Below are positions 1 through 57,185 of a DNA stretch of 57,185 nt, piece by piece (within the stretch, counting starts at the first letter, position 1; every line of letters begins with the position of its first letter). The position numbers were made by a program, and so were the translations under genes. Where the stretch lies: positions 1-57,185 of the forward strand of contig NZ_JAUYUS010000092.1 of assembly GCF_030694575.1 (NCBI RefSeq), in the 5' to 3' direction. The notes under the pieces were generated by a model that saw only the letters and a program-made list of their open reading frames with translations, made no database searches and was not told the DNA's origin. The stretch comes from Parvibaculum sp. (lineage in GTDB: Bacteria > Pseudomonadota > Alphaproteobacteria > Parvibaculales > Parvibaculaceae).

Positions 1-1190
1 CGCCCCGTCGCCACCATGATGGACATGGGCGTGGCGAGGCCGAGCGCGCAGGGGCAGGCGATGATGAGGACGGAGACGGCGGCGACCAGCGCGTGAGCGA
101 GCGCGGGCGCGGGGCCGAAGAGGCTCCATGCGGCGAAGGCGAGGATGGCGACGGCGATGACGGCGGGGACGAAGATGCCGGCGACCTTGTCGGCGAGGCC
201 CTGAATGGGCGCGCGCGAACGGCCCGCTTCCGCGACGAGGGCGACGATGCGGGCGAGCATGGTTTCCTCGCCGACGCCTTCGGCGCGCATGAGGAAACTG
301 CCGGAGCCGTTCAATGTGCCGGCGATGAGGCGGGCGCCCGGTTCCTTTTCGACGGGGAGCGACTCGCCGGTGATCATGGATTCGTCGACCGCGCTGCGGC
401 CTTCGACCAGTTCGCCGTCGACGGGGACGCGCTCGCCGGGGCGGACGCGGAGCATGTCGCCTTTTGCGATGTCTTCGAGGGGGACTTCCTCGTCGGTCCC
501 ATTCACCTCTTTGTTTTTCGGCAGGCGGCGGGCGGTGCGGGGGGCGAGGTCGAGAAGGGCGCGGAGCGCGTCGCCCGTGCGCTCGCGGGCGCGGAGTTCC
601 AGCACCTGGCCGAGCAGGACCAGAGCGGTGATGATTGCGGCGGCCTCGAAATAGAGCGGCACGGCGCCATGCGCATCGCGGAAGGCGGGCGGGAAAATGC
701 CGGGGGCGAGGACGGCGGCGAGCGAATAGAGGTAGGCGGCGCCGGTGCCCATGGCGATCAGGGTGAACATGTTGAGGTTCATCGTGCGGAGCGAGGCCCA
801 GCCACGGACGAAGAAGGGCCAGCCCGCCCAGAGGACGACGGGGGTCGCCAGCGCCAGTTGCAGCCAGCCGGAAGCTGTGGCGCTCAGGGGAATGTGGAGG
901 CCGAGGAGGTGGGCGCCCATTTCCATCGCGAAGAGGGGGAGAGCGAGGACGGCGCCGACCCAGAACCGGCGCGTCATGTCCTTCAACTCTTCATTCTCGG
1001 GCTTTTCGCGCGAGACGGTCATGGGTTCCAGCGCCATGCCGCAGATGGGGCAGGAACCGGGGCCATCCGCCACGATCTCCGGGTGCATGGGGCAGGTGTA
1101 TTTCGAGCCGGGGGCGGCGGCCTTCGGCGCGTGGCCGTGGGCGTGGCCGTGAGCATGGCAGCAGGAGGGGGCAGTATTTTCGGCGTTCAT
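1..1190 (-). CDS. Copper-translocating P1B-type ATPase, N-terminal part (3' end outside window)
   Basis: This encodes the first 396 codons of a CopA-type metal-export ATPase of the inner membrane, which uses ATP to pump Cu(I) from the cytosol. Seen in the translation: a His-rich start with alternating His/Gly, then a heavy-metal-binding domain at about residues 31-56 (CPMHPE followed by CPICGM), membrane segments, the actuator motif TGES, and the ion-channel motif CPC at residues 379-381 inside [10 protein letters not shown]. The phosphorylation (DKTG) and ATP-binding domains lie beyond the window edge. It lacks the classic N-terminal GMxCxxC HMA domain and uses the HMBD type instead. The start ATG is at 1188-1190 with GGAG a few bases upstream. 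A CueR-like operator (1238-1268) points to copper control. Cu(I) specificity is inferred from CPC and the promoter, since the last membrane helices are not visible. Confidence 0.93.
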
Positions 1191-1237
1191 AAGGTCTCCG
1201 GAGCTTTCCAGCTTGTTGGCGCGTTGTCCGTGAGGCG

Positions 1238-1268
1238 AATATGGGGCTTCCAGTAACGGGAAGGTCAA
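1238..1268 (-). promoter_or_regulatory. CueR/MerR-type copper-responsive promoter
   Basis: Read on the minus strand there is a -35 TTGACC (1263-1268), a 19-nt spacer and a -10 CATATT (1238-1243). The overlong spacer is typical of MerR-family activators. Inside it lies the dyad ACCTTCC-N7-GGAAG (1247-1265), very close to the known E. coli copA promoter operator recognised by CueR. It sits about 50 nt upstream of the Cu-ATPase start and faces it. The regulator gene itself is not in the window. Confidence 0.8.
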
Positions 1269-1398
1269 GGCCCGCAAAGGCTTGACGCCCCCGCGCGGGG
1301 CTGGCACTTCGCTATTGGGGGACTCGAGAGGCCGACAAGGAGAGTATGTCCGGCATGGCGGCAGGAATGCGTGCGGGCGACCCGGCCGAGGAGCGCCC

Positions 1399-3246
1399 AT
1401 GAGAGGCGCATCGCGGCGCGCGGTCCCGGTCCTCATCGCGCTGGCGCTGGCCGCCGGCTTCGAGGCACCGACGCGCGCGGCCGGGGCGGAGAGTTCCTAT
1501 TCATGGGACCGGCCCAAGGCGGCGCTCGCCTTCACCACCGAGGTGAGGGGGCGGCGCATTCCCGACTACCTGCGGACGCTGCTGGAAGACGCACGCGAGC
1601 TGAGCCCGGACGCCGAGAACGGCGCGCCGCCGCCGACGACGCTGTCGCAATTGCGGCGGCGGGCGCAGGAGGACGCGAAGCGGCTCGACGAGGTGCTGCG
1701 CTCGGAAGCCTATTACAACGGCAGCGTGGCGGCTTCGGTGCGGCAGGCGGCGGGCGGCGATTTCGAGGTGATCTATTTCGTCATCCTGGGCCCGCGCACG
1801 ATGATCCGCGACTTCAACATCGTCTATAGCGGCCATCCGCAGGGCGGAGAGGGGATGCCGATGACGGGGGCGGAACTCGGCCTCGAACCCGGCAAGGCGG
1901 CGCGGGCGGAGCGCGTGATCGAACTCACGAGCGCGGCGATCTCCCATCTGCACAATAACGGCTATCCGAACGCGGCGCTGGACCGGCGGCGCGTGATCGT
2001 GGACCTGTCGTCGGAGGCGGCGGATGTGACGCTCTACGTGTCGGCGGGGGACCGCTACCGCTTCGGGCCGGTGTTCGTTTCCCATGCGGAGGGAGCGGAG
2101 GGGCGGACCGACCCGGACTATGTGCGTTCGCTCACGACGTTCCGGGACGGCGACGTCTACGACCGCAGTGAAATCGACAAGACGACGGACGAGTTGCGCG
2201 AGACGGGGCTCTTCACCGGCATCTCGATTTCTTCCGGCGAGCCGGTGGACGGCACGCTGCCGCAGCGGATCGAACTCACGGAACGCAAGCCGCGCACAGT
2301 CCGGCTCGGCGCGAGCTGGTCGTCGAGCGAGGGCGCGGGCGTGCGCGGAAGCTGGGAGCACCGCAACCTCTTCCGCCGGGCGGAGCGGCTGACGCTCGGG
2401 CTTTCGATCGCGCAGATCGCGCAGGCGGCGACGGCGGATTTCCGCAAGCCCGATTTCCTGCGGCGCGACCAGAGCCTGCTGGCGAGTTTCGAAATCGCGC
2501 ATGAGGACAGCGATGCCTACAAGGAAAGCCGGATCAAGACGGGCGTGTCGCTGGAGCGCGTTCTGAGCGAGCGGTGGAAGGGTACGGCCGGCGTCACCTT
2601 CCAGGTGACGGAGACGGAGGATTCCAACGGGCGCATCTCCTATCAGCTTTTCGGCGTGCCGGTGACGCTGCGCTACGACAGCGCGGACGACCTGCTCGAT
2701 CCGACCGAGGGCATACGCGCGATGGCGGGAGCGACGCCCTATTTCGGCACCAGCGACGGGAAGCCGACAACATTCACGAAGCTCGAAGCGACGGGCGCGA
2801 CCTATCTCTCGCCCGCCGACGAGATCACCTTCGCGTTTCGCGGGCGCTGGGGCATGATCGCGGCGGAGGAGACGGTGGACGTGCCGGGCTCGACGCGCTT
2901 CTTCGCGGGCGGCGGCGGCTCGGTGCGCGGCTATGGCTACCAGATGGCGGGGCCGCTCGACGCGCAGGGCGACCCGACGGGCGGACGCTCCGTACTCGAA
3001 GCAAATGTGGAAGCGCGCTACCGGGCGACCGAGACGATCGGCGTCGTCGCCTTCATCGATGGCGGGCAGGCCTATGAAAACGTGGTGCCGTCTCTGGGCG
3101 ACGAGCTGCTGTGGGGAACGGGGCTGGGGCTGCGCTACTACACGCCCATCGGGCCGGTGCGCGCGGATGTGGCGATACCGCTCAACCGGCGGCACGGCGT
3201 GGACGACGCGTTCCAGATCTATGTGTCGCTGGGGCAGGCCTTCTGA
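1399..3246 (+). CDS. tamA: TamA, outer-membrane BamA/Omp85-family translocation subunit
   Basis: This 615-residue protein is the outer-membrane half of the TAM complex, which helps insert autotransporters and other beta-barrels or move lipid with TamB. It has a signal peptide (residues about 1-27, ending near TRAAGAE), POTRA-like repeats over roughly residues 40-290, and a C-terminal 16-strand-type barrel. The Omp85 signature is seen as the VRGYGYQ segment, and the protein ends in the aromatic residue F (GQAF). The start chosen is ATG 1399, with GAGGAG seven bases upstream. A longer reading from 1282 would bury the signal peptide. Its stop overlaps the tamB start (TGATG at 3244-3248), so the two are probably translationally coupled. 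Confidence 0.92.
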
Positions 3247-6200
3247 TGACGGAGCGGGAAACATACCGGGCGACGATGGGCCTGATACCGCGGATCGGAC
3301 GCGGGCTCCTCGGGCTCGGCTTCGCGCTGGCGGGGCTTGCGCTCGCGGCGATCGTGCTCGCCGTCGCGGTTCTCAATATTCCGGCCGCGCGGCACGGGCT
3401 GCTCCACTTCACGCTCGCGACCGTCAACACGGGCGAGACGCAAATCCGGATCGGCGACATCGGCGGGACATGGCCGGGGCAGTTGCGGCTGCGCGACCTC
3501 GAAATCGCCGATGCGGACGGCACGTGGCTCACGCTCGCGAATGCCGATCTCGACTGGCGGCCGCTGGCGCTGTGGCGGGGCGAGGTGCATGTGACGCTGT
3601 TCGAGGTGGCGGGACTGGAGGTCGTGCGCGTGCCGGGTGGCGAGGACAGCGCGGAGAATGAAGGGTTCTCGCTGCCGGTTCTGCCGTTCGATATCAGGAT
3701 CGATACTTTCGGGATAAAGGAGACGCGGCTCGGGCGCGATGTCATCGGCGAGGAGGTCCTGTTCGATGCGTCGGGCTCGGCGCAGGCCACACGCCGCGTG
3801 ACGCAGCTCGAACTCAATGCGATGCGGCGGGACGACGTGCCTGGCGAGGCGGCGGTTTCGCTGCTCTATTGGGGCGGGCCGGAGCGCGGGCGGCTGCGGG
3901 CGCAGGTGACGGATGGCGGCGCGGGCAAGCCCGGCATCGCGGCTCGGCTTTTCGGCGGCGGCGATTTCGAACGGCTGACGCTGACGGCGACGGGCGAAAG
4001 CCTGGCCGGGCTGATGACCGGCGAAGTGAAGGCGGAAGCGGGTGACTTCGTGCAGGCGGATGTCGAGGCACATGGCGCCATCGGCGAGCGGATCAACCTC
4101 ACCTTCAACGCAGAAGCATCGGGCAGGCTGGTGGCGCGCGAACTCGAGTTCATCGGCGCGCCCCGGCGGGTCGCCATCAGGGGCAAGCTGACGGAGACGG
4201 AACGCGATGTGTTCCTGCTCGATGCACTGAACGTCGAAGCGGGCGAACTTCACCTGACGGGCGCGGCGACCGCGCGGCAGCTTGCGGCGGGGCCATACAG
4301 CATCGAGGCGGAGGGATCCCTGACGGGGCTCGGCCGGATGCTCGACCTGGAGGAGGCGGACCTTCTCGAAACCGTCGGCTGGCGGATCAAGGGCGACGCC
4401 GACGACGCGCTGACGGCGGCGAGGATAGAGGAAGCGGCGGTGACGACCGGCGCGGGCGTGGCGCGCTTCCGGGGCATACTCGATTTCGGCGACGTCTTTG
4501 CGATGTCGGGCGATGGCGAGGCCGAGATAACCGATCTCGCACCCCTGGGCGAGATGCTCGGCCAGCCGATGCGCGGGACGGCGCAAGTGTCGCTTTCGGA
4601 TTTCACGCTCGAAGGCGATGCGGGGCGCGGCGACATTGCGCTGGAGACGAGCGCCATCGCGACGGACGATCCGGCGCTCGACCGGCTGCTGGCGCAAGGC
4701 ATGGCCGGCACCGCTGCATTCCGGCTGGAAGAGGACGGCGCGATCGCCCTGCCCGGCATTTCGATCAAGGCGGGAGAGGGCTTCAGCCTGGACGGGAATT
4801 TCGCGTTGAGCGCGGAAGAGGTGGCGACCGGCGAGGCGACGCTTCAGGTTGCCGAGATTGGCGCACTGCTGCCGGATGCGGATGCGACCGGGACATTGAC
4901 GGCGACGGCGCGGATCGACGGACCGCTGAGGACGGCGAATGCGGCGCTCAAGGCGGAACTGAGCGGCGGGACGCTGGCCGGGTTCGACGCAAGGCGCGCG
5001 ACGGTCGAGGCGAGCCTCGCGAATGGGCGGGGGCCCCTCGCCTTCCGGCTCGAGGGACGCGACGGACGGGCAACGCTCGACACGCAGGTGACGCTGCCCG
5101 AGGAAGGCGGCGCGCGGCTCGACGCGATCGAGGCGAATGTTTTCGGCGCGCAGGCCGCCGGCACGGTTTCGATTTCGCCTGAGGGGCTTGCGAGCGGACA
5201 TATCGGCGGCGAGCGCGTGGCGCTGCAGCCACTCGGCAAGCTGGCGGGGATCGCGCTCGAAGGCCGCGCCGACATTGCGCTCGATCTTGCCGCGCGGGCG
5301 GAGAAGCAGGATGCGCTGCTGACGCTGACGTCGCGGCGGATCGACGTGCAACTTGCAGACAGCCTGACTCTGGAGCGGGTGGATGTGCGCGTGGCGCTCG
5401 CCGATCTCATGGGCGACGCCGTCGTCGACGCGCGGGCGGAAGCGGAGGGCGGCGCGTCGGGCAATACGCGCTTCACGACGCTCGCCCTGACGGCGGCGGG
5501 GCCGCTGGAGCGGCTGGAGATTGCCGCACATCTGGCGGGCGAGCGGCTGACGCTGAAGGCGGAGCCTGTGAGGCTCGACATCGAGGCGCTTTACGAGCCG
5601 GACGGAATAACCGTGCGGAGGTTCGACGGGGCCATCGGCGGCGAGACGGCGGCGCTGGCGCGGCCCTTCAAGCTGGAGATGGCGGAGGGGCTTATCCGGG
5701 CGCGGGCGATGGCGCTCGAGTTCAACGGCGCGGCGGGACCGGGCAGCCTGACGGGCGCGCTGACGCTGCGGGCGCGGGCGGCGCAGGTGACGCTCGATAT
5801 CGACAAGCTGCCGCTCGAACTGCTTTCGCCGGTGGTGCCGACGGAGGTGACGGGGGGCACGGTGTCCGGCACGGTCGAGATGGATACGGGACGCGAGCAG
5901 GCGGAGGTCAGGCTCCGCATTGCCGATGTGCAACTGGTGGAAAGCGGGCTTGAAGAGCGGCCGAGTTTCAACGCCACCGCCGATGCGACATGGGCAGGGC
6001 GGCGGCTGACGCTGAATGCGCGCGCGCTCGGCGTTTCCGAGGAGCCTTTCATTCTCCGCGCATCGCTGCCGCTGGTGCGTGACAGAGAGGGCGCGTGGCC
6101 GATGCTGCCGACGCGCGGCGCGGTGGACGGGAGCCTGACATGGAACGGGCCGCTGGCTTCGCTGATGGCGCTGTTCGACCTGCCGGGGCAGCGGCTGACG

Positions 6201-7430
6201 GGCGATGCCGACATTTCGCTGACGGCGGAGGGCGATATTTCCGCGCCGCTCGTTTCCGGCCGGGCGCGCATTGCGAACGGCACGTTCGAGAATTTCGAAA
6301 CCGGCACGGCGATGCGCGATCTCGACATCACCATTCGCGGCGAACGGAGCGAAGCGATGAGCTTCACGATGAGCGCGCGCGACAGCGATAACGGGCGGCT
6401 GACCGGCGAAGGCACGGTGTCGCTTGCCGCCGGTGCGGCGCCCGCCGTCGATATCCGCACGCGCTTTGCCAACATGCAGGTGGTGCGGCGGCAGGACCTC
6501 GTGCTGGCGGTGGATGGAGACCTAACTCTGACGGGCCCTGCCCTGCCGCCGAGCCTCGATGCGCCGCTGCTGCTGCAGGGCGTGCTGACGACGACCGATG
6601 CGCGCTTTCACGTGCCGGAGAAGCTGCCGGGCGGCGTCGCGCATATCGACGTCATCGTGGTGCAGGGACCGGGCGAGGCGGACAGCGTGGAAGAGCCGGT
6701 GGCGGCGCCGCCGCTGCCGCTGATGCTCGATGTGCGGCTGGCGATCGGCAATCCGCCGGCGCGGGTGACGGGACGCGGGATCGACTCGCTGTGGACCGGC
6801 TCCGTCACCGTGACAGGGCTCGCGGAAGACCCGACGGTGACAGGCAAGCTGAGCAGCATGCGCGGCACGCTCGACTTCGCGGGGAAAACCTTCACGCTCA
6901 CACGGGGCAACGTGACCTTTGCCGGGGAGCGGCCGGTGGACCCGCTGCTCGACATCGCGCTCGACTATGAGCGGAGCGATTTCGAGGCGACGGTTTCGGT
7001 GACGGGACGCGGCTCCTCGCCGAAGATCGGGCTCAGCTCCAATCCATCGCTGCCGCGCGACGAAATCATCGCGCGCATCCTGTTCGAGAAGGGCGTGGGC
7101 GAGCTGACCGCGTTCGAGGCGGCGCAGCTTGCGAACACGGCGGCGGAGCTTTCCGGCGGCGGCTTCGGCGGGTTCGGGATATTGGGCGAGATACAGAACA
7201 CGCTCGGGCTCGACGTGCTGCGCGTGGACCAGGGCACGTCGGGCGGGACCACGGTTTCGGCCGGCAAGTATCTCCGGAAGGGCGTCTATGTGGGCGTCGA
7301 GCAGGGCGCGCTGGCGAGCGACAGCAGCGTGAAGGTCGAAATCGACATCACCGACAATATCAGCGTGGACACGAAGCTCGGCAACGACGCCTCGAGCGAT
7401 GTCGGCGTCAACTGGAAGTGGGACTACTGA
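3246..7430 (+). CDS. tamB: TamB, inner-membrane-anchored TAM subunit (DUF490)
   Basis: This 1394-residue protein is the periplasm-spanning partner of TamA. It has one N-terminal membrane anchor (about residues 17-43) and then a long repetitive beta-rich region (hydrophobic-groove, AsmA/VPS13-like family in current models) rich in repeats of the type LTGxAxL. The C-terminal DUF490 domain is recognisable (residues about 1050-1394) from FEKGVGELTAFEAAQLA, LRVDQGTS, and a final strand ending in NWKWDY, as expected for contact with TamA. The start ATG at 3246 shares one base with the tamA stop. Its stop is nine bases from the stop of the convergent gene at 7440, leaving no room for an ordinary terminator. 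Confidence 0.92.
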   Translation: MTERETYRATMGLIPRIGRGLLGLGFALAGLALAAIVLAVAVLNIPAARHGLLHFTLATVNTGETQIRIGDIGGTWPGQLRLRDLEIADADGTWLTLANADLDWRPLALWRGEVHVTLFEVAGLEVVRVPGGEDSAENEGFSLPVLPFDIRIDTFGIKETRLGRDVIGEEVLFDASGSAQATRRVTQLELNAMRRDDVPGEAAVSLLYWGGPERGRLRAQVTDGGAGKPGIAARLFGGGDFERLTLTATGESLAGLMTGEVKAEAGDFVQADVEAHGAIGERINLTFNAEASGRLVARELEFIGAPRRVAIRGKLTETERDVFLLDALNVEAGELHLTGAATARQLAAGPYSIEAEGSLTGLGRMLDLEEADLLETVGWRIKGDADDALTAARIEEAAVTTGAGVARFRGILDFGDVFAMSGDGEAEITDLAPLGEMLGQPMRGTAQVSLSDFTLEGDAGRGDIALETSAIATDDPALDRLLAQGMAGTAAFRLEEDGAIALPGISIKAGEGFSLDGNFALSAEEVATGEATLQVAEIGALLPDADATGTLTATARIDGPLRTANAALKAELSGGTLAGFDARRATVEASLANGRGPLAFRLEGRDGRATLDTQVTLPEEGGARLDAIEANVFGAQAAGTVSISPEGLASGHIGGERVALQPLGKLAGIALEGRADIALDLAARAEKQDALLTLTSRRIDVQLADSLTLERVDVRVALADLMGDAVVDARAEAEGGASGNTRFTTLALTAAGPLERLEIAAHLAGERLTLKAEPVRLDIEALYEPDGITVRRFDGAIGGETAALARPFKLEMAEGLIRARAMALEFNGAAGPGSLTGALTLRARAAQVTLDIDKLPLELLSPVVPTEVTGGTVSGTVEMDTGREQAEVRLRIADVQLVESGLEERPSFNATADATWAGRRLTLNARALGVSEEPFILRASLPLVRDREGAWPMLPTRGAVDGSLTWNGPLASLMALFDLPGQRLTGDADISLTAEGDISAPLVSGRARIANGTFENFETGTAMRDLDITIRGERSEAMSFTMSARDSDNGRLTGEGTVSLAAGAAPAVDIRTRFANMQVVRRQDLVLAVDGDLTLTGPALPPSLDAPLLLQGVLTTTDARFHVPEKLPGGVAHIDVIVVQGPGEADSVEEPVAAPPLPLMLDVRLAIGNPPARVTGRGIDSLWTGSVTVTGLAEDPTVTGKLSSMRGTLDFAGKTFTLTRGNVTFAGERPVDPLLDIALDYERSDFEATVSVTGRGSSPKIGLSSNPSLPRDEIIARILFEKGVGELTAFEAAQLANTAAELSGGGFGGFGILGEIQNTLGLDVLRVDQGTSGGTTVSAGKYLRKGVYVGVEQGALASDSSVKVEIDITDNISVDTKLGNDASSDVGVNWKWDY

Positions 7431-7439
7431 GACTTCCGC

Positions 7440-7808
7440 CTAGCGGGCGACGCCGTCCGGCGTGATGCCCTGCCGCGTCGTGGAGCCGGCGCTGAAATCG
7501 TTGATCCGGTCGAGCTGCTTCTGCTTCTGGATCTTCTCCTCGCGCTGCCGGCGCTCATATTCTTCCGCATACATTTCGGCGTCGTGGAGTTCCGGCGTGT
7601 CGTACTCCTCGTCGATATCCGAGCGGTAGTTGACGGGCGGCGAGTCGACGGGGTCCGAGAGCTCGTAAAGCGCGCCGGAATCGGCGGGCGGCGTTTCCCC
7701 GGCTTCCTGAGCCTGCAGCGGAGCGGCGGCGAAGACGAGGGCGAAGGCCGCACCGGCCGCCCAGGCGCGCGTTCTCACCCCGGCGAGGGAAATTACTGTT
7801 CCGGTCAT
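7440..7808 (-). CDS. Small secreted hypothetical protein
   Basis: This is a 122-residue product that I do not recognise as a named family. It has a clear signal peptide (about residues 1-34, cleavage near LQAQEAGE). The mature part is short, acidic and charged, with Asp/Glu/Tyr-rich stretches (DIDEEYDTPELHDAEMY) followed by a predicted helical, coiled-coil-like segment with many Glu, Arg, Lys and Gln residues (YERRQREEKIQKQKQLDRIN). No cysteine or enzymatic motif is seen. The start ATG at 7806-7808 has AAGGAAGG eight bases upstream; a start seven codons earlier has none. It converges on tamB with a nine-base gap. It may be a periplasmic or envelope accessory protein, but that rests only on the signal peptide. 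Confidence 0.7.
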   Translation of the reverse strand: MTGTVISLAGVRTRAWAAGAAFALVFAAAPLQAQEAGETPPADSGALYELSDPVDSPPVNYRSDIDEEYDTPELHDAEMYAEEYERRQREEKIQKQKQLDRINDFSAGSTTRQGITPDGVAR

Positions 7809-8031
7809 TCGACACCCTTCCTTCATCAACCGCCCCAGCCCCGGCAGGGACCGTCCGAACGGGAACTATACAGGAAAGCCGCCAAGCCGGCACTCGCGGA
7901 TTTCAGCCGGAAAGTGGCCGCCGCCGCCCGATGACGGCAGCGGGGGCCGGACGATCTGCCGCAGCCGCAACGGGCCGGCGGACACTCTGTCGCGGGGGTC
8001 CGGGCAGGGAAAATAGGTACAGTTTTTATGT

Positions 8032-8042
8032 GGGTATTACCC
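8032..8042. promoter_or_regulatory. Short inverted repeat upstream of the ferredoxin gene
   Basis: GGGTA-T-TACCC is a perfect 11-bp palindrome centred about 60 bp before the ferredoxin start, next to an AT-rich stretch (8012-8030) that stands out from the GC-rich surroundings. It could be an operator, but no matching -35/-10 pair is obvious and a chance origin is possible. Confidence 0.25.
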
Positions 8043-8097
8043 CCCGGCAAGACCCCATGAAGGGGCGAGACGGAAACGATCCGAGACGGCGGGAGCG

Positions 8098-8418
8098 ATG
8101 ACGAAGGTTACTTATATCGAGTTCAACGGAACGGAACACAGCGTCGATGTCGCCGACGGCCTGTCGGTGATGGAGGGTGCGGTTCGCTACACCATTCCCG
8201 GCATCGAAGGCGATTGCGGCGGCGCCTGCGCCTGCGCGACCTGCCACGTCTATGTGGAGGGCGGCTGGTTCGACAAGCTTGCGCCAATGGATGAACTCGA
8301 ACGCGACATGCTCGATTTCGCCTTCGACGTGAAAGAGAACAGCCGCCTTTCCTGCCAGATCAAGGTCGACCCGTCGCTCGACGGGCTCGTCGTGAAGACG
8401 CCCGCGCGCCAGTACTAG
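8098..8418 (+). CDS. Adrenodoxin/putidaredoxin-type [2Fe-2S] ferredoxin
   Basis: This 106-residue soluble electron-transfer protein has the vertebrate-type ferredoxin fold. The cluster ligands are visible as C-x5-C-x2-C within CGGACACATC (residues 41-50) and a fourth Cys in SRLSCQIK near residue 84. The acidic ED-rich segment after WFDKLAPMDELERDML resembles the partner-binding helix of this class. Such ferredoxins normally feed electrons to a P450 or another oxygenase from an NAD(P)H-dependent reductase; neither a P450 nor a reductase is in this window. The next gene encodes a diiron ferritin-like protein, so an electron-donor role for that protein is a reasonable inference. The start has GGGAG five bases upstream. 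Confidence 0.9.
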   Translation: MTKVTYIEFNGTEHSVDVADGLSVMEGAVRYTIPGIEGDCGGACACATCHVYVEGGWFDKLAPMDELERDMLDFAFDVKENSRLSCQIKVDPSLDGLVVKTPARQY

Positions 8419-8445
8419 AGAGACATAGCGAGATCAGGAACCACC

Positions 8446-8473
8446 GGCCGCACAGAAGAGAAAACAAGCGGCC
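8446..8473 (+). other. Inverted repeat between ferredoxin and diiron genes
   Basis: GGCCGC (8446-8451) and GCGGCC (8468-8473) form a 6-bp stem around a purine-rich 16-nt loop, just ahead of the strong ribosome binding site AGGAGG of the diiron gene. It has no T-tract, so it looks more like an mRNA-stability or translation-tuning hairpin than a terminator. Confidence 0.35.
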
Positions 8474-8490
8474 AAGTCAGGAGGAAGACC

Positions 8491-9588
8491 ATGAGTGCCA
8501 ATGCCAAGGTCGTCTCGAAGGGCGACTGGAAAGTTTCGATGACGCCGGACGACATCTATCGCAACCCGATGGATATCGCCTGGACGTTCAAATACATCTT
8601 TTCGGAAGACAAGGTCGAAGACCTCTACAAGCGGGCGAAGCAGAACCAGTGGGATTCCGACGACCTGCTGCCGTGGGACACGCAGGTGGACCCGTCGCGC
8701 CCGCTGATCGCGAACGACAGCGACATCTACCACAAGATGCCGTTCTTCAAGCGGCTGTCGAAATCGCAGCAGGAAACCTTCACCGCGCATTCGACGGCGC
8801 AACTGCTGTCGCAGTTCCTGCATGGCGAGCAGGGCGCGCTGATGACGGCGGCCTGCGTCACGCATTCCGTGCCGGACGCGGGTGCGAAACTCTATGCCGC
8901 CACGCAGACGATGGACGAGGCGCGGCATGTGGAGGTCTATGCCAAATATTGCGAGAAGATCGCGCTCGTCTACCCGATGTCGCCGTGGCTGAAGCAGCTG
9001 ATCGACGTGACGCTGCAATCCGACCGCTACGAGAAGGTGATGATCGGCATGAACATGATCGTGGAGGGGCTCGCGCTCGGCGCCTTCAACAACATGTACC
9101 GCACGACGACCTGCCCGCTTCTGAAGCAGCTCACCTTCAACGTGATGCGCGATGAATCGCGGCATGTGTCGTTCGGCCACGTGTTTCTCGGGCCGGTGTT
9201 CAAGAAGATGCACAAGGACGACCTCGAGGAACTCGCCGAGTTCGCGTTCCAGGCGGTCAACATTCTCGTCAAGGCGCAGACGGCGGGGACGATCGCCAAC
9301 AAGGTCGATCCCGGCTTCATGCAGGTGCTGGAGAACAGCGGCATCGACGCCGACGACTTCTTCAAGGGATTGAAGGAGGCCCAGGACGCGGGTATCGCCA
9401 GCGAGTTGCCGCCCGGCCAGGTGCATGCGCTGAAGGATCTGATGATGCCGGCGCTGGCACGCGTCGGGTTGCTGACGCCGACCGCGCGCAAGAAGTACGA
9501 CGAAGCGGGCATTCCCGTGTTCGACGACATCCGCGTGCTGCAGGCGATGGAAGGCGGACATCCGACCGGCGAAGCCGCGGCGGAGTAG
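8491..9588 (+). CDS. Ferritin-like carboxylate-bridged diiron protein, putative oxygenase
   Basis: This 365-residue soluble protein carries the full ligand set of a diiron four-helix bundle: E113 (GEQGAL), E143 and H146 (DEARH), E192 (VEGLAL), and E222 and H225 (DESRH). This E-ExxH-E-ExxH pattern is that of ribonucleotide reductase R2, AurF-like N-oxygenases and related oxidases, not of iron-storage ferritin. The length is larger than a plain ferritin. The substrate is unknown. It has an excellent ribosome binding site (AGGAGG, 7 nt before ATG) and follows the ferredoxin gene by 72 nt, suggesting a ferredoxin-fed oxygenase pair. A strong hairpin (9606-9637) separates it from the downstream PAS gene. 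Confidence 0.85.
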   Translation: MSANAKVVSKGDWKVSMTPDDIYRNPMDIAWTFKYIFSEDKVEDLYKRAKQNQWDSDDLLPWDTQVDPSRPLIANDSDIYHKMPFFKRLSKSQQETFTAHSTAQLLSQFLHGEQGALMTAACVTHSVPDAGAKLYAATQTMDEARHVEVYAKYCEKIALVYPMSPWLKQLIDVTLQSDRYEKVMIGMNMIVEGLALGAFNNMYRTTTCPLLKQLTFNVMRDESRHVSFGHVFLGPVFKKMHKDDLEELAEFAFQAVNILVKAQTAGTIANKVDPGFMQVLENSGIDADDFFKGLKEAQDAGIASELPPGQVHALKDLMMPALARVGLLTPTARKKYDEAGIPVFDDIRVLQAMEGGHPTGEAAAE

Positions 9589-9605
9589 GACGAAGGGGAA
9601 CCGAG

Positions 9606-9637
9606 GGCGTTCCGGCGGTTCGGGCCGCCGGGACGCC
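9606..9637 (+). other. Strong 13-bp stem-loop after the diiron gene
   Basis: The arms 9606-9618 and 9625-9637 pair along all 13 positions with one G-U pair, around a TTCGGG loop. There is no T-run after it. It sits 17 nt after the diiron stop and 33 nt before the PAS gene start, so it may protect or process the upstream mRNA, or act as a weak terminator. Confidence 0.6.
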
Positions 9638-9669
9638 ACCGGCTATTGTCGCGTGGAAGGAGAGACGAG

Positions 9670-10469
9670 ATGGCGAAGGCAGGCAAGACGGACGGGCGCG
9701 ACGAGGAGCAACCGGATTTCCACCGCACACTGGTGGAGGGCATACCGGAGGCGATCATCGTTTCGACGCCGGAGGGAGAGATCACCTATTTCAATCCCGC
9801 CTCCGAACGGCTGCTCGGCTACAAGGCGGGTGAGGTGACCGGCAAGAGCATCACCGTGCTCGTGCCGCAGCAACCGGGACGCCGCGCCGATCCCGTGAAG
9901 TGGCTGGCGCGCTGGGCGGCGGAGCCGGAACACGAACAATCGCGCTTTCTCGACCTGATCGGGCGGCACAAGGACGGGCACGAGATGCCGGTCGATGTGC
10001 GCGTGGTGGAGGCGAGCATCGGCGGCGCACCGCGCTTCCTCATCACGTTCCGCGACAACAGCGTGCGGCGGCAGGAGCAGATCGCCTACAAGGACCGCAA
10101 CCTGCTGTTCTCGCGCATCCTGATGGTGGCGGAAGACGGGATCATCTCGGTCGATGCGGAGCAGAAGATTTCGTTCTTCAACCTGAAGGCGGAGAAGATG
10201 TTCGGCTACCGGGCGGAAGAAGTGCTGGGACAGCCGCTCGACATGCTGCTGCCCGAACGGTTCCGCAGGCCGCATACCGGACAGGTGAAGGCCTTCGGCA
10301 CATCGAAGGACGCCTCACGCTGGATGAGCGAGCGCGGGCCGGTGACGGGGCGCCGCAAGGACGGCACGGAATTCCCGGTCGACGCGACCATCACCAAGGT
10401 CGAGAGCGGTGGCAAGATCACCTATACGGCGCATTTGCGCAGCAGCGCGGGCAAGACAACCCGCCTTGG

Positions 10470-10473
<4 letters not shown>
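9670..10473 (+). CDS. Double-PAS sensory protein without output domain
   Basis: This 267-residue soluble protein contains two PAS domains in tandem, about residues 20-130 and 140-260. Both show the usual features: EAIIVSTPEGEITYFNPASERLLGY then FRDNS, and DGIISVDAEQKISFFNLKAEKMFGY then RRKDGTEFPVDATI. No kinase, cyclase, HTH or methyl-accepting region follows, so it is a stand-alone ligand, redox or light sensor that must act through a partner. The start ATG 9670 has AAGGAG eight bases upstream; an upstream TTG at 9646 is less likely. It lies downstream of the ferredoxin/diiron pair on the same strand. Its stop overlaps that of the convergent MDR gene by four bases. Confidence 0.85.
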
Positions 10474-11492
<1,019 letters not shown>

Positions 11493-11511
11493 GTTTTTTC
11501 TCCAGGGGGCC

Positions 11512-13407
11512 TCACGGCATCACGATTTCGAACCAGAAGTCGAAGCGGTCGAGCATCGACAGGAGATCGGCAAAGGGCTCGCGCGCGCCTTCGATCGTCA
11601 TCGATTTGTCGGCAAGCGCGGCGGCGAAGGCGCGTTCGCCGATGACGAGTTCGGCCAGCACGGCGCGGGTGAGAGAGACGGACGGCGCCCTGGGGTCTTT
11701 TCTTTTCGCGTAGTGGTGCAGCACCGCGTTTTCGAGCGTCACAAGGAAGTGCTCGTTCGTGTCGGTGAAGTGGATGTTGAGCGCGATTTCATGCGCGCCC
11801 GCCTTTTCGCCGTTGAGGCGGACGGAGAGCGAATCCAGCAACTGCTCCGCCGGGAGCGCGCGCATCTGGCCCGCCGCGCCCTGACGCGGCTCGGTGGCGG
11901 GCGGACGCGGATTGCGAAGCTCCATCGCGGCGGTGAGATAGAAGCCGCGCCACGGACCGGACTCCGCCTGATAGCCGAGCTGTTCCAGCGCATCGGCCTG
12001 CAGGTGGCGGGCGTCCGCATTGTCCGGGTCGGCGAAGACGAGGTGGTTCACGAGTTCGGCAACCCAGCGATAGTCGCCATGCTCGTAGGCGGCGCGGGCT
12101 TTTTTCAGCAGCGCGTCCGCGCCGCCCGCGAGATCGACGTAGCGCTTGCCGGCTTCGACGGGCGGATGCTTGTGGAGGTTGGCGGGGTTGCCGTCGAACC
12201 AGCCGAGATAGCGCTGGTAGACGGCCTTGGCGTTGTGATTGAGCGTGCCGTAATAGCCACGCGTGTACCATTCGGAAGCGAGGGTCGGCGGCAGGGCCAG
12301 TTCCTCGGCGATTTCCAGCGGCGTGAGGCCGTGGTTCGCCATGCGGAGCGTCTGGTCGTGGACATATTTATAGAGGTCGCGCTGCTTCTTCAGGAAGGCG
12401 ACCGCCGTTTCGCTGCCCCAGCGCGGCCAGTGATGGCTGGCGAAGAGGACATCGGCTTCCTTGCCGAAGAGCTCGATCGCCTCGTCGATGTACCAGCTCC
12501 ACGACTTCGCGTCGCGGACCTGCGCGCCGCGCGGCGTGTAGATGTTGTGGAGGTGGCAGGAGCAGTTCTCGGCCATGCAGAGCGCCTTGAACTGCGGGAA
12601 GTAGAAATTCATTTCGGCGGGCGCTTCGGTGTCGGGCGTGACCTGGAAGACGATCTCGACGCCGTCGACGACGATCTTCGTGCCCGTCTGCGAGATGCTC
12701 TCTGTCGGCGGCACGAGGCTCACCTGCCCCATCGACACGGTCTTGCCGAGACCGGCGTCGATATGGCCTTTCGCGTTTCGCGGCAGGAGCGCGCCATACA
12801 TATAAGTGGCGCGACGGCCCATCGCGTTGCCCGCCAGCACGTTTTCGCTGACGGCTTCCTCGAGGAAGCCTTCGGGCGCGATGATGCGCAGCCCGTTCTT
12901 GATGTCCTCGTCGCTCAGCACGCCGCGCACGCCGCCGTAGTGGTCGACATGGCTGTGGGTGTAGATGACGGCGGTGACGGGCTTGTCGCCGCGGTGCTGG
13001 CGCATCAATGCGAGCGCGGCGGCGGCAGGCTCGGCGGAGATCAGCGGGTCGATGACAATGTAGCCGGTGTCGCCTTCGATGAAGGTGATGTTGGAGAGGT
13101 CGAAGTTGCGGACCTGATAGATGCCGGGCACGACCTCGAACAGGCCGTGGACGAGATTGAGCTTCGCCTGACGCCAGAGGCTGGGGTTCACCGTATCCGG
13201 GCAGCCGCAGCCATCGCCCTGAAAGGCGAAGGTGCTCATGTCCCAGACGGCATGGCCCGCTTCGTTGAGGATTTTCGCATCGGGGATCGTGCCCATGAAG
13301 CCGCGCGTGGCAAGGCCCATGTCCTCGTCCGTATCCGGCGGCAACTGCCGCGCGAGGGCGGCATGTGCGCGGCGCGTGGCTTCCGTGGCGTCTTTCGGCT
13401 GTTCCAT
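11512..13407 (-). CDS. Alkyl sulfatase of the SdsA1/BDS1 type (metallo-beta-lactamase superfamily)
   Basis: This 631-residue enzyme is predicted to hydrolyse linear alkyl sulfates such as dodecyl sulfate to alcohol plus sulfate with a binuclear zinc centre. The metal motif is THSHVDHYGG (H151, H153, D155, H156). Further conserved ligands are expected in CMAENCSCHLHN and in SHHWPRWG. Domains in order are a beta-lactamase-like catalytic domain (about 95-330), a helical dimerisation domain (about 350-490) and a C-terminal SCP2-like lipid-binding domain (about 500-625). No signal peptide is visible, unlike secreted SdsA1, so a cytosolic place is inferred. It is followed by an MDR oxidoreductase and preceded by a hairpin in its 5' leader (13420-13437). 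Confidence 0.92.
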   Translation of the reverse strand: MEQPKDATEATRRAHAALARQLPPDTDEDMGLATRGFMGTIPDAKILNEAGHAVWDMSTFAFQGDGCGCPDTVNPSLWRQAKLNLVHGLFEVVPGIYQVRNFDLSNITFIEGDTGYIVIDPLISAEPAAAALALMRQHRGDKPVTAVIYTHSHVDHYGGVRGVLSDEDIKNGLRIIAPEGFLEEAVSENVLAGNAMGRRATYMYGALLPRNAKGHIDAGLGKTVSMGQVSLVPPTESISQTGTKIVVDGVEIVFQVTPDTEAPAEMNFYFPQFKALCMAENCSCHLHNIYTPRGAQVRDAKSWSWYIDEAIELFGKEADVLFASHHWPRWGSETAVAFLKKQRDLYKYVHDQTLRMANHGLTPLEIAEELALPPTLASEWYTRGYYGTLNHNAKAVYQRYLGWFDGNPANLHKHPPVEAGKRYVDLAGGADALLKKARAAYEHGDYRWVAELVNHLVFADPDNADARHLQADALEQLGYQAESGPWRGFYLTAAMELRNPRPPATEPRQGAAGQMRALPAEQLLDSLSVRLNGEKAGAHEIALNIHFTDTNEHFLVTLENAVLHHYAKRKDPRAPSVSLTRAVLAELVIGERAFAAALADKSMTIEGAREPFADLLSMLDRFDFWFEIVMP

Positions 13408-13419
13408 CGTTCCCCCTGC

Positions 13420-13446
13420 TCCCTCTTTCGAGAGGGATTGTTTTTT
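13420..13446 (+). terminator. UUCG-loop intrinsic terminator on the plus strand, in the alkyl sulfatase leader
   Basis: TCCCTCT-TTCG-AGAGGGA is a perfect 7-bp stem with a stable tetraloop (13420-13437), followed on the plus strand by TTGTTTTTT. On that strand it has all features of a rho-independent terminator, yet no plus-strand gene ends here. On the minus strand the same hairpin forms 13 nt upstream of the alkyl sulfatase start, with one arm (AGAGGGAG) next to the ribosome binding site AGGGGG. Confidence 0.65.
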
Positions 13447-13528
13447 CCGTTCCTGCCGGAAGGCACGGACCGAAGGGGGAGACTACATCGCCGAGGCGAG
13501 GGCACAAAGGGCGGCGTTGCCGGCTTTC

Positions 13529-14044
13529 CTATGCTTCGCCCGTCATCGAAAAATGAGTGACGAGATAGAGCATGTCGATCTCGGCGCCTGTCGTGCTCAA
13601 GGGGGCCATGATCATTTCGAAGCGGATGAAGCTCTTGTCCTGATGAAGGACCCGCCCGGTCGCGCGGAGCGGCGCGCCGATTTCGAGGAGGGCGGCGGCG
13701 GCACTGCGCCAGCGCTCCAGGATTTCAGGTGCGAGCACCGCGGGAAGCGGCTTGTTATGGATGGGGCCGAAGACTTCCTCGAACTTCGAGCCGGCGAGGC
13801 GCGGGAAAATCTCGAGACCGCCGGGGGCCTTTCGCAACTCGAACAGGCAGAGATGCGGCAGGAGGCGGACAATGTCTTCCGGCCTGATGTCGGAGCGGAG
13901 CGGCATGGGGCGCCCGGCGGCCTGCTTCTGCCAATAGGCAAGACCTTCGCGGACTTCCGGCGCGACGCATTCGAGCGCCGGGTCGAGATCGATCGGCGGC
14001 AGCGCGATCGATCTGTAGCTCAGGCTTTCGTTGGTCATCCGCAT
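13529..14044 (-). CDS. PAS_5-family (PF07310) regulatory-type protein
   Basis: This 171-residue protein matches the alphaproteobacterial PAS_5 family: an N-terminal helix with YWQKQAAGRPMPLRSDIRPEDI, then LLPHLCLFEL and a PAS-like core (residues about 60-165). Family members are single-domain cytosolic proteins with no known enzyme activity and are presumed sensors or adaptors. The start chosen is ATG 14042-14044, because GGGGAGG lies seven bases upstream; an alternative ten codons earlier would include that site in the coding region. It lies 121 nt upstream of the alkyl sulfatase on the same strand, so it could be co-transcribed, but the link is not proven. Confidence 0.82.
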   Translation of the reverse strand: MRMTNESLSYRSIALPPIDLDPALECVAPEVREGLAYWQKQAAGRPMPLRSDIRPEDIVRLLPHLCLFELRKAPGGLEIFPRLAGSKFEEVFGPIHNKPLPAVLAPEILERWRSAAAALLEIGAPLRATGRVLHQDKSFIRFEMIMAPLSTTGAEIDMLYLVTHFSMTGEA

Positions 14045-14374
14045 GTTCGGCACCTCCCCACCCGGCACTCCCAAGCCGACCGAAAGAGCCTAATACGGCC
14101 CTGAAAAAAGGCAAAACGCCGATTTTTCGAGAGGGAACCGGCCAGTTTGCGGCGGCGCCCGCGAGATGCGTCACAAAATCGCTGGCAGGAAGCAAAGTAT
14201 GATATTGCGAGGCATTATTATTTGTGTTTGAACAGCGGCTGGAAGCGTATGCGGCTTGCGCCGATGCGCGCAATCAGTGGTGGCCGACAGGCGCACCGGT
14301 TCGCCGGGAAACGATCCGGGAACGGCCGGGCGTTGCCGGCATTGGTACCGTCGCCGGACTGTCGCGGCGCATGA
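14045..14374. other. 330-bp divergent intergenic region (PAS_5 / exbB)
   Basis: No convincing gene is seen here. It holds AT-rich patches at 14102-14130 and 14190-14230 and the imperfect palindrome annotated at 14200-14220. It should contain the promoters for both the PAS_5 gene (minus) and the exbB operon (plus), but no clean sigma-70 match could be fixed by eye. Confidence 0.6.
14200..14220. promoter_or_regulatory. Imperfect 9-3-9 palindrome, candidate iron-regulator site
   Basis: TGATATTGC-GAG-GCATTATTA pairs in seven of nine arm positions and is AT-rich in GC-rich DNA. It lies about 155 bp upstream of exbB. TonB energising systems are commonly controlled by Fur/Mur, Irr or RirA; this resembles but does not exactly match such boxes. 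Confidence 0.35.
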
Positions 14375-15316
14375 GTGGATGGTGACGAGATGGCAAACGG
14401 CAAGATGCTTTCGGGACGCAGGATTTTTCTCCGCCTATCGCTCCCGACGATGCTGGCCGCTCTCCTGAGTGCGTTCGTTTTCGCCGTGCCGCTGCAAGCG
14501 CAGGAAGCGCCGGTTGCCGGGACCCCGGTTGCCGAAGAGATGACGCCGGCGGAGGGCTCCATCGGCGTTACCGAGGAAATGGCGGCGGGAGACGAAGTCC
14601 TGCTTGCGGGCGAAGGGGAACTGCTGCCGAACGATCTTTCGCCCTGGGGCATGTTCATGTCGGCGGACATCGTTGTGAAGGCGGTGATGATCGGGCTCGT
14701 CTTCGCGTCGATCGTGACATGGACGATCTGGCTCGCGAAGAAAACCGAGATCACGCGCGCGCGAGGACGGGCGCGGAGCGGCTTCGCGGCGCTTGCCTCG
14801 GCAACCTCGCTCGAGGAGGCGAACGACAAGCTGCGCATGGCGAAAGGTCCGGTGCCGCAGCTCGCGCAGGCCGCGATGCGCGAGGTTCAGCTTTCCGGCA
14901 TGTCACCCGAAAAGGAGGGCGTGAAGGAACGCATCGCGTGGCGCTTCCAGCGCATCGAGGCGAACACGGCGCGCGAAATCGGCATCGGCACCGGCGTGCT
15001 CGCGACCATCGGCGCTACGGCACCTTTCGTCGGCCTGTTCGGCACGGTGTGGGGCATCATGAACAGCTTCATCGGCATCGCTCATACGCAGACGACCAAC
15101 CTCGCGGTTGTGGCGCCCGGCATCGCCGAGGCGCTGCTCGCGACGGGGCTCGGCCTCGTGGCCGCCATTCCGGCGGTGGTCATCTACAATTCCTTCTCGC
15201 GCTCGATTGCCGGCTACCGCGCCATCGTCGCCGACAGTTCGGCGGAGCTGCTGCGTCTGGTCAGCCGCGATCTCGACCAGGGCCGCAGCCCGCGCCTTGC
15301 GAAGGCGGCGGACTGA
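14375..15316 (+). CDS. exbB: ExbB, MotA/TolQ/ExbB proton-channel subunit
   Basis: This 313-residue inner-membrane protein forms, with ExbD, the proton-driven motor for TonB. It has an N-terminal extension with a signal-like hydrophobic stretch (about residues 17-42) and a low-complexity acidic linker, typical of alphaproteobacterial ExbB. The three family membrane segments follow: one near residues 97-120, and a pair in GVLATIGATAPFVGLFGTVWG and AIPAVVIYNSF. The GATAPFVGLFGTVWGIM motif is diagnostic of ExbB/TolQ. Two nearby ATG starts (14375 and 14390) are both possible; neither has a strong ribosome binding site. The next gene, exbD, begins three bases after the stop. Confidence 0.9.
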   Translation: MDGDEMANGKMLSGRRIFLRLSLPTMLAALLSAFVFAVPLQAQEAPVAGTPVAEEMTPAEGSIGVTEEMAAGDEVLLAGEGELLPNDLSPWGMFMSADIVVKAVMIGLVFASIVTWTIWLAKKTEITRARGRARSGFAALASATSLEEANDKLRMAKGPVPQLAQAAMREVQLSGMSPEKEGVKERIAWRFQRIEANTAREIGIGTGVLATIGATAPFVGLFGTVWGIMNSFIGIAHTQTTNLAVVAPGIAEALLATGLGLVAAIPAVVIYNSFSRSIAGYRAIVADSSAELLRLVSRDLDQGRSPRLAKAAD

Positions 15317-15319
15317 GCC

Positions 15320-15745
15320 ATGGCCGTCAGACTGGACCATGGCGACGACGATCTCGCCGAGACGCATGAAATCAACGTCACGCCGTTCATCGACGTGATC
15401 CTCGTGCTGCTCATCATCTTCATGATCGCCGCGCCGCTGGCGACGGTCGACATTCCGGTCGATCTGCCCGCCGCCAATGCCGCGCCGCAGCCGCGCCCGA
15501 CCGAGCCCGTGTATCTGTCGGTGAAGTCGGACCTCAGCGTGGTGCTGGGCGAAGAGACGGTGCCGCCCGGCTTTCTCCGCAGCGCGCTCGACCAGCAGAC
15601 GAAGGGCGACCGCGAGCAGCGCGTGTTCCTGCGCGCCGACAAGACGGTCGATTACGGCGACCTGATGCAGGTGATGAACGAGCTTCGCGCGGCCGGCTAT
15701 CTCAAGATCGCACTTGTGGGGCTCGACGCTTCGGAAGCGCCATGA
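15320..15745 (+). CDS. exbD: ExbD, TonB-system energiser subunit
   Basis: This 141-residue protein has one N-terminal membrane helix and a periplasmic domain. INVTPFIDVILVLLIIFMIA contains the conserved membrane Asp (D in FIDV) that carries protons. The periplasmic part (about residues 45-138) has the usual DKTVDYGDLMQVMNELRAAGY region. It works with ExbB to energise TonB. The gene is packed between exbB and tonB and overlaps tonB at ATGA (15742-15745), indicating translational coupling. Confidence 0.92.
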   Translation: MAVRLDHGDDDLAETHEINVTPFIDVILVLLIIFMIAAPLATVDIPVDLPAANAAPQPRPTEPVYLSVKSDLSVVLGEETVPPGFLRSALDQQTKGDREQRVFLRADKTVDYGDLMQVMNELRAAGYLKIALVGLDASEAP

Positions 15746-16494
15746 GCATTGCGGGCACAGCGGACGACATGAGCCTGACGGGCGCGAGGCCCGCGTGGCG
15801 GGGCGGCGCGATCTTCGCGGTTGCCGCCCATGCGACGCTTGCAGCCGCCATTCTTTTCTGGCCGTTCGGTCCCCGGACACCGCCGGAAGTCGCCGCGGCG
15901 ATCAGCATCGATCTCGCGCCCGTCGTGACCGCGCCGCAGCAGCCGCCGACGGAAGCGCCGCCCGGGCCGCAGCGCGAGGAGGCGCCGCCGGAAGAGGTGG
16001 TGGAGCCCGAGCGCCTGCCCGAGCCGCCCCTGCCGCGCATCGAGCATGCGGAACTGCCGAAGCCGCCGGAAGAGAAGCCCCAGGAAAAGCCGGAACCGGA
16101 ACGCGAGGTGCAGCTCGAGACGAGCGCGCCGCAGGCCGTGGCCGCGCCGCCGGCGGACATCGCAGCCGCGCCCGTCAACGCGCCGCCCAACGCCGCCGAG
16201 ATGCGCGCCATGCCGAGCTATCAGCAATTGTTGCTGGCGCATCTCGAACGCCACAAGAAATATCCGCGGGACGCGCGGCGGCGGATGCAGGAAGGCACGG
16301 CGCAGCTTTACTTCAGGGTGGACCGCAAGGGCCATGTGCTCCAATACAGCCTTCAGGCGAGTTCCGGCTATGCCGCGCTCGACGAGGAGGTGTTGGCGAT
16401 GGTGAAGCGCGCGGAGCCGCTGCCCGCGCTGCCGAAGGAAATCGCCGGCGAGACGAAGGACTTTCGCGTGCCGGTGGTCTTCGACCTGAAGTAG
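15742..16494 (+). CDS. tonB: TonB, energy transducer to outer-membrane receptors
   Basis: This 250-residue protein has one N-terminal membrane anchor (about residues 20-42), a long Pro/Glu-rich periplasm-spanning linker (about 48-145) and a C-terminal TonB domain (about 160-250; YPRDARRRMQEGTAQLYFRVD then LDEEVLAMVKRAEPLP). It passes proton-motive energy to TonB-dependent receptors. No receptor gene lies in the window, so the transported substrate is unknown. The gene is the last of a three-gene operon and ends four bases from the stop of the convergent SDR gene. Confidence 0.92.
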   Translation: MSIAGTADDMSLTGARPAWRGGAIFAVAAHATLAAAILFWPFGPRTPPEVAAAISIDLAPVVTAPQQPPTEAPPGPQREEAPPEEVVEPERLPEPPLPRIEHAELPKPPEEKPQEKPEPEREVQLETSAPQAVAAPPADIAAAPVNAPPNAAEMRAMPSYQQLLLAHLERHKKYPRDARRRMQEGTAQLYFRVDRKGHVLQYSLQASSGYAALDEEVLAMVKRAEPLPALPKEIAGETKDFRVPVVFDLK

Positions 16495-16498
16495 GTCA

Positions 16499-17236
16499 TC
16501 AGGACAGGATCAGGCCGCCATCGACGATGATGGTCTGGCCGTAGATGTAGGACGAGAGCGGCGAGGCGAGGAAGAGCGCCGCGCCCGCCATGTCCTCCGG
16601 CGTGCCGAGGCGGCCGGCGGGAATGCCGCGGATCGCCATTTCGCGGCGCTTCGGATCTTCCGTCGTGACCTTGGTGAGCTTCGTGTCCACAAGTCCGGGC
16701 GCGATGCCGTTGACGCGAATGCCGTCGCCCGCCCATGCCTCGCCGAGCGTGCGCGTGAGGCCGACGGCGCCGGTCTTCGAGGCGTTGTAGGCGGGGTTGC
16801 CGCGCGTCGCATGGAAGCCGGCCGTGGAGCTTACCGTGATGAGGGAGCCCTTGGCGGCGGCGAGCATGTCGTGGAATTTTATCGCGCAGGCCATGAGGCT
16901 GTTGAGGTTGACGTCCATCACCTTCTGGAAGCCGTCCATTTTGAATTCGCCGCGCTTGTAGATGACGGTGCCCTGGCAGAGGACGAGGATGTCGAGCTTC
17001 GCGAAGGGCGGCCGGTACACCTCGATGGCGTCGAAGTCGGCGACGTCCATGTGCGCGTAGTGGAGGCCGGTGAGGTCGGAGCCTTCGGCGCCCTCGTAAT
17101 CCTTCGCTGAAGGTCTTGTGCCCCAGACATGAACGTCGGCGCCGCGCGTGCGATAGGCCTGCGCGATGCCGTTGCCGATGCCGCTGGAGCCGCCGACGAC
17201 GAGCGCGGTCTTGCCCGAGAAATCGAGGTCCTTCAT
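16499..17236 (-). CDS. Short-chain dehydrogenase/reductase (classical SDR)
   Basis: This 245-residue NAD(P)-dependent oxidoreductase has the cofactor motif GGSSGIG near residue 15, the catalytic Ser in SSTAGF, and the YNASK active site (Tyr and Lys). Its C-terminal part (FLASPLSSYIYGQTIIVDGG) is the usual ending of FabG-like SDRs. The substrate is unknown. The start chosen is ATG 17234-17236 with GGGTGA upstream. A GTG at 17243-17245 overlapping the crotonase stop is an alternative. It is probably co-transcribed with the crotonase, which suggests an acyl-CoA or hydroxyacyl substrate. Confidence 0.9.
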   Translation of the reverse strand: MKDLDFSGKTALVVGGSSGIGNGIAQAYRTRGADVHVWGTRPSAKDYEGAEGSDLTGLHYAHMDVADFDAIEVYRPPFAKLDILVLCQGTVIYKRGEFKMDGFQKVMDVNLNSLMACAIKFHDMLAAAKGSLITVSSTAGFHATRGNPAYNASKTGAVGLTRTLGEAWAGDGIRVNGIAPGLVDTKLTKVTTEDPKRREMAIRGIPAGRLGTPEDMAGAALFLASPLSSYIYGQTIIVDGGLILS

Positions 17237-17241
17237 GCCGA

Positions 17242-18054
17242 TCACCCGGCGAAGTTCGGGCGGCGTTTTTCGAGATTGGCCATGATGGCTTCCTTCTGAT
17301 GCGCACCGCCGATGAGCTTGTCCTGTTCGACGGATTCGGCCAGCAGGATCGCGGCGGCGTCATTGTCCGGCGCGTCGTTGAGGATGCGCTTGGCGGCGCG
17401 GATCGCGGAGGGGCTCTTGTCGGCGATCTCGCGCGCGACGGTCAGCGCCTCGGCGTAAGGATCGTTGCAGAGCCGCGTCGCAAAGCCGTAAGAGAGCGCA
17501 TCGTCGGCCTCGAAAATGCGGCCGGTATAGGTGAGGTCGCGGATGATGTCCTCGCGCGCGAGGCCCTTCATCAGGAACATGCCGGCCATATCGGGCACGA
17601 GGCCCCATTTGATTTCCATGACAGAGAAGCGCGTGCCCGGCGCGACGAAACGCATGTCGGCACCGAGCGCTACCTGGAAGCCGCCGCCAAAGGCAACGCC
17701 GTGAACGGCCGCGATGACCGGCACCGGAATATCGCGCCAGACGAGCGCCGCATATTGCGCCCGGTTGGCGATGCCATGCGTGCGCGCCGCCAGCCGGCCG
17801 GTGATTTCCGATTTGTTCGCGTCGCGCTCGCCGCTCGCCATGCGGCCGAAATTGCTCATGTCGAGCCCGGCGCAAAAGGCGCGGCCCTCGCCGGAGATGA
17901 CGACGGCGCGCACGGCGCTGTCGGACTTCAGCTTTTCGCCGGTTTCGAGCAGCGCCATAAACATGGCATCGTCGAGCGCGTTCATCTTGTCGCTGCGTAC
18001 GAGGCGCACATCGGCGACGCCGTCCGTGATTGTCGTCCTGACGCGGTCTTCCAT
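17242..18054 (-). CDS. Crotonase-family (enoyl-CoA hydratase/isomerase-like) protein
   Basis: This 270-residue protein acts on CoA thioesters, judging by family. The oxyanion-hole segments are seen in FCAGLDM (residues 60-66) and HGVAFGGGF (118-126). The Glu matching the second catalytic glutamate of enoyl-CoA hydratase is present (E147, in SVMEIKWGLVPD). The position of the first is Gln (Q127, in GGGFQVAL). By comparison with the rat enzyme this argues against an efficient hydratase and for an isomerase or another crotonase reaction. The start ATG 18052-18054 has GGGAGG eight bases upstream. It is directly followed by an SDR gene. Confidence 0.88.
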   Translation of the reverse strand: MEDRVRTTITDGVADVRLVRSDKMNALDDAMFMALLETGEKLKSDSAVRAVVISGEGRAFCAGLDMSNFGRMASGERDANKSEITGRLAARTHGIANRAQYAALVWRDIPVPVIAAVHGVAFGGGFQVALGADMRFVAPGTRFSVMEIKWGLVPDMAGMFLMKGLAREDIIRDLTYTGRIFEADDALSYGFATRLCNDPYAEALTVAREIADKSPSAIRAAKRILNDAPDNDAAAILLAESVEQDKLIGGAHQKEAIMANLEKRRPNFAG

Positions 18055-18142
18055 GAGCAGAGCCTCCCGATCATTTTTCGTATTCAGTTTCAAGAGTCAT
18101 AGCGGCACGGCGGGCGAATACAAGACCGCGCCGCCGGGCCGC

Positions 18143-18355
18143 CTATTCCCCGACGTCACGGTAGAAGAAGGACGCCGTCACCACGCCGATGACGAGCGCG
18201 ATGCCGAGAAAATCGAGCCAGACCCACTCGGCATCGAAGGGAAGCGGCACGCCGGCGAGGCGGAGCAGCGCCTCCGCCCCGACGACCAGCGACGCGCCCG
18301 CCGCGCATGTAAGGACATGCGCGGCGATGCGGCCGTGGGTGACATGCCAGGCCAC
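18143..18355 (-). CDS. Small two-helix membrane protein (hypothetical)
   Basis: This is a 70-residue product that I do not recognise. Two hydrophobic segments are evident, about residues 10-33 (AAHVLTCAAGASLVVGAEALL) and 44-64 (VWLDFLGIALVIGVVTASFFY), with a short hydrophilic link and tail. The start would be GTG at 18353-18355, only eight bases after the stop of the nitronate monooxygenase-like gene, with no strong ribosome binding site. Translation would depend on coupling. The two well-formed hydrophobic helices and the tight spacing favour a real gene over a chance ORF, but this stays uncertain. Confidence 0.5.
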   Translation of the reverse strand: MAWHVTHGRIAAHVLTCAAGASLVVGAEALLRLAGVPLPFDAEWVWLDFLGIALVIGVVTASFFYRDVGE

Positions 18356-18363
18356 GATGCCGG

Positions 18364-19341
18364 TCAGGCGGCCAGCAAGCCTTCGAGGCGTTTGCGGATG
18401 ATCGTTTCCGCTTCCGACATCATGCGGTCGATCAGTTCCTTGCAGGTGGGAATGTCGTGGATCAACCCCGCGACCATGCCACAGCTCCAGGCGCCGGCAT
18501 CCATGTCGCCTTCCTGCATGACGCGCGGATAGACGCCGCCCACCAGTTCGCGGATGTCCTCGATGCCGAGGCTCGCGCCTTTCTCGCGCTCGATCTGGAC
18601 GATCTTCTCGACCGCCGGGTTGCTCAGCACGCGCTCGGTGTTGCGGAGCGGACGCATGATGAGGCGGGTGTCGAGTTCCGACGCGGCGATCAGCGCCTTC
18701 TTCACATTCTCATGCACCGGCGCTTCCTTCGTGGCGATGAAGCGCGTGCCCATGTTGATGCCGTCGGCACCGAGCGCCAGCGCGGCGACGAGCTGCGAGG
18801 CCGTGCCCATGCCGCCCGAAGCGACGAAGGGGATCTTCAGTTCTTCCGCCGCGCGGGGCAGCAGGATCATGTTCGGAATGTCGTCCTCGCCCGGATGGCC
18901 GCCGCACTCGAAACCGTCGACGCTGACGGCGTCGCAGCCGATGCGCTCTGCCTTCAGCGAGTGGCGGACGGAGGTGCATTTGTGGATGACCTTGATGCCC
19001 GCTTCCTTCATCGCCGGCATGTAGGCTTCGGGGCTGCGGCCCGCCGTTTCCACGATGCGGACGCCGCCATCGATGATCGCCTTGATGTATTCCGGGTAGG
19101 GCGGATTGGCGAAGCCGGGCAGGAAGGTGAGGTTCACGCCGAAGGGCTTGTCGGTCATCTTGTTGCACTTCGCGATTTCCTTCGCGAGCAGTTCCGGCGT
19201 CGGCTGGGTGAGGCCGGTGATGATGCCGAGGCCGCCAGCATTGGACACGGCCGCCGCCATCTCAGCGAGGCCGACGAAATGCATGCCGCCCTGGATGATC
19301 GGGTGCTTTATGCCGAAAAGCTCTGTGATGCGCGTCTTCAT
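18364..19341 (-). CDS. Nitronate monooxygenase-like FMN enzyme (2-nitropropane dioxygenase family)
   Basis: This 325-residue TIM-barrel flavoprotein is predicted to oxidise nitronates or to act as a related FMN-dependent oxidoreductase. It begins with the family pattern LFGIKHPIIQGGM and has the phosphate/FMN-binding segments NAGGLGIITG and ASGGMGTASQLVAALALGADGINMGTRF (partly quoted). GFECGGHPGEDD carries the conserved active-site His of the family. The start ATG has GGGAG eight bases upstream. A small membrane protein gene follows eight bases later. The true substrate is unknown; many family members are annotated on weak grounds. Confidence 0.88.
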   Translation of the reverse strand: MKTRITELFGIKHPIIQGGMHFVGLAEMAAAVSNAGGLGIITGLTQPTPELLAKEIAKCNKMTDKPFGVNLTFLPGFANPPYPEYIKAIIDGGVRIVETAGRSPEAYMPAMKEAGIKVIHKCTSVRHSLKAERIGCDAVSVDGFECGGHPGEDDIPNMILLPRAAEELKIPFVASGGMGTASQLVAALALGADGINMGTRFIATKEAPVHENVKKALIAASELDTRLIMRPLRNTERVLSNPAVEKIVQIEREKGASLGIEDIRELVGGVYPRVMQEGDMDAGAWSCGMVAGLIHDIPTCKELIDRMMSEAETIIRKRLEGLLAA

Positions 19342-19533
19342 ATAGATGTCTCCCGGGTGTCCCTGGCTTGCGTAACGATGCGCCGAAACGGGTTGGTTCC
19401 TGTTCAGGTGCGGACGATAGCCCTAACGGCGTGACGGCGAAACTCGTCTCTGGCCGGGCACCCGTTCAAAAGCGAACAACCGGCCGACAGACATGCAGCC
19501 TGCCGCAACGGCAGAACGAGCATTTCTGCCCTC

Positions 19534-19578
19534 TTGAGAAATGGCATGTTGAGTGTCAATATCATCGCAACGTTACAT
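19534..19578 (+). promoter_or_regulatory. Candidate promoter with inverted repeat for the DUF1330-dehalogenase-TetR operon
   Basis: TTGAGT (19549-19554), 17 nt, GTTACA (19572-19577) is a weak -35/-10 pair; TTGAGA (19534-19539) with TCAATA (19556-19561) is an alternative. GTTG (19548-19551) and CAAC (19568-19571) form a symmetric pair across it, as an operator for the downstream TetR protein might. Confidence 0.28.
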
Positions 19579-19602
19579 TCGGGCAAAGCAGGAGCCTGCG
19601 GC

Positions 19603-20070
19603 ATGCAAGTTATCAATGAGGTCTTCCCGACCGATCCGGAGCACATCAAGCAGATGATGGAGCCGGGACCCGAAGGTCCGATCTTCATGGTGAACCTGCT
19701 CAAGTTCAAGGAGCGGGCGGAATACAAGGACGGACGGGCGAGCGACCTCAGCGGGCGCGACGCCTACATGATCTATGGCCGCGCGGTGAGCGAGCTGCTG
19801 CCGAAATTCGGCGGCGGGCCGGTCTTCGCGGGCGACGTCACCTTTCTCGCCCTCGGGCAGGCGGAAGAGCTTTGGGACGAAATCGCCATCGCGACCTATC
19901 CGAACCGGCGGGCGATGCTCGACATGTCGATGTCGCCGGAGTGGCGGGAGATCGCGGTGCATCGCGATGCGGGGCTCGCGGGCCAGCTCAATATCGAGAC
20001 GGTGCTGCAGGAGGGCTTCGACTCGCCGCTTGCCGCAATGATGAAGGGCATCGCGAAGGGGGCGCGCTGA
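19603..20070 (+). CDS. DUF1330-family protein
   Basis: This 155-residue soluble protein has the ferredoxin-like dimeric alpha/beta fold of DUF1330. GPIFMVNLLKFKERAEYKDG, a central FAGDVTFLALG strand and the YPNRRAMLDMSMSPEW helix are family hallmarks. Function is unknown; relatives sit near catabolic genes. The start ATG 19603 has CAGGAG nine bases upstream; a longer reading from 19534 is less likely. It is the first gene of a tight operon: the haloalkane dehalogenase ATG follows its TGA with no gap. Confidence 0.85.
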   Translation: MQVINEVFPTDPEHIKQMMEPGPEGPIFMVNLLKFKERAEYKDGRASDLSGRDAYMIYGRAVSELLPKFGGGPVFAGDVTFLALGQAEELWDEIAIATYPNRRAMLDMSMSPEWREIAVHRDAGLAGQLNIETVLQEGFDSPLAAMMKGIAKGAR

Positions 20071-20973
20071 ATGGACGTTCTGCGTACGCCGGACGAGCGC
20101 TTCGCCAAGCTCGAAGGTTACGATTTCGCGCCGCATTACTTCACCGTGACGGATGAGGACGGCACGCCGGTCCGCATCCATTATGTGGATGAGGGCCCGG
20201 CGGACGCGAAGCCGATCCTGCTGATGCACGGCAATCCGACATGGGCCTATCTCTACCGCAAGATGATCCGGCCGCTGGCAGCGGCGGGCCACCGCGTGAT
20301 CGCGGTCGACCTCGTCGGCTGCGGGCGCTCCGACAAGCCGGCCAGGAAAGCCGACTACACGCTGGCGCGGCATTACGACTGGATGTCGAAATGGCTGACG
20401 GGGATGGACCTGAGCGGCATCACTCTCTTCTGCCAGGATTGGGGCGGCACGATCGGGCTCTATCTCACCGCGAAACATCCCGAGCGTTTCGACCGCGCGA
20501 TCGCCTCCAATACGGGGTTGCCGACGGGCGACGGCGAGAGCGAGTTCATGAAGATGTGGGTTGGCATGATGCGGGACGCGACGACGTTTCCGCTCGACCA
20601 ACTACTGCCGGGGGGCATGGTGCACAAGCCGACGGCGGGGGAGCTCGCGGCCTATAACGCGCCCTTCCCGTCCGACGACTACATGGCGGGGATCATTTCC
20701 TTTCCGCTGCTGATCGCCGTGCAACCGGACAATCCGGGCGTGCCGATTAACAAGGAAGCGTGGAAAAGCCTCGAGCGCTTCGACAAGCCGTTCCTGACGC
20801 TCTTCGGCGAACTCGATCCGGTGGCGAAGGGTGCCGACAAGGCGATGCAGGCGCGCATTCCGGGCGCCAGGGGACAGCCGCATCATACATTTCCCGACGC
20901 ACATCATTTCATTCAGGAGGACGTGCCGGACGGACTTGTCGAACATATCCTGCGCTTTATCGCAACCGCCTGA
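20071..20973 (+). CDS. Haloalkane dehalogenase (alpha/beta hydrolase, HLD-I-like)
   Basis: This 300-residue enzyme is predicted to replace halogen by OH on haloalkanes with water only. The HGNPTWAYLYR segment supplies oxyanion N55. The nucleophile is D123 in CQDWGG, with the adjacent Trp (W124) that binds halide in this family. The catalytic acid is probably D249 (GELDPV) and the base H279 (DAHHFIQED). The length and the D-W pair fit haloalkane dehalogenases better than epoxide hydrolases. The start ATG directly follows the DUF1330 stop. A TetR regulator follows 11 bases after the stop. Confidence 0.88.
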   Translation: MDVLRTPDERFAKLEGYDFAPHYFTVTDEDGTPVRIHYVDEGPADAKPILLMHGNPTWAYLYRKMIRPLAAAGHRVIAVDLVGCGRSDKPARKADYTLARHYDWMSKWLTGMDLSGITLFCQDWGGTIGLYLTAKHPERFDRAIASNTGLPTGDGESEFMKMWVGMMRDATTFPLDQLLPGGMVHKPTAGELAAYNAPFPSDDYMAGIISFPLLIAVQPDNPGVPINKEAWKSLERFDKPFLTLFGELDPVAKGADKAMQARIPGARGQPHHTFPDAHHFIQEDVPDGLVEHILRFIATA

Positions 20974-20984
20974 GGCAGATCGAA

Positions 20985-21563
20985 ATGGCGCATACGCCCA
21001 AGGCGGAAGACGGACGAAAACTTCGCAGCGAGGAAAGCAGACGCAGGATTGTCGAGGCGCTGTTCGAGATCACACGTTCCGGCACAATGGCGCCGAGCGC
21101 GGCGCAGGTCGCGGAGAAGGCCGGTGTCGGCGTGCGCACGGTTTTCCGTCATTTCGAGGAGATGGACAGTCTCTACAGCGAAATGTCGGAACAAACCGCC
21201 GCGCGCATCCTGCCGGTCGTGCGGGCGCCCTACACCGCCAGCACATGGCGCGGGCGGCTGGACGAACTGCTTGAGCGGCGTTTCGGCATCTATGAGGAAA
21301 TATTGCCGATCAAGATGGCCGGCGACATCTACCGCTTTCGCTCGTCCTTCCTGATGCAGGATTATCAATATTATCTGCAGGTGGAGCGCGAGACGCTTTA
21401 CGAGGTGCTGCCCGCGCGCATCGCGAAAAACAGGAAACTCGCGGAAACGCTGCTGCTGCTGGCGAGCTTCCAGACATGGCGCCAGTTGCGGCAGGACCAG
21501 GATTTGAGCGCCGAGGAGACGGGGGACACGGTCCGGGCGGCCATCGGAAGGCTGACCGAGTAA
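20985..21563 (+). CDS. TetR/AcrR-family transcriptional regulator
   Basis: This 192-residue repressor-type protein has an N-terminal HTH (about residues 16-62): SRRRIVEALFEITR, then AAQVAEKAGVGVRTVFRHFEEM, with the family's recognition-helix pattern. The remainder is an all-helical ligand-binding domain. The start ATG 20985 lies 11 nt after the dehalogenase stop with GAGG upstream. Being last in the same operon, it may control that operon, the adjacent sulfatase promoter, or both (inference). Confidence 0.9.
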   Translation: MAHTPKAEDGRKLRSEESRRRIVEALFEITRSGTMAPSAAQVAEKAGVGVRTVFRHFEEMDSLYSEMSEQTAARILPVVRAPYTASTWRGRLDELLERRFGIYEEILPIKMAGDIYRFRSSFLMQDYQYYLQVERETLYEVLPARIAKNRKLAETLLLLASFQTWRQLRQDQDLSAEETGDTVRAAIGRLTE

Positions 21564-21574
21564 CGCGCCCGGTC

Positions 21575-21605
21575 TTGACGGCTCCATGTTATGTCACTCA
21601 TAGTG
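21575..21605 (+). promoter_or_regulatory. Candidate promoter and operator for the sulfatase gene
   Basis: A good -35 (TTGACG, 21575-21580) is followed after 17 nt by a weak -10 (TCATAG, 21598-21603). Overlapping the -10 is the inverted repeat CACT-CAT-AGTG (21595-21605), where a repressor could block RNA polymerase. The sulfatase start is about 40 nt downstream. Confidence 0.38.
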
Positions 21606-21642
21606 CCAATAATTCAACGATGAACAAAGCGGGGGTGGGGAA

Positions 21643-23304
21643 ATGAACGGGCTCAAGAAGTGGCAGGCCTATGCGCTGGCGGGCGTCATTGTGCTCGTGG
21701 CGATTGCCGGGGCCGCCTATGCCTTCCGCAAGGACATGGTTCTCTATTTCGTGGCGACGCGGGCGCGGGACGCCACCATCATCGAGCCCAATCGCGAAAT
21801 CGTCTGGGACCAGGGACCGGCGGTTGCGGCGGAGCCCGCAGGTAACCGTCCGCCCAATATCGTCGTCATCCTCGCCGACGATCTCGGCTTCAACGACATC
21901 AGCTATTTCGGTGGCGGCGTCGTGCCGACGCCCAATATCGATTCCATTGCCAAGGCCGGCGCGAACTTCACCTCCGCCTATTCCGGCACGGCGGCCTGTG
22001 CGCCGTCCCGCGCGATGATCATGACCGGCCGCTACGGCACGCGCACCGGCTTCGAGTTCACGCCGACACCGCCCGGCATGACGCGCATCGTCGACATGTT
22101 CTACAATGACGGCACGCGCTTCCATGAAATGCTCATCGACCGCGAGGCGGCGGCAAAGGCCCCGCCTTTCAGGGAACAGGGTCTGCCCGGCTCGGAGATC
22201 ACGCTGGCGGAAGCACTGAAGCCCAGGGGCTATCACAACATCCATATCGGCAAGTGGCATCTCGGCAATGCGCCGGAGTTTCTGCCCAATGCGCAGGGCT
22301 TCGACGAAAGCGTAATGCTGGAGAGCGGCCTCTTCCTGCCGGAAGACAGCCCGGACGTCGTGAACGCCAAGCTGCCCTTCGATCCCATCGATCAGTTCCT
22401 TTGGGCGCGCATGCAGTATGCGACGTCCTACAACGGCAGCGCATGGTTCGAGCCGAAGGGCTATCTCACCGACTTCTATACGGACGAGGCGATCAAGGCG
22501 ATCGAGGCAAACCGCAACCGGCCTTTCTTCCTCTATCTCGCGCATTGGGGCGTGCATACGCCGCTGCAGGCGTCGAAGGCGGATTACGATGCGCTGTCGC
22601 ATATCAAGGACGAACGCCTGCGGGTCTATGCGGCGATGATCGTCGCGCTCGACCGCAGCGTCGGTCGCGTGCTGCAGACGCTGAAGGAGAACGGGCTTGA
22701 AGACAACACGCTGGTGATCTTTTCCAGCGACAACGGCGCGCCGGGCTATATCGGCCTGCCGGATGTCAACAAGCCCTATCGCGGCTGGAAGCTGACCTTC
22801 TTCGAAGGCGGCATCCGCGTGCCGTTCTTCGCGAAGTGGCCGGCGCGCATTCCGGCCGGGGCGGAGCGCACGACGCCGGTCGCGCATCTCGACATGTTCC
22901 CGACCATCGTGGCGGCGGCGGGAGGCGAGCTTCCGGCCGACCGCGTGATCGACGGCATCGACCTTCTGCCCTATGCCGCGAACGGCGAGGAGCCGGCGCC
23001 GCGTCCGATCTTCTGGCGCGACGGCCACTATCAGGCGGTACAGACCGGGGGCTGGAAGCTGCAGATGGCGGAGCGGCCCAACAAGATCTGGCTCTTCAAC
23101 CTCAATGTCGATCCGACCGAGCAGAACAATGTCGCGGACGAGAATCCGGAAAAGGTCGCCGAGCTGAAGGCGCTGGCCGACGCACATAACGCCACGCAGC
23201 GGGCGCCGCTTTTCCCGGCTGTCGCCGAAATGCCGGTGACGATCGACAAGACGCTCGAAGAGCCGGTGACCGAGGACGACGAATATATCTACTGGCCGGG
23301 CTGA
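21643..23304 (+). CDS. Membrane-anchored type I sulfatase (arylsulfatase family)
   Basis: This 553-residue enzyme is predicted to hydrolyse a sulfate ester in the periplasm. Residues about 10-28 form an N-terminal anchor. The metal-binding start NIVVILADDLGFND (D79, D80) and the C-x-P-S-R motif CAPSR (C119-R123) are seen; C119 should be converted to formylglycine by an FGE or anSME, neither of which is in the window. HIGKWHLG, HWGVHTPL and FSSDNGAPG are further active-site segments. A four-helix membrane protein gene follows within 10 bases. The substrate is unknown. The enzyme is unrelated to the alkyl sulfatase at 11512-13407. Confidence 0.9.
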   Translation: MNGLKKWQAYALAGVIVLVAIAGAAYAFRKDMVLYFVATRARDATIIEPNREIVWDQGPAVAAEPAGNRPPNIVVILADDLGFNDISYFGGGVVPTPNIDSIAKAGANFTSAYSGTAACAPSRAMIMTGRYGTRTGFEFTPTPPGMTRIVDMFYNDGTRFHEMLIDREAAAKAPPFREQGLPGSEITLAEALKPRGYHNIHIGKWHLGNAPEFLPNAQGFDESVMLESGLFLPEDSPDVVNAKLPFDPIDQFLWARMQYATSYNGSAWFEPKGYLTDFYTDEAIKAIEANRNRPFFLYLAHWGVHTPLQASKADYDALSHIKDERLRVYAAMIVALDRSVGRVLQTLKENGLEDNTLVIFSSDNGAPGYIGLPDVNKPYRGWKLTFFEGGIRVPFFAKWPARIPAGAERTTPVAHLDMFPTIVAAAGGELPADRVIDGIDLLPYAANGEEPAPRPIFWRDGHYQAVQTGGWKLQMAERPNKIWLFNLNVDPTEQNNVADENPEKVAELKALADAHNATQRAPLFPAVAEMPVTIDKTLEEPVTEDDEYIYWPG

Positions 23305-23314
23305 GGGAGCGCAC

Positions 23315-23749
23315 ATGTCATCGCTTCTGCCGGTCAGCACGAACGGAGCCTATGAGGGCAACCGCGCGGCACCGTGGTTCCTGACGCTGCTTGCGGCGGG
23401 AACCATCGTGCCGGGGCTCATCCACGTCTTTCTGCCGGATGGCGGCGCGGGCGTCATTGCGGGTCTCGATCTGACGCAGAACGGGCGGGTGATTATCGGC
23501 GTCTTCGCCTGGGCGGGCGCGACGCAGATCGTCTGGGGGCTGGCATTGCTTGCCGTGTCGCTGCGCTACCGAAGCCTTGTGCCGGCAATGTTCGCGCTTC
23601 TTCTGCTGGAGCGGGCGATCATCGCGCTCAATACATGGGTGCTGAAGCCGGGCGAAGGCGCACATCACCCGCCCGAAGCCTATGCGACACTTGCCGCCCT
23701 GCCCGTTCTCGCCGTGTTGCTCGCGCTGTCGCTGAGACGGCGCGGCTAG
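23315..23749 (+). CDS. Four-helix membrane protein next to the sulfatase
   Basis: This 144-residue integral membrane protein is of no family I can name. Four hydrophobic segments are seen, about residues 20-40, 55-80, 84-105 and 122-140. There is one conspicuous charged loop, KPGEGAHHPPEA, before the last helix. ATG 23315 has GAGGGAG upstream and follows the sulfatase stop by ten bases, so the two are very probably co-transcribed. It may support or anchor the sulfatase or its transport, but this rests on position only. Its TAG stop shares the bases CTAG (23746-23749) with the thiolase stop on the other strand. Confidence 0.82.
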   Translation: MSSLLPVSTNGAYEGNRAAPWFLTLLAAGTIVPGLIHVFLPDGGAGVIAGLDLTQNGRVIIGVFAWAGATQIVWGLALLAVSLRYRSLVPAMFALLLLERAIIALNTWVLKPGEGAHHPPEAYATLAALPVLAVLLALSLRRRG

Positions 23750-24993
23750 ACGTTTTCGAGAAGGGCCACCGTGCCCTGCCCGCCATCGGCGCAGACCGAG
23801 ACGATGGCGCGCGATCCCTTCGGCATGGCGGAAAGTTCCTTTACGGCCTGGCTGAGAATGCGCGCGCCGGTCGCGGCGAAGGGATGGCCGATAGCCGTCG
23901 AGCCGCCATTCGGATTGAAACGGTCCCACGGAAATTCACCGAGATCGACATCGACCTTCGCCTTCTCGCGGCGGTAGGCGGGATCGGATGCCATCTTGAC
24001 GTTCGCGGCGGCCTGCGCGGCGAAGGCTTCGTGGATTTCCCAGAGCGCGATATCCGCGAACTTGAGTCCGTGACGGGCGAGGAGGCGCGGGATCGCGCGG
24101 GCGGGCGCCATGAGAATGCCTTCGTCGAGACGGAAATCCATCGCCGCGATTTCCCAGTCGACCAGCTTGGCCGCATAGGCGCCGCCGAGACGCGCAAGGC
24201 CTTCCTTGTCGGCCACCCAGAGCGAAGAGGCGCCATCCGTCAGTGGCGATGAATTGCCGGCGGTGAGCGAACCGTTCACGGGATCGAAAGCGGGCTTCAG
24301 GGCGGCGAGACGTTCCGCGCTGGTGTCGCGACGCGGGAAGGTGTCGTGGTCGATATCGCCGAAGGGCAATACGAGATCGGAGAAGAACCCCTCATCCTGG
24401 CCGGCGATCGCACGCTGGTGGCTCCAGAGGGCGATCCTGTCCTGCTCCTCGCGCGTGATGCCGAAGCGCTTGATCGTGTCTTCGGTGTGCTCGCCCATGG
24501 AGCGGCCGCTGATGCGGTTGGCCCAGCCGCGCGGCAGATTGTAGTCGTCGGGCGTCACGCTTGAGAGCGTCTTCAGCGCGGCTTCCGGGTCTTTCGGAAA
24601 TTGCGCGAAGATCGTATCGGCGACGGAGGATTTCAGCGCGAGAGGCACGTGGCTCATCGTCTCCACGCCGCCCACCAGCGCGAGATGAGTGCCGCCTCGT
24701 CCGACCATGCCGGACGCCTGAATGGCCGCGCCGAAGCTGGTGGAACAGGCCATGACGGTGGAGAAGGCCGGGATTTCCGGATCGAGGCCCGCTTCGAAGA
24801 CGAGTTCGCGGCCGATATTCGAGATCGCCGGATCGGGGATGACCTGGCCCCAGATCAGGAAATCGGGGCGTGCCTTCGCCGCCATCGCAGCGGCAACCGG
24901 GCGCGAGAGATCGAGAGCCGTGTATTTCGCGAAAGAACCACCCGCCTTCACGAAGGGGGTGCGTAAACCCGACGAAAGATAGACATCCGACAT
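23746..24993 (-). CDS. Thiolase (acetyl-CoA C-acyltransferase)
   Basis: This 415-residue enzyme is predicted to cleave 3-ketoacyl-CoA in beta-oxidation or to condense acetyl-CoA. The nucleophilic cysteine is C83 in VMACSTSFGAA. The His motif is WEIHEAFAAQ, the GHPFAATGAR segment follows, and the second Cys is in SVCADGGQGTV. The start ATG 24991-24993 has AAAGGAG six bases upstream; a reading beginning at 25035 is less likely. No 3-hydroxyacyl-CoA dehydrogenase is adjacent, so it appears as a single-gene unit. Confidence 0.92.
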   Translation of the reverse strand: MSDVYLSSGLRTPFVKAGGSFAKYTALDLSRPVAAAMAAKARPDFLIWGQVIPDPAISNIGRELVFEAGLDPEIPAFSTVMACSTSFGAAIQASGMVGRGGTHLALVGGVETMSHVPLALKSSVADTIFAQFPKDPEAALKTLSSVTPDDYNLPRGWANRISGRSMGEHTEDTIKRFGITREEQDRIALWSHQRAIAGQDEGFFSDLVLPFGDIDHDTFPRRDTSAERLAALKPAFDPVNGSLTAGNSSPLTDGASSLWVADKEGLARLGGAYAAKLVDWEIAAMDFRLDEGILMAPARAIPRLLARHGLKFADIALWEIHEAFAAQAAANVKMASDPAYRREKAKVDVDLGEFPWDRFNPNGGSTAIGHPFAATGARILSQAVKELSAMPKGSRAIVSVCADGGQGTVALLENV

Positions 24994-25206
24994 GGGAAAC
25001 TCCTTTGCCTCTCGGCGCTCGAGCGGTGTTTCCATGAATGTAGGGAGACCGGCGCCCGGTTTCCTGCACGAAAACGGGCGGCTGCGGTCAGCCCGCGAAC
25101 AGGCATCCCGGCCCGGTCTTCACCCAGGGGGAGGTCCAGCCGTTTTTTCGGAAAATTTCCGCGGTATTCCGGGTATTCCCGAAACAGCTACCGTCAGCGA
25201 GAAGAA

Positions 25207-25283
25207 TGGTGCGCCCGGAACGATTCGAACGTCCGACCCTCAGATTCGTAGTCTGATGCTCTATCCAGCTGAGCTACGGGCGC
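25207..25283 (-). tRNA. tRNA-Arg (anticodon ACG)
   Basis: This is a 77-nt cloverleaf on the minus strand: acceptor arms GCGCCCG and CGGGCGC pair fully, the D-loop has AGCTGGAT, the anticodon stem CAGAC..(loop)..TCTG closes the loop CTACGAA with ACG at 25247-25249, and the T-loop is TTCGAAT. The CCA end is encoded (25207-25209). ACG reads CGU/CGC/CGA after A34 deamination to inosine. It lies alone between the thiolase and the P1 peptidase. Confidence 0.96.
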
Positions 25284-25350
25284 GTGCGCTTCGCGGACCT
25301 GACGGCCGTGGGCGGACCTTGGTGTCCGCGCCTCATCGAAGGCGGGCCAC

Positions 25351-25378
25351 TCTTAAAGCGTTGGGGCCTCGAAGGCAA
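25351..25378 (-). promoter_or_regulatory. Candidate promoter of the tRNA-Arg gene
   Basis: Minus strand: TTGCCT (25373-25378), 16-nt spacer, TTAAGA (25351-25356), giving a start about 60 nt before the tRNA. The match is modest, but it is the only AT-rich hexamer ahead of the gene. Confidence 0.35.
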
Positions 25379-25416
25379 GGGGGCTGAATGACGGAAAAAG
25401 TGGCCCTCTCCGCCGC

Positions 25417-26454
25417 TCAGGAGGCGCCGTGGCGGGCCCGCCAGGAGAGGGCGGCGCCGAGGCTTTCCGCCTCATAGACGCCTCGGGCCATGGCCCGGGC
25501 GACGCAATCGGCCGCAAGGGCACCGATCGCCATTACCGCCCGGTAGCGCATATCCGGTCCCAACGGATGGGTGCCGGTTGCGAGGACGAAGATCGTGTCG
25601 CCATCGACCGGGGTGTGGATGGGCCGGACGGCCCGGGCAAGGCCGTCCTGTGCCATGATGGCAACGCGGCGCGCCTCCACGGGGGTCAGATCGGCATTGG
25701 TTGCAACGACGCCGATCGAGGTGTTGGAGCCCGGCACGACGTCGGCCTTCGAGCCTGCCATCGGATCCAGCGCCGCGAATTCCGGCAGAGGCGACGGCCA
25801 GCCGAGGCCGCCGAACTCGCCTCCCATTTCATAAGGCGCGGCCCAGAAGCAGGCGCTGCCGGGCATGACGACGGACCCGAAAGGATTTGCCGCCATCAGC
25901 GCCGCGACGGCGAGGCCGCTTTCGGCAAGAGCGGAGGCGGAGCCTAGGCCGCCCTTGTATTGCCCGGCCGTCGCGCCGAGACCCGCGCCCGCATTGCCGA
26001 GCCTGAAATCCCTGGCCGCCGTTTCGCAAGCGGCACGGCCGAGCGCGCGGTAGGGCGGCTCCTCGCCCCAGTTCTTGTTTCCGCCATTGGCGAGGTCGAA
26101 CAGGATCGCGCCCGGCACGACGGGCGACACGAGCGGGCTCGAGCCGACGAGAAAGCCCCGGCCGCGCGCACCGAGCCATGCGGCGACACCCGAAGCCGCG
26201 TCGAGCCCCCAGGACGAACCGCCGGACAGCACCACGGCGTCGATTTCGTCGACGAGACAGGCGGGATCGAGCGCGTCGGTTTCGCGCGTGCCCGGTCCTC
26301 CGCCGCGCACATCGACGCCCGCGACCGCGCGCGCCTCCGGCAGGACGACCGTGACGCCGGTACGGGCGCCCATGTCTTCCGCGTTGCCGACCAGAAGACC
26401 GCCGACATCGCAAAGATGGTTGCGGGGACCTTTGCGGATGGTGCCGGGGAACAT
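25417..26454 (-). CDS. P1-family N-terminal-nucleophile peptidase (DmpA-like aminopeptidase/amidase)
   Basis: This 345-residue protein is related to DmpA of Brucella/Ochrobactrum (L-aminopeptidase D-Ala-esterase/amidase). Such enzymes cut themselves before the nucleophilic residue. Here that is Ser246 in NTSIGVVATNAD, so the predicted cut is T245/S246. Also typical are DVGGLLVGNA near the start, SGGSSWGLDAASGV, and GAGLGATAGQYKGGLGSAS. No signal peptide is seen, so it is cytosolic. The start ATG 26452-26454 has GAGAGG eight bases upstream. The family also includes cyclic-peptide and beta-peptide hydrolases, so the substrate is open. Confidence 0.9.
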   Translation of the reverse strand: MFPGTIRKGPRNHLCDVGGLLVGNAEDMGARTGVTVVLPEARAVAGVDVRGGGPGTRETDALDPACLVDEIDAVVLSGGSSWGLDAASGVAAWLGARGRGFLVGSSPLVSPVVPGAILFDLANGGNKNWGEEPPYRALGRAACETAARDFRLGNAGAGLGATAGQYKGGLGSASALAESGLAVAALMAANPFGSVVMPGSACFWAAPYEMGGEFGGLGWPSPLPEFAALDPMAGSKADVVPGSNTSIGVVATNADLTPVEARRVAIMAQDGLARAVRPIHTPVDGDTIFVLATGTHPLGPDMRYRAVMAIGALAADCVARAMARGVYEAESLGAALSWRARHGAS

Positions 26455-26606
26455 GTCGTGACCTCTCGCGTGCCGGGGGCGAAATCTGAGCAATGCAGAA
26501 TCCAGAACATGATTTGCACCGGAAAGTCTGCAACTTTCTGGTCGATGCTCTAGGATGACACGCGGCCGCGACCGGCCGGAGAAGCGGCTGCAAAGGGAGA
26601 CAAAGG

Positions 26607-28346
26607 ATGAAGCTGACGCGAATTCTGGCGGCGCTGGGCGTATTGACGGTCGTTCTGCTGCTTCTCTTCGCGGGCTTCGCTCAATGGTGGCAGGAGAAAG
26701 AACCCTCTCCCTTCATGGTGGCCGCGGCCAACCCCTATGCGACCGAGGCAGGCGCGGAAATCCTGCGGCAGGGCGGCAGCGCGGTCGATGCCGCCATCGC
26801 CGTGCAGGCAGTGCTGTCGCTGGTCGAGCCGGAATCCTCCGGCCTCGCGGGCGGCGCCTTCATGCTGCATTTCGACAAGGGAGAGGACCGGCTCGACGCC
26901 TATGACGGCCGCGAGACGGCGCCCAAGGGCGCGACGCCCGCGCTCTTTCTCGACGGGAACGGCGAGCCCCTCCCCTTTCTCGACGCGATGATAAGCGGAC
27001 GCTCGGTCGGCACGCCCGGCGTCGTCAAGATGCTGTGGCTGGCGCATAGCGAACACGGCAAGCTCGAATGGGCAAAGCTCTTCCAGCCCGCCATAAAGCT
27101 CGCAGAGGAAGGGTTTCAGGTGGCGCCGAAACTGGCGCAGGCGATCGCGCGCGACCCGGTGCTGATGCAAATGCCGGTGGCGCAGGATTATTTCTACCGC
27201 AAGGACGACAAGGACGGCGGCGCGCGCGTGCCTTACGGCGAAGGCGAAACGCTGACGAACCCCGCTTACGCGGCGACGCTGAAACTCATCGCGGAGAAGG
27301 GCTGGCAGGGCTTCTACGAGGGGCCGGTCGCCGAGGAAATCGTGACGGCGGTGCAGAACGCGCCGGCGCGGCCCGGTACGCTGACGCTCGACGACCTCGC
27401 CGGCTACGAAGCGAAGAAGCGCGAGCCGCTTTGCGCGCCCTACCGCGCGTACCGCGTCTGCTCGATGCCGCCGCCGACATCGGGCGGGCTCACGGCGCTG
27501 CAGATTCTCGGCATCCTCGAAAATTACGACCTGCGCGGGATGGAACCGATGACGCTGACCTCGGTGCATTTCATTGCCGAGGCGGAGAAGCTCGCTTATG
27601 CCGACCGCGACAAATATATCGGCGACCCGGATTTCGTGGAGGTTCCCGTCGAGGCCATGCTCGACAAGGATTATCTAAAGTCCCGCGCCGATCAGATCGA
27701 CGCCAGCCTCTCGATGGGCAAGGCCAAGGCCGGACGGCTGAAGGACGAACGCGCCTTCAACTGGGGTCTCAACCAGCCGGTCGACCGGCCCTCCACCAGT
27801 CATTTCAGCATCGTCGACAGCGACGGCAATGTGGTTTCCATGACCACCTCCGTCGAAGGCCCGTTCGGCGCGCATCTGATGGCGGGCGGCATGATCCTGA
27901 ACAACCAGCTCACCGACTTCTCCTTCTCGCCGGAGGAAGACGGCCGGCCTGTGGCGAATGCGGTGGCGGCGGGCAAGCGGCCCCGTTCGTCCATGACGCC
28001 GGTCATCGTGTTCGACGAGGATGGCGCCTTCCGCGCCGTCATCGGCTCGCCCGGCGGCAGCCGCATCATCGGTTATGTGACGCAGACGCTGATCGCGCTG
28101 ATCGACTGGGACATGAGCATGAAGGAGGCGATCGCCCTGCCGCGCTTTCTCGACCGGAACGGCGCGCTGGAAATCGAGGCCGGTACGGATCTGGAGGCGC
28201 TGGCGCCGCAGCTCGGACAGCTTGGCCACAAGGTGGAGATACGTCCGCAGATGAGCGGGCTGCACGGCATTCTCGTGACGCAGCACGGGCTTGAGGGAGC
28301 CGCCGATCCGCGGCGCGACGGTACGGTGATTTCGGAGCAGCCCTAA
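26607..28346 (+). CDS. ggt: Gamma-glutamyltranspeptidase
   Basis: This 579-residue proenzyme transfers or hydrolyses gamma-glutamyl groups, for example of glutathione, in the periplasm. The N-terminal hydrophobic stretch (residues about 5-26) serves as signal or anchor. Family segments seen are GGSAVDAAIAVQ near residue 55, SSGLAGGAF and PPPTSGG. The autocatalytic nucleophile is T397 in RPSTSHFSIVD, giving a large and a small subunit. GSPGGSRII is in the small subunit. The start has AAAGGGAG upstream. Its TAA stop overlaps the glk stop on the other strand by four bases. Confidence 0.93.
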   Translation: MKLTRILAALGVLTVVLLLLFAGFAQWWQEKEPSPFMVAAANPYATEAGAEILRQGGSAVDAAIAVQAVLSLVEPESSGLAGGAFMLHFDKGEDRLDAYDGRETAPKGATPALFLDGNGEPLPFLDAMISGRSVGTPGVVKMLWLAHSEHGKLEWAKLFQPAIKLAEEGFQVAPKLAQAIARDPVLMQMPVAQDYFYRKDDKDGGARVPYGEGETLTNPAYAATLKLIAEKGWQGFYEGPVAEEIVTAVQNAPARPGTLTLDDLAGYEAKKREPLCAPYRAYRVCSMPPPTSGGLTALQILGILENYDLRGMEPMTLTSVHFIAEAEKLAYADRDKYIGDPDFVEVPVEAMLDKDYLKSRADQIDASLSMGKAKAGRLKDERAFNWGLNQPVDRPSTSHFSIVDSDGNVVSMTTSVEGPFGAHLMAGGMILNNQLTDFSFSPEEDGRPVANAVAAGKRPRSSMTPVIVFDEDGAFRAVIGSPGGSRIIGYVTQTLIALIDWDMSMKEAIALPRFLDRNGALEIEAGTDLEALAPQLGQLGHKVEIRPQMSGLHGILVTQHGLEGAADPRRDGTVISEQP

Positions 28347-29347
28347 AGCGGGGCCTGCGCTGCGCGGGCAAGGCCGAGCAGCGCCGCATCCGTCCGCCCG
28401 ATGACGAAGACGGGTATGTCCGCGAGATAGGCGTCGAAGCGGCCCTTCGCCTCGAAGCGCGCGCGGAACAGCGTCTCGTCGAAAAGGCCCGGTCCGGCGG
28501 CAAGCCAGCCGGGCACAATGCCGCCGCCGATATAAATGCCACCGCGCGCACCGACAGTGAGCGCAAGATCGCCGGCCACGGCGCCGAGCCAGCCGCAGAA
28601 CAGCCGCACGGCCTCCACCGACAGGGGGCAGGTGCCTGCCCGCGCGCGCGCCGCGATTTCGGCGGGGGAGGGAGAAGGCCCGGCCGCCGCGCCGGAAAGC
28701 GCGGCAAGAGCGCCATAAAGCGTGACAAGGCCCGGACCCGACAACACGCGCTCGACCGAGACGTGGCCATAGATCCCCTGGAGGTGCTGGAGCACCAGCG
28801 CCTCGCGCGCATCGGATGGGGCGAGATCGACATGGCCGCCCTCGCCCGCCACCACGATGTCGCGGCCGCCATCGAAGACGAGCGTGGAGACGCCGAGGCC
28901 CGTACCCGCGCCGAGAATGCCGACCGGCGCGCCCGCGACGCCCTTGCGCAAGGGGCCGACGGAATGGAGGTCGCGTTCCGTGAGCGCGGGGATGGAGAGC
29001 GCCAGCGCCGCGAAGTCGTTCATCAGGCGAGGTTTCGCCATGCCCGTCACGCTCGTCAACGTTGCGGCCGTCACATCCCAAGGGCAATTCGTCATGGCGA
29101 TATGCGCGGCCCCGCCCTCGCCCTGCACCGGCCCGGCGGCACAGGCAGCGACACCGGCCAGCGCCGGACGGCCCGCCTCGTCGAGGAAGCGGGTGAGCGC
29201 CAGGTCGAGGCGGGCATAATCCGCGGTCTGGAAAATGGTGGGCTGAGAAAGTTCGATGACGCCGTCCCGCGCCACGGCCAGGGCGAAGCGCGCATTGGTG
29301 CCGCCTATATCGGCGACGAGCAGCGATGCCTCCCCCGGCAAAATCAC
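28343..29347 (-). CDS. glk: Glucokinase (bacterial Glk family)
   Basis: This 334-residue enzyme phosphorylates glucose with ATP in the cytosol. The phosphate-binding DIGGTNARFAL motif is at the N-terminus. Downstream are MNDFAALALSIP, GAGTGLGVSTL, and the sugar-binding GEGGHVDLAP. The start chosen is GTG 29345-29347, overlapping the otsA stop (GTGA), because it places the DIGGTN motif about 13 residues in, as usual. A longer reading from a TTG at 29413 is unlikely. It is the last gene of the trehalose operon, where it could recycle glucose released by trehalose breakdown. Confidence 0.92.
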   Translation of the reverse strand: MILPGEASLLVADIGGTNARFALAVARDGVIELSQPTIFQTADYARLDLALTRFLDEAGRPALAGVAACAAGPVQGEGGAAHIAMTNCPWDVTAATLTSVTGMAKPRLMNDFAALALSIPALTERDLHSVGPLRKGVAGAPVGILGAGTGLGVSTLVFDGGRDIVVAGEGGHVDLAPSDAREALVLQHLQGIYGHVSVERVLSGPGLVTLYGALAALSGAAAGPSPSPAEIAARARAGTCPLSVEAVRLFCGWLGAVAGDLALTVGARGGIYIGGGIVPGWLAAGPGLFDETLFRARFEAKGRFDAYLADIPVFVIGRTDAALLGLARAAQAPL

Positions 29348-30741
29348 GATACGGCCGAGATCGTCCGTCGTCGCGTTACGGTCGCGAGCGTCGACATGAA
29401 GTCGTCGCGCCAATGGGCGACATCCTCGGCCTTCAGTCTTTTCATCAGCGCCTCGAAGCGTTCCCGGCGTTCCTGCAGGCTCATATAGCGCGCAATCTGC
29501 AGGGCATCCGCCACTCCCTTTGTGTCGTAGGGGTTCACGATAACCGCTTCGGGCATCTGATAGGAAGCCCCGGCGAAGCGCGAAAGGATGAGAACGCCCG
29601 GATTCTCCGGGTCTTGCGCCGCGACATATTCCTTGGCGACGAGGTTCATGCCGTCGCGGAGCGGGGTCACGAGGCCGATCTTGCTGGCGCGGTAGAGGCC
29701 GGCAAGCGCGCGGCGCGGCATGGGCTTGTTCAGATAGCGCAACGGCGTCCAGTCGAATTCGCCGAAGGTGCCGTTGACATGGCCCGAAAGTCCATCCAGT
29801 TCCTCGCGCATCTGGCGGTATTCCAGCACCTCGCCGCGCGAGGTGGCCGCAATCTGGAGGTAGGAGACCTCGCGCCGCGTCTCGGGATATTCGCGCAGCA
29901 GGCGCTCATAGGCGTGGAAGCGCTCGGCGATGCCTTTCGTATAGTCGAGACGGTCGACGCCGACGATCTGCGTGCGGTCGCCCAGCCCTTTGGTCACCTT
30001 GTCGTATTGGCGGCGGGCTTCCTTGTCCTGCGCGGCGATATTGGCGAAGCCTTCCGTATCGATGCCGATGGGGAAAGCGCGGACAGTGACCGTGCGGCCG
30101 AAACAATGGAGCTTGTCGCCATTCGCGATGCCGTTGGCCTCGCGGACCACATAATCGCGGAAACGCTCGACATCCTGCTCGGTCTGGAAACCCAGCACGT
30201 CATAGGCAAAGAGGCCGCGCACCATGGCGTCGTGATGCGGCAGCGCCGCCAGCACCTCGCGGGCCGGAAAAGGGATGTGAAGGAAAAAGCCGATCGGCTG
30301 CTCCGCGCCCATCTGCCGGAGTTCATTGCCGAAGGCGAGGAAGTGATAATCGTGGACCCAGATCGTGTCGTCCGCGCGCAGCAGCGGATAGAGCACGCGG
30401 GCGAATTTGGCGTTCACCCGCCGGTAGCCTTCGTAAAAGCGGCGGTCGAAGGCCGTGAGGTCGATCCGGTAGTGGAAGAGCGGCCAGAGGCAGCGGTTGG
30501 CGAAGCCGTTATAGTAGTCCTCATATTCGTCGGGGGTGAGATCGACAGTGGCAAGTTCGAGGCTCCCGGCATCCTCGATCGAGGCGTAGTCGACCGCGCG
30601 CCTGTCCGTCTTGCCGCTCCAGCCGTACCAGAGCCCGCCGCGCGCCCGCAGCGCATCCACCAGCGCGACGGCGAGACCGCCCGCGCGCGCTGCATCCTTG
30701 ACCGGTCCGACACGATTGGAAACGACGACTAGCCGGCTCAT
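29344..30741 (-). CDS. otsA: Trehalose-6-phosphate synthase (GT20)
   Basis: This 465-residue cytosolic glycosyltransferase joins UDP-glucose and glucose-6-phosphate into trehalose-6-phosphate. The start is MSRLVVVSNRVGPV, then a GGLAVAL segment in the nucleotide/sugar site, WVHDYHF, GFFLHIPFP, VGVDRLDYTKGI with the Arg/Lys pair that binds UDP and phosphate, and TPLRDGMNLVAKEYVA. The ATG at 30739-30741 overlaps the GH15 stop (ATGA), and the stop overlaps the glk start (GTGA), so GH15, otsA and glk are tightly coupled. Confidence 0.95.
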   Translation of the reverse strand: MSRLVVVSNRVGPVKDAARAGGLAVALVDALRARGGLWYGWSGKTDRRAVDYASIEDAGSLELATVDLTPDEYEDYYNGFANRCLWPLFHYRIDLTAFDRRFYEGYRRVNAKFARVLYPLLRADDTIWVHDYHFLAFGNELRQMGAEQPIGFFLHIPFPAREVLAALPHHDAMVRGLFAYDVLGFQTEQDVERFRDYVVREANGIANGDKLHCFGRTVTVRAFPIGIDTEGFANIAAQDKEARRQYDKVTKGLGDRTQIVGVDRLDYTKGIAERFHAYERLLREYPETRREVSYLQIAATSRGEVLEYRQMREELDGLSGHVNGTFGEFDWTPLRYLNKPMPRRALAGLYRASKIGLVTPLRDGMNLVAKEYVAAQDPENPGVLILSRFAGASYQMPEAVIVNPYDTKGVADALQIARYMSLQERRERFEALMKRLKAEDVAHWRDDFMSTLATVTRRRTISAVS

Positions 30742-32549
30742 ACCTGTTCTTCCCACTTGCGGCTCAAACGCATCGCCGCGTTGATGATGCCGACAAGCGA
30801 GTAGGTTTGCGGAAAATTCCCCCAAAGTTCGCCGGTGGCCGGATCGATGTCTTCGGAGAGCAGACCCAAACTATTGCGGCATGCGAGAATGGATTCGAAA
30901 ATCTCTCGGGCTTCATCCGTCCTGCCGACACGGGCGAGGGCGTCTATGTACCAGAACGTGCAAATGTTGAATGCGTTCCCGGGCAACCCGAAATCGTCCG
31001 CCGTCGCGTAACGGAACATGTGCCGGCCGCGGCGGAGAGCCTTCTCGACCGCGAGAAGCGTGGACTGGAAACGCGGGTCCGAGGGGCGGATGAAATTGAC
31101 TTCCGCCATCAGCAAAAGACCTGCGTCGAATTGTTCGCCCTCAAAGCTTTCCGTAAACGCGCCGAGCTTTTCGCTCCATGCCCGCTCGCAGATGATCGCG
31201 TGGACCTCGTCGGCGAGCCGGCGCCAGTGGCGCGAGCGCTCGGTGAGGCCGAGATGTTCCGCGATGCGCGCGAGCCGGTCGCAGGCGGCCCAGCACATGA
31301 CGCTGGACGAGGTGTGAACGCGGGCGCGGGTGCGCAGTTCCCACATGCCGGCATCCGGCTGGTCGTGCATCGCATAGGCCCGCTCGCCGACCTTCTCGTA
31401 GCGCTCGAAATCGGCCATGGTCGCCCGTTGCAGCAGCCTTTCGTCGAAGAAGGACTGCGATGCGGCAAGTATTACATTGCCGTAGACGTCGTGCTGGAAA
31501 TGCTCATAGGCCTGGTTGCCGCGGCGGACGGGGCCCATGCCGCGATAACCCGGCAGCGTGTCGACGATGTCTTCGTTGAGACGGGTTTCGAGGCCGATGC
31601 CGTAAACCGGCTGGAGATGGCCGTCCGGTGCGGAACCGACGATGTTGTTGAGATAGCGGAGATAATTTTCCATCGTCTCGACCTCGGCCAGCGAGTTGAG
31701 CGCCCGGATCACGAAAAAAGCATCGCGCAGCCAACAGAAGCGGTAGTCCCAGTTGCGTTCCGTATCCGCCATTTCGGGAATGCTGGTCGTCAGCGCCGCG
31801 ACGATCGCGCCCGTCTCCTCATAGCAGCAGAGTTTCAGCGTGATGGCGGCGCGAATGACGGCCTGCTGCCATTCGAGCGGCAGGGCAAGGCGGCGCACCC
31901 AACGCTTCCAGTAATCCTCCGTCCGTTCCTCGAACTCGCGCGCGGTTTCCTCGACACCGCCGGTCAGCGTCTCGTCGGGGCCCATGATGAAGCTGATTGC
32001 GTTAGTCAGATTGAAGACCGTCTCGTCGAGCAGGTAGGTGAGGGGCGCATTGGTCGAGAGGCGGAGCGCCAAACCGCTGTGAAAAAACCGCACATGATGG
32101 CTGCCGCGCGTGACGCTGGGCTCCTGGGCGCCGTAGTTGAAGCCGGGGCGGAGCCTTATGCGGATGCGCGGCGAACCGGCGAGCGGCCGCACGCGGCGCA
32201 CCAGCGTCATGGGCTGGAAGATGCGTTCGCGCCGTGTGAAGCGCGGAGCGAAGTCGCAGATTTCGACGGCATTGCCGTCGCGGTCGGTGAGTTCGGTGAC
32301 GAGGACCGCTGTGTTCTCGCGGTAGAATTGCCGCGACGAGGCGGCATTTTCGATCTCGATGGACCAGAAGCCCCGCTCGGGGCGGTCCGCTTCGGGCTGC
32401 GAAGCAGCTTCCGGGCGGCCGTTGAGAAGATCGTAGAAGACCGGATCGCCATCCAGACGGGGCAGGCAGCACCAGACGATGCGTGCCCATTTGTCGATCA
32501 GGGCACCGAAGGTGCCGTTTCCGATAACTCCAAGATCAAGCGATGACAA
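30738..32549 (-). CDS. GH15 glycoside hydrolase (glucoamylase/trehalase-like)
   Basis: This 603-residue cytosolic enzyme has an N-terminal beta-sandwich (about 1-220) and a C-terminal (alpha/alpha)6 barrel (about 225-600). NWDYRFCWLRDAFF, GNQAYEHFQHDVYG, LLSEDIDPATGELWGNFPQTYS are the GH15 signature regions holding the catalytic acids. Bacterial GH15 members placed beside otsA include true trehalases, so trehalose hydrolysis is the leading idea; alpha-glucan hydrolysis is the alternative. Translation probably begins at TTG 32547-32549, with AGGA upstream. It sits between otsB and otsA, overlapping otsA by four bases. Confidence 0.9.
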   Translation of the reverse strand: MSSLDLGVIGNGTFGALIDKWARIVWCCLPRLDGDPVFYDLLNGRPEAASQPEADRPERGFWSIEIENAASSRQFYRENTAVLVTELTDRDGNAVEICDFAPRFTRRERIFQPMTLVRRVRPLAGSPRIRIRLRPGFNYGAQEPSVTRGSHHVRFFHSGLALRLSTNAPLTYLLDETVFNLTNAISFIMGPDETLTGGVEETAREFEERTEDYWKRWVRRLALPLEWQQAVIRAAITLKLCCYEETGAIVAALTTSIPEMADTERNWDYRFCWLRDAFFVIRALNSLAEVETMENYLRYLNNIVGSAPDGHLQPVYGIGLETRLNEDIVDTLPGYRGMGPVRRGNQAYEHFQHDVYGNVILAASQSFFDERLLQRATMADFERYEKVGERAYAMHDQPDAGMWELRTRARVHTSSSVMCWAACDRLARIAEHLGLTERSRHWRRLADEVHAIICERAWSEKLGAFTESFEGEQFDAGLLLMAEVNFIRPSDPRFQSTLLAVEKALRRGRHMFRYATADDFGLPGNAFNICTFWYIDALARVGRTDEAREIFESILACRNSLGLLSEDIDPATGELWGNFPQTYSLVGIINAAMRLSRKWEEQV

Positions 32550-32579
32550 AACCAGTTCCTGTCTGCTGTCTCCGATACA

Positions 32580-33341
32580 TCAGCCGGTGTCCGAAAGCAC
32601 CGACGCCACCTCTTTCAGCCAGTCTATGAACGCCTCGACGGAGGCCACGCGGTATTCGGCGCGGGAGGCTCCCGGCCCGATTTTTATCGTAACGCCTTTC
32701 AGCGCCCTGACGACCTCAAAGCCGTCCTCATCGGTGCGATCGTCGCCCGCGAAAACGGGAAGGCGGCCCGCGAAAGGTGGAACTTTCAGCAGGCTCTCGA
32801 TGGCGAAGCCCTTGTTCACATGGTCGGGCTTCACCTCCAGCACCATTTTTCCGTCGATGAGGTTGAGGCCGGAAGTGGCGGCGAAAGCGGCTTCCATCGC
32901 CGCACGGCATTCCATCTCGCGCTCCGGCGCCCGGCGATAATGAAGTGCGAGGGCGCCGGGTTTTGTTTCCAGAATGAGGCGTGGATCGCCCGCGACGAGC
33001 GGTGCGAGGGCGCGTTCGATCAGGGCGATGTCTTCCTCCTCCACCGGCGGATGGACATCCGCATCCGGGCGCTCGCGCAATTCAAGCCCATGCACACCGG
33101 CGCCCGGCAGCACGACGCCGAGAAGACGGTCGAGCTCGGCGAGCGGGCGGCCGGAGACGACCGCGACGGCGCCACCGAGGCCGTCGAGCAGGCCGGCGAG
33201 AACCCGCGGCATGGCCGCGTCCACCACCACCGCGTCCGGCGAGGGCGCCAGCTCTGTCAACGTACCGTCGAAATCGAGAAACAGCGCCCAGTCGCGTTGT
33301 GGGGCGGGCGGGGGAAGCCCGTCGTCTTTCATCAAATCCAT
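32580..33341 (-). CDS. otsB: Trehalose-6-phosphate phosphatase (HAD superfamily)
   Basis: This 253-residue enzyme removes the phosphate from trehalose-6-phosphate. The HAD motif I is LFLDFDGTLTEL (Asp nucleophile and second Asp), motif II is AVVSGRP, and the later motifs are in GFAIESLL (Lys) and FAGDDRTDEDGF (Mg-binding Asp residues). The start is at ATG 33339-33341; a second ATG three codons on is also possible. It follows the sensor kinase stop by eight bases and precedes GH15, within one operon. Confidence 0.93.
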   Translation of the reverse strand: MDLMKDDGLPPPAPQRDWALFLDFDGTLTELAPSPDAVVVDAAMPRVLAGLLDGLGGAVAVVSGRPLAELDRLLGVVLPGAGVHGLELRERPDADVHPPVEEEDIALIERALAPLVAGDPRLILETKPGALALHYRRAPEREMECRAAMEAAFAATSGLNLIDGKMVLEVKPDHVNKGFAIESLLKVPPFAGRLPVFAGDDRTDEDGFEVVRALKGVTIKIGPGASRAEYRVASVEAFIDWLKEVASVLSDTG

Positions 33342-33349
33342 TTCCACTT

Positions 33350-34864
33350 CTATCCCCGCGCCGCGGATGCGGCGGCAAGACTTTCGGCCTCGGCGCATTC
33401 GTAAAGCGTACCGGCGCCGTCCGGTATGCAGATGCGGAAGGTCGTTCCCGAGGCATCGCTTTTCAAGAGTTCGATATGGCCGCCATGAATGCGCGTGAGT
33501 TCGGCCGCGATGGCGAGGCCGAGGCCGGTACCGTCGGCGCGGGTGCCGCCGGAGAAGGCTTCGAAGAGATGTTCGCGCGCCTTGGCGGGAAGGCCGGGCC
33601 CTGTGTCCGACAGGTCGATATGGACGTGATCCTGCGCGCGCCAGGCGGCAATGCGAACCTCGCCGCCCTTCTGCCGGTCGGCCGGGCCATCGGTCAGCGC
33701 CTGCGCGGCATTGCGCATGAGATTGAGCAGGATACGGAACAACTGGTCGGGGTCCGCCTCCACTTCCAGATCCGCCGGCACGTCGTTCACCCAATGGACA
33801 AGTTCGCGCTCCGGCCAGGCGGCCTCGGCCACCTCGTCGGCGAAGGATGCGAGCGGGACGCGGCGGCGGCGCGGCGCGGTCTCCTCCGCGCGGCCGAATT
33901 TCAGGGAATTGGTGCAGAGCTCGATTGCGCGGTCGATGGAAGCGAAGAGGCGCGGCGCGAGATGCTGCACGGTCGGATCGTCGATGGCGCCGATGCGGTC
34001 GGAGATGAGCTGCGCGCTGGCGAGAATGTTGCGGAGATCGTGATTGATCTTGCTCACCGCGATACCTAGCGAGGCGAGATGCGCCTTCTGGCTCAGGGTC
34101 GCCCTGATTTCCTTCTGCATCAGCGACAACTCACGCTCGGCGACGCCGATCTCGTCCGCCCGCGCGGAAGGCGCCATGACGCGGCGCGCGTCTTCCGGAT
34201 TGTCGCGGAAGGCGACCATGTTGCCGGTGATGCGGCGCATCGGCCGGACAAGCACGAAATGAAGCACGACGAAGACGAGGCTTGCAGTGATGATCGAGAT
34301 GACGAGCGAAAGCAGAAAGATGTTCTTGCCGTAGCGCAGCATCGCGTGGCGGAGCGGCGTCTCGTTGAAGACGATCTCGATCGACTCGCCGGCGCCGAAG
34401 CGTGGGCTGCCTGTCACCAGGACAATCCGGCCATCGCCCGCGAAGACGGTTTCGAAAGCATCCATGATGAGGCGCATGGCCATGGCGTCGCGAAGGTCGA
34501 AACTCGTGTCGACCATGGGCGGCATGTCCTCGCTCAGCACCAGACGGCGGGCATCGTCGCGGCGGAGCGCAACGGCATAGACCTGCGCATTCTTCAGCAA
34601 TTCCTCGCGGAGCGCGGGCGACACCATATTATCGGGCCGCGCCTCGAGCGCGAGCGAGGCGATCTGCGCGGCGGCGAGGCGCTGCTCCAGCCAGTTCAGC
34701 CTGAAGTTCGCGACCGACGGCACGAAGATCAGCACTTCCGCCAGCATCACGAAGAGGATCGTGAGCACCAGGAGGCGGCGGGACAGCGAGCCGCGTAGCG
34801 GACGCGCGAGGCGCGGCCACCAGCCTTCCCTGATCCTGCAAGTATCGTCCGCCGTCGCTCTCAT
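33350..34864 (-). CDS. Orphan sensor histidine kinase heading the trehalose genes
   Basis: This 504-residue membrane-bound kinase has two membrane segments (about residues 31-50 and 182-205) that frame a periplasmic sensor region of about 130 residues. A HAMP-like linker then leads to a HisKA-type dimerisation helix with the phospho-acceptor H275 in KINHDLRN. The ATPase domain has N-box LLNLMRNAAQAL, DTGPGLP and GTGLGLAI. No response regulator is in the window. The stop is eight bases ahead of otsB, so the kinase is likely made with trehalose enzymes, and an osmotic or envelope-stress role is inferred. Confidence 0.9.
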   Translation of the reverse strand: MRATADDTCRIREGWWPRLARPLRGSLSRRLLVLTILFVMLAEVLIFVPSVANFRLNWLEQRLAAAQIASLALEARPDNMVSPALREELLKNAQVYAVALRRDDARRLVLSEDMPPMVDTSFDLRDAMAMRLIMDAFETVFAGDGRIVLVTGSPRFGAGESIEIVFNETPLRHAMLRYGKNIFLLSLVISIITASLVFVVLHFVLVRPMRRITGNMVAFRDNPEDARRVMAPSARADEIGVAERELSLMQKEIRATLSQKAHLASLGIAVSKINHDLRNILASAQLISDRIGAIDDPTVQHLAPRLFASIDRAIELCTNSLKFGRAEETAPRRRRVPLASFADEVAEAAWPERELVHWVNDVPADLEVEADPDQLFRILLNLMRNAAQALTDGPADRQKGGEVRIAAWRAQDHVHIDLSDTGPGLPAKAREHLFEAFSGGTRADGTGLGLAIAAELTRIHGGHIELLKSDASGTTFRICIPDGAGTLYECAEAESLAAASAARG

Positions 34865-34903
34865 CGTTCGGGTTTTCTCCGAAACCTGACGCTGCGGACG
34901 ATC

Positions 34904-36328
34904 TTAACCGAAGAGACCGAGAAAACGCACCAGCATCCGCGTCTTCGGGCTGAAGAGCGTGGGCGTGTAATAGCTGCCGGCGACGCGCTTGCTGATTTCC
35001 GACAGCGTCGGATAGGGCGCGATGACGCTTGCCATGGCGCTCAGTTTCAGCGCCTGCGACTTCGCCAGCACCCAGGGCAGGATCAGCTCGCCCGCATGAG
35101 GCCCGACGATCGTCGCGCCGAGCACGCGCGCATGCGTGTCGGTGACGACCTTGATGACGCCTTCCGTCTGCCGCTCGGCCTGGGCGCGGTCGTTCTCGGC
35201 GAGATGCCATCTGAGCACGTTGATCTTCATGTTGCGGTCGCGCGCGGAGACCTCCGTCTCGCCGACATGGGCAAGTTCCGGGTCGGTGAAGGTGACCCAC
35301 GGCACCGCGCTGTGATCGGCGCGGGCGGGAACGCGGAAGAGCGCATTGCGGATGACGATGCCCGCGTGATAACCGGCGACATGCGTGAACTGGAGGCCGC
35401 CAGCAACGTCGCCGACGCCGAAGACATGCTTGTTCGTCGTGCGCAGGCGGTCGTCGACCTTCAATCCGCGGTCGCTGTATTCGATGCCGGCCTTTTCGAG
35501 ATCGAGACCTTCGACATTGGCGCGGCGGCCGGTCGCGATCAGGATGTGCGAGCCCTCGACGGTGCGCTTCTCGCCCTTGTCGTCGATCTCGACGGAAATC
35601 CTTCCGGCCTCACCGGAGACGCTTGCGACCTTCACGCCTTCGAGAATCTCGATACCCTCGCGGCGAAGCCGGTCGATGACGATGGCCGAGAGCTCGGGGT
35701 CGTCGCGGTTGAAGGCGCGCAGTCCCTCCAGCACCGTCACGCGGGCGCCCAGGCGGCGATGCGCCTGCGCCATTTCCATGCCGATGGGGCCGCCGCCGAC
35801 GATGATGAGATGGCGCGGACACTCCCTGTTCTCGAACAGGTTTTCATTCGTGTAGAACGGCACCTTGTCGAGGCCGGGGATCGGCGGCACGGCCGCGCGC
35901 GAACCGGTGGCGACGACGAAGCGGCGCGCCGAGATTTCCGCGTTGCCGGCGATCACGGTGCCGCCGTCGCGGAAGCGGGCGTGGTCCTTGATAACGGTGA
36001 CGCCGAGCGCCTCGAAGCGCGCCACGGAATCGTTCGGCGCGATGGCGGCGATGACGCCGTGCACGTGATCCTGCACCTTGGCGAAATCCACTTTCGCCTT
36101 TGCGGGCGCGATGCCGAAGGGTTCGCCCTCACCCATGCCGTAGGCCTGTTTCGCCGCGGCGAGCAGCGCCTTCGACGGCACGCAGCCTGTGTTGAGGCAG
36201 TCGCCGCCCATCGCGTCCCGCTCGATCAGCACTGTGCGTGCGCCCATTTGCACTGCGCCCGCCGCGACCGACAGGCCGCCCGATCCCGCGCCGATGACAC
36301 AGATGTCAGCCTTGATCCGTTTGGCCAT
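34904..36328 (-). CDS. Mercuric-reductase-like FAD/NAD(P) disulfide oxidoreductase
   Basis: This 474-residue flavoprotein of the lipoamide dehydrogenase/MerA family has an FAD Rossmann motif GAGSGG near residue 13, the redox disulfide C44-x4-C49 in GGDCLNTGCVPSK, NAD(P)-binding GGGPIGMEMAQ and GVGDVAGGLQ. In the C-terminal PYPTLSE the usual active-site His is Tyr (Y439), as in MerA. However, the MerA C-terminal Cys pair and N-terminal HMA domain are missing, so Hg(II) reduction is doubtful. It sits after a TVP38 membrane protein, a combination seen in many bacteria. The start ATG 36328 has GAGAGGG upstream. Reading frame extending further upstream to 37525 is a shadow. Confidence 0.9.
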   Translation of the reverse strand: MAKRIKADICVIGAGSGGLSVAAGAVQMGARTVLIERDAMGGDCLNTGCVPSKALLAAAKQAYGMGEGEPFGIAPAKAKVDFAKVQDHVHGVIAAIAPNDSVARFEALGVTVIKDHARFRDGGTVIAGNAEISARRFVVATGSRAAVPPIPGLDKVPFYTNENLFENRECPRHLIIVGGGPIGMEMAQAHRRLGARVTVLEGLRAFNRDDPELSAIVIDRLRREGIEILEGVKVASVSGEAGRISVEIDDKGEKRTVEGSHILIATGRRANVEGLDLEKAGIEYSDRGLKVDDRLRTTNKHVFGVGDVAGGLQFTHVAGYHAGIVIRNALFRVPARADHSAVPWVTFTDPELAHVGETEVSARDRNMKINVLRWHLAENDRAQAERQTEGVIKVVTDTHARVLGATIVGPHAGELILPWVLAKSQALKLSAMASVIAPYPTLSEISKRVAGSYYTPTLFSPKTRMLVRFLGLFG

Positions 36329-36372
36329 GAGCCCTCTCGAGAATGTCCCGCCGCCCTTCGCGGGAGGATGAT

Positions 36373-37113
36373 TTATTCGGCCGCGCCTGTCCGGCCTTTG
36401 CCGGCGAAGCGGCGATAGACGACGGGCACCAGCGCCAGCAGCGCGAGAGCGAGGATAGGCCCTATCACCTGCGGCTGGAAAATGAGGCCGAGATCGGGGT
36501 CGCGCCCCGCCTCGAAGATGGCGCCGAGGCCGTTGCCGAGGCTCGCATAGACGAAGGTCCCCGGCAGGATGCCGAGAAAGGTCGCCGCAACATAGGTGCG
36601 GAGCGGCACGCCGAGAAAGGCGGGCGCGAGATTGACCAGAAAGAAGGGAAAGAGCGGCACGAGGCGCAGCACCAGCATGTAGCTGAAGGCGTTCTCGCCG
36701 AAGCCTTCCTCCAGCTTGCGCAGCTTCGGCCCCGCCTTCGCCCGCAGCATGTCGCCGAGCGCGGTGCGGGCGGCGAGAAAGAGCAGCGTCGCGCCGATGG
36801 TGGCGCCGATGACCGTGAGGAGGCCGCCGAAGACCGTGCCGAACAGGAAGCCGCCCGTCAGCGTTGCGACGAGCGCGGCCGGGAGCGAGAAGGCGACGAT
36901 CGCGATATAGGCGCCGACATAGGCAAGCGCCGCGAGCAGCCAGTGGTCGGCAACCCAGCCGGCCAGCGCCTGCCGGTTGTCGCGCAGCGTATCGAGCGTC
37001 AGGTAGCGGTGCAGGCCGAGCGCGAAAAAGGCGGCAAGGCCCGCCGCCAGAACGATCAGCGGCAGAAGGCGGCGCAGCGACAGGCGGCTGGCGGCGGGAG
37101 TGGGCTCGGTCAT
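36373..37113 (-). CDS. TVP38/TMEM64-family inner-membrane protein
   Basis: This 246-residue multi-pass protein (about six hydrophobic segments) belongs to the SNARE-associated/DedA-related family. The signature lies in GGFLFGTVFGGLLTVIGATIGA, then RLVPLFPFFLVNLAPAFLGV and ILPGTFVYASLG. Family members are thought to move or scramble lipids; a direct substrate here is unknown. The ATG overlaps the DUF547 stop (ATGA at 37110-37113). The MerA-like gene follows 44 nt later. The three look like one unit. Confidence 0.9.
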   Translation of the reverse strand: MTEPTPAASRLSLRRLLPLIVLAAGLAAFFALGLHRYLTLDTLRDNRQALAGWVADHWLLAALAYVGAYIAIVAFSLPAALVATLTGGFLFGTVFGGLLTVIGATIGATLLFLAARTALGDMLRAKAGPKLRKLEEGFGENAFSYMLVLRLVPLFPFFLVNLAPAFLGVPLRTYVAATFLGILPGTFVYASLGNGLGAIFEAGRDPDLGLIFQPQVIGPILALALLALVPVVYRRFAGKGRTGAAE

Positions 37114-37958
37114 TTTTCGTCCCCGGGGCGGGCGGCATCGTTGAGCGACCAGTCGTAGCGATAAGACGACACGGCGGTGATGTTTTCCAGCCCGGCGCGG
37201 AGCTCCGCACCGGCATATTTCCGGAGTTCCGCCAGCACGCCCGCTTCGGTGCCGCCGAAATCCTTTCGGTACCAGTCGAAAATGCTCGAGGCGGTGAGCT
37301 TGCCGTCCCCGATTTCGGCGCCGCGCGGGCTGTTGATATAGGCGCGGGCCGCCTCGTCCAGCATGGCGTCGAGCGCCGCACCCGTATAAGGCTCCGGCGC
37401 GAGGTCCGGGCAGCCCCGGGCGGCGCAGTTGACCGCGTAATGGACGCGGCTGTCCTTGAATTCCGGCCGCAGGATGCCGTGCTCGATGTCGTCAAGCGAC
37501 AGCTCCCTGCCCGCCACGGTGACAAGCTTCCTGCCCCACGGTCCCCTGGAGAAAAAGCCCGGCGAGATGCGTATGTCGCGGATCGAGGCGACGGGGTAAT
37601 GGTCCGTCACGACGTCGACGGTCAGGGCATTGTAGAGATTGACCCAGTAGGCGAAGCGCTCGTCGCGGGAGAGGCTTTCCGGCGCCACCTCTTCCAGCGC
37701 GGCGATATAGGCCTTCAGCGCCGCATGATCGGCCGCATTGGCCTTCAGCGCGCCGTAGCCGACCCGGTTGGGCTCGCCGCTCTCGCCTTCGGTCAGATAG
37801 ACCGACAGCAATCGGGCCCACTCGCCATGATCCGGCATTTTCGCTTCTTCCGCCTTCGAGGGCAGGATGGAGCCGAGTACAAGGAACAAAGCAAGTACAA
37901 CCCGGACCAGGCGGTCGCCCGGGAGGCCGTCATTTACCGTATTGTGGCTCGTTTGCAC
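37110..37958 (-). CDS. Secreted DUF547-domain protein
   Basis: This 282-residue protein has a signal peptide (about residues 1-36, ending near SKAEE) and a DUF547 domain (about 80-235): FAYWVNLYNALTVDVV, then GPWGRKLVTVAGRELSLDDIEHGILR and VHYAVNCAARGCPDLAP, with two conserved Cys. Function is not known; a cysteine/His pair in this fold suggests a protease- or transglutaminase-like active site in some analyses. The start is GTG 37956-37958, without a strong ribosome binding site. It is the first gene of the unit with TVP38 and the MerA-like flavoprotein. Confidence 0.85.
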   Translation of the reverse strand: MQTSHNTVNDGLPGDRLVRVVLALFLVLGSILPSKAEEAKMPDHGEWARLLSVYLTEGESGEPNRVGYGALKANAADHAALKAYIAALEEVAPESLSRDERFAYWVNLYNALTVDVVTDHYPVASIRDIRISPGFFSRGPWGRKLVTVAGRELSLDDIEHGILRPEFKDSRVHYAVNCAARGCPDLAPEPYTGAALDAMLDEAARAYINSPRGAEIGDGKLTASSIFDWYRKDFGGTEAGVLAELRKYAGAELRAGLENITAVSSYRYDWSLNDAARPGDEK

Positions 37959-38269
37959 GCGGTCCGGCCTGTTTTACCTGTCCGGCCGCGACATTACGCA
38001 TAAGCGGCGGAAGCGACAGGGGGTATCACTCATTTGTGAGACAAGTTCAGGGCCGGTGATAAGTCGGGCGATGTGGCGGCAAATGCCCCGCCGCCGTTGA
38101 CTTCCGCGGGCCTTATCGCTTATACACCCCGCCAGACAGCCGTCGGGTGGCAACGCCTGCGGCTCTTGTTTTTATTGGCATGCACGAGGCGGCCTGCAGA
38201 CCGCCCTGAGCCCGACCGGCCAGCGGACTGGCAGGCGCCGGGCTCGGCCCAGACCGCCGGAGAAGAGAC
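37959..38269. other. 311-bp divergent intergenic region (DUF547 / rpmH)
   Basis: No gene is seen here. It carries the sigma-70 promoter for rpmH (38097-38126), a GC-rich hairpin (GGCGGC and GCCGCC, about 38075-38096), and a GATAAG/CTTATC inverted pair that brackets it. The leader between the predicted start point near 38133 and rpmH is about 135 nt, long enough for regulation. Confidence 0.6.
38097..38126 (+). promoter_or_regulatory. Sigma-70-type promoter of the rpmH operon
   Basis: TTGACT (38097-38102), an 18-nt spacer and TATACA (38121-38126) give one of the best promoter matches in the window, as expected for a ribosomal-protein gene. It is the only such match ahead of rpmH. Confidence 0.7.
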
Positions 38270-38404
38270 GTGAAACGGACCTATCAACCGAGCAAACTCG
38301 TCCGCAAGCGCCGCCACGGCTTCCGTGCGCGCACCCAGACCGTCGGCGGCCGCAAGGTTCTCGCCGCGCGCCGGGCCAAGGGACGCAAGCGGCTTTCCGC
38401 CTGA
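38270..38404 (+). CDS. rpmH: 50S ribosomal protein L34
   Basis: This is a 44-residue highly basic protein of the large subunit. It has the near-universal [20 protein letters not shown] start and ends in GRKRLSA. The start codon is GTG with GGAG seven bases upstream. The gene is easily missed because of its size. It opens the rpmH-rnpA-yidC-engB-argB cluster and is separated from rnpA by 50 nt. Confidence 0.96.
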
Positions 38405-38454
38405 CATCCAACGTCGTGGCATTTCCAGCGGGCGCGCATCGGAGCTTGGCCGCG

Positions 38455-38859
38455 ATGAGCCAGATCGAGCGCCTACGCAAACGCCGCGACTTTCTCGCCG
38501 CCGCCCGCGGGCGCAAGCGGGCGGAACACGGCCTCGTGCTGCAGGCCCGGGAGCGCGGCGACACCGCCCCTCCCCGCGTCGGCTTCACCGTTACCCGCAA
38601 AGTCGGATCTTCCGTCATTCGCAACCGGGCGAAGCGGCGCTTGCGCGCTGCGGCCGCTGAAATCCTTCCACTCGCCGCAAAAGACGGTTACGACTACGTC
38701 CTGATCGGGCGGCAGGCCACTCTCACGCGGCGCTGGCCCGATCTTCTCGACGACCTGCGCCTCGCGCTCCGTACCGTTCACGCCAACAGCACCGGCACCG
38801 CGCGCGCTTCCTCCGCCGCTTCAGAGCCTGCATCTCCGAAAGACGATCCCCATGGGTGA
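38455..38859 (+). CDS. rnpA: Ribonuclease P protein component
   Basis: This 134-residue basic protein binds the RNase P RNA and helps cut the 5' leader from pre-tRNAs. The family signature GFTVTRKVGSSVIRNRAKRRLR is present (partly quoted), with the RNR motif. The start ATG 38455 has GGAG ten bases upstream; an earlier GTG at 38416 is less likely. The last eight bases overlap the yidC start, with no yidD gene in between. The C-terminal tail after about residue 115 is Ala/Ser-rich and probably disordered. Confidence 0.93.
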   Translation: MSQIERLRKRRDFLAAARGRKRAEHGLVLQARERGDTAPPRVGFTVTRKVGSSVIRNRAKRRLRAAAAEILPLAAKDGYDYVLIGRQATLTRRWPDLLDDLRLALRTVHANSTGTARASSAASEPASPKDDPHG

Positions 38860-40678
38860 CAACCGCAACTTCATCATCGCCATCTTCCTGTCGGTCCTCG
38901 TCTTTATCGGGTGGCAGTATTTCTTCATCGAACCGCAGATGCAGGCGGAACGTGCGCGGCAGCAGGCGGCCACGGAAGAGACAGGCACGGCCGAACCCGC
39001 GCCCGGCACGGCAGCCCCCGGCGACGCCCGGCTGCCCAGCGTCGAAGCACCGGCGCAGCGCGCGCCCGGCGTGGCGGCCGCGGGCGCAGTGGCGCGCGAC
39101 CAGGCTCTGGCGCAGAGCCCGCGCGTCGTCATCAGTTCGCATGAGCTCGACGGATCGATTTCGCTGCGCGGCGCGCGCTTCGACGATCTGAGGCTGCGCC
39201 AGTACCGCGCGACGGTCGATCCGCAGAGCCCGGAAGTCGTGCTCTTCTCGCCGGCGAAAACGGAGACGCCCTATTTCTCCGAGTTCGGCTTCATCGCCGC
39301 CCCCGGCGCCAACGTCAACCTGCCGACCTCCGCCACCGAGTGGGAACTGGAAGCCGGCGACCGGCTAACGCCGCAGACGCCGGTGACCCTGCGCTGGGAC
39401 AACGGCCAGGGCCTTGTCTTCCACCGCGAGATTACGCTCGACGACCATTTCCTCTTCACCGTCACCGACCGGATCGAAAACCGTTCGGCGAACGAAGTGA
39501 CGCTTTACCCCTACGGCCTCATCTCGCGCACGGGCAAGCCTGCCGGCAGTTCCTTCTTCATCCTGCATGAGGGCTTCATCGGTGAATTCCCGAGCGTCGG
39601 CGAGAAGGCGATCAAATACGACGACGCCTCGGAGGACGGTCCGGTACAGGTCAGCGACAACGAAGGCTGGCTCGGCATTACCGACAAATACTGGGCGGCC
39701 GCGCTGGTGCCGCAGACGGGCGAAAGCTTCGTCGCGAATTTCAGCGAACATCCGGACGCCGCGATCGAAAACTATCAGGCGGATTTCCGCTATGGCGCGC
39801 AGAGCGTCCAGCCCGGCGAAAGCCTCGAACTCCGCAACCGGTTGTTCGCCGGCGCGAAGGTCAGCAAGGTCATCGATGGCTACCGCGATGCGGGCATCTA
39901 CAAGTTCAACCTGCTGATCGACTGGGGCTGGTTCTGGTTCCTGACGCAGCCGATGTTCGATGCGCTGCATTTCGTTGCACTGCATGTCGGCAATTTCGGC
40001 ATCGCCATTCTCGTCGTCACCGTGCTCATCAAGCTCGTCTTCTATCCGCTCGCCAACAAATCCTACGTGGCCATGAGCAAGATGAAGAAGCTGCAGCCGG
40101 AGATGGAAAAGCTGCGCGAGCGCTACAAAGAAGACAAGATGAAGCAGCAGCAGGAGATCATGGAGCTCTACAAGAAGGAGAAGGTGAACCCGCTTGCCGG
40201 CTGCCTTCCCGTCCTGATCCAGATCCCCGTCTTCTTCGCGCTCTACAAGGTGCTGTTCGTCACCATCGAAATGCGCCACGCGCCGTTCTTCGGCTGGATC
40301 AACGATCTCTCCGCGCCGGACCCGACCTCGCTCTTCAACCTGTTCGGCCTCATTCCCTGGGATCCGCCCTCGATGCTGATGATCGGCATCTGGCCGCTCA
40401 TCATGGGCTTCACCATGTTCGTGCAGCAGCGCATGAACCCGCTGCCCGCCGATCCGATCCAGGCGCAGATTTTCACCTGGATGCCCGTCATCTTCACCTT
40501 CATGCTGGCGAGCTTCCCGGCGGGTCTCGTGATCTACTGGGCGTGGAACAACACGCTTTCGGTGATCCAGCAGGGCGTCATCATGAAGCGGCAGGGCGTG
40601 AAGATCGAAATCTTCTCCAATCTCGGGCTTGAAAAGCTGGCCGGTGTCTTCACCGGCGGCGACAAGCCGAAATCCTGA
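38852..40678 (+). CDS. yidC: Membrane protein insertase YidC
   Basis: This 608-residue inner-membrane insertase (Oxa1 family, Gram-negative long form) has an N-terminal helix (about residues 6-24), a Pro/Ala-rich linker, a large periplasmic domain (about 90-355), then five membrane helices. The core includes [20 protein letters not shown], the cytoplasmic coiled loop [20 protein letters not shown], and the end segment [20 protein letters not shown]. It overlaps rnpA by eight bases, and engB starts four bases after its stop. Confidence 0.95.
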
Positions 40679-40682
40679 GCCG

Positions 40683-41384
40683 ATGGCCGATGAGGCACCC
40701 GACGGCAGCGGTCCCGATACCGACGCGCTGAATATCGAAGCGGGCCGCTGGCTCTTCGCGCAGGCCTGCGACTTCGTGCGCGGCGTCGTGGCGATGGACG
40801 GCCTGCCCGATACCACCGTCACGGAAGTGGCCTTTGCAGGCCGCTCCAATGTCGGCAAGTCGAGCCTCATCAACGCGCTGACCGGCCGCAAGACGCTGGC
40901 GCGCACCTCGAACACGCCGGGCCGCACCAAGGAGCTCAACTTCTTCACGCTGGGCGCGGGCGGCCATCCGGCGATCATGCTCGTCGACCTGCCGGGCTAC
41001 GGCTATGCGCGCGAGACGAAGACGCGGGTCGATCAGTGGACGGACCTCGTCATGTCCTATCTGCGCGGCCGGGTGCCGCTCCGGCGCGTCCTCATGCTGA
41101 TCGACGCGCGGCACGGCCTCAAGGACAACGACCACGAGGTGATGAAGCTGCTCGACGAGGCGGCCGTCTCCTACCAGATCGTCCTCACCAAGACCGACAA
41201 GCTCAAGGCGGGCGAGCTCGAAACCCGGCTCGACGAAGTCCGGGCCGGCATCCGCCGCCACGTCGCGGCCCATCCCCGGATCGTCGCGACCTCCAGCGAG
41301 AAAGGCACCGGCATCGCCGAGTTGCGCGCCGAGATCGCCTCACTGGCCGATCCCGCGGCGCTGGGGTATAAGCGGGCGGACTAG
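40683..41384 (+). CDS. engB: Ribosome-biogenesis GTPase YihA/EngB
   Basis: This 233-residue GTPase is needed for 50S assembly. The GTP-binding motifs are G1 GRSNVGKSS (about residues 58-66), G2 around [11 protein letters not shown]3 DLPGYG, and G4 TKTD. An extra N-terminal 20 residues precede the core. The start ATG 40683 lies four bases after the yidC stop; a longer reading from 40629 would overlap yidC heavily. Clustering with rnpA, yidC and argB is common in this bacterial class. Confidence 0.94.
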
Positions 41385-41426
41385 AATTCAGCGGCTGGCG
41401 GAAAGCAGGAGGCGATCGAAAAGCTC

Positions 41427-42341
41427 ATGCCGGATACCGATAAGGGCGCGAAGGCCCAGGACGACGCGAGGCTCGAACGGGCGCGGATACTCTCCGAGGC
41501 GCTGCCCTTCATGCAGCGCTACGACAAGCGCACCGTCGTCGTGAAATATGGCGGCCATGCGATGGGCGACGAGGAACTCGGCGCCGAATTCGCGCGCGAC
41601 ATCGTGCTGCTGAAGCAGGCCGGGCTCAATCCCATCGTCGTTCATGGCGGCGGGCCGCAGATCGGCGCGATGCTGAACCGGCTCGGCATCAAGAGCGAAT
41701 TTTCCGGCGGGCTCCGCATCACCGACAAGGCGACTGTCGAAATCGTCGAGATGGTGCTCGCGGGTTCCATCAACAAGCAGATCGTCGCGCAGCTCAACCA
41801 GGCGGGCGGACGCGCCGTCGGTCTTTGCGGCAAGGACGGCAACCTCGTCGTCGCGCGCAAGGTGCATCAGAAAGTTCACGACCCGGAATCGAATATCGAG
41901 AAACTCCTCGATCTCGGCTTCGTCGGCGAGCCGGAAAAGATCAATCCGGAAATCCTCGACGTCATCCAGAAGTCCGACATCATCCCGGTCATCGCTCCCG
42001 TCGGTATCTCGCGCGACGGGCATACCTACAACATCAATGCCGACACGGTGGCGGGCGCCATCGCCGCCGCGATGGGCGCGGCGCGTCTTCTCCTCCTCAC
42101 CGATGTGACGGGCGTTCTCGGCAAGGACGGCAAGCTCATCGAGGCGCTCACCGTCGCGGAGGCGAAAGCGCTGATGAAGGATGGCACGATTTCGGGCGGC
42201 ATGATCCCGAAGCTCGAAACCTGCATCGAATCCGTCGAGGGCGGCGTCGAAGCGGTGGTCATTCTCGATGGCCGCGTGCGTCATGCCGTGCTGCTCGAAC
42301 TTTTCACGGAGCACGGTGCCGGCACGCTGATCCAGAAGTAG
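41427..42341 (+). CDS. argB: Acetylglutamate kinase
   Basis: This 304-residue cytosolic enzyme catalyses the second step of arginine synthesis, ATP plus N-acetylglutamate to the gamma-phosphate. The amino-acid kinase fold shows [22 protein letters not shown], and [18 protein letters not shown] (the arginine/substrate-site region). The N-terminal helix (residues about 12-30) is of the type found in arginine-inhibited hexameric enzymes, so feedback by arginine is likely. The ATG 41427 has AGGAGG, but 14 nt away, so expression may be modest. It is the last gene of the rpmH cluster. Confidence 0.94.
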
Positions 42342-42422
42342 CGCAACCGCGATTTCAAAGGTTTTTTCGCGCGGCACCCCGGGCTATGGTTCCCTTGGCC
42401 GGATCAGGGGGCGGCCGAGCGC

Positions 42423-43424
42423 ATGAAAAAGAGCCTGCAGATCGCCGCTGCCGCCCTTTTCGCATGGCTGATGCTGCCCGCCCTGGCTCATGCCGATTAT
42501 CGGTTCTGCAACAAGACGAGCTATGTGCTCGACGGTGCGATTGCCGTCGAGGAGGGTGGCGCATGGACAAGCCGGGGCTGGCTTCGCATACCGCCCGGCG
42601 ATTGCGGCACGATGCTCGAGGGTCCTATCGGCGACCGCGGCTATTATGTCTTCGCGCGGTCCATCGACGCGCATGAAGGCAGCGTCAAATATTTCTCCGG
42701 CAATGAGCGCTTCTGCATCGTCGAGCGGGACTTCACCATCGAAGGCCGCGAGCAATGCGCGATGCGCGGCTACGATTCCGCCGACTTCCTGAAGGTGGAC
42801 ACGAAGCCCGGCGCCGACTGGGCGACGACCTTCTCGGAGGCGAGCGACTACGTCATGGAACAGGCCCGCATCGCGGGTGCGCAGCGGCTCCTCAAGGATA
42901 TCGGTTTTTCGATCACCCGGATCGACGGCGTCGCGGCGCGCAACACGCTGCGCGCCGTGGAGGCCTTTCAGCGTTCGGCGAACATCTCCGTCACAGGAAA
43001 GATCGACGAGGCGCTGATCGGGCAACTGACCGCGCGGGCGCTTGAGGAGCACGAGACGATCGGGCTCAACTTCTGCAACAGGACGGAAGAGCTCGTATGG
43101 GCCGCCGTCGGCTACCGCAATGGCGACAGCGATATGTCGAGCGGCTGGATACGCATCGAGCCGGGCACCTGTCGCAAGTCGATCAAGGGCAAGCTCTCGG
43201 GCGGTCCCTATTTCGCCTATGCCGAAGCCGTGGACGATGCCGGTTCGGTCGAGCGGCGGAACGGCGAGCCGATGATCTGGGGCGGCACGGAAAACTTCTG
43301 CACCAAGGCGACGCGCTTTCAGATCAGGGGACGCGACCGCTGCGCCGCGCGCGGCTTCGACCAGCGGGGTTTCATGCGCGTCGAGACCGGCGGCAAGCCC
43401 TATTGGTCGGTCGATTTCGACTAG
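42423..43424 (+). CDS. Secreted DUF1036 - peptidoglycan-binding - DUF1036 protein
   Basis: This 333-residue exported protein has a signal peptide (about residues 1-24). Two DUF1036 modules (about 25-125 and 214-333) flank a PG_binding_1 domain (about 148-204; GAQRLLKDIGFSITRIDGVAARNTLRAVEAFQ region, partly quoted). Each module has four Cys: C29, C61, C98, C112 and C218, C250, C293, C307; the first and third spacings (32 and 14) are identical, which points to internal duplication and likely disulfides. DUF1036 is an integral-to-envelope family of unknown function. The protein probably acts at the cell wall. Its stop overlaps the DUF2336 stop by four bases. Confidence 0.85.
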   Translation: MKKSLQIAAAALFAWLMLPALAHADYRFCNKTSYVLDGAIAVEEGGAWTSRGWLRIPPGDCGTMLEGPIGDRGYYVFARSIDAHEGSVKYFSGNERFCIVERDFTIEGREQCAMRGYDSADFLKVDTKPGADWATTFSEASDYVMEQARIAGAQRLLKDIGFSITRIDGVAARNTLRAVEAFQRSANISVTGKIDEALIGQLTARALEEHETIGLNFCNRTEELVWAAVGYRNGDSDMSSGWIRIEPGTCRKSIKGKLSGGPYFAYAEAVDDAGSVERRNGEPMIWGGTENFCTKATRFQIRGRDRCAARGFDQRGFMRVETGGKPYWSVDFD

Positions 43425-44701
43425 CTCGTCTTGCGGCGTGCCGCGTCGATGCCGAAATACTGCAGGTGCCAGCGCATTTCGGATTCATCCAGCGGGTAGT
43501 CGATACCGTCTCGCGGCAGCACCACGCTTTCCCGCGGCACATGCGCGATATAGGTCTGGATGGCGAGCGCGGTGCGCATCGCGAGGCCTGCGGTCCAGCA
43601 CAGCGCGGTGATGCCGCCGCCGCTCTGGGCGGCGATAACGGCCTCGACGCTGGCAGGCGGCACGCCCGAAAGCAGCGAGAGCGCCTGCACGACCGAGGGT
43701 CTTTGCGACATGGTGGCGGCCTCGACCACCTGCTCGTCGCCGAGCCGGCCTGCGTCATATGCCTCGCGGATCGCGTCGCGTGCGACCTGCGGTTCCGCGC
43801 CTTCGGTGTCCTTCTCGATCGCGGCCTTGGCGCGGAGCTTCAGCCAGTTCGATATCTCCTCGTCGAGCGCATGGCGGCGCGCCAGCTCGTCGATCAGCGA
43901 GCGGGACACGAAAGTCGCGATGCGGCGAACGGCGCGGAGCGACAGGTCCGTGCGCATGACCAGCGGGCGGTGCCAGGCTTCGATGCCGGCGGCGCGCGAG
44001 ATCACGCTGTCCAGTGTTTCTTCGCGAATATCCGCGCTCGGATTGGCGAGCAGTTGTGCGACGGCGGGTATATCGAGCGTCGCCACCACGGCGTCCGAGA
44101 CGCGCATGCTCAGGTTTTCGCGTTGCGCGATCGCCTCCACCGCGCCTTCGACGCGGCTCGTCGCGATGATTTCGATCAGGTCTTCGTCGGAGAGCAGGGG
44201 GGAGTATTTCAGCATCGGCCCGCAGACCGTGAACTCGACGTCGTCCGCAAGCCGTCGCGCGAGCCTGCGGGATATGGTGGGGCAATGCGCCAGTTCATAC
44301 GAGATGATCGCGCGCACGCGCGGCAATTCGTCCTCGGCGAGCCTGTCGAGAAGCGCCACCGTGCGCTGCTGCAGGGCGCTGCGCTCCGTCGCCGGCATGT
44401 CCGGCATCAGGCGCGCGATCTTCCGCGCCAGTTCCTCGCGCACTTCGACGTCGGCATCGGTGCGCAGCAGCTCGTTCGCCTGGGCGGGCGCGGAGGGGTT
44501 CGCGGCGACGAGGCTGCGGACGCGGGTGTCGTCGTCGCAGGCGAGATAATAAAGCGCCTCGGGCGGGGCGTCGGTGCGGACCGCCAGTTCCCGCTTCATT
44601 TCGCTCTGATGGCTTTCGAGCACCTGGCGCGCGTCCTCGTAGCGAAGCTCCGGGGGGAGCTTTCGCCGGCCGAATAATCTGGACAGAAGGCCGGAGGCCA
44701 T
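43421..44701 (-). CDS. DUF2336-family protein with HEAT-like repeats
   Basis: This 426-residue soluble protein is in an alphaproteobacterial family without known activity. The first 300 residues consist of repeated helical pairs of HEAT/LRV type (LRTDADVEVREELARKIAR, LANPSADIREETLDS), which usually mediate protein contacts. The C-terminal third is family-specific. The start ATG has AGGAG six bases upstream. A perfect CtrA-type site lies 59-75 nt upstream (44760-44775), between it and the divergent HAD gene, so cell-cycle control is possible. Its stop overlaps the DUF1036 gene by four bases. Confidence 0.85.
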   Translation of the reverse strand: MASGLLSRLFGRRKLPPELRYEDARQVLESHQSEMKRELAVRTDAPPEALYYLACDDDTRVRSLVAANPSAPAQANELLRTDADVEVREELARKIARLMPDMPATERSALQQRTVALLDRLAEDELPRVRAIISYELAHCPTISRRLARRLADDVEFTVCGPMLKYSPLLSDEDLIEIIATSRVEGAVEAIAQRENLSMRVSDAVVATLDIPAVAQLLANPSADIREETLDSVISRAAGIEAWHRPLVMRTDLSLRAVRRIATFVSRSLIDELARRHALDEEISNWLKLRAKAAIEKDTEGAEPQVARDAIREAYDAGRLGDEQVVEAATMSQRPSVVQALSLLSGVPPASVEAVIAAQSGGGITALCWTAGLAMRTALAIQTYIAHVPRESVVLPRDGIDYPLDESEMRWHLQYFGIDAARRKTS

Positions 44702-44759
44702 GGCCGCTCCTGAAGACGCAACGCGGAGAGATGCAACGGCCAGTTTCCAAGCCAGGCGA

Positions 44760-44775
44760 TTAACGTCTGCTTAAC
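44760..44775. promoter_or_regulatory. Perfect CtrA-type binding site
   Basis: TTAA-N7-TTAAC (44760-44763, 44771-44775) exactly matches the CtrA full-site consensus of alphaproteobacteria. It lies between two divergent genes: 59 nt ahead of the DUF2336 start and about 73 nt ahead of the HAD start, suitable for control of either. Confidence 0.65.
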
Positions 44776-44847
44776 CCGGCGGGCCCTGGAGCGAAAATCG
44801 GCGGCCGCCGCCTTGTCAGAGGCACGAATGCAGGGCACATATGGCAA

Positions 44848-45603
44848 ATGCAGACGCCGACCCCTCTTCCCGCCGCGACCGCCGGTGCACCCGCCCGGGG
44901 TATCGCGCCACGGGGCTTTGCCCATGTCGACAGCTGGATTTTCGACCTGGACAACACGCTCTACCCGCCCGCCTGCGATCTCTTCGCGCAGGTCGATGAG
45001 CGGATGACGGCCTTCATCGCGCGCTATCTCGGCGTCGATCCGGTCGAGGCGCGGCGCATCCAGAAGGATTTCTACATCGAGCACGGCACGACGCTGTCCG
45101 GCCTGATGGCGGTTCACGGCCTCGAACCGAAGGAATTTCTCGACTTCGTCCACGACATCGACGTCTCCGCCGTGATGGCGGATGCGGCGCTCGGCGAGGC
45201 GATCGCGCGGCTGCCGGGGCGGAAGATCGTCTTCACCAACGGCTCCGTCGCGCATGCGGAAAATGTGGTGCGCCAGCTCGGCATCGATCATGTCTTCGAC
45301 GGCATATTCGACATCGTGACGGCGCAATACGAGCCGAAGCCGCGCCGCCGCGCCTATGAATGCCTGATCGAGGCGACCGGCATAGAGCCCGCGCGCGCCG
45401 CCATGTTCGAGGACATCGCGCGCAATCTCGAGGCGCCCCACGCGCTCGGCATGACGACGGTCTGGGTCAGGCCCGGCCTGCCGGGGCCGGAGCGGCATCA
45501 GCAATTGTCGCATGAGGGCGCGGACGGCCCGCATGTCCATCACGTGACCGACAATCTTTCGGATTTCCTGAGAGGGATATTGCCGTCAGCGCCGGCCGAA
45601 TAG
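44848..45603 (+). CDS. Pyrimidine 5'-nucleotidase-type HAD hydrolase
   Basis: This 251-residue HAD phosphatase resembles the SDT1/PhM8-like pyrimidine nucleotidases common in alphaproteobacteria. Motif I is [12 protein letters not shown] (Asp-x-Asp), motif II is IVFTNGS, and motif III/IV are [12 protein letters not shown] and [16 protein letters not shown]. It probably removes phosphate from UMP/CMP-like nucleotides, but other small phosphates are possible. The ATG 44848 has no good ribosome binding site and lies close to a CATATG hexamer, so a short or absent leader is possible. The last 18 bases overlap the mutL 3' end on the other strand. Confidence 0.87.
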
Positions 45604-47388
45604 GCGTTCGATATCGGCGAGCTTCAGTTCGACATAGGTCGGGCGGCCGTGATTGCACTGGCCGGAATGGGGCGTCGCCTCCATCTCGCGCAGCAGCGCG
45701 TTCATCTCCTCCGCCGTCAGCCGCCGTCCCGCGCGCACCGAGCCGTGACAGGCGATGGTGCCGCAGACCTCTTCCAGCTTTTCCTTCAGCGACAGGGCTT
45801 CGTCGAGTTCGGTGAGATCGTCGGCGAGGTCGCGCACCAGCGCCTGCACGTCGAGCTTGCCGAAGATCGCCGGCACCTCGCGCACGACTACCGCGCCCGG
45901 CCCGAAAGCTTCGAGCACGAAGCCGAGTTCGGCGAGTTCGCCCGCGCGCGCCGCGAGGCGCTCGGCCTCCGCCTCGTCGAGATCGACGACTTCAGGAATG
46001 AGCAGGATCTGCCGGGCGACGCCCTGCGCCGCCATCGCCTTCTTCATGCGCTCATAGACGAGGCGTTCATGCGCCGCGTGCTGGTCGACGATGACGATGC
46101 CGTCCGCCGTCTGCGCAATCACGTAGGTTTCGTGCAACTGCCCGCGCGCCACGCCAAGCGCGAAGCCCGCCGCGGTCTCCGTCTCGTCTTGCGGCAGCGG
46201 TTCGACGCGGGCCGATTGCGCGGCGAGACCCGTGAAGGCGCCCTGCCATGCGCCGCGCTCTTCCGCGAAGCCTGGCCGCGGTTCGGGCCGCCAGGTGCCC
46301 GTATAGGCAGGCGTCGTCGTTTCAGGCCGCAACGCGCCGAGCGTCGCGCCCGCAACCGTCGTCGAGGCGCGGTGGCCCGCCTCCGACAGCGCGCGCTTCA
46401 ACGCACCGACGATCAGCCCGCGCACGAGCCCCGCATCCCGGAAGCGCACTTCCGCCTTGGCCGGATGCACGTTCACGTCGACATCGCGCGGATCGATGGT
46501 GACGAAGAGCGCCACCGCCGGGTGCCGGTCGCGGGCGAGGAAATCCGCATAGGCGCCGCGCACCGCACCGACGATCAGCTTGTCGCGCACGGGCCTGCCA
46601 TTGACGAAGAGATACTGCATCTGCGCCGTGCCGCGATTATAGGTCGGCAGGCCTGCGAAGCCGGCAAGGCCGATTTCCTCGCGCATGGCGTCGATGGCGA
46701 TGGCGTTCTCCGCGAAGTCGCGCCCCATGATCGCGCCGAGCCGCATCAGCCGCCCGGCCTCGCCCGGCAGCTCCGGTTCGAGCCGGAGCAGGTTCCGCTC
46801 CGTGCTTGTCAGCGTGAAGCCGACTTCCGGATGCGCCATGGCGAGGCGCTTCACGACGTCGGAGACCGCCAGCGTTTCGGCGCGTTCGCTTTTCATGAAT
46901 TTCAGGCGCGCGGGCGTTGCGTAGAAGAGGTCGCGCACCTCGATCTGCGTGCCCGTCCGGCCGGAAGCGGGCTCGACGCCCGTCACCCGGCCGCCCTCCA
47001 CCGAAATCCGGTGCGCGCTGTCGGCGTCGCGCGTGCGGCTGACGATGGAAAGCCTCGCTACCGCGCCGATCGAGGGCAGCGCCTCGCCGCGAAAGCCGAG
47101 CGTCGCGATGTCGTGCAGATCCTCCTGCCCGCCCGCATCGACGCGGAGTTTCGAGGTCGCATGGCGTTCGACCGCGAGCGCCAGTTCCTCCGCGCTCATG
47201 CCGATGCCGTCGTCGCTCACGCGGATGAGGTCGCGGCCGCCGCCGTCGATCGCGATGTCGATATGGCGCGCGCCCGCGTCGAGCGCGTTCTCGACGAGCT
47301 CCTTCACCGCGCTCGCGGGGCGTTCCACCACTTCGCCGGCGGCGATGCGGTTGATCGTCCCTTCGCTCAGGCGCCGGATACGGCTCAT
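45586..47388 (-). CDS. mutL: DNA mismatch repair protein MutL (endonuclease-type)
   Basis: This 600-residue GHKL ATPase has an N-terminal ATP site ([29 protein letters not shown]), an ATP-lid/transducer domain to about residue 330 and a flexible Pro-rich linker. The C-terminal dimerisation domain has [12 protein letters not shown] (D435-E446), the metal-dependent nicking motif absent from E. coli MutL, with companion motifs ACHGSVRAG and CNHGRP. Nicking is thus expected to be intrinsic, and a MutH is not required. It starts seven bases after the pgi stop. Confidence 0.95.
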
Positions 47389-47395
47389 GTCAGGG

Positions 47396-48730
47396 TCAGG
47401 CTTTCATTTCCGCCAGATACTTCTTCGCCAGTATCTTACCCTCTTCCACGGCCGGCTGGTCAAAGGGATCGACGCCGAGAATTCGGCCCGCGATGATGGT
47501 TTCGAGCATGAAATGCATGAAGAGCGCGCCAAGCGTCTTCTCGTTCAGTTCCTTCAGCGAAAAAACCCTTACCGGGCGGCCGTTTTTCACCAGCGTATCG
47601 GCGGTCGCGCGCTGCTCCGCATCGACGAGATCGCCCACCTTGCGGCCGCCGAGAAAGGCGAATTCGCTCGCGCCCGCAATGCTTTCCAGCGCCTCGGGGC
47701 CCTTGCCTTTCGTTTCCGTCATGAAGACCGTGTAGAGCTTGTCGCGCGGGCCCGCGAGCCAGAGCTGGAGCTGGCTGTGCTGATCGACGGGGCCGAGCGC
47801 CTTCACCGGCGTCGTGCCCTGCCCGTCCTTGCCGAGGCTTTCGGCCCAGAGCTGGCAATGCCAGGCGAGAAAGCGTTCCAGCCGGTCGGCATAGGCGAGG
47901 AACACCGACATCGCCGTGCCCTTCTCCCGCGCCATCGCAACCGAAAGCGCCGCGCCCGCCGCCGGGGCCACGTCCTTGGCCGCCGCGCCTTTCAGCACCG
48001 GCTTCAGCGCCGCCGCCGCGCCCGCCCGCACCGCCGCGATGTCGAGGCCGAGCAGATAGGCCGGCAGCAGGCCGACATTGGTCAGCACCGCATAGCGCCC
48101 GCCCACGCCCGGATCGTGCTCCAGCGTCGGAAAGCCATGCGCTTCGGCCAGCGCCCGCATCGGGTTCGGCTTGCCGTTCTTCGCCGGTTCGGTCAGCACC
48201 GCGAAATGCTGCTTCATGTATTTTCCGCCGCCCGCCTTTTCGAGCGCGCTCATGGCGGAGAGCGTCTGGATCGCGGGCTCCACGGTGCCGCCCGATTTGG
48301 AGACGACGAGAAAGCGCGTCGTCCGCAGGTCGGCATTGGCAAACACCGCGTCCATCGTCACCGGATCGAGATTGTCCGGAATATGGATGCGTACCCCCTT
48401 CTGGATGTTCGCCTGCGTGCCCCAGCCTGTGAGCTGCGCCAGCGCCTGCGCGCCGAGCGCCGAGCCGCCGATGCCGAAAATGAAAATATCGGTCGTGTTG
48501 TCGAGGAGCCCTTCGGCCACTTCCTCGATGCGGGCGATGTCGTCCGTCCGCTCCGGCACGCGCAGCAGCGGCAGTTCGCCGCTCTCATAGGCGCCGCGCA
48601 GCCAGTCCAGCGCCTTGTCCGCTTCGCCGAGCGCGGCGTCGTAAGCCTTTTTCGTCAGGCCGCCCTCGCCGATCGCGTCGGCGAAGCAATTGTCGAGCGA
48701 CTGGCTGTAGGGCAGAGCGAGATCGGCCAT
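47396..48730 (-). CDS. pgi: Glucose-6-phosphate isomerase (short bacterial form)
   Basis: This 444-residue cytosolic enzyme interconverts glucose-6-phosphate and fructose-6-phosphate. Conserved parts are [31 protein letters not shown] before it, and [15 protein letters not shown] with the catalytic region. It is about 100 residues shorter than the E. coli form, as usual for this clade. It pairs in a tight operon with mutL, an unrelated function. Its own start follows an intergenic region that also holds the terminator of the M16 operon (48793-48825). Confidence 0.95.
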
Positions 48731-48792
48731 GTGCGAAAATCCACCATTGAGGAAAGCCCCGCCCGAAGAATCGCGGGCCCGCGGTAAACCGT

Positions 48793-48825
48793 AACAAGAA
48801 CGAAAACGCGCGGCCAGCCGTCGCG
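48793..48825 (-). terminator. Intrinsic terminator of the ileS-lspA-M16 operon
   Basis: Minus strand: CGCG(A)CGG-CTGG-CCGCGCG, a seven-bp stem with one bulged A, followed by TTTTCGTTCTTGTT. It is placed 20 bases beyond the stop of the second M16 gene and before pgi, so it cleanly separates two co-directional operons. Confidence 0.72.
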
Positions 48826-48844
48826 GTTCCCCCTCGTCCGATGG

Positions 48845-50254
48845 CTATTGAGGGCCTTCGGCGGGATGAGTCGAGGGCTTCGGCGCCATGTCGTCCGTCG
48901 GGGGCAGGCCTTCGGCTTTCGGCGAAAGGTTCGGCTTGCCGACCACGGATACGAGCAGGTTCTCCGGCCGCAGAAGGCGTTGCGCCACGCGCTCGATATC
49001 TTCCCGTGTTACGGCTTCGATCAGGCCGTTGCGGCGGTCGATATAATCTATCCCGAGGTCTTCAAGCTGGATGCCGAGAAGCTGGCCCGCAATGGAGGCA
49101 TTGGAGGTGAAACGCAGCGGATAGGAGCCGGTCAGATAGGTCTTGGCGTCGTTCAGTTCTTCTTCCGTCACGCCCTTGTCGCGCATCCGTTTCATTTCAT
49201 CGCGGACGATCGCGAGCGTCTCGCCGACGCGCTCGTTCTTCGTGCCGACCTGGCCCATCAGCATGGCCGCCTGCTTCATCGGATTGAGATAGGTGCCGAC
49301 CGAATAGGCGAGGCCGCGCTTCTCGCGCACCTCTTCCATGAGACGGGAGGAAAAGCTGCCGCCGCCCAGAATGTGGTTCATCACGAAAGCGGGAATGAAA
49401 TCCGGGTCGTCGCGGGCAAGACCTTGCGTCCCGAAGAGCACGACGCTTTGCGGAAAATTGCGCACCGTGACGATCACCTGCCCCTCCGGCGCCACGGTCG
49501 CGTCGGGGATATCCGGCAGCGATGCCTCGGCGGGAAGCGATCCGAACGTCCGGTCGAGTAGCGAGCCGAGTTCATTCGCCGATATCGGTCCCACGACGGC
49601 GATCTTCAGGTTGTCGCGCGCAAGCGTCTTCTTCGTATAGCCGAGAAGATCGTCGCGGGTGATCTTCGCGATCGTTTCCGGCGTGCCGTCGCTTTCCAGC
49701 GCGTAAGGATGGTTGCCCAGCGCCGCCTTGTACCAGGCGTCGCTCGCGATCCAGTCCGGCGACTCGCGGTTGCGCGCGACGATGGAGCCGATCTGGGCGC
49801 GAATGCGCTCCACCGCCTCCACGTCGAAACGCGGCGAGGAAATCGCCAGCGCGAAAAGACCGAACGCCTCTTCCTTCCGGTCCGCCAGCGTCTTCAGCGT
49901 GCCGTTGAAATAGTCGCTGTCGGCGGAGAAGGAAATCCGCGCCGCCGTCTCGTCGAGGCGCCTCTGGAACTGTTCGGAGGAAAGGTCGCCGGCACCTTCG
50001 TCGAGCAGACCCGAAACCATGTTGGCGACGCCCGCCTTGCCGGCTTCGTCCGTCGCCGTGCCGCCGCGCCAGGCCACGTTCATGACGATAACGGGCACCT
50101 CGTCTTCCTGCACGAGCCAGGCCTCGATGCCGCCCGGGCTCACCACCCGTTCGATATCCATCGCTGCGGCGGGAAGCGCGGCGAACAGAAGAAGACAGAG
50201 CGCGAACGGAACGCAGCGCAATGCGACGGGGCGCATGAAGACGGCGCGGATCAT
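48845..50254 (-). CDS. M16-family peptidase-like subunit, catalytically inactive
   Basis: This 469-residue exported partner protein has a signal peptide (about residues 1-31, ending ALPAAAMD) and two M16 halves. The zinc motif HxxEH is missing: the matching place reads VANMVSGLLDEG. It keeps the C-terminal M16 features EVREKRGLAYSVGTYL (Arg and Tyr for substrate binding). Such subunits pair with an active one, as in bacterial M16B heterodimers, and may act in the periplasm on small peptides. The ATG overlaps the active subunit stop (ATGA) with GGAGGG six bases upstream. Confidence 0.9.
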   Translation of the reverse strand: MIRAVFMRPVALRCVPFALCLLLFAALPAAAMDIERVVSPGGIEAWLVQEDEVPVIVMNVAWRGGTATDEAGKAGVANMVSGLLDEGAGDLSSEQFQRRLDETAARISFSADSDYFNGTLKTLADRKEEAFGLFALAISSPRFDVEAVERIRAQIGSIVARNRESPDWIASDAWYKAALGNHPYALESDGTPETIAKITRDDLLGYTKKTLARDNLKIAVVGPISANELGSLLDRTFGSLPAEASLPDIPDATVAPEGQVIVTVRNFPQSVVLFGTQGLARDDPDFIPAFVMNHILGGGSFSSRLMEEVREKRGLAYSVGTYLNPMKQAAMLMGQVGTKNERVGETLAIVRDEMKRMRDKGVTEEELNDAKTYLTGSYPLRFTSNASIAGQLLGIQLEDLGIDYIDRRNGLIEAVTREDIERVAQRLLRPENLLVSVVGKPNLSPKAEGLPPTDDMAPKPSTHPAEGPQ

Positions 50255-51615
50255 GACCGGCCCTCCGGCAGCAGTTCGCCGGTCACGGACGAGGTGCCGG
50301 AGAAAATGATCCTCGCCGCCTCGACGACATCCTTCTTCGTCACCTCGCGAACGCGCTCCGGCCATTCGTGAATCTCTTCGGCGCTCAGACCCGTCATCAG
50401 ACCTTCGCCATAGCTGTAGGCCATGCTCCGCTGGCTGTCGCGCGCATAGACAGTGCTGGCGAGGATCACGGTCTTCGCCCGTTCAAGCTCCTCGTCGGTC
50501 ACGCCCTTTTCGAGCAGCAGCGCCACTTCGGCTTCCACCGCCCGTTCGAGGTCGGGAAGATCGCCGCCGACGCGCGGCAGCGCATAGAGACCGAACTTGC
50601 CGGCATCGAGGCGGCTGCCCTCGTACCAGCTCTGTGCGCCCGTCGCGAGGCCCTGCCGCACGACGACCGAGCGGTAGAGACGGCTCGTCGTGCCGCCACC
50701 GAGAATTTCCGCCAGCACGTCGAAGGCGGCCGTCACGCGCCCTTCCGCCGCCGAATAGCTCGGTGCGGGAAACACGCGGATCCATGTCGGCTCGCGGACG
50801 CGCTCGTCGCGCCGGACGATGCGCTTGTCCTCCTCGGGCCAGACGACGGCGGGGCGGTTGCGGTGGAACACCGGCGCGCGCTCCGCGATGACGCCGTAAT
50901 ATTGCTCGGCGAGCGGCCTCAACTCGTCTTCCGTGATGTCGCCGGCCACGATCAGCGTCGCGTTGGCGGGCGTGTAGAAGCGCCGGTAGAACTCCAGCGC
51001 GTCTTCCGTGTCGAGTGCCGCGATTTCGTCCTTGTAGCCGATGATGTCGCGGCCGAACGGATGCTCGCCGTAAAGCGCGGCGTTCATTTCGGACTGAAGT
51101 TCCGCCATCGGATTGTTCTCGATCCTCATGCGCAGTTCTTCCAGCACCACGTCGCGCTCGGGCAGCACTTCCGCGTCGGTCAACTGTAGGTTGACCATGC
51201 GGTCGGCCTCCATCTCCATGACGAGCGGCAGGCGGTCTTTCGCGATCACCTGGAAATAGGCGGTGAAGTCGTAGCTGGTGAAGGCGTTGTCCTGTCCGCC
51301 ATTGCGTGCCACGATGCGCGAGAACTGGCCGGGCTGGATTTCCTTCGTGCCCTTGAACATCAGGTGTTCGAGGAAATGCGCGATGCCGGTCTTGCCCGGC
51401 GTCTCGTCGGCCGCGCCGACCTTGTACCAGACCATGTGGGTGACGACGGGGGCGCGGTGATCGGGGATCACCAGCACGTTCATGCCGTTGGAAAGCGTGA
51501 AACTGGCCGGTGCGGGATCCGAAGCGTTGCCGCCGCGCGCGAACAGCAGACCGAGGCCGACGGCGAGGATCAGGGCGGCAAAAGGCAGGGCGGCGAAAGT
51601 ACGGGAACGGAACAA
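50251..51615 (-). CDS. M16-family zinc metallopeptidase, active subunit
   Basis: This 454-residue exported peptidase has a signal or anchor (residues about 5-28). The inverted zinc motif is HFLEH in GIAHFLEHLMFKG, and the third ligand is expected in the EELRMRIENNP region. It also has the GGTTSRLYRSVVVRQGLATG segment of M16B enzymes. It starts at TTG 51613-51615, supported by an excellent GGAGGG five bases upstream. It forms the active/inactive pair with the next gene and follows the DUF3035 lipoprotein after a GC-rich hairpin. Confidence 0.92.
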   Translation of the reverse strand: MFRSRTFAALPFAALILAVGLGLLFARGGNASDPAPASFTLSNGMNVLVIPDHRAPVVTHMVWYKVGAADETPGKTGIAHFLEHLMFKGTKEIQPGQFSRIVARNGGQDNAFTSYDFTAYFQVIAKDRLPLVMEMEADRMVNLQLTDAEVLPERDVVLEELRMRIENNPMAELQSEMNAALYGEHPFGRDIIGYKDEIAALDTEDALEFYRRFYTPANATLIVAGDITEDELRPLAEQYYGVIAERAPVFHRNRPAVVWPEEDKRIVRRDERVREPTWIRVFPAPSYSAAEGRVTAAFDVLAEILGGGTTSRLYRSVVVRQGLATGAQSWYEGSRLDAGKFGLYALPRVGGDLPDLERAVEAEVALLLEKGVTDEELERAKTVILASTVYARDSQRSMAYSYGEGLMTGLSAEEIHEWPERVREVTKKDVVEAARIIFSGTSSVTGELLPEGRS

Positions 51616-51669
51616 ATCTTCCCTCCGGGGAAAGGCGGGCCGGCGGGAAGGCCGGTGCCGGCGGCCCGC

Positions 51670-51699
51670 AAAATGAAGCCGGCGGGGTTACCCGCCGGC
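51670..51699 (-). terminator. Hairpin between DUF3035 and the M16 genes (terminator or attenuator)
   Basis: A perfect nine-bp stem GCCGGCGGG/CCCGCCGGC around a 4-nt loop (51678-51699) is followed on the minus strand by TTCATTTT. The short T-run suggests partial termination, which would lower M16 expression relative to ileS-lspA. Confidence 0.6.
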
Positions 51700-51722
51700 C
51701 ATCATGTCCAGCTTGTCCCGGC

Positions 51723-52325
51723 TCAGAAAATGCCGGAGAACCAGCCTTTTTTCTTGGGCTTCACGGTGGGCGTCTCGCCCTCGGTCACGGACTTGCCCTC
51801 GGCTTCGTTCTGCTGGATGCGCTGCGTCTCTTCCTTCGGATTGACGAGGCGCTCGTCGGCGGGCACGCCCGGCTGCTTCCAGAAGACGACGTTGTCCACA
51901 AATGACTTGTCCTGGTCGACCAGCGAGCGCGTCTCCGCGTTCACGACCTGCCGGATGCGCGGGTCGGCATTGGCGGCGCCGCTCTGGTCCAGCAGTGCCT
52001 GCTCGCCGGCGGACGGCGCGGCGCTGCCGCCGGCGGCGACGGCCGCGTCGCCCATCAGCGCGCGCTGCGCACCGACGCTCGGCTGAAGCTCCATCTCCTG
52101 CGGGCGCGGTGCGCCGGGCTGCGGCGGACGCAGCGAATAGTCGGGCGGAATGACGAGCGGCGCCTTTGTGACGATGGCGAATTCGTCGGGAGCGGATTTG
52201 CCATAACCGAGCGCATCGCCAAGGCTCCCGCCGCCGCAGGCGGCCAGCGAAACCGAAAGAGCCGCGAACAGCGCCGTTTTGACGCCCCAGCCTGCCTTCC
52301 GGGAGATAGTCGCTTCGATATTCAC
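51723..52325 (-). CDS. DUF3035 lipoprotein
   Basis: This 200-residue protein has a lipobox LAAC at C30 and so is probably attached to the outer membrane after LspA processing; lspA is the gene immediately upstream. The body is Pro/Gly/Ala-rich with PPDYSLRPPQPGAPRPQE typical of DUF3035, an alphaproteobacterial family of unknown function. The C-terminus is charged (KPKKKGWFSGIF). The start is GTG 52323-52325 with AAGGAG nine bases upstream. Confidence 0.88.
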   Translation of the reverse strand: MNIEATISRKAGWGVKTALFAALSVSLAACGGGSLGDALGYGKSAPDEFAIVTKAPLVIPPDYSLRPPQPGAPRPQEMELQPSVGAQRALMGDAAVAAGGSAAPSAGEQALLDQSGAANADPRIRQVVNAETRSLVDQDKSFVDNVVFWKQPGVPADERLVNPKEETQRIQQNEAEGKSVTEGETPTVKPKKKGWFSGIF

Positions 52326-52373
52326 GTCCGCAGTCTCCTTAACGATGACCGATGATCGAGAGGCTTCTGCCGT

Positions 52374-52928
52374 TCAGGCCGGCGTACCGCCCGTCTCGCT
52401 ATCCGGGCCATCTTTCTTTTTGCCGGCGCCGACAAGGCCCGGCCACACCGATTCAAGGATGATGAGCGCAACGCCCAAGGCTATCCACACATCGGCAATG
52501 TTGAAGATATACCAGTAAAAACCGAAGGCGTGAAAACTAAAAAAGTCGGCCACGGCGCCATAGGCGATGCGGTCGTAAACATTGCCGAGCGCGCCCCCCA
52601 GGATGAGGCCGATGGCGAGCGCGGTCGCCTTGTGTTCCACCCGGGCGAGCCAGAGCCCGAGGCCGCAAATGACCAGCAGGGCGAACCCGGCCAAAATGGC
52701 GACGCCGAGCGCCGTTTCGGCCTGGAAGAGGCCGTAGCTGACGCCGTTGTTCCAGGCCATCACGAGGTCGAAAAAGGAGGTGATCTCCACCCGGCCGCGC
52801 GCGGCGATGCCATAGACGTCGAGCATCCACCATTTGTGCAGCCGGTCGAGGGCGAAGCCCGCCAGCGCGATCAGAGCGCCGAAAAGCGAAAACGGTCCCC
52901 AGAAGGTCTCTCGCGTCGGACGGTCCAT
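52374..52928 (-). CDS. lspA: Signal peptidase II (prolipoprotein signal peptidase)
   Basis: This 184-residue inner-membrane aspartyl protease cleaves lipoprotein signal peptides. It has four membrane segments. The catalytic Asp pair lies in NVYDRIAYG and FNIADVWI. NNGVSYGLF and GGALGNVYDR are the other conserved boxes. The start ATG 52926-52928 has GGAGG five bases upstream; a longer reading from 52988 would overlap the ileS end. It follows ileS by 22 bases, the common ileS-lspA order. The C-terminal tail is hydrophilic and Lys-rich. Confidence 0.93.
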   Translation of the reverse strand: MDRPTRETFWGPFSLFGALIALAGFALDRLHKWWMLDVYGIAARGRVEITSFFDLVMAWNNGVSYGLFQAETALGVAILAGFALLVICGLGLWLARVEHKATALAIGLILGGALGNVYDRIAYGAVADFFSFHAFGFYWYIFNIADVWIALGVALIILESVWPGLVGAGKKKDGPDSETGGTPA

Positions 52929-52950
52929 CTTTCCTCCGTTGCGCTTGGGT

Positions 52951-55797
52951 TCAGCCCCGCGCGTCATATTCCCGCACCGCCGCCGCATCGCGCAGCGACA
53001 GGTCGGGATAGTCGGGATCGGTGCCCACTTCCGGAAGGATACGCCATGAGCGCGCGCATTTGCGCCCCTCCGCCAGCTTCGCCACCACGGCGACGCCCGG
53101 CACGTCGTCGAGGCGGAAAGCGTCCGCCGGGCCTTCGCCCTCGATCAGGACCGCCTGGCTCGCAATCGCAAGCTCCGCCAGATCGACGCCCTTCAGCGCG
53201 GCGACATAATCGGGCTTCGAGACATAGACATCCGGCGCCGCCTCGAGGCTCGCGCCGATGCGCTTCTCGCGGCGTTCGACTTCGAGCGCGCCGGTGACGA
53301 CGCGGCGAAGCTCGCGCACCTTGCGCCATTTCTCGGCCAGCGCCTCGTTCCGCCATTCGCCCGGCGTTTCGGGGAAGGTGCGCAGATGCACCGAGGCATC
53401 GTCGCCGGGGAAGCGCGTCAGCCAGACCTCTTCCACCGTGAAGCAGAGCACGGGCGCGAGCCACGCCGTGAGGCGCGAAAAGAGTTCATCCAGCACCGTG
53501 CGGCAGGCGCGGCGGCGTGAGGATGACGGCGCGTCGCAATAAAGCGTGTCTTTGCGGATGTCGAAATAGAAGGCCGAGAGATCGACATTCATGAAGTTCG
53601 ACAGCGTATGCGTCACGCGCTTGAAGTCGTAATCGAGATAGGCCTTCCTCACCAACTCGTCGAGTTCGGCAAGGCGGTGCAGGATCGCGCGTTCGAGTTC
53701 CGGCATGTCGGCGACCGCGACGCGCTCCGCCTCGTCGAAGCCCGCGAGATTGCCGAGCAGGTAGCGGAACGTGTTGCGGAGCTTGCGGTAGGCTTCGACG
53801 TTCGACTTGATGATCTCGTTGCCGATATTGTGGTCTTCCCAATAATCGGTCGAGGCGACCCAGAGGCGCAGGATGTCCGCGCCGTTCTGCTCCACGATTT
53901 TCTGCGGCGCGATGACGTTGCCGAGCGACTTCGACATCTTGCGGCCCTTCTCGTCCATGGTGAAGCCATGGGTGAGGACCTGCTTGTAGGGCGCGCGGCC
54001 GCGCGTGCCGCAGCTTTCCAGGAGCGACGACTGGAACCAGCCGCGATGCTGGTCGGAGCCTTCGAGATAGAGGTCGGCGGGCGACGGGATGCCGCGCGCT
54101 TCGAGCACGAAAGCGTGCGTGGACCCGCTATCGAACCAGACGTCCAGAATGTCCGTCACGCGCTCGTAATCGTCCGCGTTATACTCATTGCCGAGGAATT
54201 CGGCTGCCGGCCGTTCGAACCAGGCATCCGCGCCTTCCTTCGCCACGGCCTCGACGATGCGCGCGTTCACCTTCTCGTCGCGCAACAGCGTACCGTCATC
54301 CTTCCGTACAAAGAGCGTCAGCGGCACGCCCCAGGCGCGCTGGCGCGACAGCACCCAGTCGGGCCGCGTCTCGACCATGGAATAGATGCGGTTGCGGTTG
54401 CGCGCGGGCACCCAGCGCACCTTCTCGATCTCTTCCAGCGCCACCTGCCGGAACGGCTTGCCGGCCGCCGCTTCCACCTTCGCGTCCATCGCCACGAACC
54501 ATTGCGGCGTGTTGCGGAAGATCAGCGGCGCCTTGGAGCGCCATGAATGCGGATAGGAGTGGGTCACCTTGCCGTTGGCGAGCAGCTTCCCCGCCTTCTG
54601 CAATTCCTCGATCACGGCGGCATTGGCGTTGCCTTCCTTGCCCTGCCGCGTCAGCACGAACTTCCCCGCGAAAAGCGGCACGTGATCGTAATAGACGCCT
54701 TCCTCGTTCACCGTTTCCGGGATGTCCTTCGAGCCGAAATTTTCCACCCAGATGATGTAGTCGTCCTGGCCATGGCCCGGCGCGGTATGCACGAAGCCCG
54801 TGCCGGCTTCCTCCGTCACATGATCGCCTGCCAGCAGCGGCACGTCGAAATCGTAGCCCTGGCCGGCGAAGGGATGCGCGCAGACGGTGTTTTTGAGCTC
54901 ATCCGTCGTCACATCGCGAAGCCGCGTCCATGCCTCGACCTTCGCGTCCTTCCTCACCTGTTCGGCGAGCGCGTCGGCCAGCACGAGCTTTTCGCCCGCG
55001 ACTTCATAAAGGCCGTAGGCGATTTTCGGCGAATAGGAGATCGCGCGGTTCGCGGGGATGGTCCATGGCGTCGTCGTCCAGATGACGATCGCCGCGCCGT
55101 CGAGCGCGCCTTTCACCACCGGAAACTTCACCCAGATCGTGTGGCTGACATGGTCGTGATACTCGACCTCCGCTTCCGCCAGCGCCGTCTTTTCCACCAC
55201 CGACCACATCACGGGCTTCGAGCCGCGATAGAGCGAGCCGTTCATCAGGAACTTCTGGAATTCCCGGACGATGCCCGCTTCCGCGTCGAAGGACATGGTG
55301 AGGTAGGGATTGTCCCACTCGCCGCTGACGCCGAGGCGCTTGAACTCTTCCTTCTGGACGTCGACCCAGCCTTGCGCGAATTCGCGGCATTCGCGGCGGA
55401 ATTCGAGCGGCGGCACCTCGTCCTTGTTCTTGCCCTGCTTGCGGTACTTCTCCTCGATCTGCCATTCGATCGGCAGCCCGTGGCAATCCCAGCCGGGCAC
55501 GTAAGCCGCGTCCTTGCCCATCATCTGCTGCGAGCGGACGACGACGTCCTTCAGAATCTTGTTCAGCGCATGGCCGATATGGATGTTGCCGTTCGCATAG
55601 GGCGGGCCGTCATGAAGGATGAAGGTTTCGCGGCCCTTCGCCTCCTTGCGGAGCCGTTCATAGAGGCCGAGCTTCTGCCAGCGCGCCAGCCATTCGGGCT
55701 CGCGGGCGGGAAGCCCCGCCTTCATCGGAAAATCGGTCGTGGGCAGGAAAAGCGTGTCGCGATAGTCGCGGCCGGTGGGGTTTTCTTCGGTGGACAT
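52951..55797 (-). CDS. ileS: Isoleucyl-tRNA synthetase
   Basis: This 948-residue class I synthetase charges tRNA-Ile and edits Val. HIGH is at residues 73-76 ([10 protein letters not shown]); KMSKS is near residue 619 ([10 protein letters not shown]). The editing domain (CP1) shows [16 protein letters not shown] and [15 protein letters not shown]. The C-terminal zinc-binding region of E. coli-like IleRS is degenerate: of the usual Cys pairs only [13 protein letters not shown] is left with one Cys. The start ATG is 55797. It heads the lspA/DUF3035/M16 run. The promoter was not identified. Confidence 0.96.
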
Positions 55798-56047
55798 GAA
55801 TGGTCCCGGATATTGGGGTTGCGCGATCTTCGAACAGAAACACCCGGCTCGTGCCGCGCGGAACCTTTGCGGTCCCTCAGCGGCCGGCCGGGCCTGTAAT
55901 TCGCGCTGTGATGCGGGGGCGGACCCCGTGAAAATCGGGCGTGCTCATGGGACGCGTTTCTAGCAGCCGGCCCCTTAACAGTCCAGTAAAGGCCCCCGCC
56001 TTTCCCGCCGCTTTCGGGGGGCGTCCGGGGGCCTTATAGTCCCCGCC
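55798..56047. other. 250-bp divergent region (ileS / pheC)
   Basis: No gene is seen. It contains a TATAGT -10-like hexamer (56035-56040) just ahead of pheC and a half-matching CtrA-like site TTAA-N7-GTAA (55975-55989). Promoter elements of ileS were not resolved. Confidence 0.5.
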
Positions 56048-56048
56048 A
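56035..56048 (+). promoter_or_regulatory. Candidate -10 with leaderless start of pheC
   Basis: TATAGT ends only seven bases before the pheC ATG, so transcription would start at or next to the start codon. No ribosome binding site lies ahead of ATG. The -35 (TTTCGG near 56012-56017) is poor. Confidence 0.4.
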
Positions 56049-56833
56049 TGCACCATTTCCGCCGCCTCATCCCCGCCCTCGTCCTCCTCCTGCTGCTGCC
56101 GCTCGCCCAGGCCAGCGCCCGGTGGGAGGGAAGCCCGACCCTCAACCGCATCGCCGCGCGGGGCGAGGTCCGGGTCGGCCTCACCGGCGACTACAAGCCG
56201 TTCTCGTGGGAGGCCCCGCAAGGCCATTTCGAGGGTCTCGATGTCGACCTGGCCGAGGCGCTGGCGGCCGATCTCGATGCGCGGCTCGTCATCGTCAGGA
56301 CGAGCTGGCCGACGCTGATGGACGACCTTGCGGCCGGAAAATTCGACATCGCGATGGGCGGCATTTCGATCACCGAGGCACGAAAGGAGACGGCCTTCTT
56401 TACCGATCCGCTGCTGAGCGACGGCAAGGCGCCGATCGCGCGCTGCGAAGACGCGGAGCGGTTTCAGACGCTGGACGGGATCGACCGCGAAGGCGTCACC
56501 GTGATCGTCAATCCGGGCGGCACCAACGAACAATTTGCCCGCGCGAATATCGCGACGGCGCGGATCCTGCTCCACACCGACAACGCCACCATCTTCGAGG
56601 AGATCGTCGAAGGCCGCGCCGATGTGATGATGACCGACGCCATCGAAACGCGGATCATGGCGCGCGAGCATCCCGAGCTTTGCGCGATCAATCCCGACAA
56701 ACCTTTCACACGCGCCGAGAAAGCCTATCTGCTGCCACAGGACGAAGTGTTCAAGACGCGGGTCGACGACTGGCTCGGCCGCCTCGAAGCCATCGGGGCG
56801 TTGCAGCAGATCATCGGGAAATGGGTGAAGTAG
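56048..56833 (+). CDS. pheC: Periplasmic cyclohexadienyl dehydratase (PheC-like)
   Basis: This 261-residue exported enzyme has the solute-binding-protein fold. It should convert prephenate to phenylpyruvate and arogenate to phenylalanine in the periplasm. The signal peptide covers about residues 1-24 (LAQASA). Segments close to P. aeruginosa PheC are GDYKPFSWEAP, TSWPTLMDDLAAGKFDIAMG, RFQTLDGIDREGVTVIVNPG, GGTNEQFARANI, and MTDAIETR. Its identity is much better supported than a plain amino-acid-binding protein. No ribosome binding site is seen and translation may be leaderless. A strong hairpin follows the stop (56861-56886). Confidence 0.9.
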   Translation: MHHFRRLIPALVLLLLLPLAQASARWEGSPTLNRIAARGEVRVGLTGDYKPFSWEAPQGHFEGLDVDLAEALAADLDARLVIVRTSWPTLMDDLAAGKFDIAMGGISITEARKETAFFTDPLLSDGKAPIARCEDAERFQTLDGIDREGVTVIVNPGGTNEQFARANIATARILLHTDNATIFEEIVEGRADVMMTDAIETRIMAREHPELCAINPDKPFTRAEKAYLLPQDEVFKTRVDDWLGRLEAIGALQQIIGKWVK

Positions 56834-56860
56834 CTTTCAGTAGAGGCCAAAAACAAACAT

Positions 56861-56886
56861 GTCACCCCGGCTTTCGCCGGGGTGAC
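56861..56886. terminator. Bidirectional intrinsic terminator
   Basis: GTCACCCCGGC-TTTC-GCCGGGGTGAC is a perfect 11-bp stem with a tetraloop. On the plus strand it is followed by ATTGTTTATTTT and on the minus strand by ATGTTTGTTTTT. It lies between pheC and the convergent thioesterase, serving both. Its shape also recalls dispersed REP-like palindromes. Confidence 0.8.
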
Positions 56887-56914
56887 ATTGTTTATTTTAA
56901 ACCGAGAATATTCC

Positions 56915-57185
56915 TCACCCCGCGATAATCCGCTCCACCGCCCGCGCCTTCAGCGCCAGCTTGCCGTCGCCATTCGTGAACACCGCTTCCACATAGGCCT
57001 GCGTCCTCGACACATTCAGCACATGCCCCTCGCAGGCGAGGATGCCCTCCGTCACCGGACGGAAGAAATGCATCTGCAAATCCACCGTCGTGAAATTCTG
57101 GTCGTCTTTCAGCATGGTCATCAGCGCGAAGGAGCAGGTCTGGTCGGCGAGCGTCGCCAGATAGCCGCCGAAGACGGCAACCGGA
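56915..57185 (-). CDS. PaaI-type hotdog thioesterase, C-terminal part (5' end outside window)
   Basis: Visible are 89 codons of an acyl-CoA thioesterase of the hotdog fold. The hallmark central helix is VFGGYLATLADQTCSFALM (N-terminus cut by the window edge), then TTVDLQMHFFRPVTEG and a closing strand AYVEAVFTNGDGKLALKARAVE. It would hydrolyse acyl- or aryl-CoA. The gene extends beyond position 57185; an internal ATG at 57121 is not the true start because the conserved helix precedes it. Confidence 0.85.
   Translation of the reverse strand, partial: PVAVFGGYLATLADQTCSFALMTMLKDDQNFTTVDLQMHFFRPVTEGILACEGHVLNVSRTQAYVEAVFTNGDGKLALKARAVERIIAG

Follow-up and report, generated by a model that had tools for sequence, protein, structure and literature searches.

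Three adjacent Parvibaculum genes, encoding a [2Fe-2S] ferredoxin, a ferritin-like diiron protein and a PAS-PAS protein, form a unit that is conserved in distantly related proteobacteria. The reading we favor, held at slightly under even confidence, is a microoxia-induced, ferredoxin-fed diiron oxidase/oxygenase system with a kinase-less FixL-type partner. The genes would be a single transcription unit induced at low oxygen, in which a putidaredoxin-type ferredoxin would pass electrons to a ferritin-fold diiron enzyme, and the enzyme would activate O2 and oxidize an organic substrate. The system would be made when O2 is scarce, together with the cbb3 oxidase and HemN; FNR/FixK would induce it in most bearers other than Parvibaculum, which would rely on another operator. 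As a FixL-type heme sensor without a kinase, the PAS protein would read O2 and act through protein contact to gate the diiron enzyme or the supply of electrons to it. The sequence evidence behind this reading comprises the genes and their linkage, the boxes and low-oxygen neighbors found in relatives, the diiron ligands and a FixL-like His/Arg pair.

The DNA analyzed (the window) was the 57,185 nucleotides of contig NZ_JAUYUS010000092.1 of Parvibaculum sp. assembly GCF_030694575.1, read on the forward strand. The three open reading frames lie on the + strand where a preliminary description had placed them: the ferredoxin, a presumed electron donor of 106 amino acids, at 8098–8418; the diiron protein, a predicted oxidase/oxygenase of 365 amino acids, at 8491–9588; and the PAS-PAS protein of 267 amino acids at 9670–10473. 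Conservation was surveyed in 80 orthologous loci, labeled as alpha- and gammaproteobacteria, in which a ferredoxin gene was counted if it lay on the same strand within 4 kb. The ferredoxin gene was present in 72 of the 80 loci, the PAS gene in 61 and all three genes together in 58, so the neighborhood on which the preliminary description depended holds in relatives. Chance adjacency was dismissed, since two classes share the module and two different gene orders occur. Where the PAS gene is present it comes after the diiron gene, and in gammaproteobacterial loci it directly adjoins the ferredoxin gene or overlaps with it, positions that suggest a partner within the module. It is not obligatory, since it was missing beside the diiron gene in 16 of 77 informative loci, which keep the diiron gene, mostly with the ferredoxin and an FNR/FixK box. 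The module is rare, as a phylum draw at E ≤ 1e-100 returned only the source genome (1/398). A phage-defense role was also considered and set aside, there being no PADLOC match at E ≤ 0.01 for the ferredoxin, diiron or PAS protein.

The ferredoxin carries cysteines in the arrangement Cys40-x5-Cys46-x2-Cys49...Cys86, as read from the translation, and scored 42.8 bits with Pfam Fer2. Its best PDB matches were R. palustris 3hui (2.5e-38), FdVI (4.2e-33) and putidaredoxin (about 1e-28), which, with the cysteine motif, places it in the putidaredoxin/PuxB/FdVI sequence family and confirms its earlier assignment to the oxygenase-donor class. Ferredoxins of this family often serve P450s, whereas the adjacent oxidase here is the diiron protein, to which the ferredoxin would donate its electrons.

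The diiron ligands are Glu113, Glu143-x-x-His146, Glu192 and Glu222-x-x-His225. All six were invariant in 62/62 rows when the window protein was aligned with 61 of the 76 ortholog translations that were available, with rows picked by hand for length and variety, which bears out the complete E-ExxH-E-ExxH set first noted in this protein. The same description had seen no obvious named subfamily, but the protein scored as Pfam AurF (PF11583) with 52.6 bits against a 29.6-bit cut-off; no NCBIfam model passed its cut-off in a search with the protein. The structural model was matched best by AurF 2jcd_B in Foldseek, and the top three rows in VIA were AurF; superposition on AurF 3chu gave Z 21.3 and rmsd 3.3 over 271 aligned residues, tied in Z with R2F/R2lox. 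The model also has an R2-type fold (4ac8_B, Z 20.9, rmsd 4.3 over 259; 6f6f, Z 20.4, rmsd 3.2 over 240). With R2lox it shares this fold (VIA Z about 20–21), the E / ExxH / E / ExxH ligands and the lack of a third His. It differs from R2lox in its ferredoxin partner, in NCBIfam scores far below cut-off (NF006200, 32.7 versus 194 bits; NF006198, 19.2 versus 274) and in a ligand spacing of 30/49/30, the spacing being longer in R2lox. The closest folds and sequence families were AurF, R2lox and aldehyde-deformylating oxygenase, and the protein probably uses oxygen.

For the PAS-PAS protein, the likelier start is ATG 9670, preceded by an AGGAGAG ribosome site, with TTG 9646 as the alternative. As had been proposed, it lacks an output domain: two PAS domains were the only Pfam domains above cut-off, with no histidine kinase of the kind found in FixL-type sensors. 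PAS2 (about residues 154–262) is FixL-like. In phmmer the protein matched FixL (3.5e-15) and DosP (1e-11), and the PAS2 model superposed on the BjFixL heme domain 1lt0 with Z 16.9 and rmsd 2.3 over 110 aligned residues at 32% identity, residues 155–267 of the model falling on BjFixL 153–265. H202 and R222 occupy the positions of FixL His200, the heme ligand, and Arg220, the distal Arg. Both were present in 47/47 rows (46 distinct, two being identical) of an alignment of 46 of 55 available translations plus the window protein, hand-picked for length and variety; in the phmmer alignment the His falls on the FixL His and the Arg is shifted by one residue around a gap. The spacing P-x6-H-x19-R occurred in 4 of 22 PAS domains of the source genome, including FixL and PAS2 of the trio, and one of the four (L153) looks like a chance match. 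PAS2 would be expected to bind heme, and the protein is a probable heme oxygen sensor, judged by sequence and model. The tandem layout is also that of FixL (8js6_C, Z 17.0, rmsd 3.8, 230 aligned, by model). Unlike FixL and DosP, the Parvibaculum protein has neither kinase nor phosphodiesterase, and in four relatives (L023, L031, L048, L085) a third PAS domain follows by Pfam. In PAS1, Trp78 and Trp82 are invariant, and LOV structures were among the fold matches of the protein; PAS1 could have a flavin or redox role. MmoS (3ewk) was another fold match. MmoS, with PAS domains in tandem, serves soluble methane monooxygenase as its redox sensor; its gene lies close to that of a diiron oxygenase, and it acts as a flavin sensor within a two-component system. 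The Parvibaculum protein differs from it in lacking a kinase and in the heme-type His/Arg of PAS2. The preliminary description had left the sensor's cue as redox or substrate. Oxygen is better supported than a substrate, because the sensor most resembles the heme O2 sensors FixL and DosP.

Of 59 usable loci outside Parvibaculum, 40 have a perfect FNR/FixK box (TTGAY-N4-RTCAA) upstream. Dinucleotide shuffles gave a mean of 0.08, and each of four control patterns gave 0/59. Among the 80 loci, the count left out four with the upstream region cut by a contig end (L036, L061, L068, L087) and retained L049, with 137 upstream bases. Genes for cbb3, HemN, or FixK- or FNR-type regulators lay in the available flank of 25 of 62 loci outside Parvibaculum. 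In all 80 loci, tblastn matches above 80 bits were obtained for CcoN (9), HemN (14), FixK-type (5), FNR-type (4) and OmpW (5), and for each of HemN, CcoN and CcoG one representative passed its NCBIfam cut-off. Boxes and neighbors together place the module, by its predicted sites, in a low-oxygen (FNR/FixK) regulon outside Parvibaculum. According to the accessible parts of the sources, FixK activates ompW and ccoN in Caulobacter (PMC3751524), Fnr1 of Herbaspirillum targets fixNOP, ompW1 and hemN2 (PMC5934665), and in Myxococcus NmpRSTU, a different system from the present module, controls cbb3, hemN and a hemerythrin when oxygen is low (PMC11841059). In a draw from the class, cbb3 (FixO) was present in 8/8 ortholog-bearing genomes, compared with 156/385 in the same draw, a link that is not specific because four of the eight belong to one family and FixO was also present in 8/8 genomes having only a diverged relative; these counts partly depend on the 80 loci, as five genomes are apparently L057, L060, L062, L064 and L065. 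The FNR/FixK link, which the preliminary description did not see, comes from relatives; the window itself does not show it.

In the Parvibaculum group no FNR/FixK box was found upstream in 17 loci with one mismatch allowed; the window contains no perfect box, and none lies in 10 kb around the genome's own ccoNOQP. Low-oxygen control of the trio in Parvibaculum is accordingly an extrapolation from relatives. Alignment of the group revealed a conserved promoter element in two copies on the + strand, GGACGATCTGCCGCA at 7949–7963 and GGACACTCTGTCGC at 7980–7993, the second beginning 31 bp after the first; by pattern, both copies were present in 12/17 loci and one copy in 5/17. From its sequence, the pair is a possible operator of the trio. 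Across the genome the pattern GGACANTNTGNCGC occurs 5 times, compared with 1 for a control, and the genes surrounding these sites, as we read them, do not amount to a coherent regulon. The two GGAC elements could be a RegR/ActR/PrrA box, whose consensus they resemble. No such consensus is given in the accessible part of PMC4064962. One exact 8-mer was common to the regions upstream of ccoN and of the trio, compared in one orientation.

The Pfam score and the Foldseek and VIA rankings would also fit an N-oxygenase of the AurF/CmlI/DnfA type acting on an amine or hydroxylamine. With those enzymes the protein shares the Pfam match, the ferritin-like diiron fold and, in matching order, four carboxylates and two of their three His ligands; it differs in two DE-x-RH motifs (DEARH, DESRH), in its ferredoxin and heme-PAS-like partners, and in the low-oxygen box of its relatives. 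According to the accessible part of PMC9478400, AurF, CmlI and DnfA have a third His ligand in common, which in DnfA is His209, four residues before Glu213. The corresponding residue here is Val218, invariant in the 62 rows, so the protein lacks the seven-ligand, three-His site and was not filed as an AurF N-oxygenase. AurF, moreover, only ties in Z with R2-type folds and was absent from the listed PDB sequence matches, whether at E ≤ 1 or at E ≤ 10, and we regard N-oxygenation as improbable. A protective role is also unlikely, if less remote: the diiron protein would reduce or scavenge O2, peroxide or NO and so protect the microaerobic apparatus, with the ferredoxin as reductant and the heme-PAS protein sensing O2 or NO. 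Peroxidases and scavengers are known among ferritin-like diiron proteins, NO-responsive regulators also bind FNR-type boxes, the FNR/FixK context brings cbb3 and HemN, and no neighbor from a substrate pathway was common to the orthologous loci. Against this, the nearest folds and sequence families are oxygenases or oxidases, a distant relative (29%) in Streptomyces lies inside an AMP-ligase/ACP biosynthetic cluster, and a second gammaproteobacterial copy (L075) stands beside thiolase-like, dehydratase-type and nitronate-monooxygenase-type genes.

That the PAS protein, as a kinase-less FixL-type heme-PAS protein, switches the diiron enzyme or the ferredoxin directly, making an O2-gated oxidase in a previously undescribed arm of the FNR/FixK response, is a doubtful proposal. 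It may instead never touch the enzyme and be a soluble signaler of O2, or of a PAS1 flavin/redox cue, with feedback to FixL/FixJ or to transcription, sharing an operon with the enzyme because both are low-oxygen functions; this alternative, compatible with the others, is likewise open to doubt. It would fit the loci that lack the PAS gene, two of which (L046 and L057) have an entire FixL-FixJ-FixK set adjoining the ferredoxin-diiron pair, and the source genome's own FixL-like and FixK-like genes, both below NCBIfam cut-offs. The FixL/FixK network has a known feedback protein in FixT, which inhibits a kinase (PMC3751524, accessible part). The placement of the PAS gene after the diiron gene, and its contact with the ferredoxin gene in gammaproteobacteria, argue for a partner within the module. 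The sensor-linked oxygenase system of the preliminary description thus keeps its conserved unit, donor-type ferredoxin and diiron ligands, with the enzyme family and the sensor reinterpreted.

A literature search, with most subscription journals outside its coverage, returned no description of a ferredoxin-diiron-PAS set, and the accessible part of PMC6515984 contains nothing on one. A conserved, probably O2-using diiron enzyme in an FNR/FixK regulon, accompanied by an electron donor of its own and a probable heme O2 sensor, suggests that some bacteria switch on a dedicated oxidation at scarce O2 and raises the question of which reaction merits the last oxygen. Such regulons are commonly taken to cover respiration and biosynthesis that needs no O2. 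A heme sensor would also be put to uncommon use in a FixL domain that lacks a kinase and stands next to an enzyme; if the oxidase were O2-gated, the sensor output would be catalysis instead of phosphotransfer. Parvibaculum is known for surfactant and hydrocarbon degradation, so a low-oxygen oxygenase there would be of ecological interest.

Six paralogs of the diiron protein (29–38% identity) lie beside unrelated genes, including a crotonyl-CoA-reductase-like gene for one and P450-like genes for two, named from their translations. In a diverged subfamily (L109–L116), no match to the trio's ferredoxin or PAS protein was found within roughly 1.5 kb on each side in 8/8 loci. Six plasmid records contained a match; four were examined, two of them lacking annotation there. 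On a Rhodococcus opacus plasmid, a 34% relative is preceded by a molybdopterin oxidoreductase gene and followed by a gene annotated as ferredoxin FdxA, a single but suggestive case of a ferredoxin linked to a diiron relative.

The three ORFs named in the preliminary description, encoding a ferredoxin (8098-8418), a diiron protein (8491-9588) and a PAS-PAS protein (9670-10473; the ATG at 9670 is the likely start), were all found in place. The ferredoxin was of the putidaredoxin/PuxB/FdVI type by sequence matches, and in the third protein Pfam detected a pair of PAS domains without any output domain, as had been described. Because the end of the PAS gene abuts a convergent gene for a CurA-like reductase (10470-11492) and a small divergent ORF (129 aa, 7440-7829, minus strand) lies upstream, the trio appears to be a three-gene unit, and its genes are presumably co-transcribed. 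The divergent ORF had matches of 41-76% identity beside the trio in 17 loci of the Parvibaculum group, and a Pfam search of it gave nothing over cut-off. The CurA-like gene adjoins an alkyl-sulfatase-like metallo-hydrolase gene (11512-13407, minus strand; dimerisation and C-terminal domains), and both remain beside the trio in many Parvibaculum-group loci. A PAS_5 protein resembling MopJ (13529-14074, minus strand) scored 40 bits, under the NCBIfam cut-off.

The nearest full-length counterparts of the diiron protein, at 93-96% identity, are in loci that mostly bear the label Parvibaculum, and mark the window as part of a Parvibaculum-like genome. The protein had been said to have no obvious named subfamily; it matched Pfam AurF at 52.6 bits against a cut-off of 29.6 bits, and aldehyde-deformylating oxygenase and R2-like oxidases were matched weakly. 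The complete ligand set was borne out, as Glu113, Glu143, His146, Glu192, Glu222 and His225 were invariant in a 62-row alignment of the window protein and its relatives. The third His ligand of AurF, CmlI and DnfA, as given in PMC9478400, is replaced by Val218, also invariant in the 62 rows. The predicted model (mean pLDDT 79.9; <50 at residues 1-10, 13-37 and 356-365) had AurF as its best Foldseek match (2jcd_B, 7.8e-6). In a second structure comparison AurF gave Z 21.3 and rmsd 3.3 with 271 aligned, and R2F and R2lox (Z ~20-21) matched about as well. Since the three folds were matched about equally, the model supports an O2-activating dimetal enzyme and not a particular reaction.

Relatives of the diiron protein were collected by a genome-contig scan, and the best 80 of 92 were kept (60-97% identity over the best segment). 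Neighbours were detected by tblastn, with ferredoxin genes accepted on the same strand at ≤4 kb and PAS genes at ≤1.5 kb from the diiron gene. A ferredoxin gene was near in 72 of the 80 loci; four of the eight misses had flanks too short to judge (L061, L067, L068, L087), and none was found in the available flank of L050, L070, L072 and L075. A PAS gene was near in 61, with three of the 19 misses likewise too short to judge (L011, L024, L066) and none found in the available flank of the other 16, including three labelled Novosphingobium (L040, L042, L047). Both partners were present in 58/80, so the proposed set does stay together in other genomes. The order was ferredoxin-diiron-PAS in alphaproteobacteria and diiron-PAS-ferredoxin in gammaproteobacterial loci with all three, where the PAS and ferredoxin genes abut or overlap. 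The PAS protein is ~390 aa long in many relatives; Pfam placed a third PAS domain at about residues 275-392 in four of five such proteins tested (L023, L031, L048, L085) and did not resolve it in the fifth (L077). Parvibaculum-group PAS proteins are mostly ~260-300 aa and lack this domain.

TTGAY-N4-RTCAA, which we take to be the FNR/FixK box consensus, was the only motif tested and was picked in advance. Within 350 bases ahead of the unit's first gene, a perfect box occurred in 40 of 59 usable non-Parvibaculum regions versus a mean of 0.08 in dinucleotide shuffles, and a box with ≤1 mismatch in 51/59 versus 1.64; four patterns of identical shape, used as controls, were each found in 0/59. Perfect boxes were present in both alpha- and gammaproteobacterial loci. 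In the available flank, 25 of 62 loci outside Parvibaculum also carried genes (tblastn, >80 bits) for cbb3 oxidase, CcoG, HemN, or FixK-type or FNR-type regulators. Scored against NCBIfam, single examples of HemN, CcoN and CcoG each exceeded the cut-off, and the FixK- and FNR-type regulators fell under theirs. FixK activates ompW and ccoN in Caulobacter (PMC3751524), and Herbaspirillum Fnr1 targets include fixNOP, ompW1 and hemN2 (PMC5934665); these published regulons share members with the flanks of the module. In L046 and L057, two loci without a PAS gene of the trio's kind, the ferredoxin-diiron pair directly adjoins homologues of FixL (with PAS, HisKA and HATPase domains), FixJ and FixK. 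A single draw of 385 alphaproteobacterial genomes contained eight with orthologs (≥660 bits; next group 207-262 bits). FixO was present in 8/8 of these versus 156/385 overall, which is weak support because four of the eight came from one family and FixO was also present in 8/8 genomes with only a diverged relative.

The FNR/FixK box was found in 0/17 Parvibaculum-group loci with one mismatch allowed, and the 10 kb surrounding the ccoNOQP operon of the own genome likewise gave none; this genome has FixL-like and FixK-like genes, both under NCBIfam cut-offs. Where the box is absent, a GGAC-type element is conserved upstream of the trio, as two copies 32 bp apart in 12/17 loci and a single copy in the other five; the two in the window (7949-7993) are 31 bp apart, about three helical turns. 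Any low-oxygen control in the organism that the window comes from is thus extrapolated.

The best structural matches of the predicted PAS-protein model (pLDDT 88.2) were DosP and FixL. Its second PAS domain aligned to the BjFixL heme domain with Z 16.9, rmsd 2.3, 110 aligned and 32% identity, model 155-267 on FixL 153-265, which puts His202 on FixL His200 and Arg222 on Arg220, positions whose roles in FixL we assume as background. A phmmer alignment agreed on the His and, around a gap, displaced the Arg by one position. The two residues were invariant (47/47 rows), and we infer that the protein may bind heme. As a control, the spacing P-x6-H-x19-R was sought in 22 PAS domains of the own genome and occurred in four. 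Besides the trio's own domain and that of FixL, these were a domain of a 1054-aa protein and a fourth whose match looks like chance. The domain in the 1054-aa protein (L147, contig C54:53694-54032) is also the best other match to the trio's second PAS domain among that genome's PAS domains (136 bits).

The most likely reading, held tentatively at a little short of even, is that the diiron protein is an oxidase/oxygenase induced by microoxia and fed by the ferredoxin, with the PAS protein as its O2-sensing partner. That the PAS protein signals elsewhere is somewhat unlikely, and would be compatible with the other readings. A protective scavenger is an unlikely alternative. An AurF-type N-oxygenase is distinctly improbable. 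The component families are all known; no description of the ferredoxin-diiron-PAS set was found in the literature searched, where the combination and its place in a low-oxygen regulon appear undescribed.

Among distant relatives of the diiron protein, a 34% identical ferritin-like protein is encoded on a Rhodococcus opacus plasmid (L141), flanked by molybdopterin oxidoreductase and ferredoxin FdxA genes, and a Streptomyces relative lies inside a biosynthetic cluster. In the own genome, reading of translations placed two diverged paralogs and two P450-like genes within a few kb (L089, contig C56:63000-80000). The gammaproteobacterium UBA2168 has two diiron copies in one genome (L075 and L076), one of them in a trio; the other has thiolase-like, dehydratase-type and nitronate-monooxygenase-type genes as neighbours, which may hint at substrates of the acyl-CoA type.
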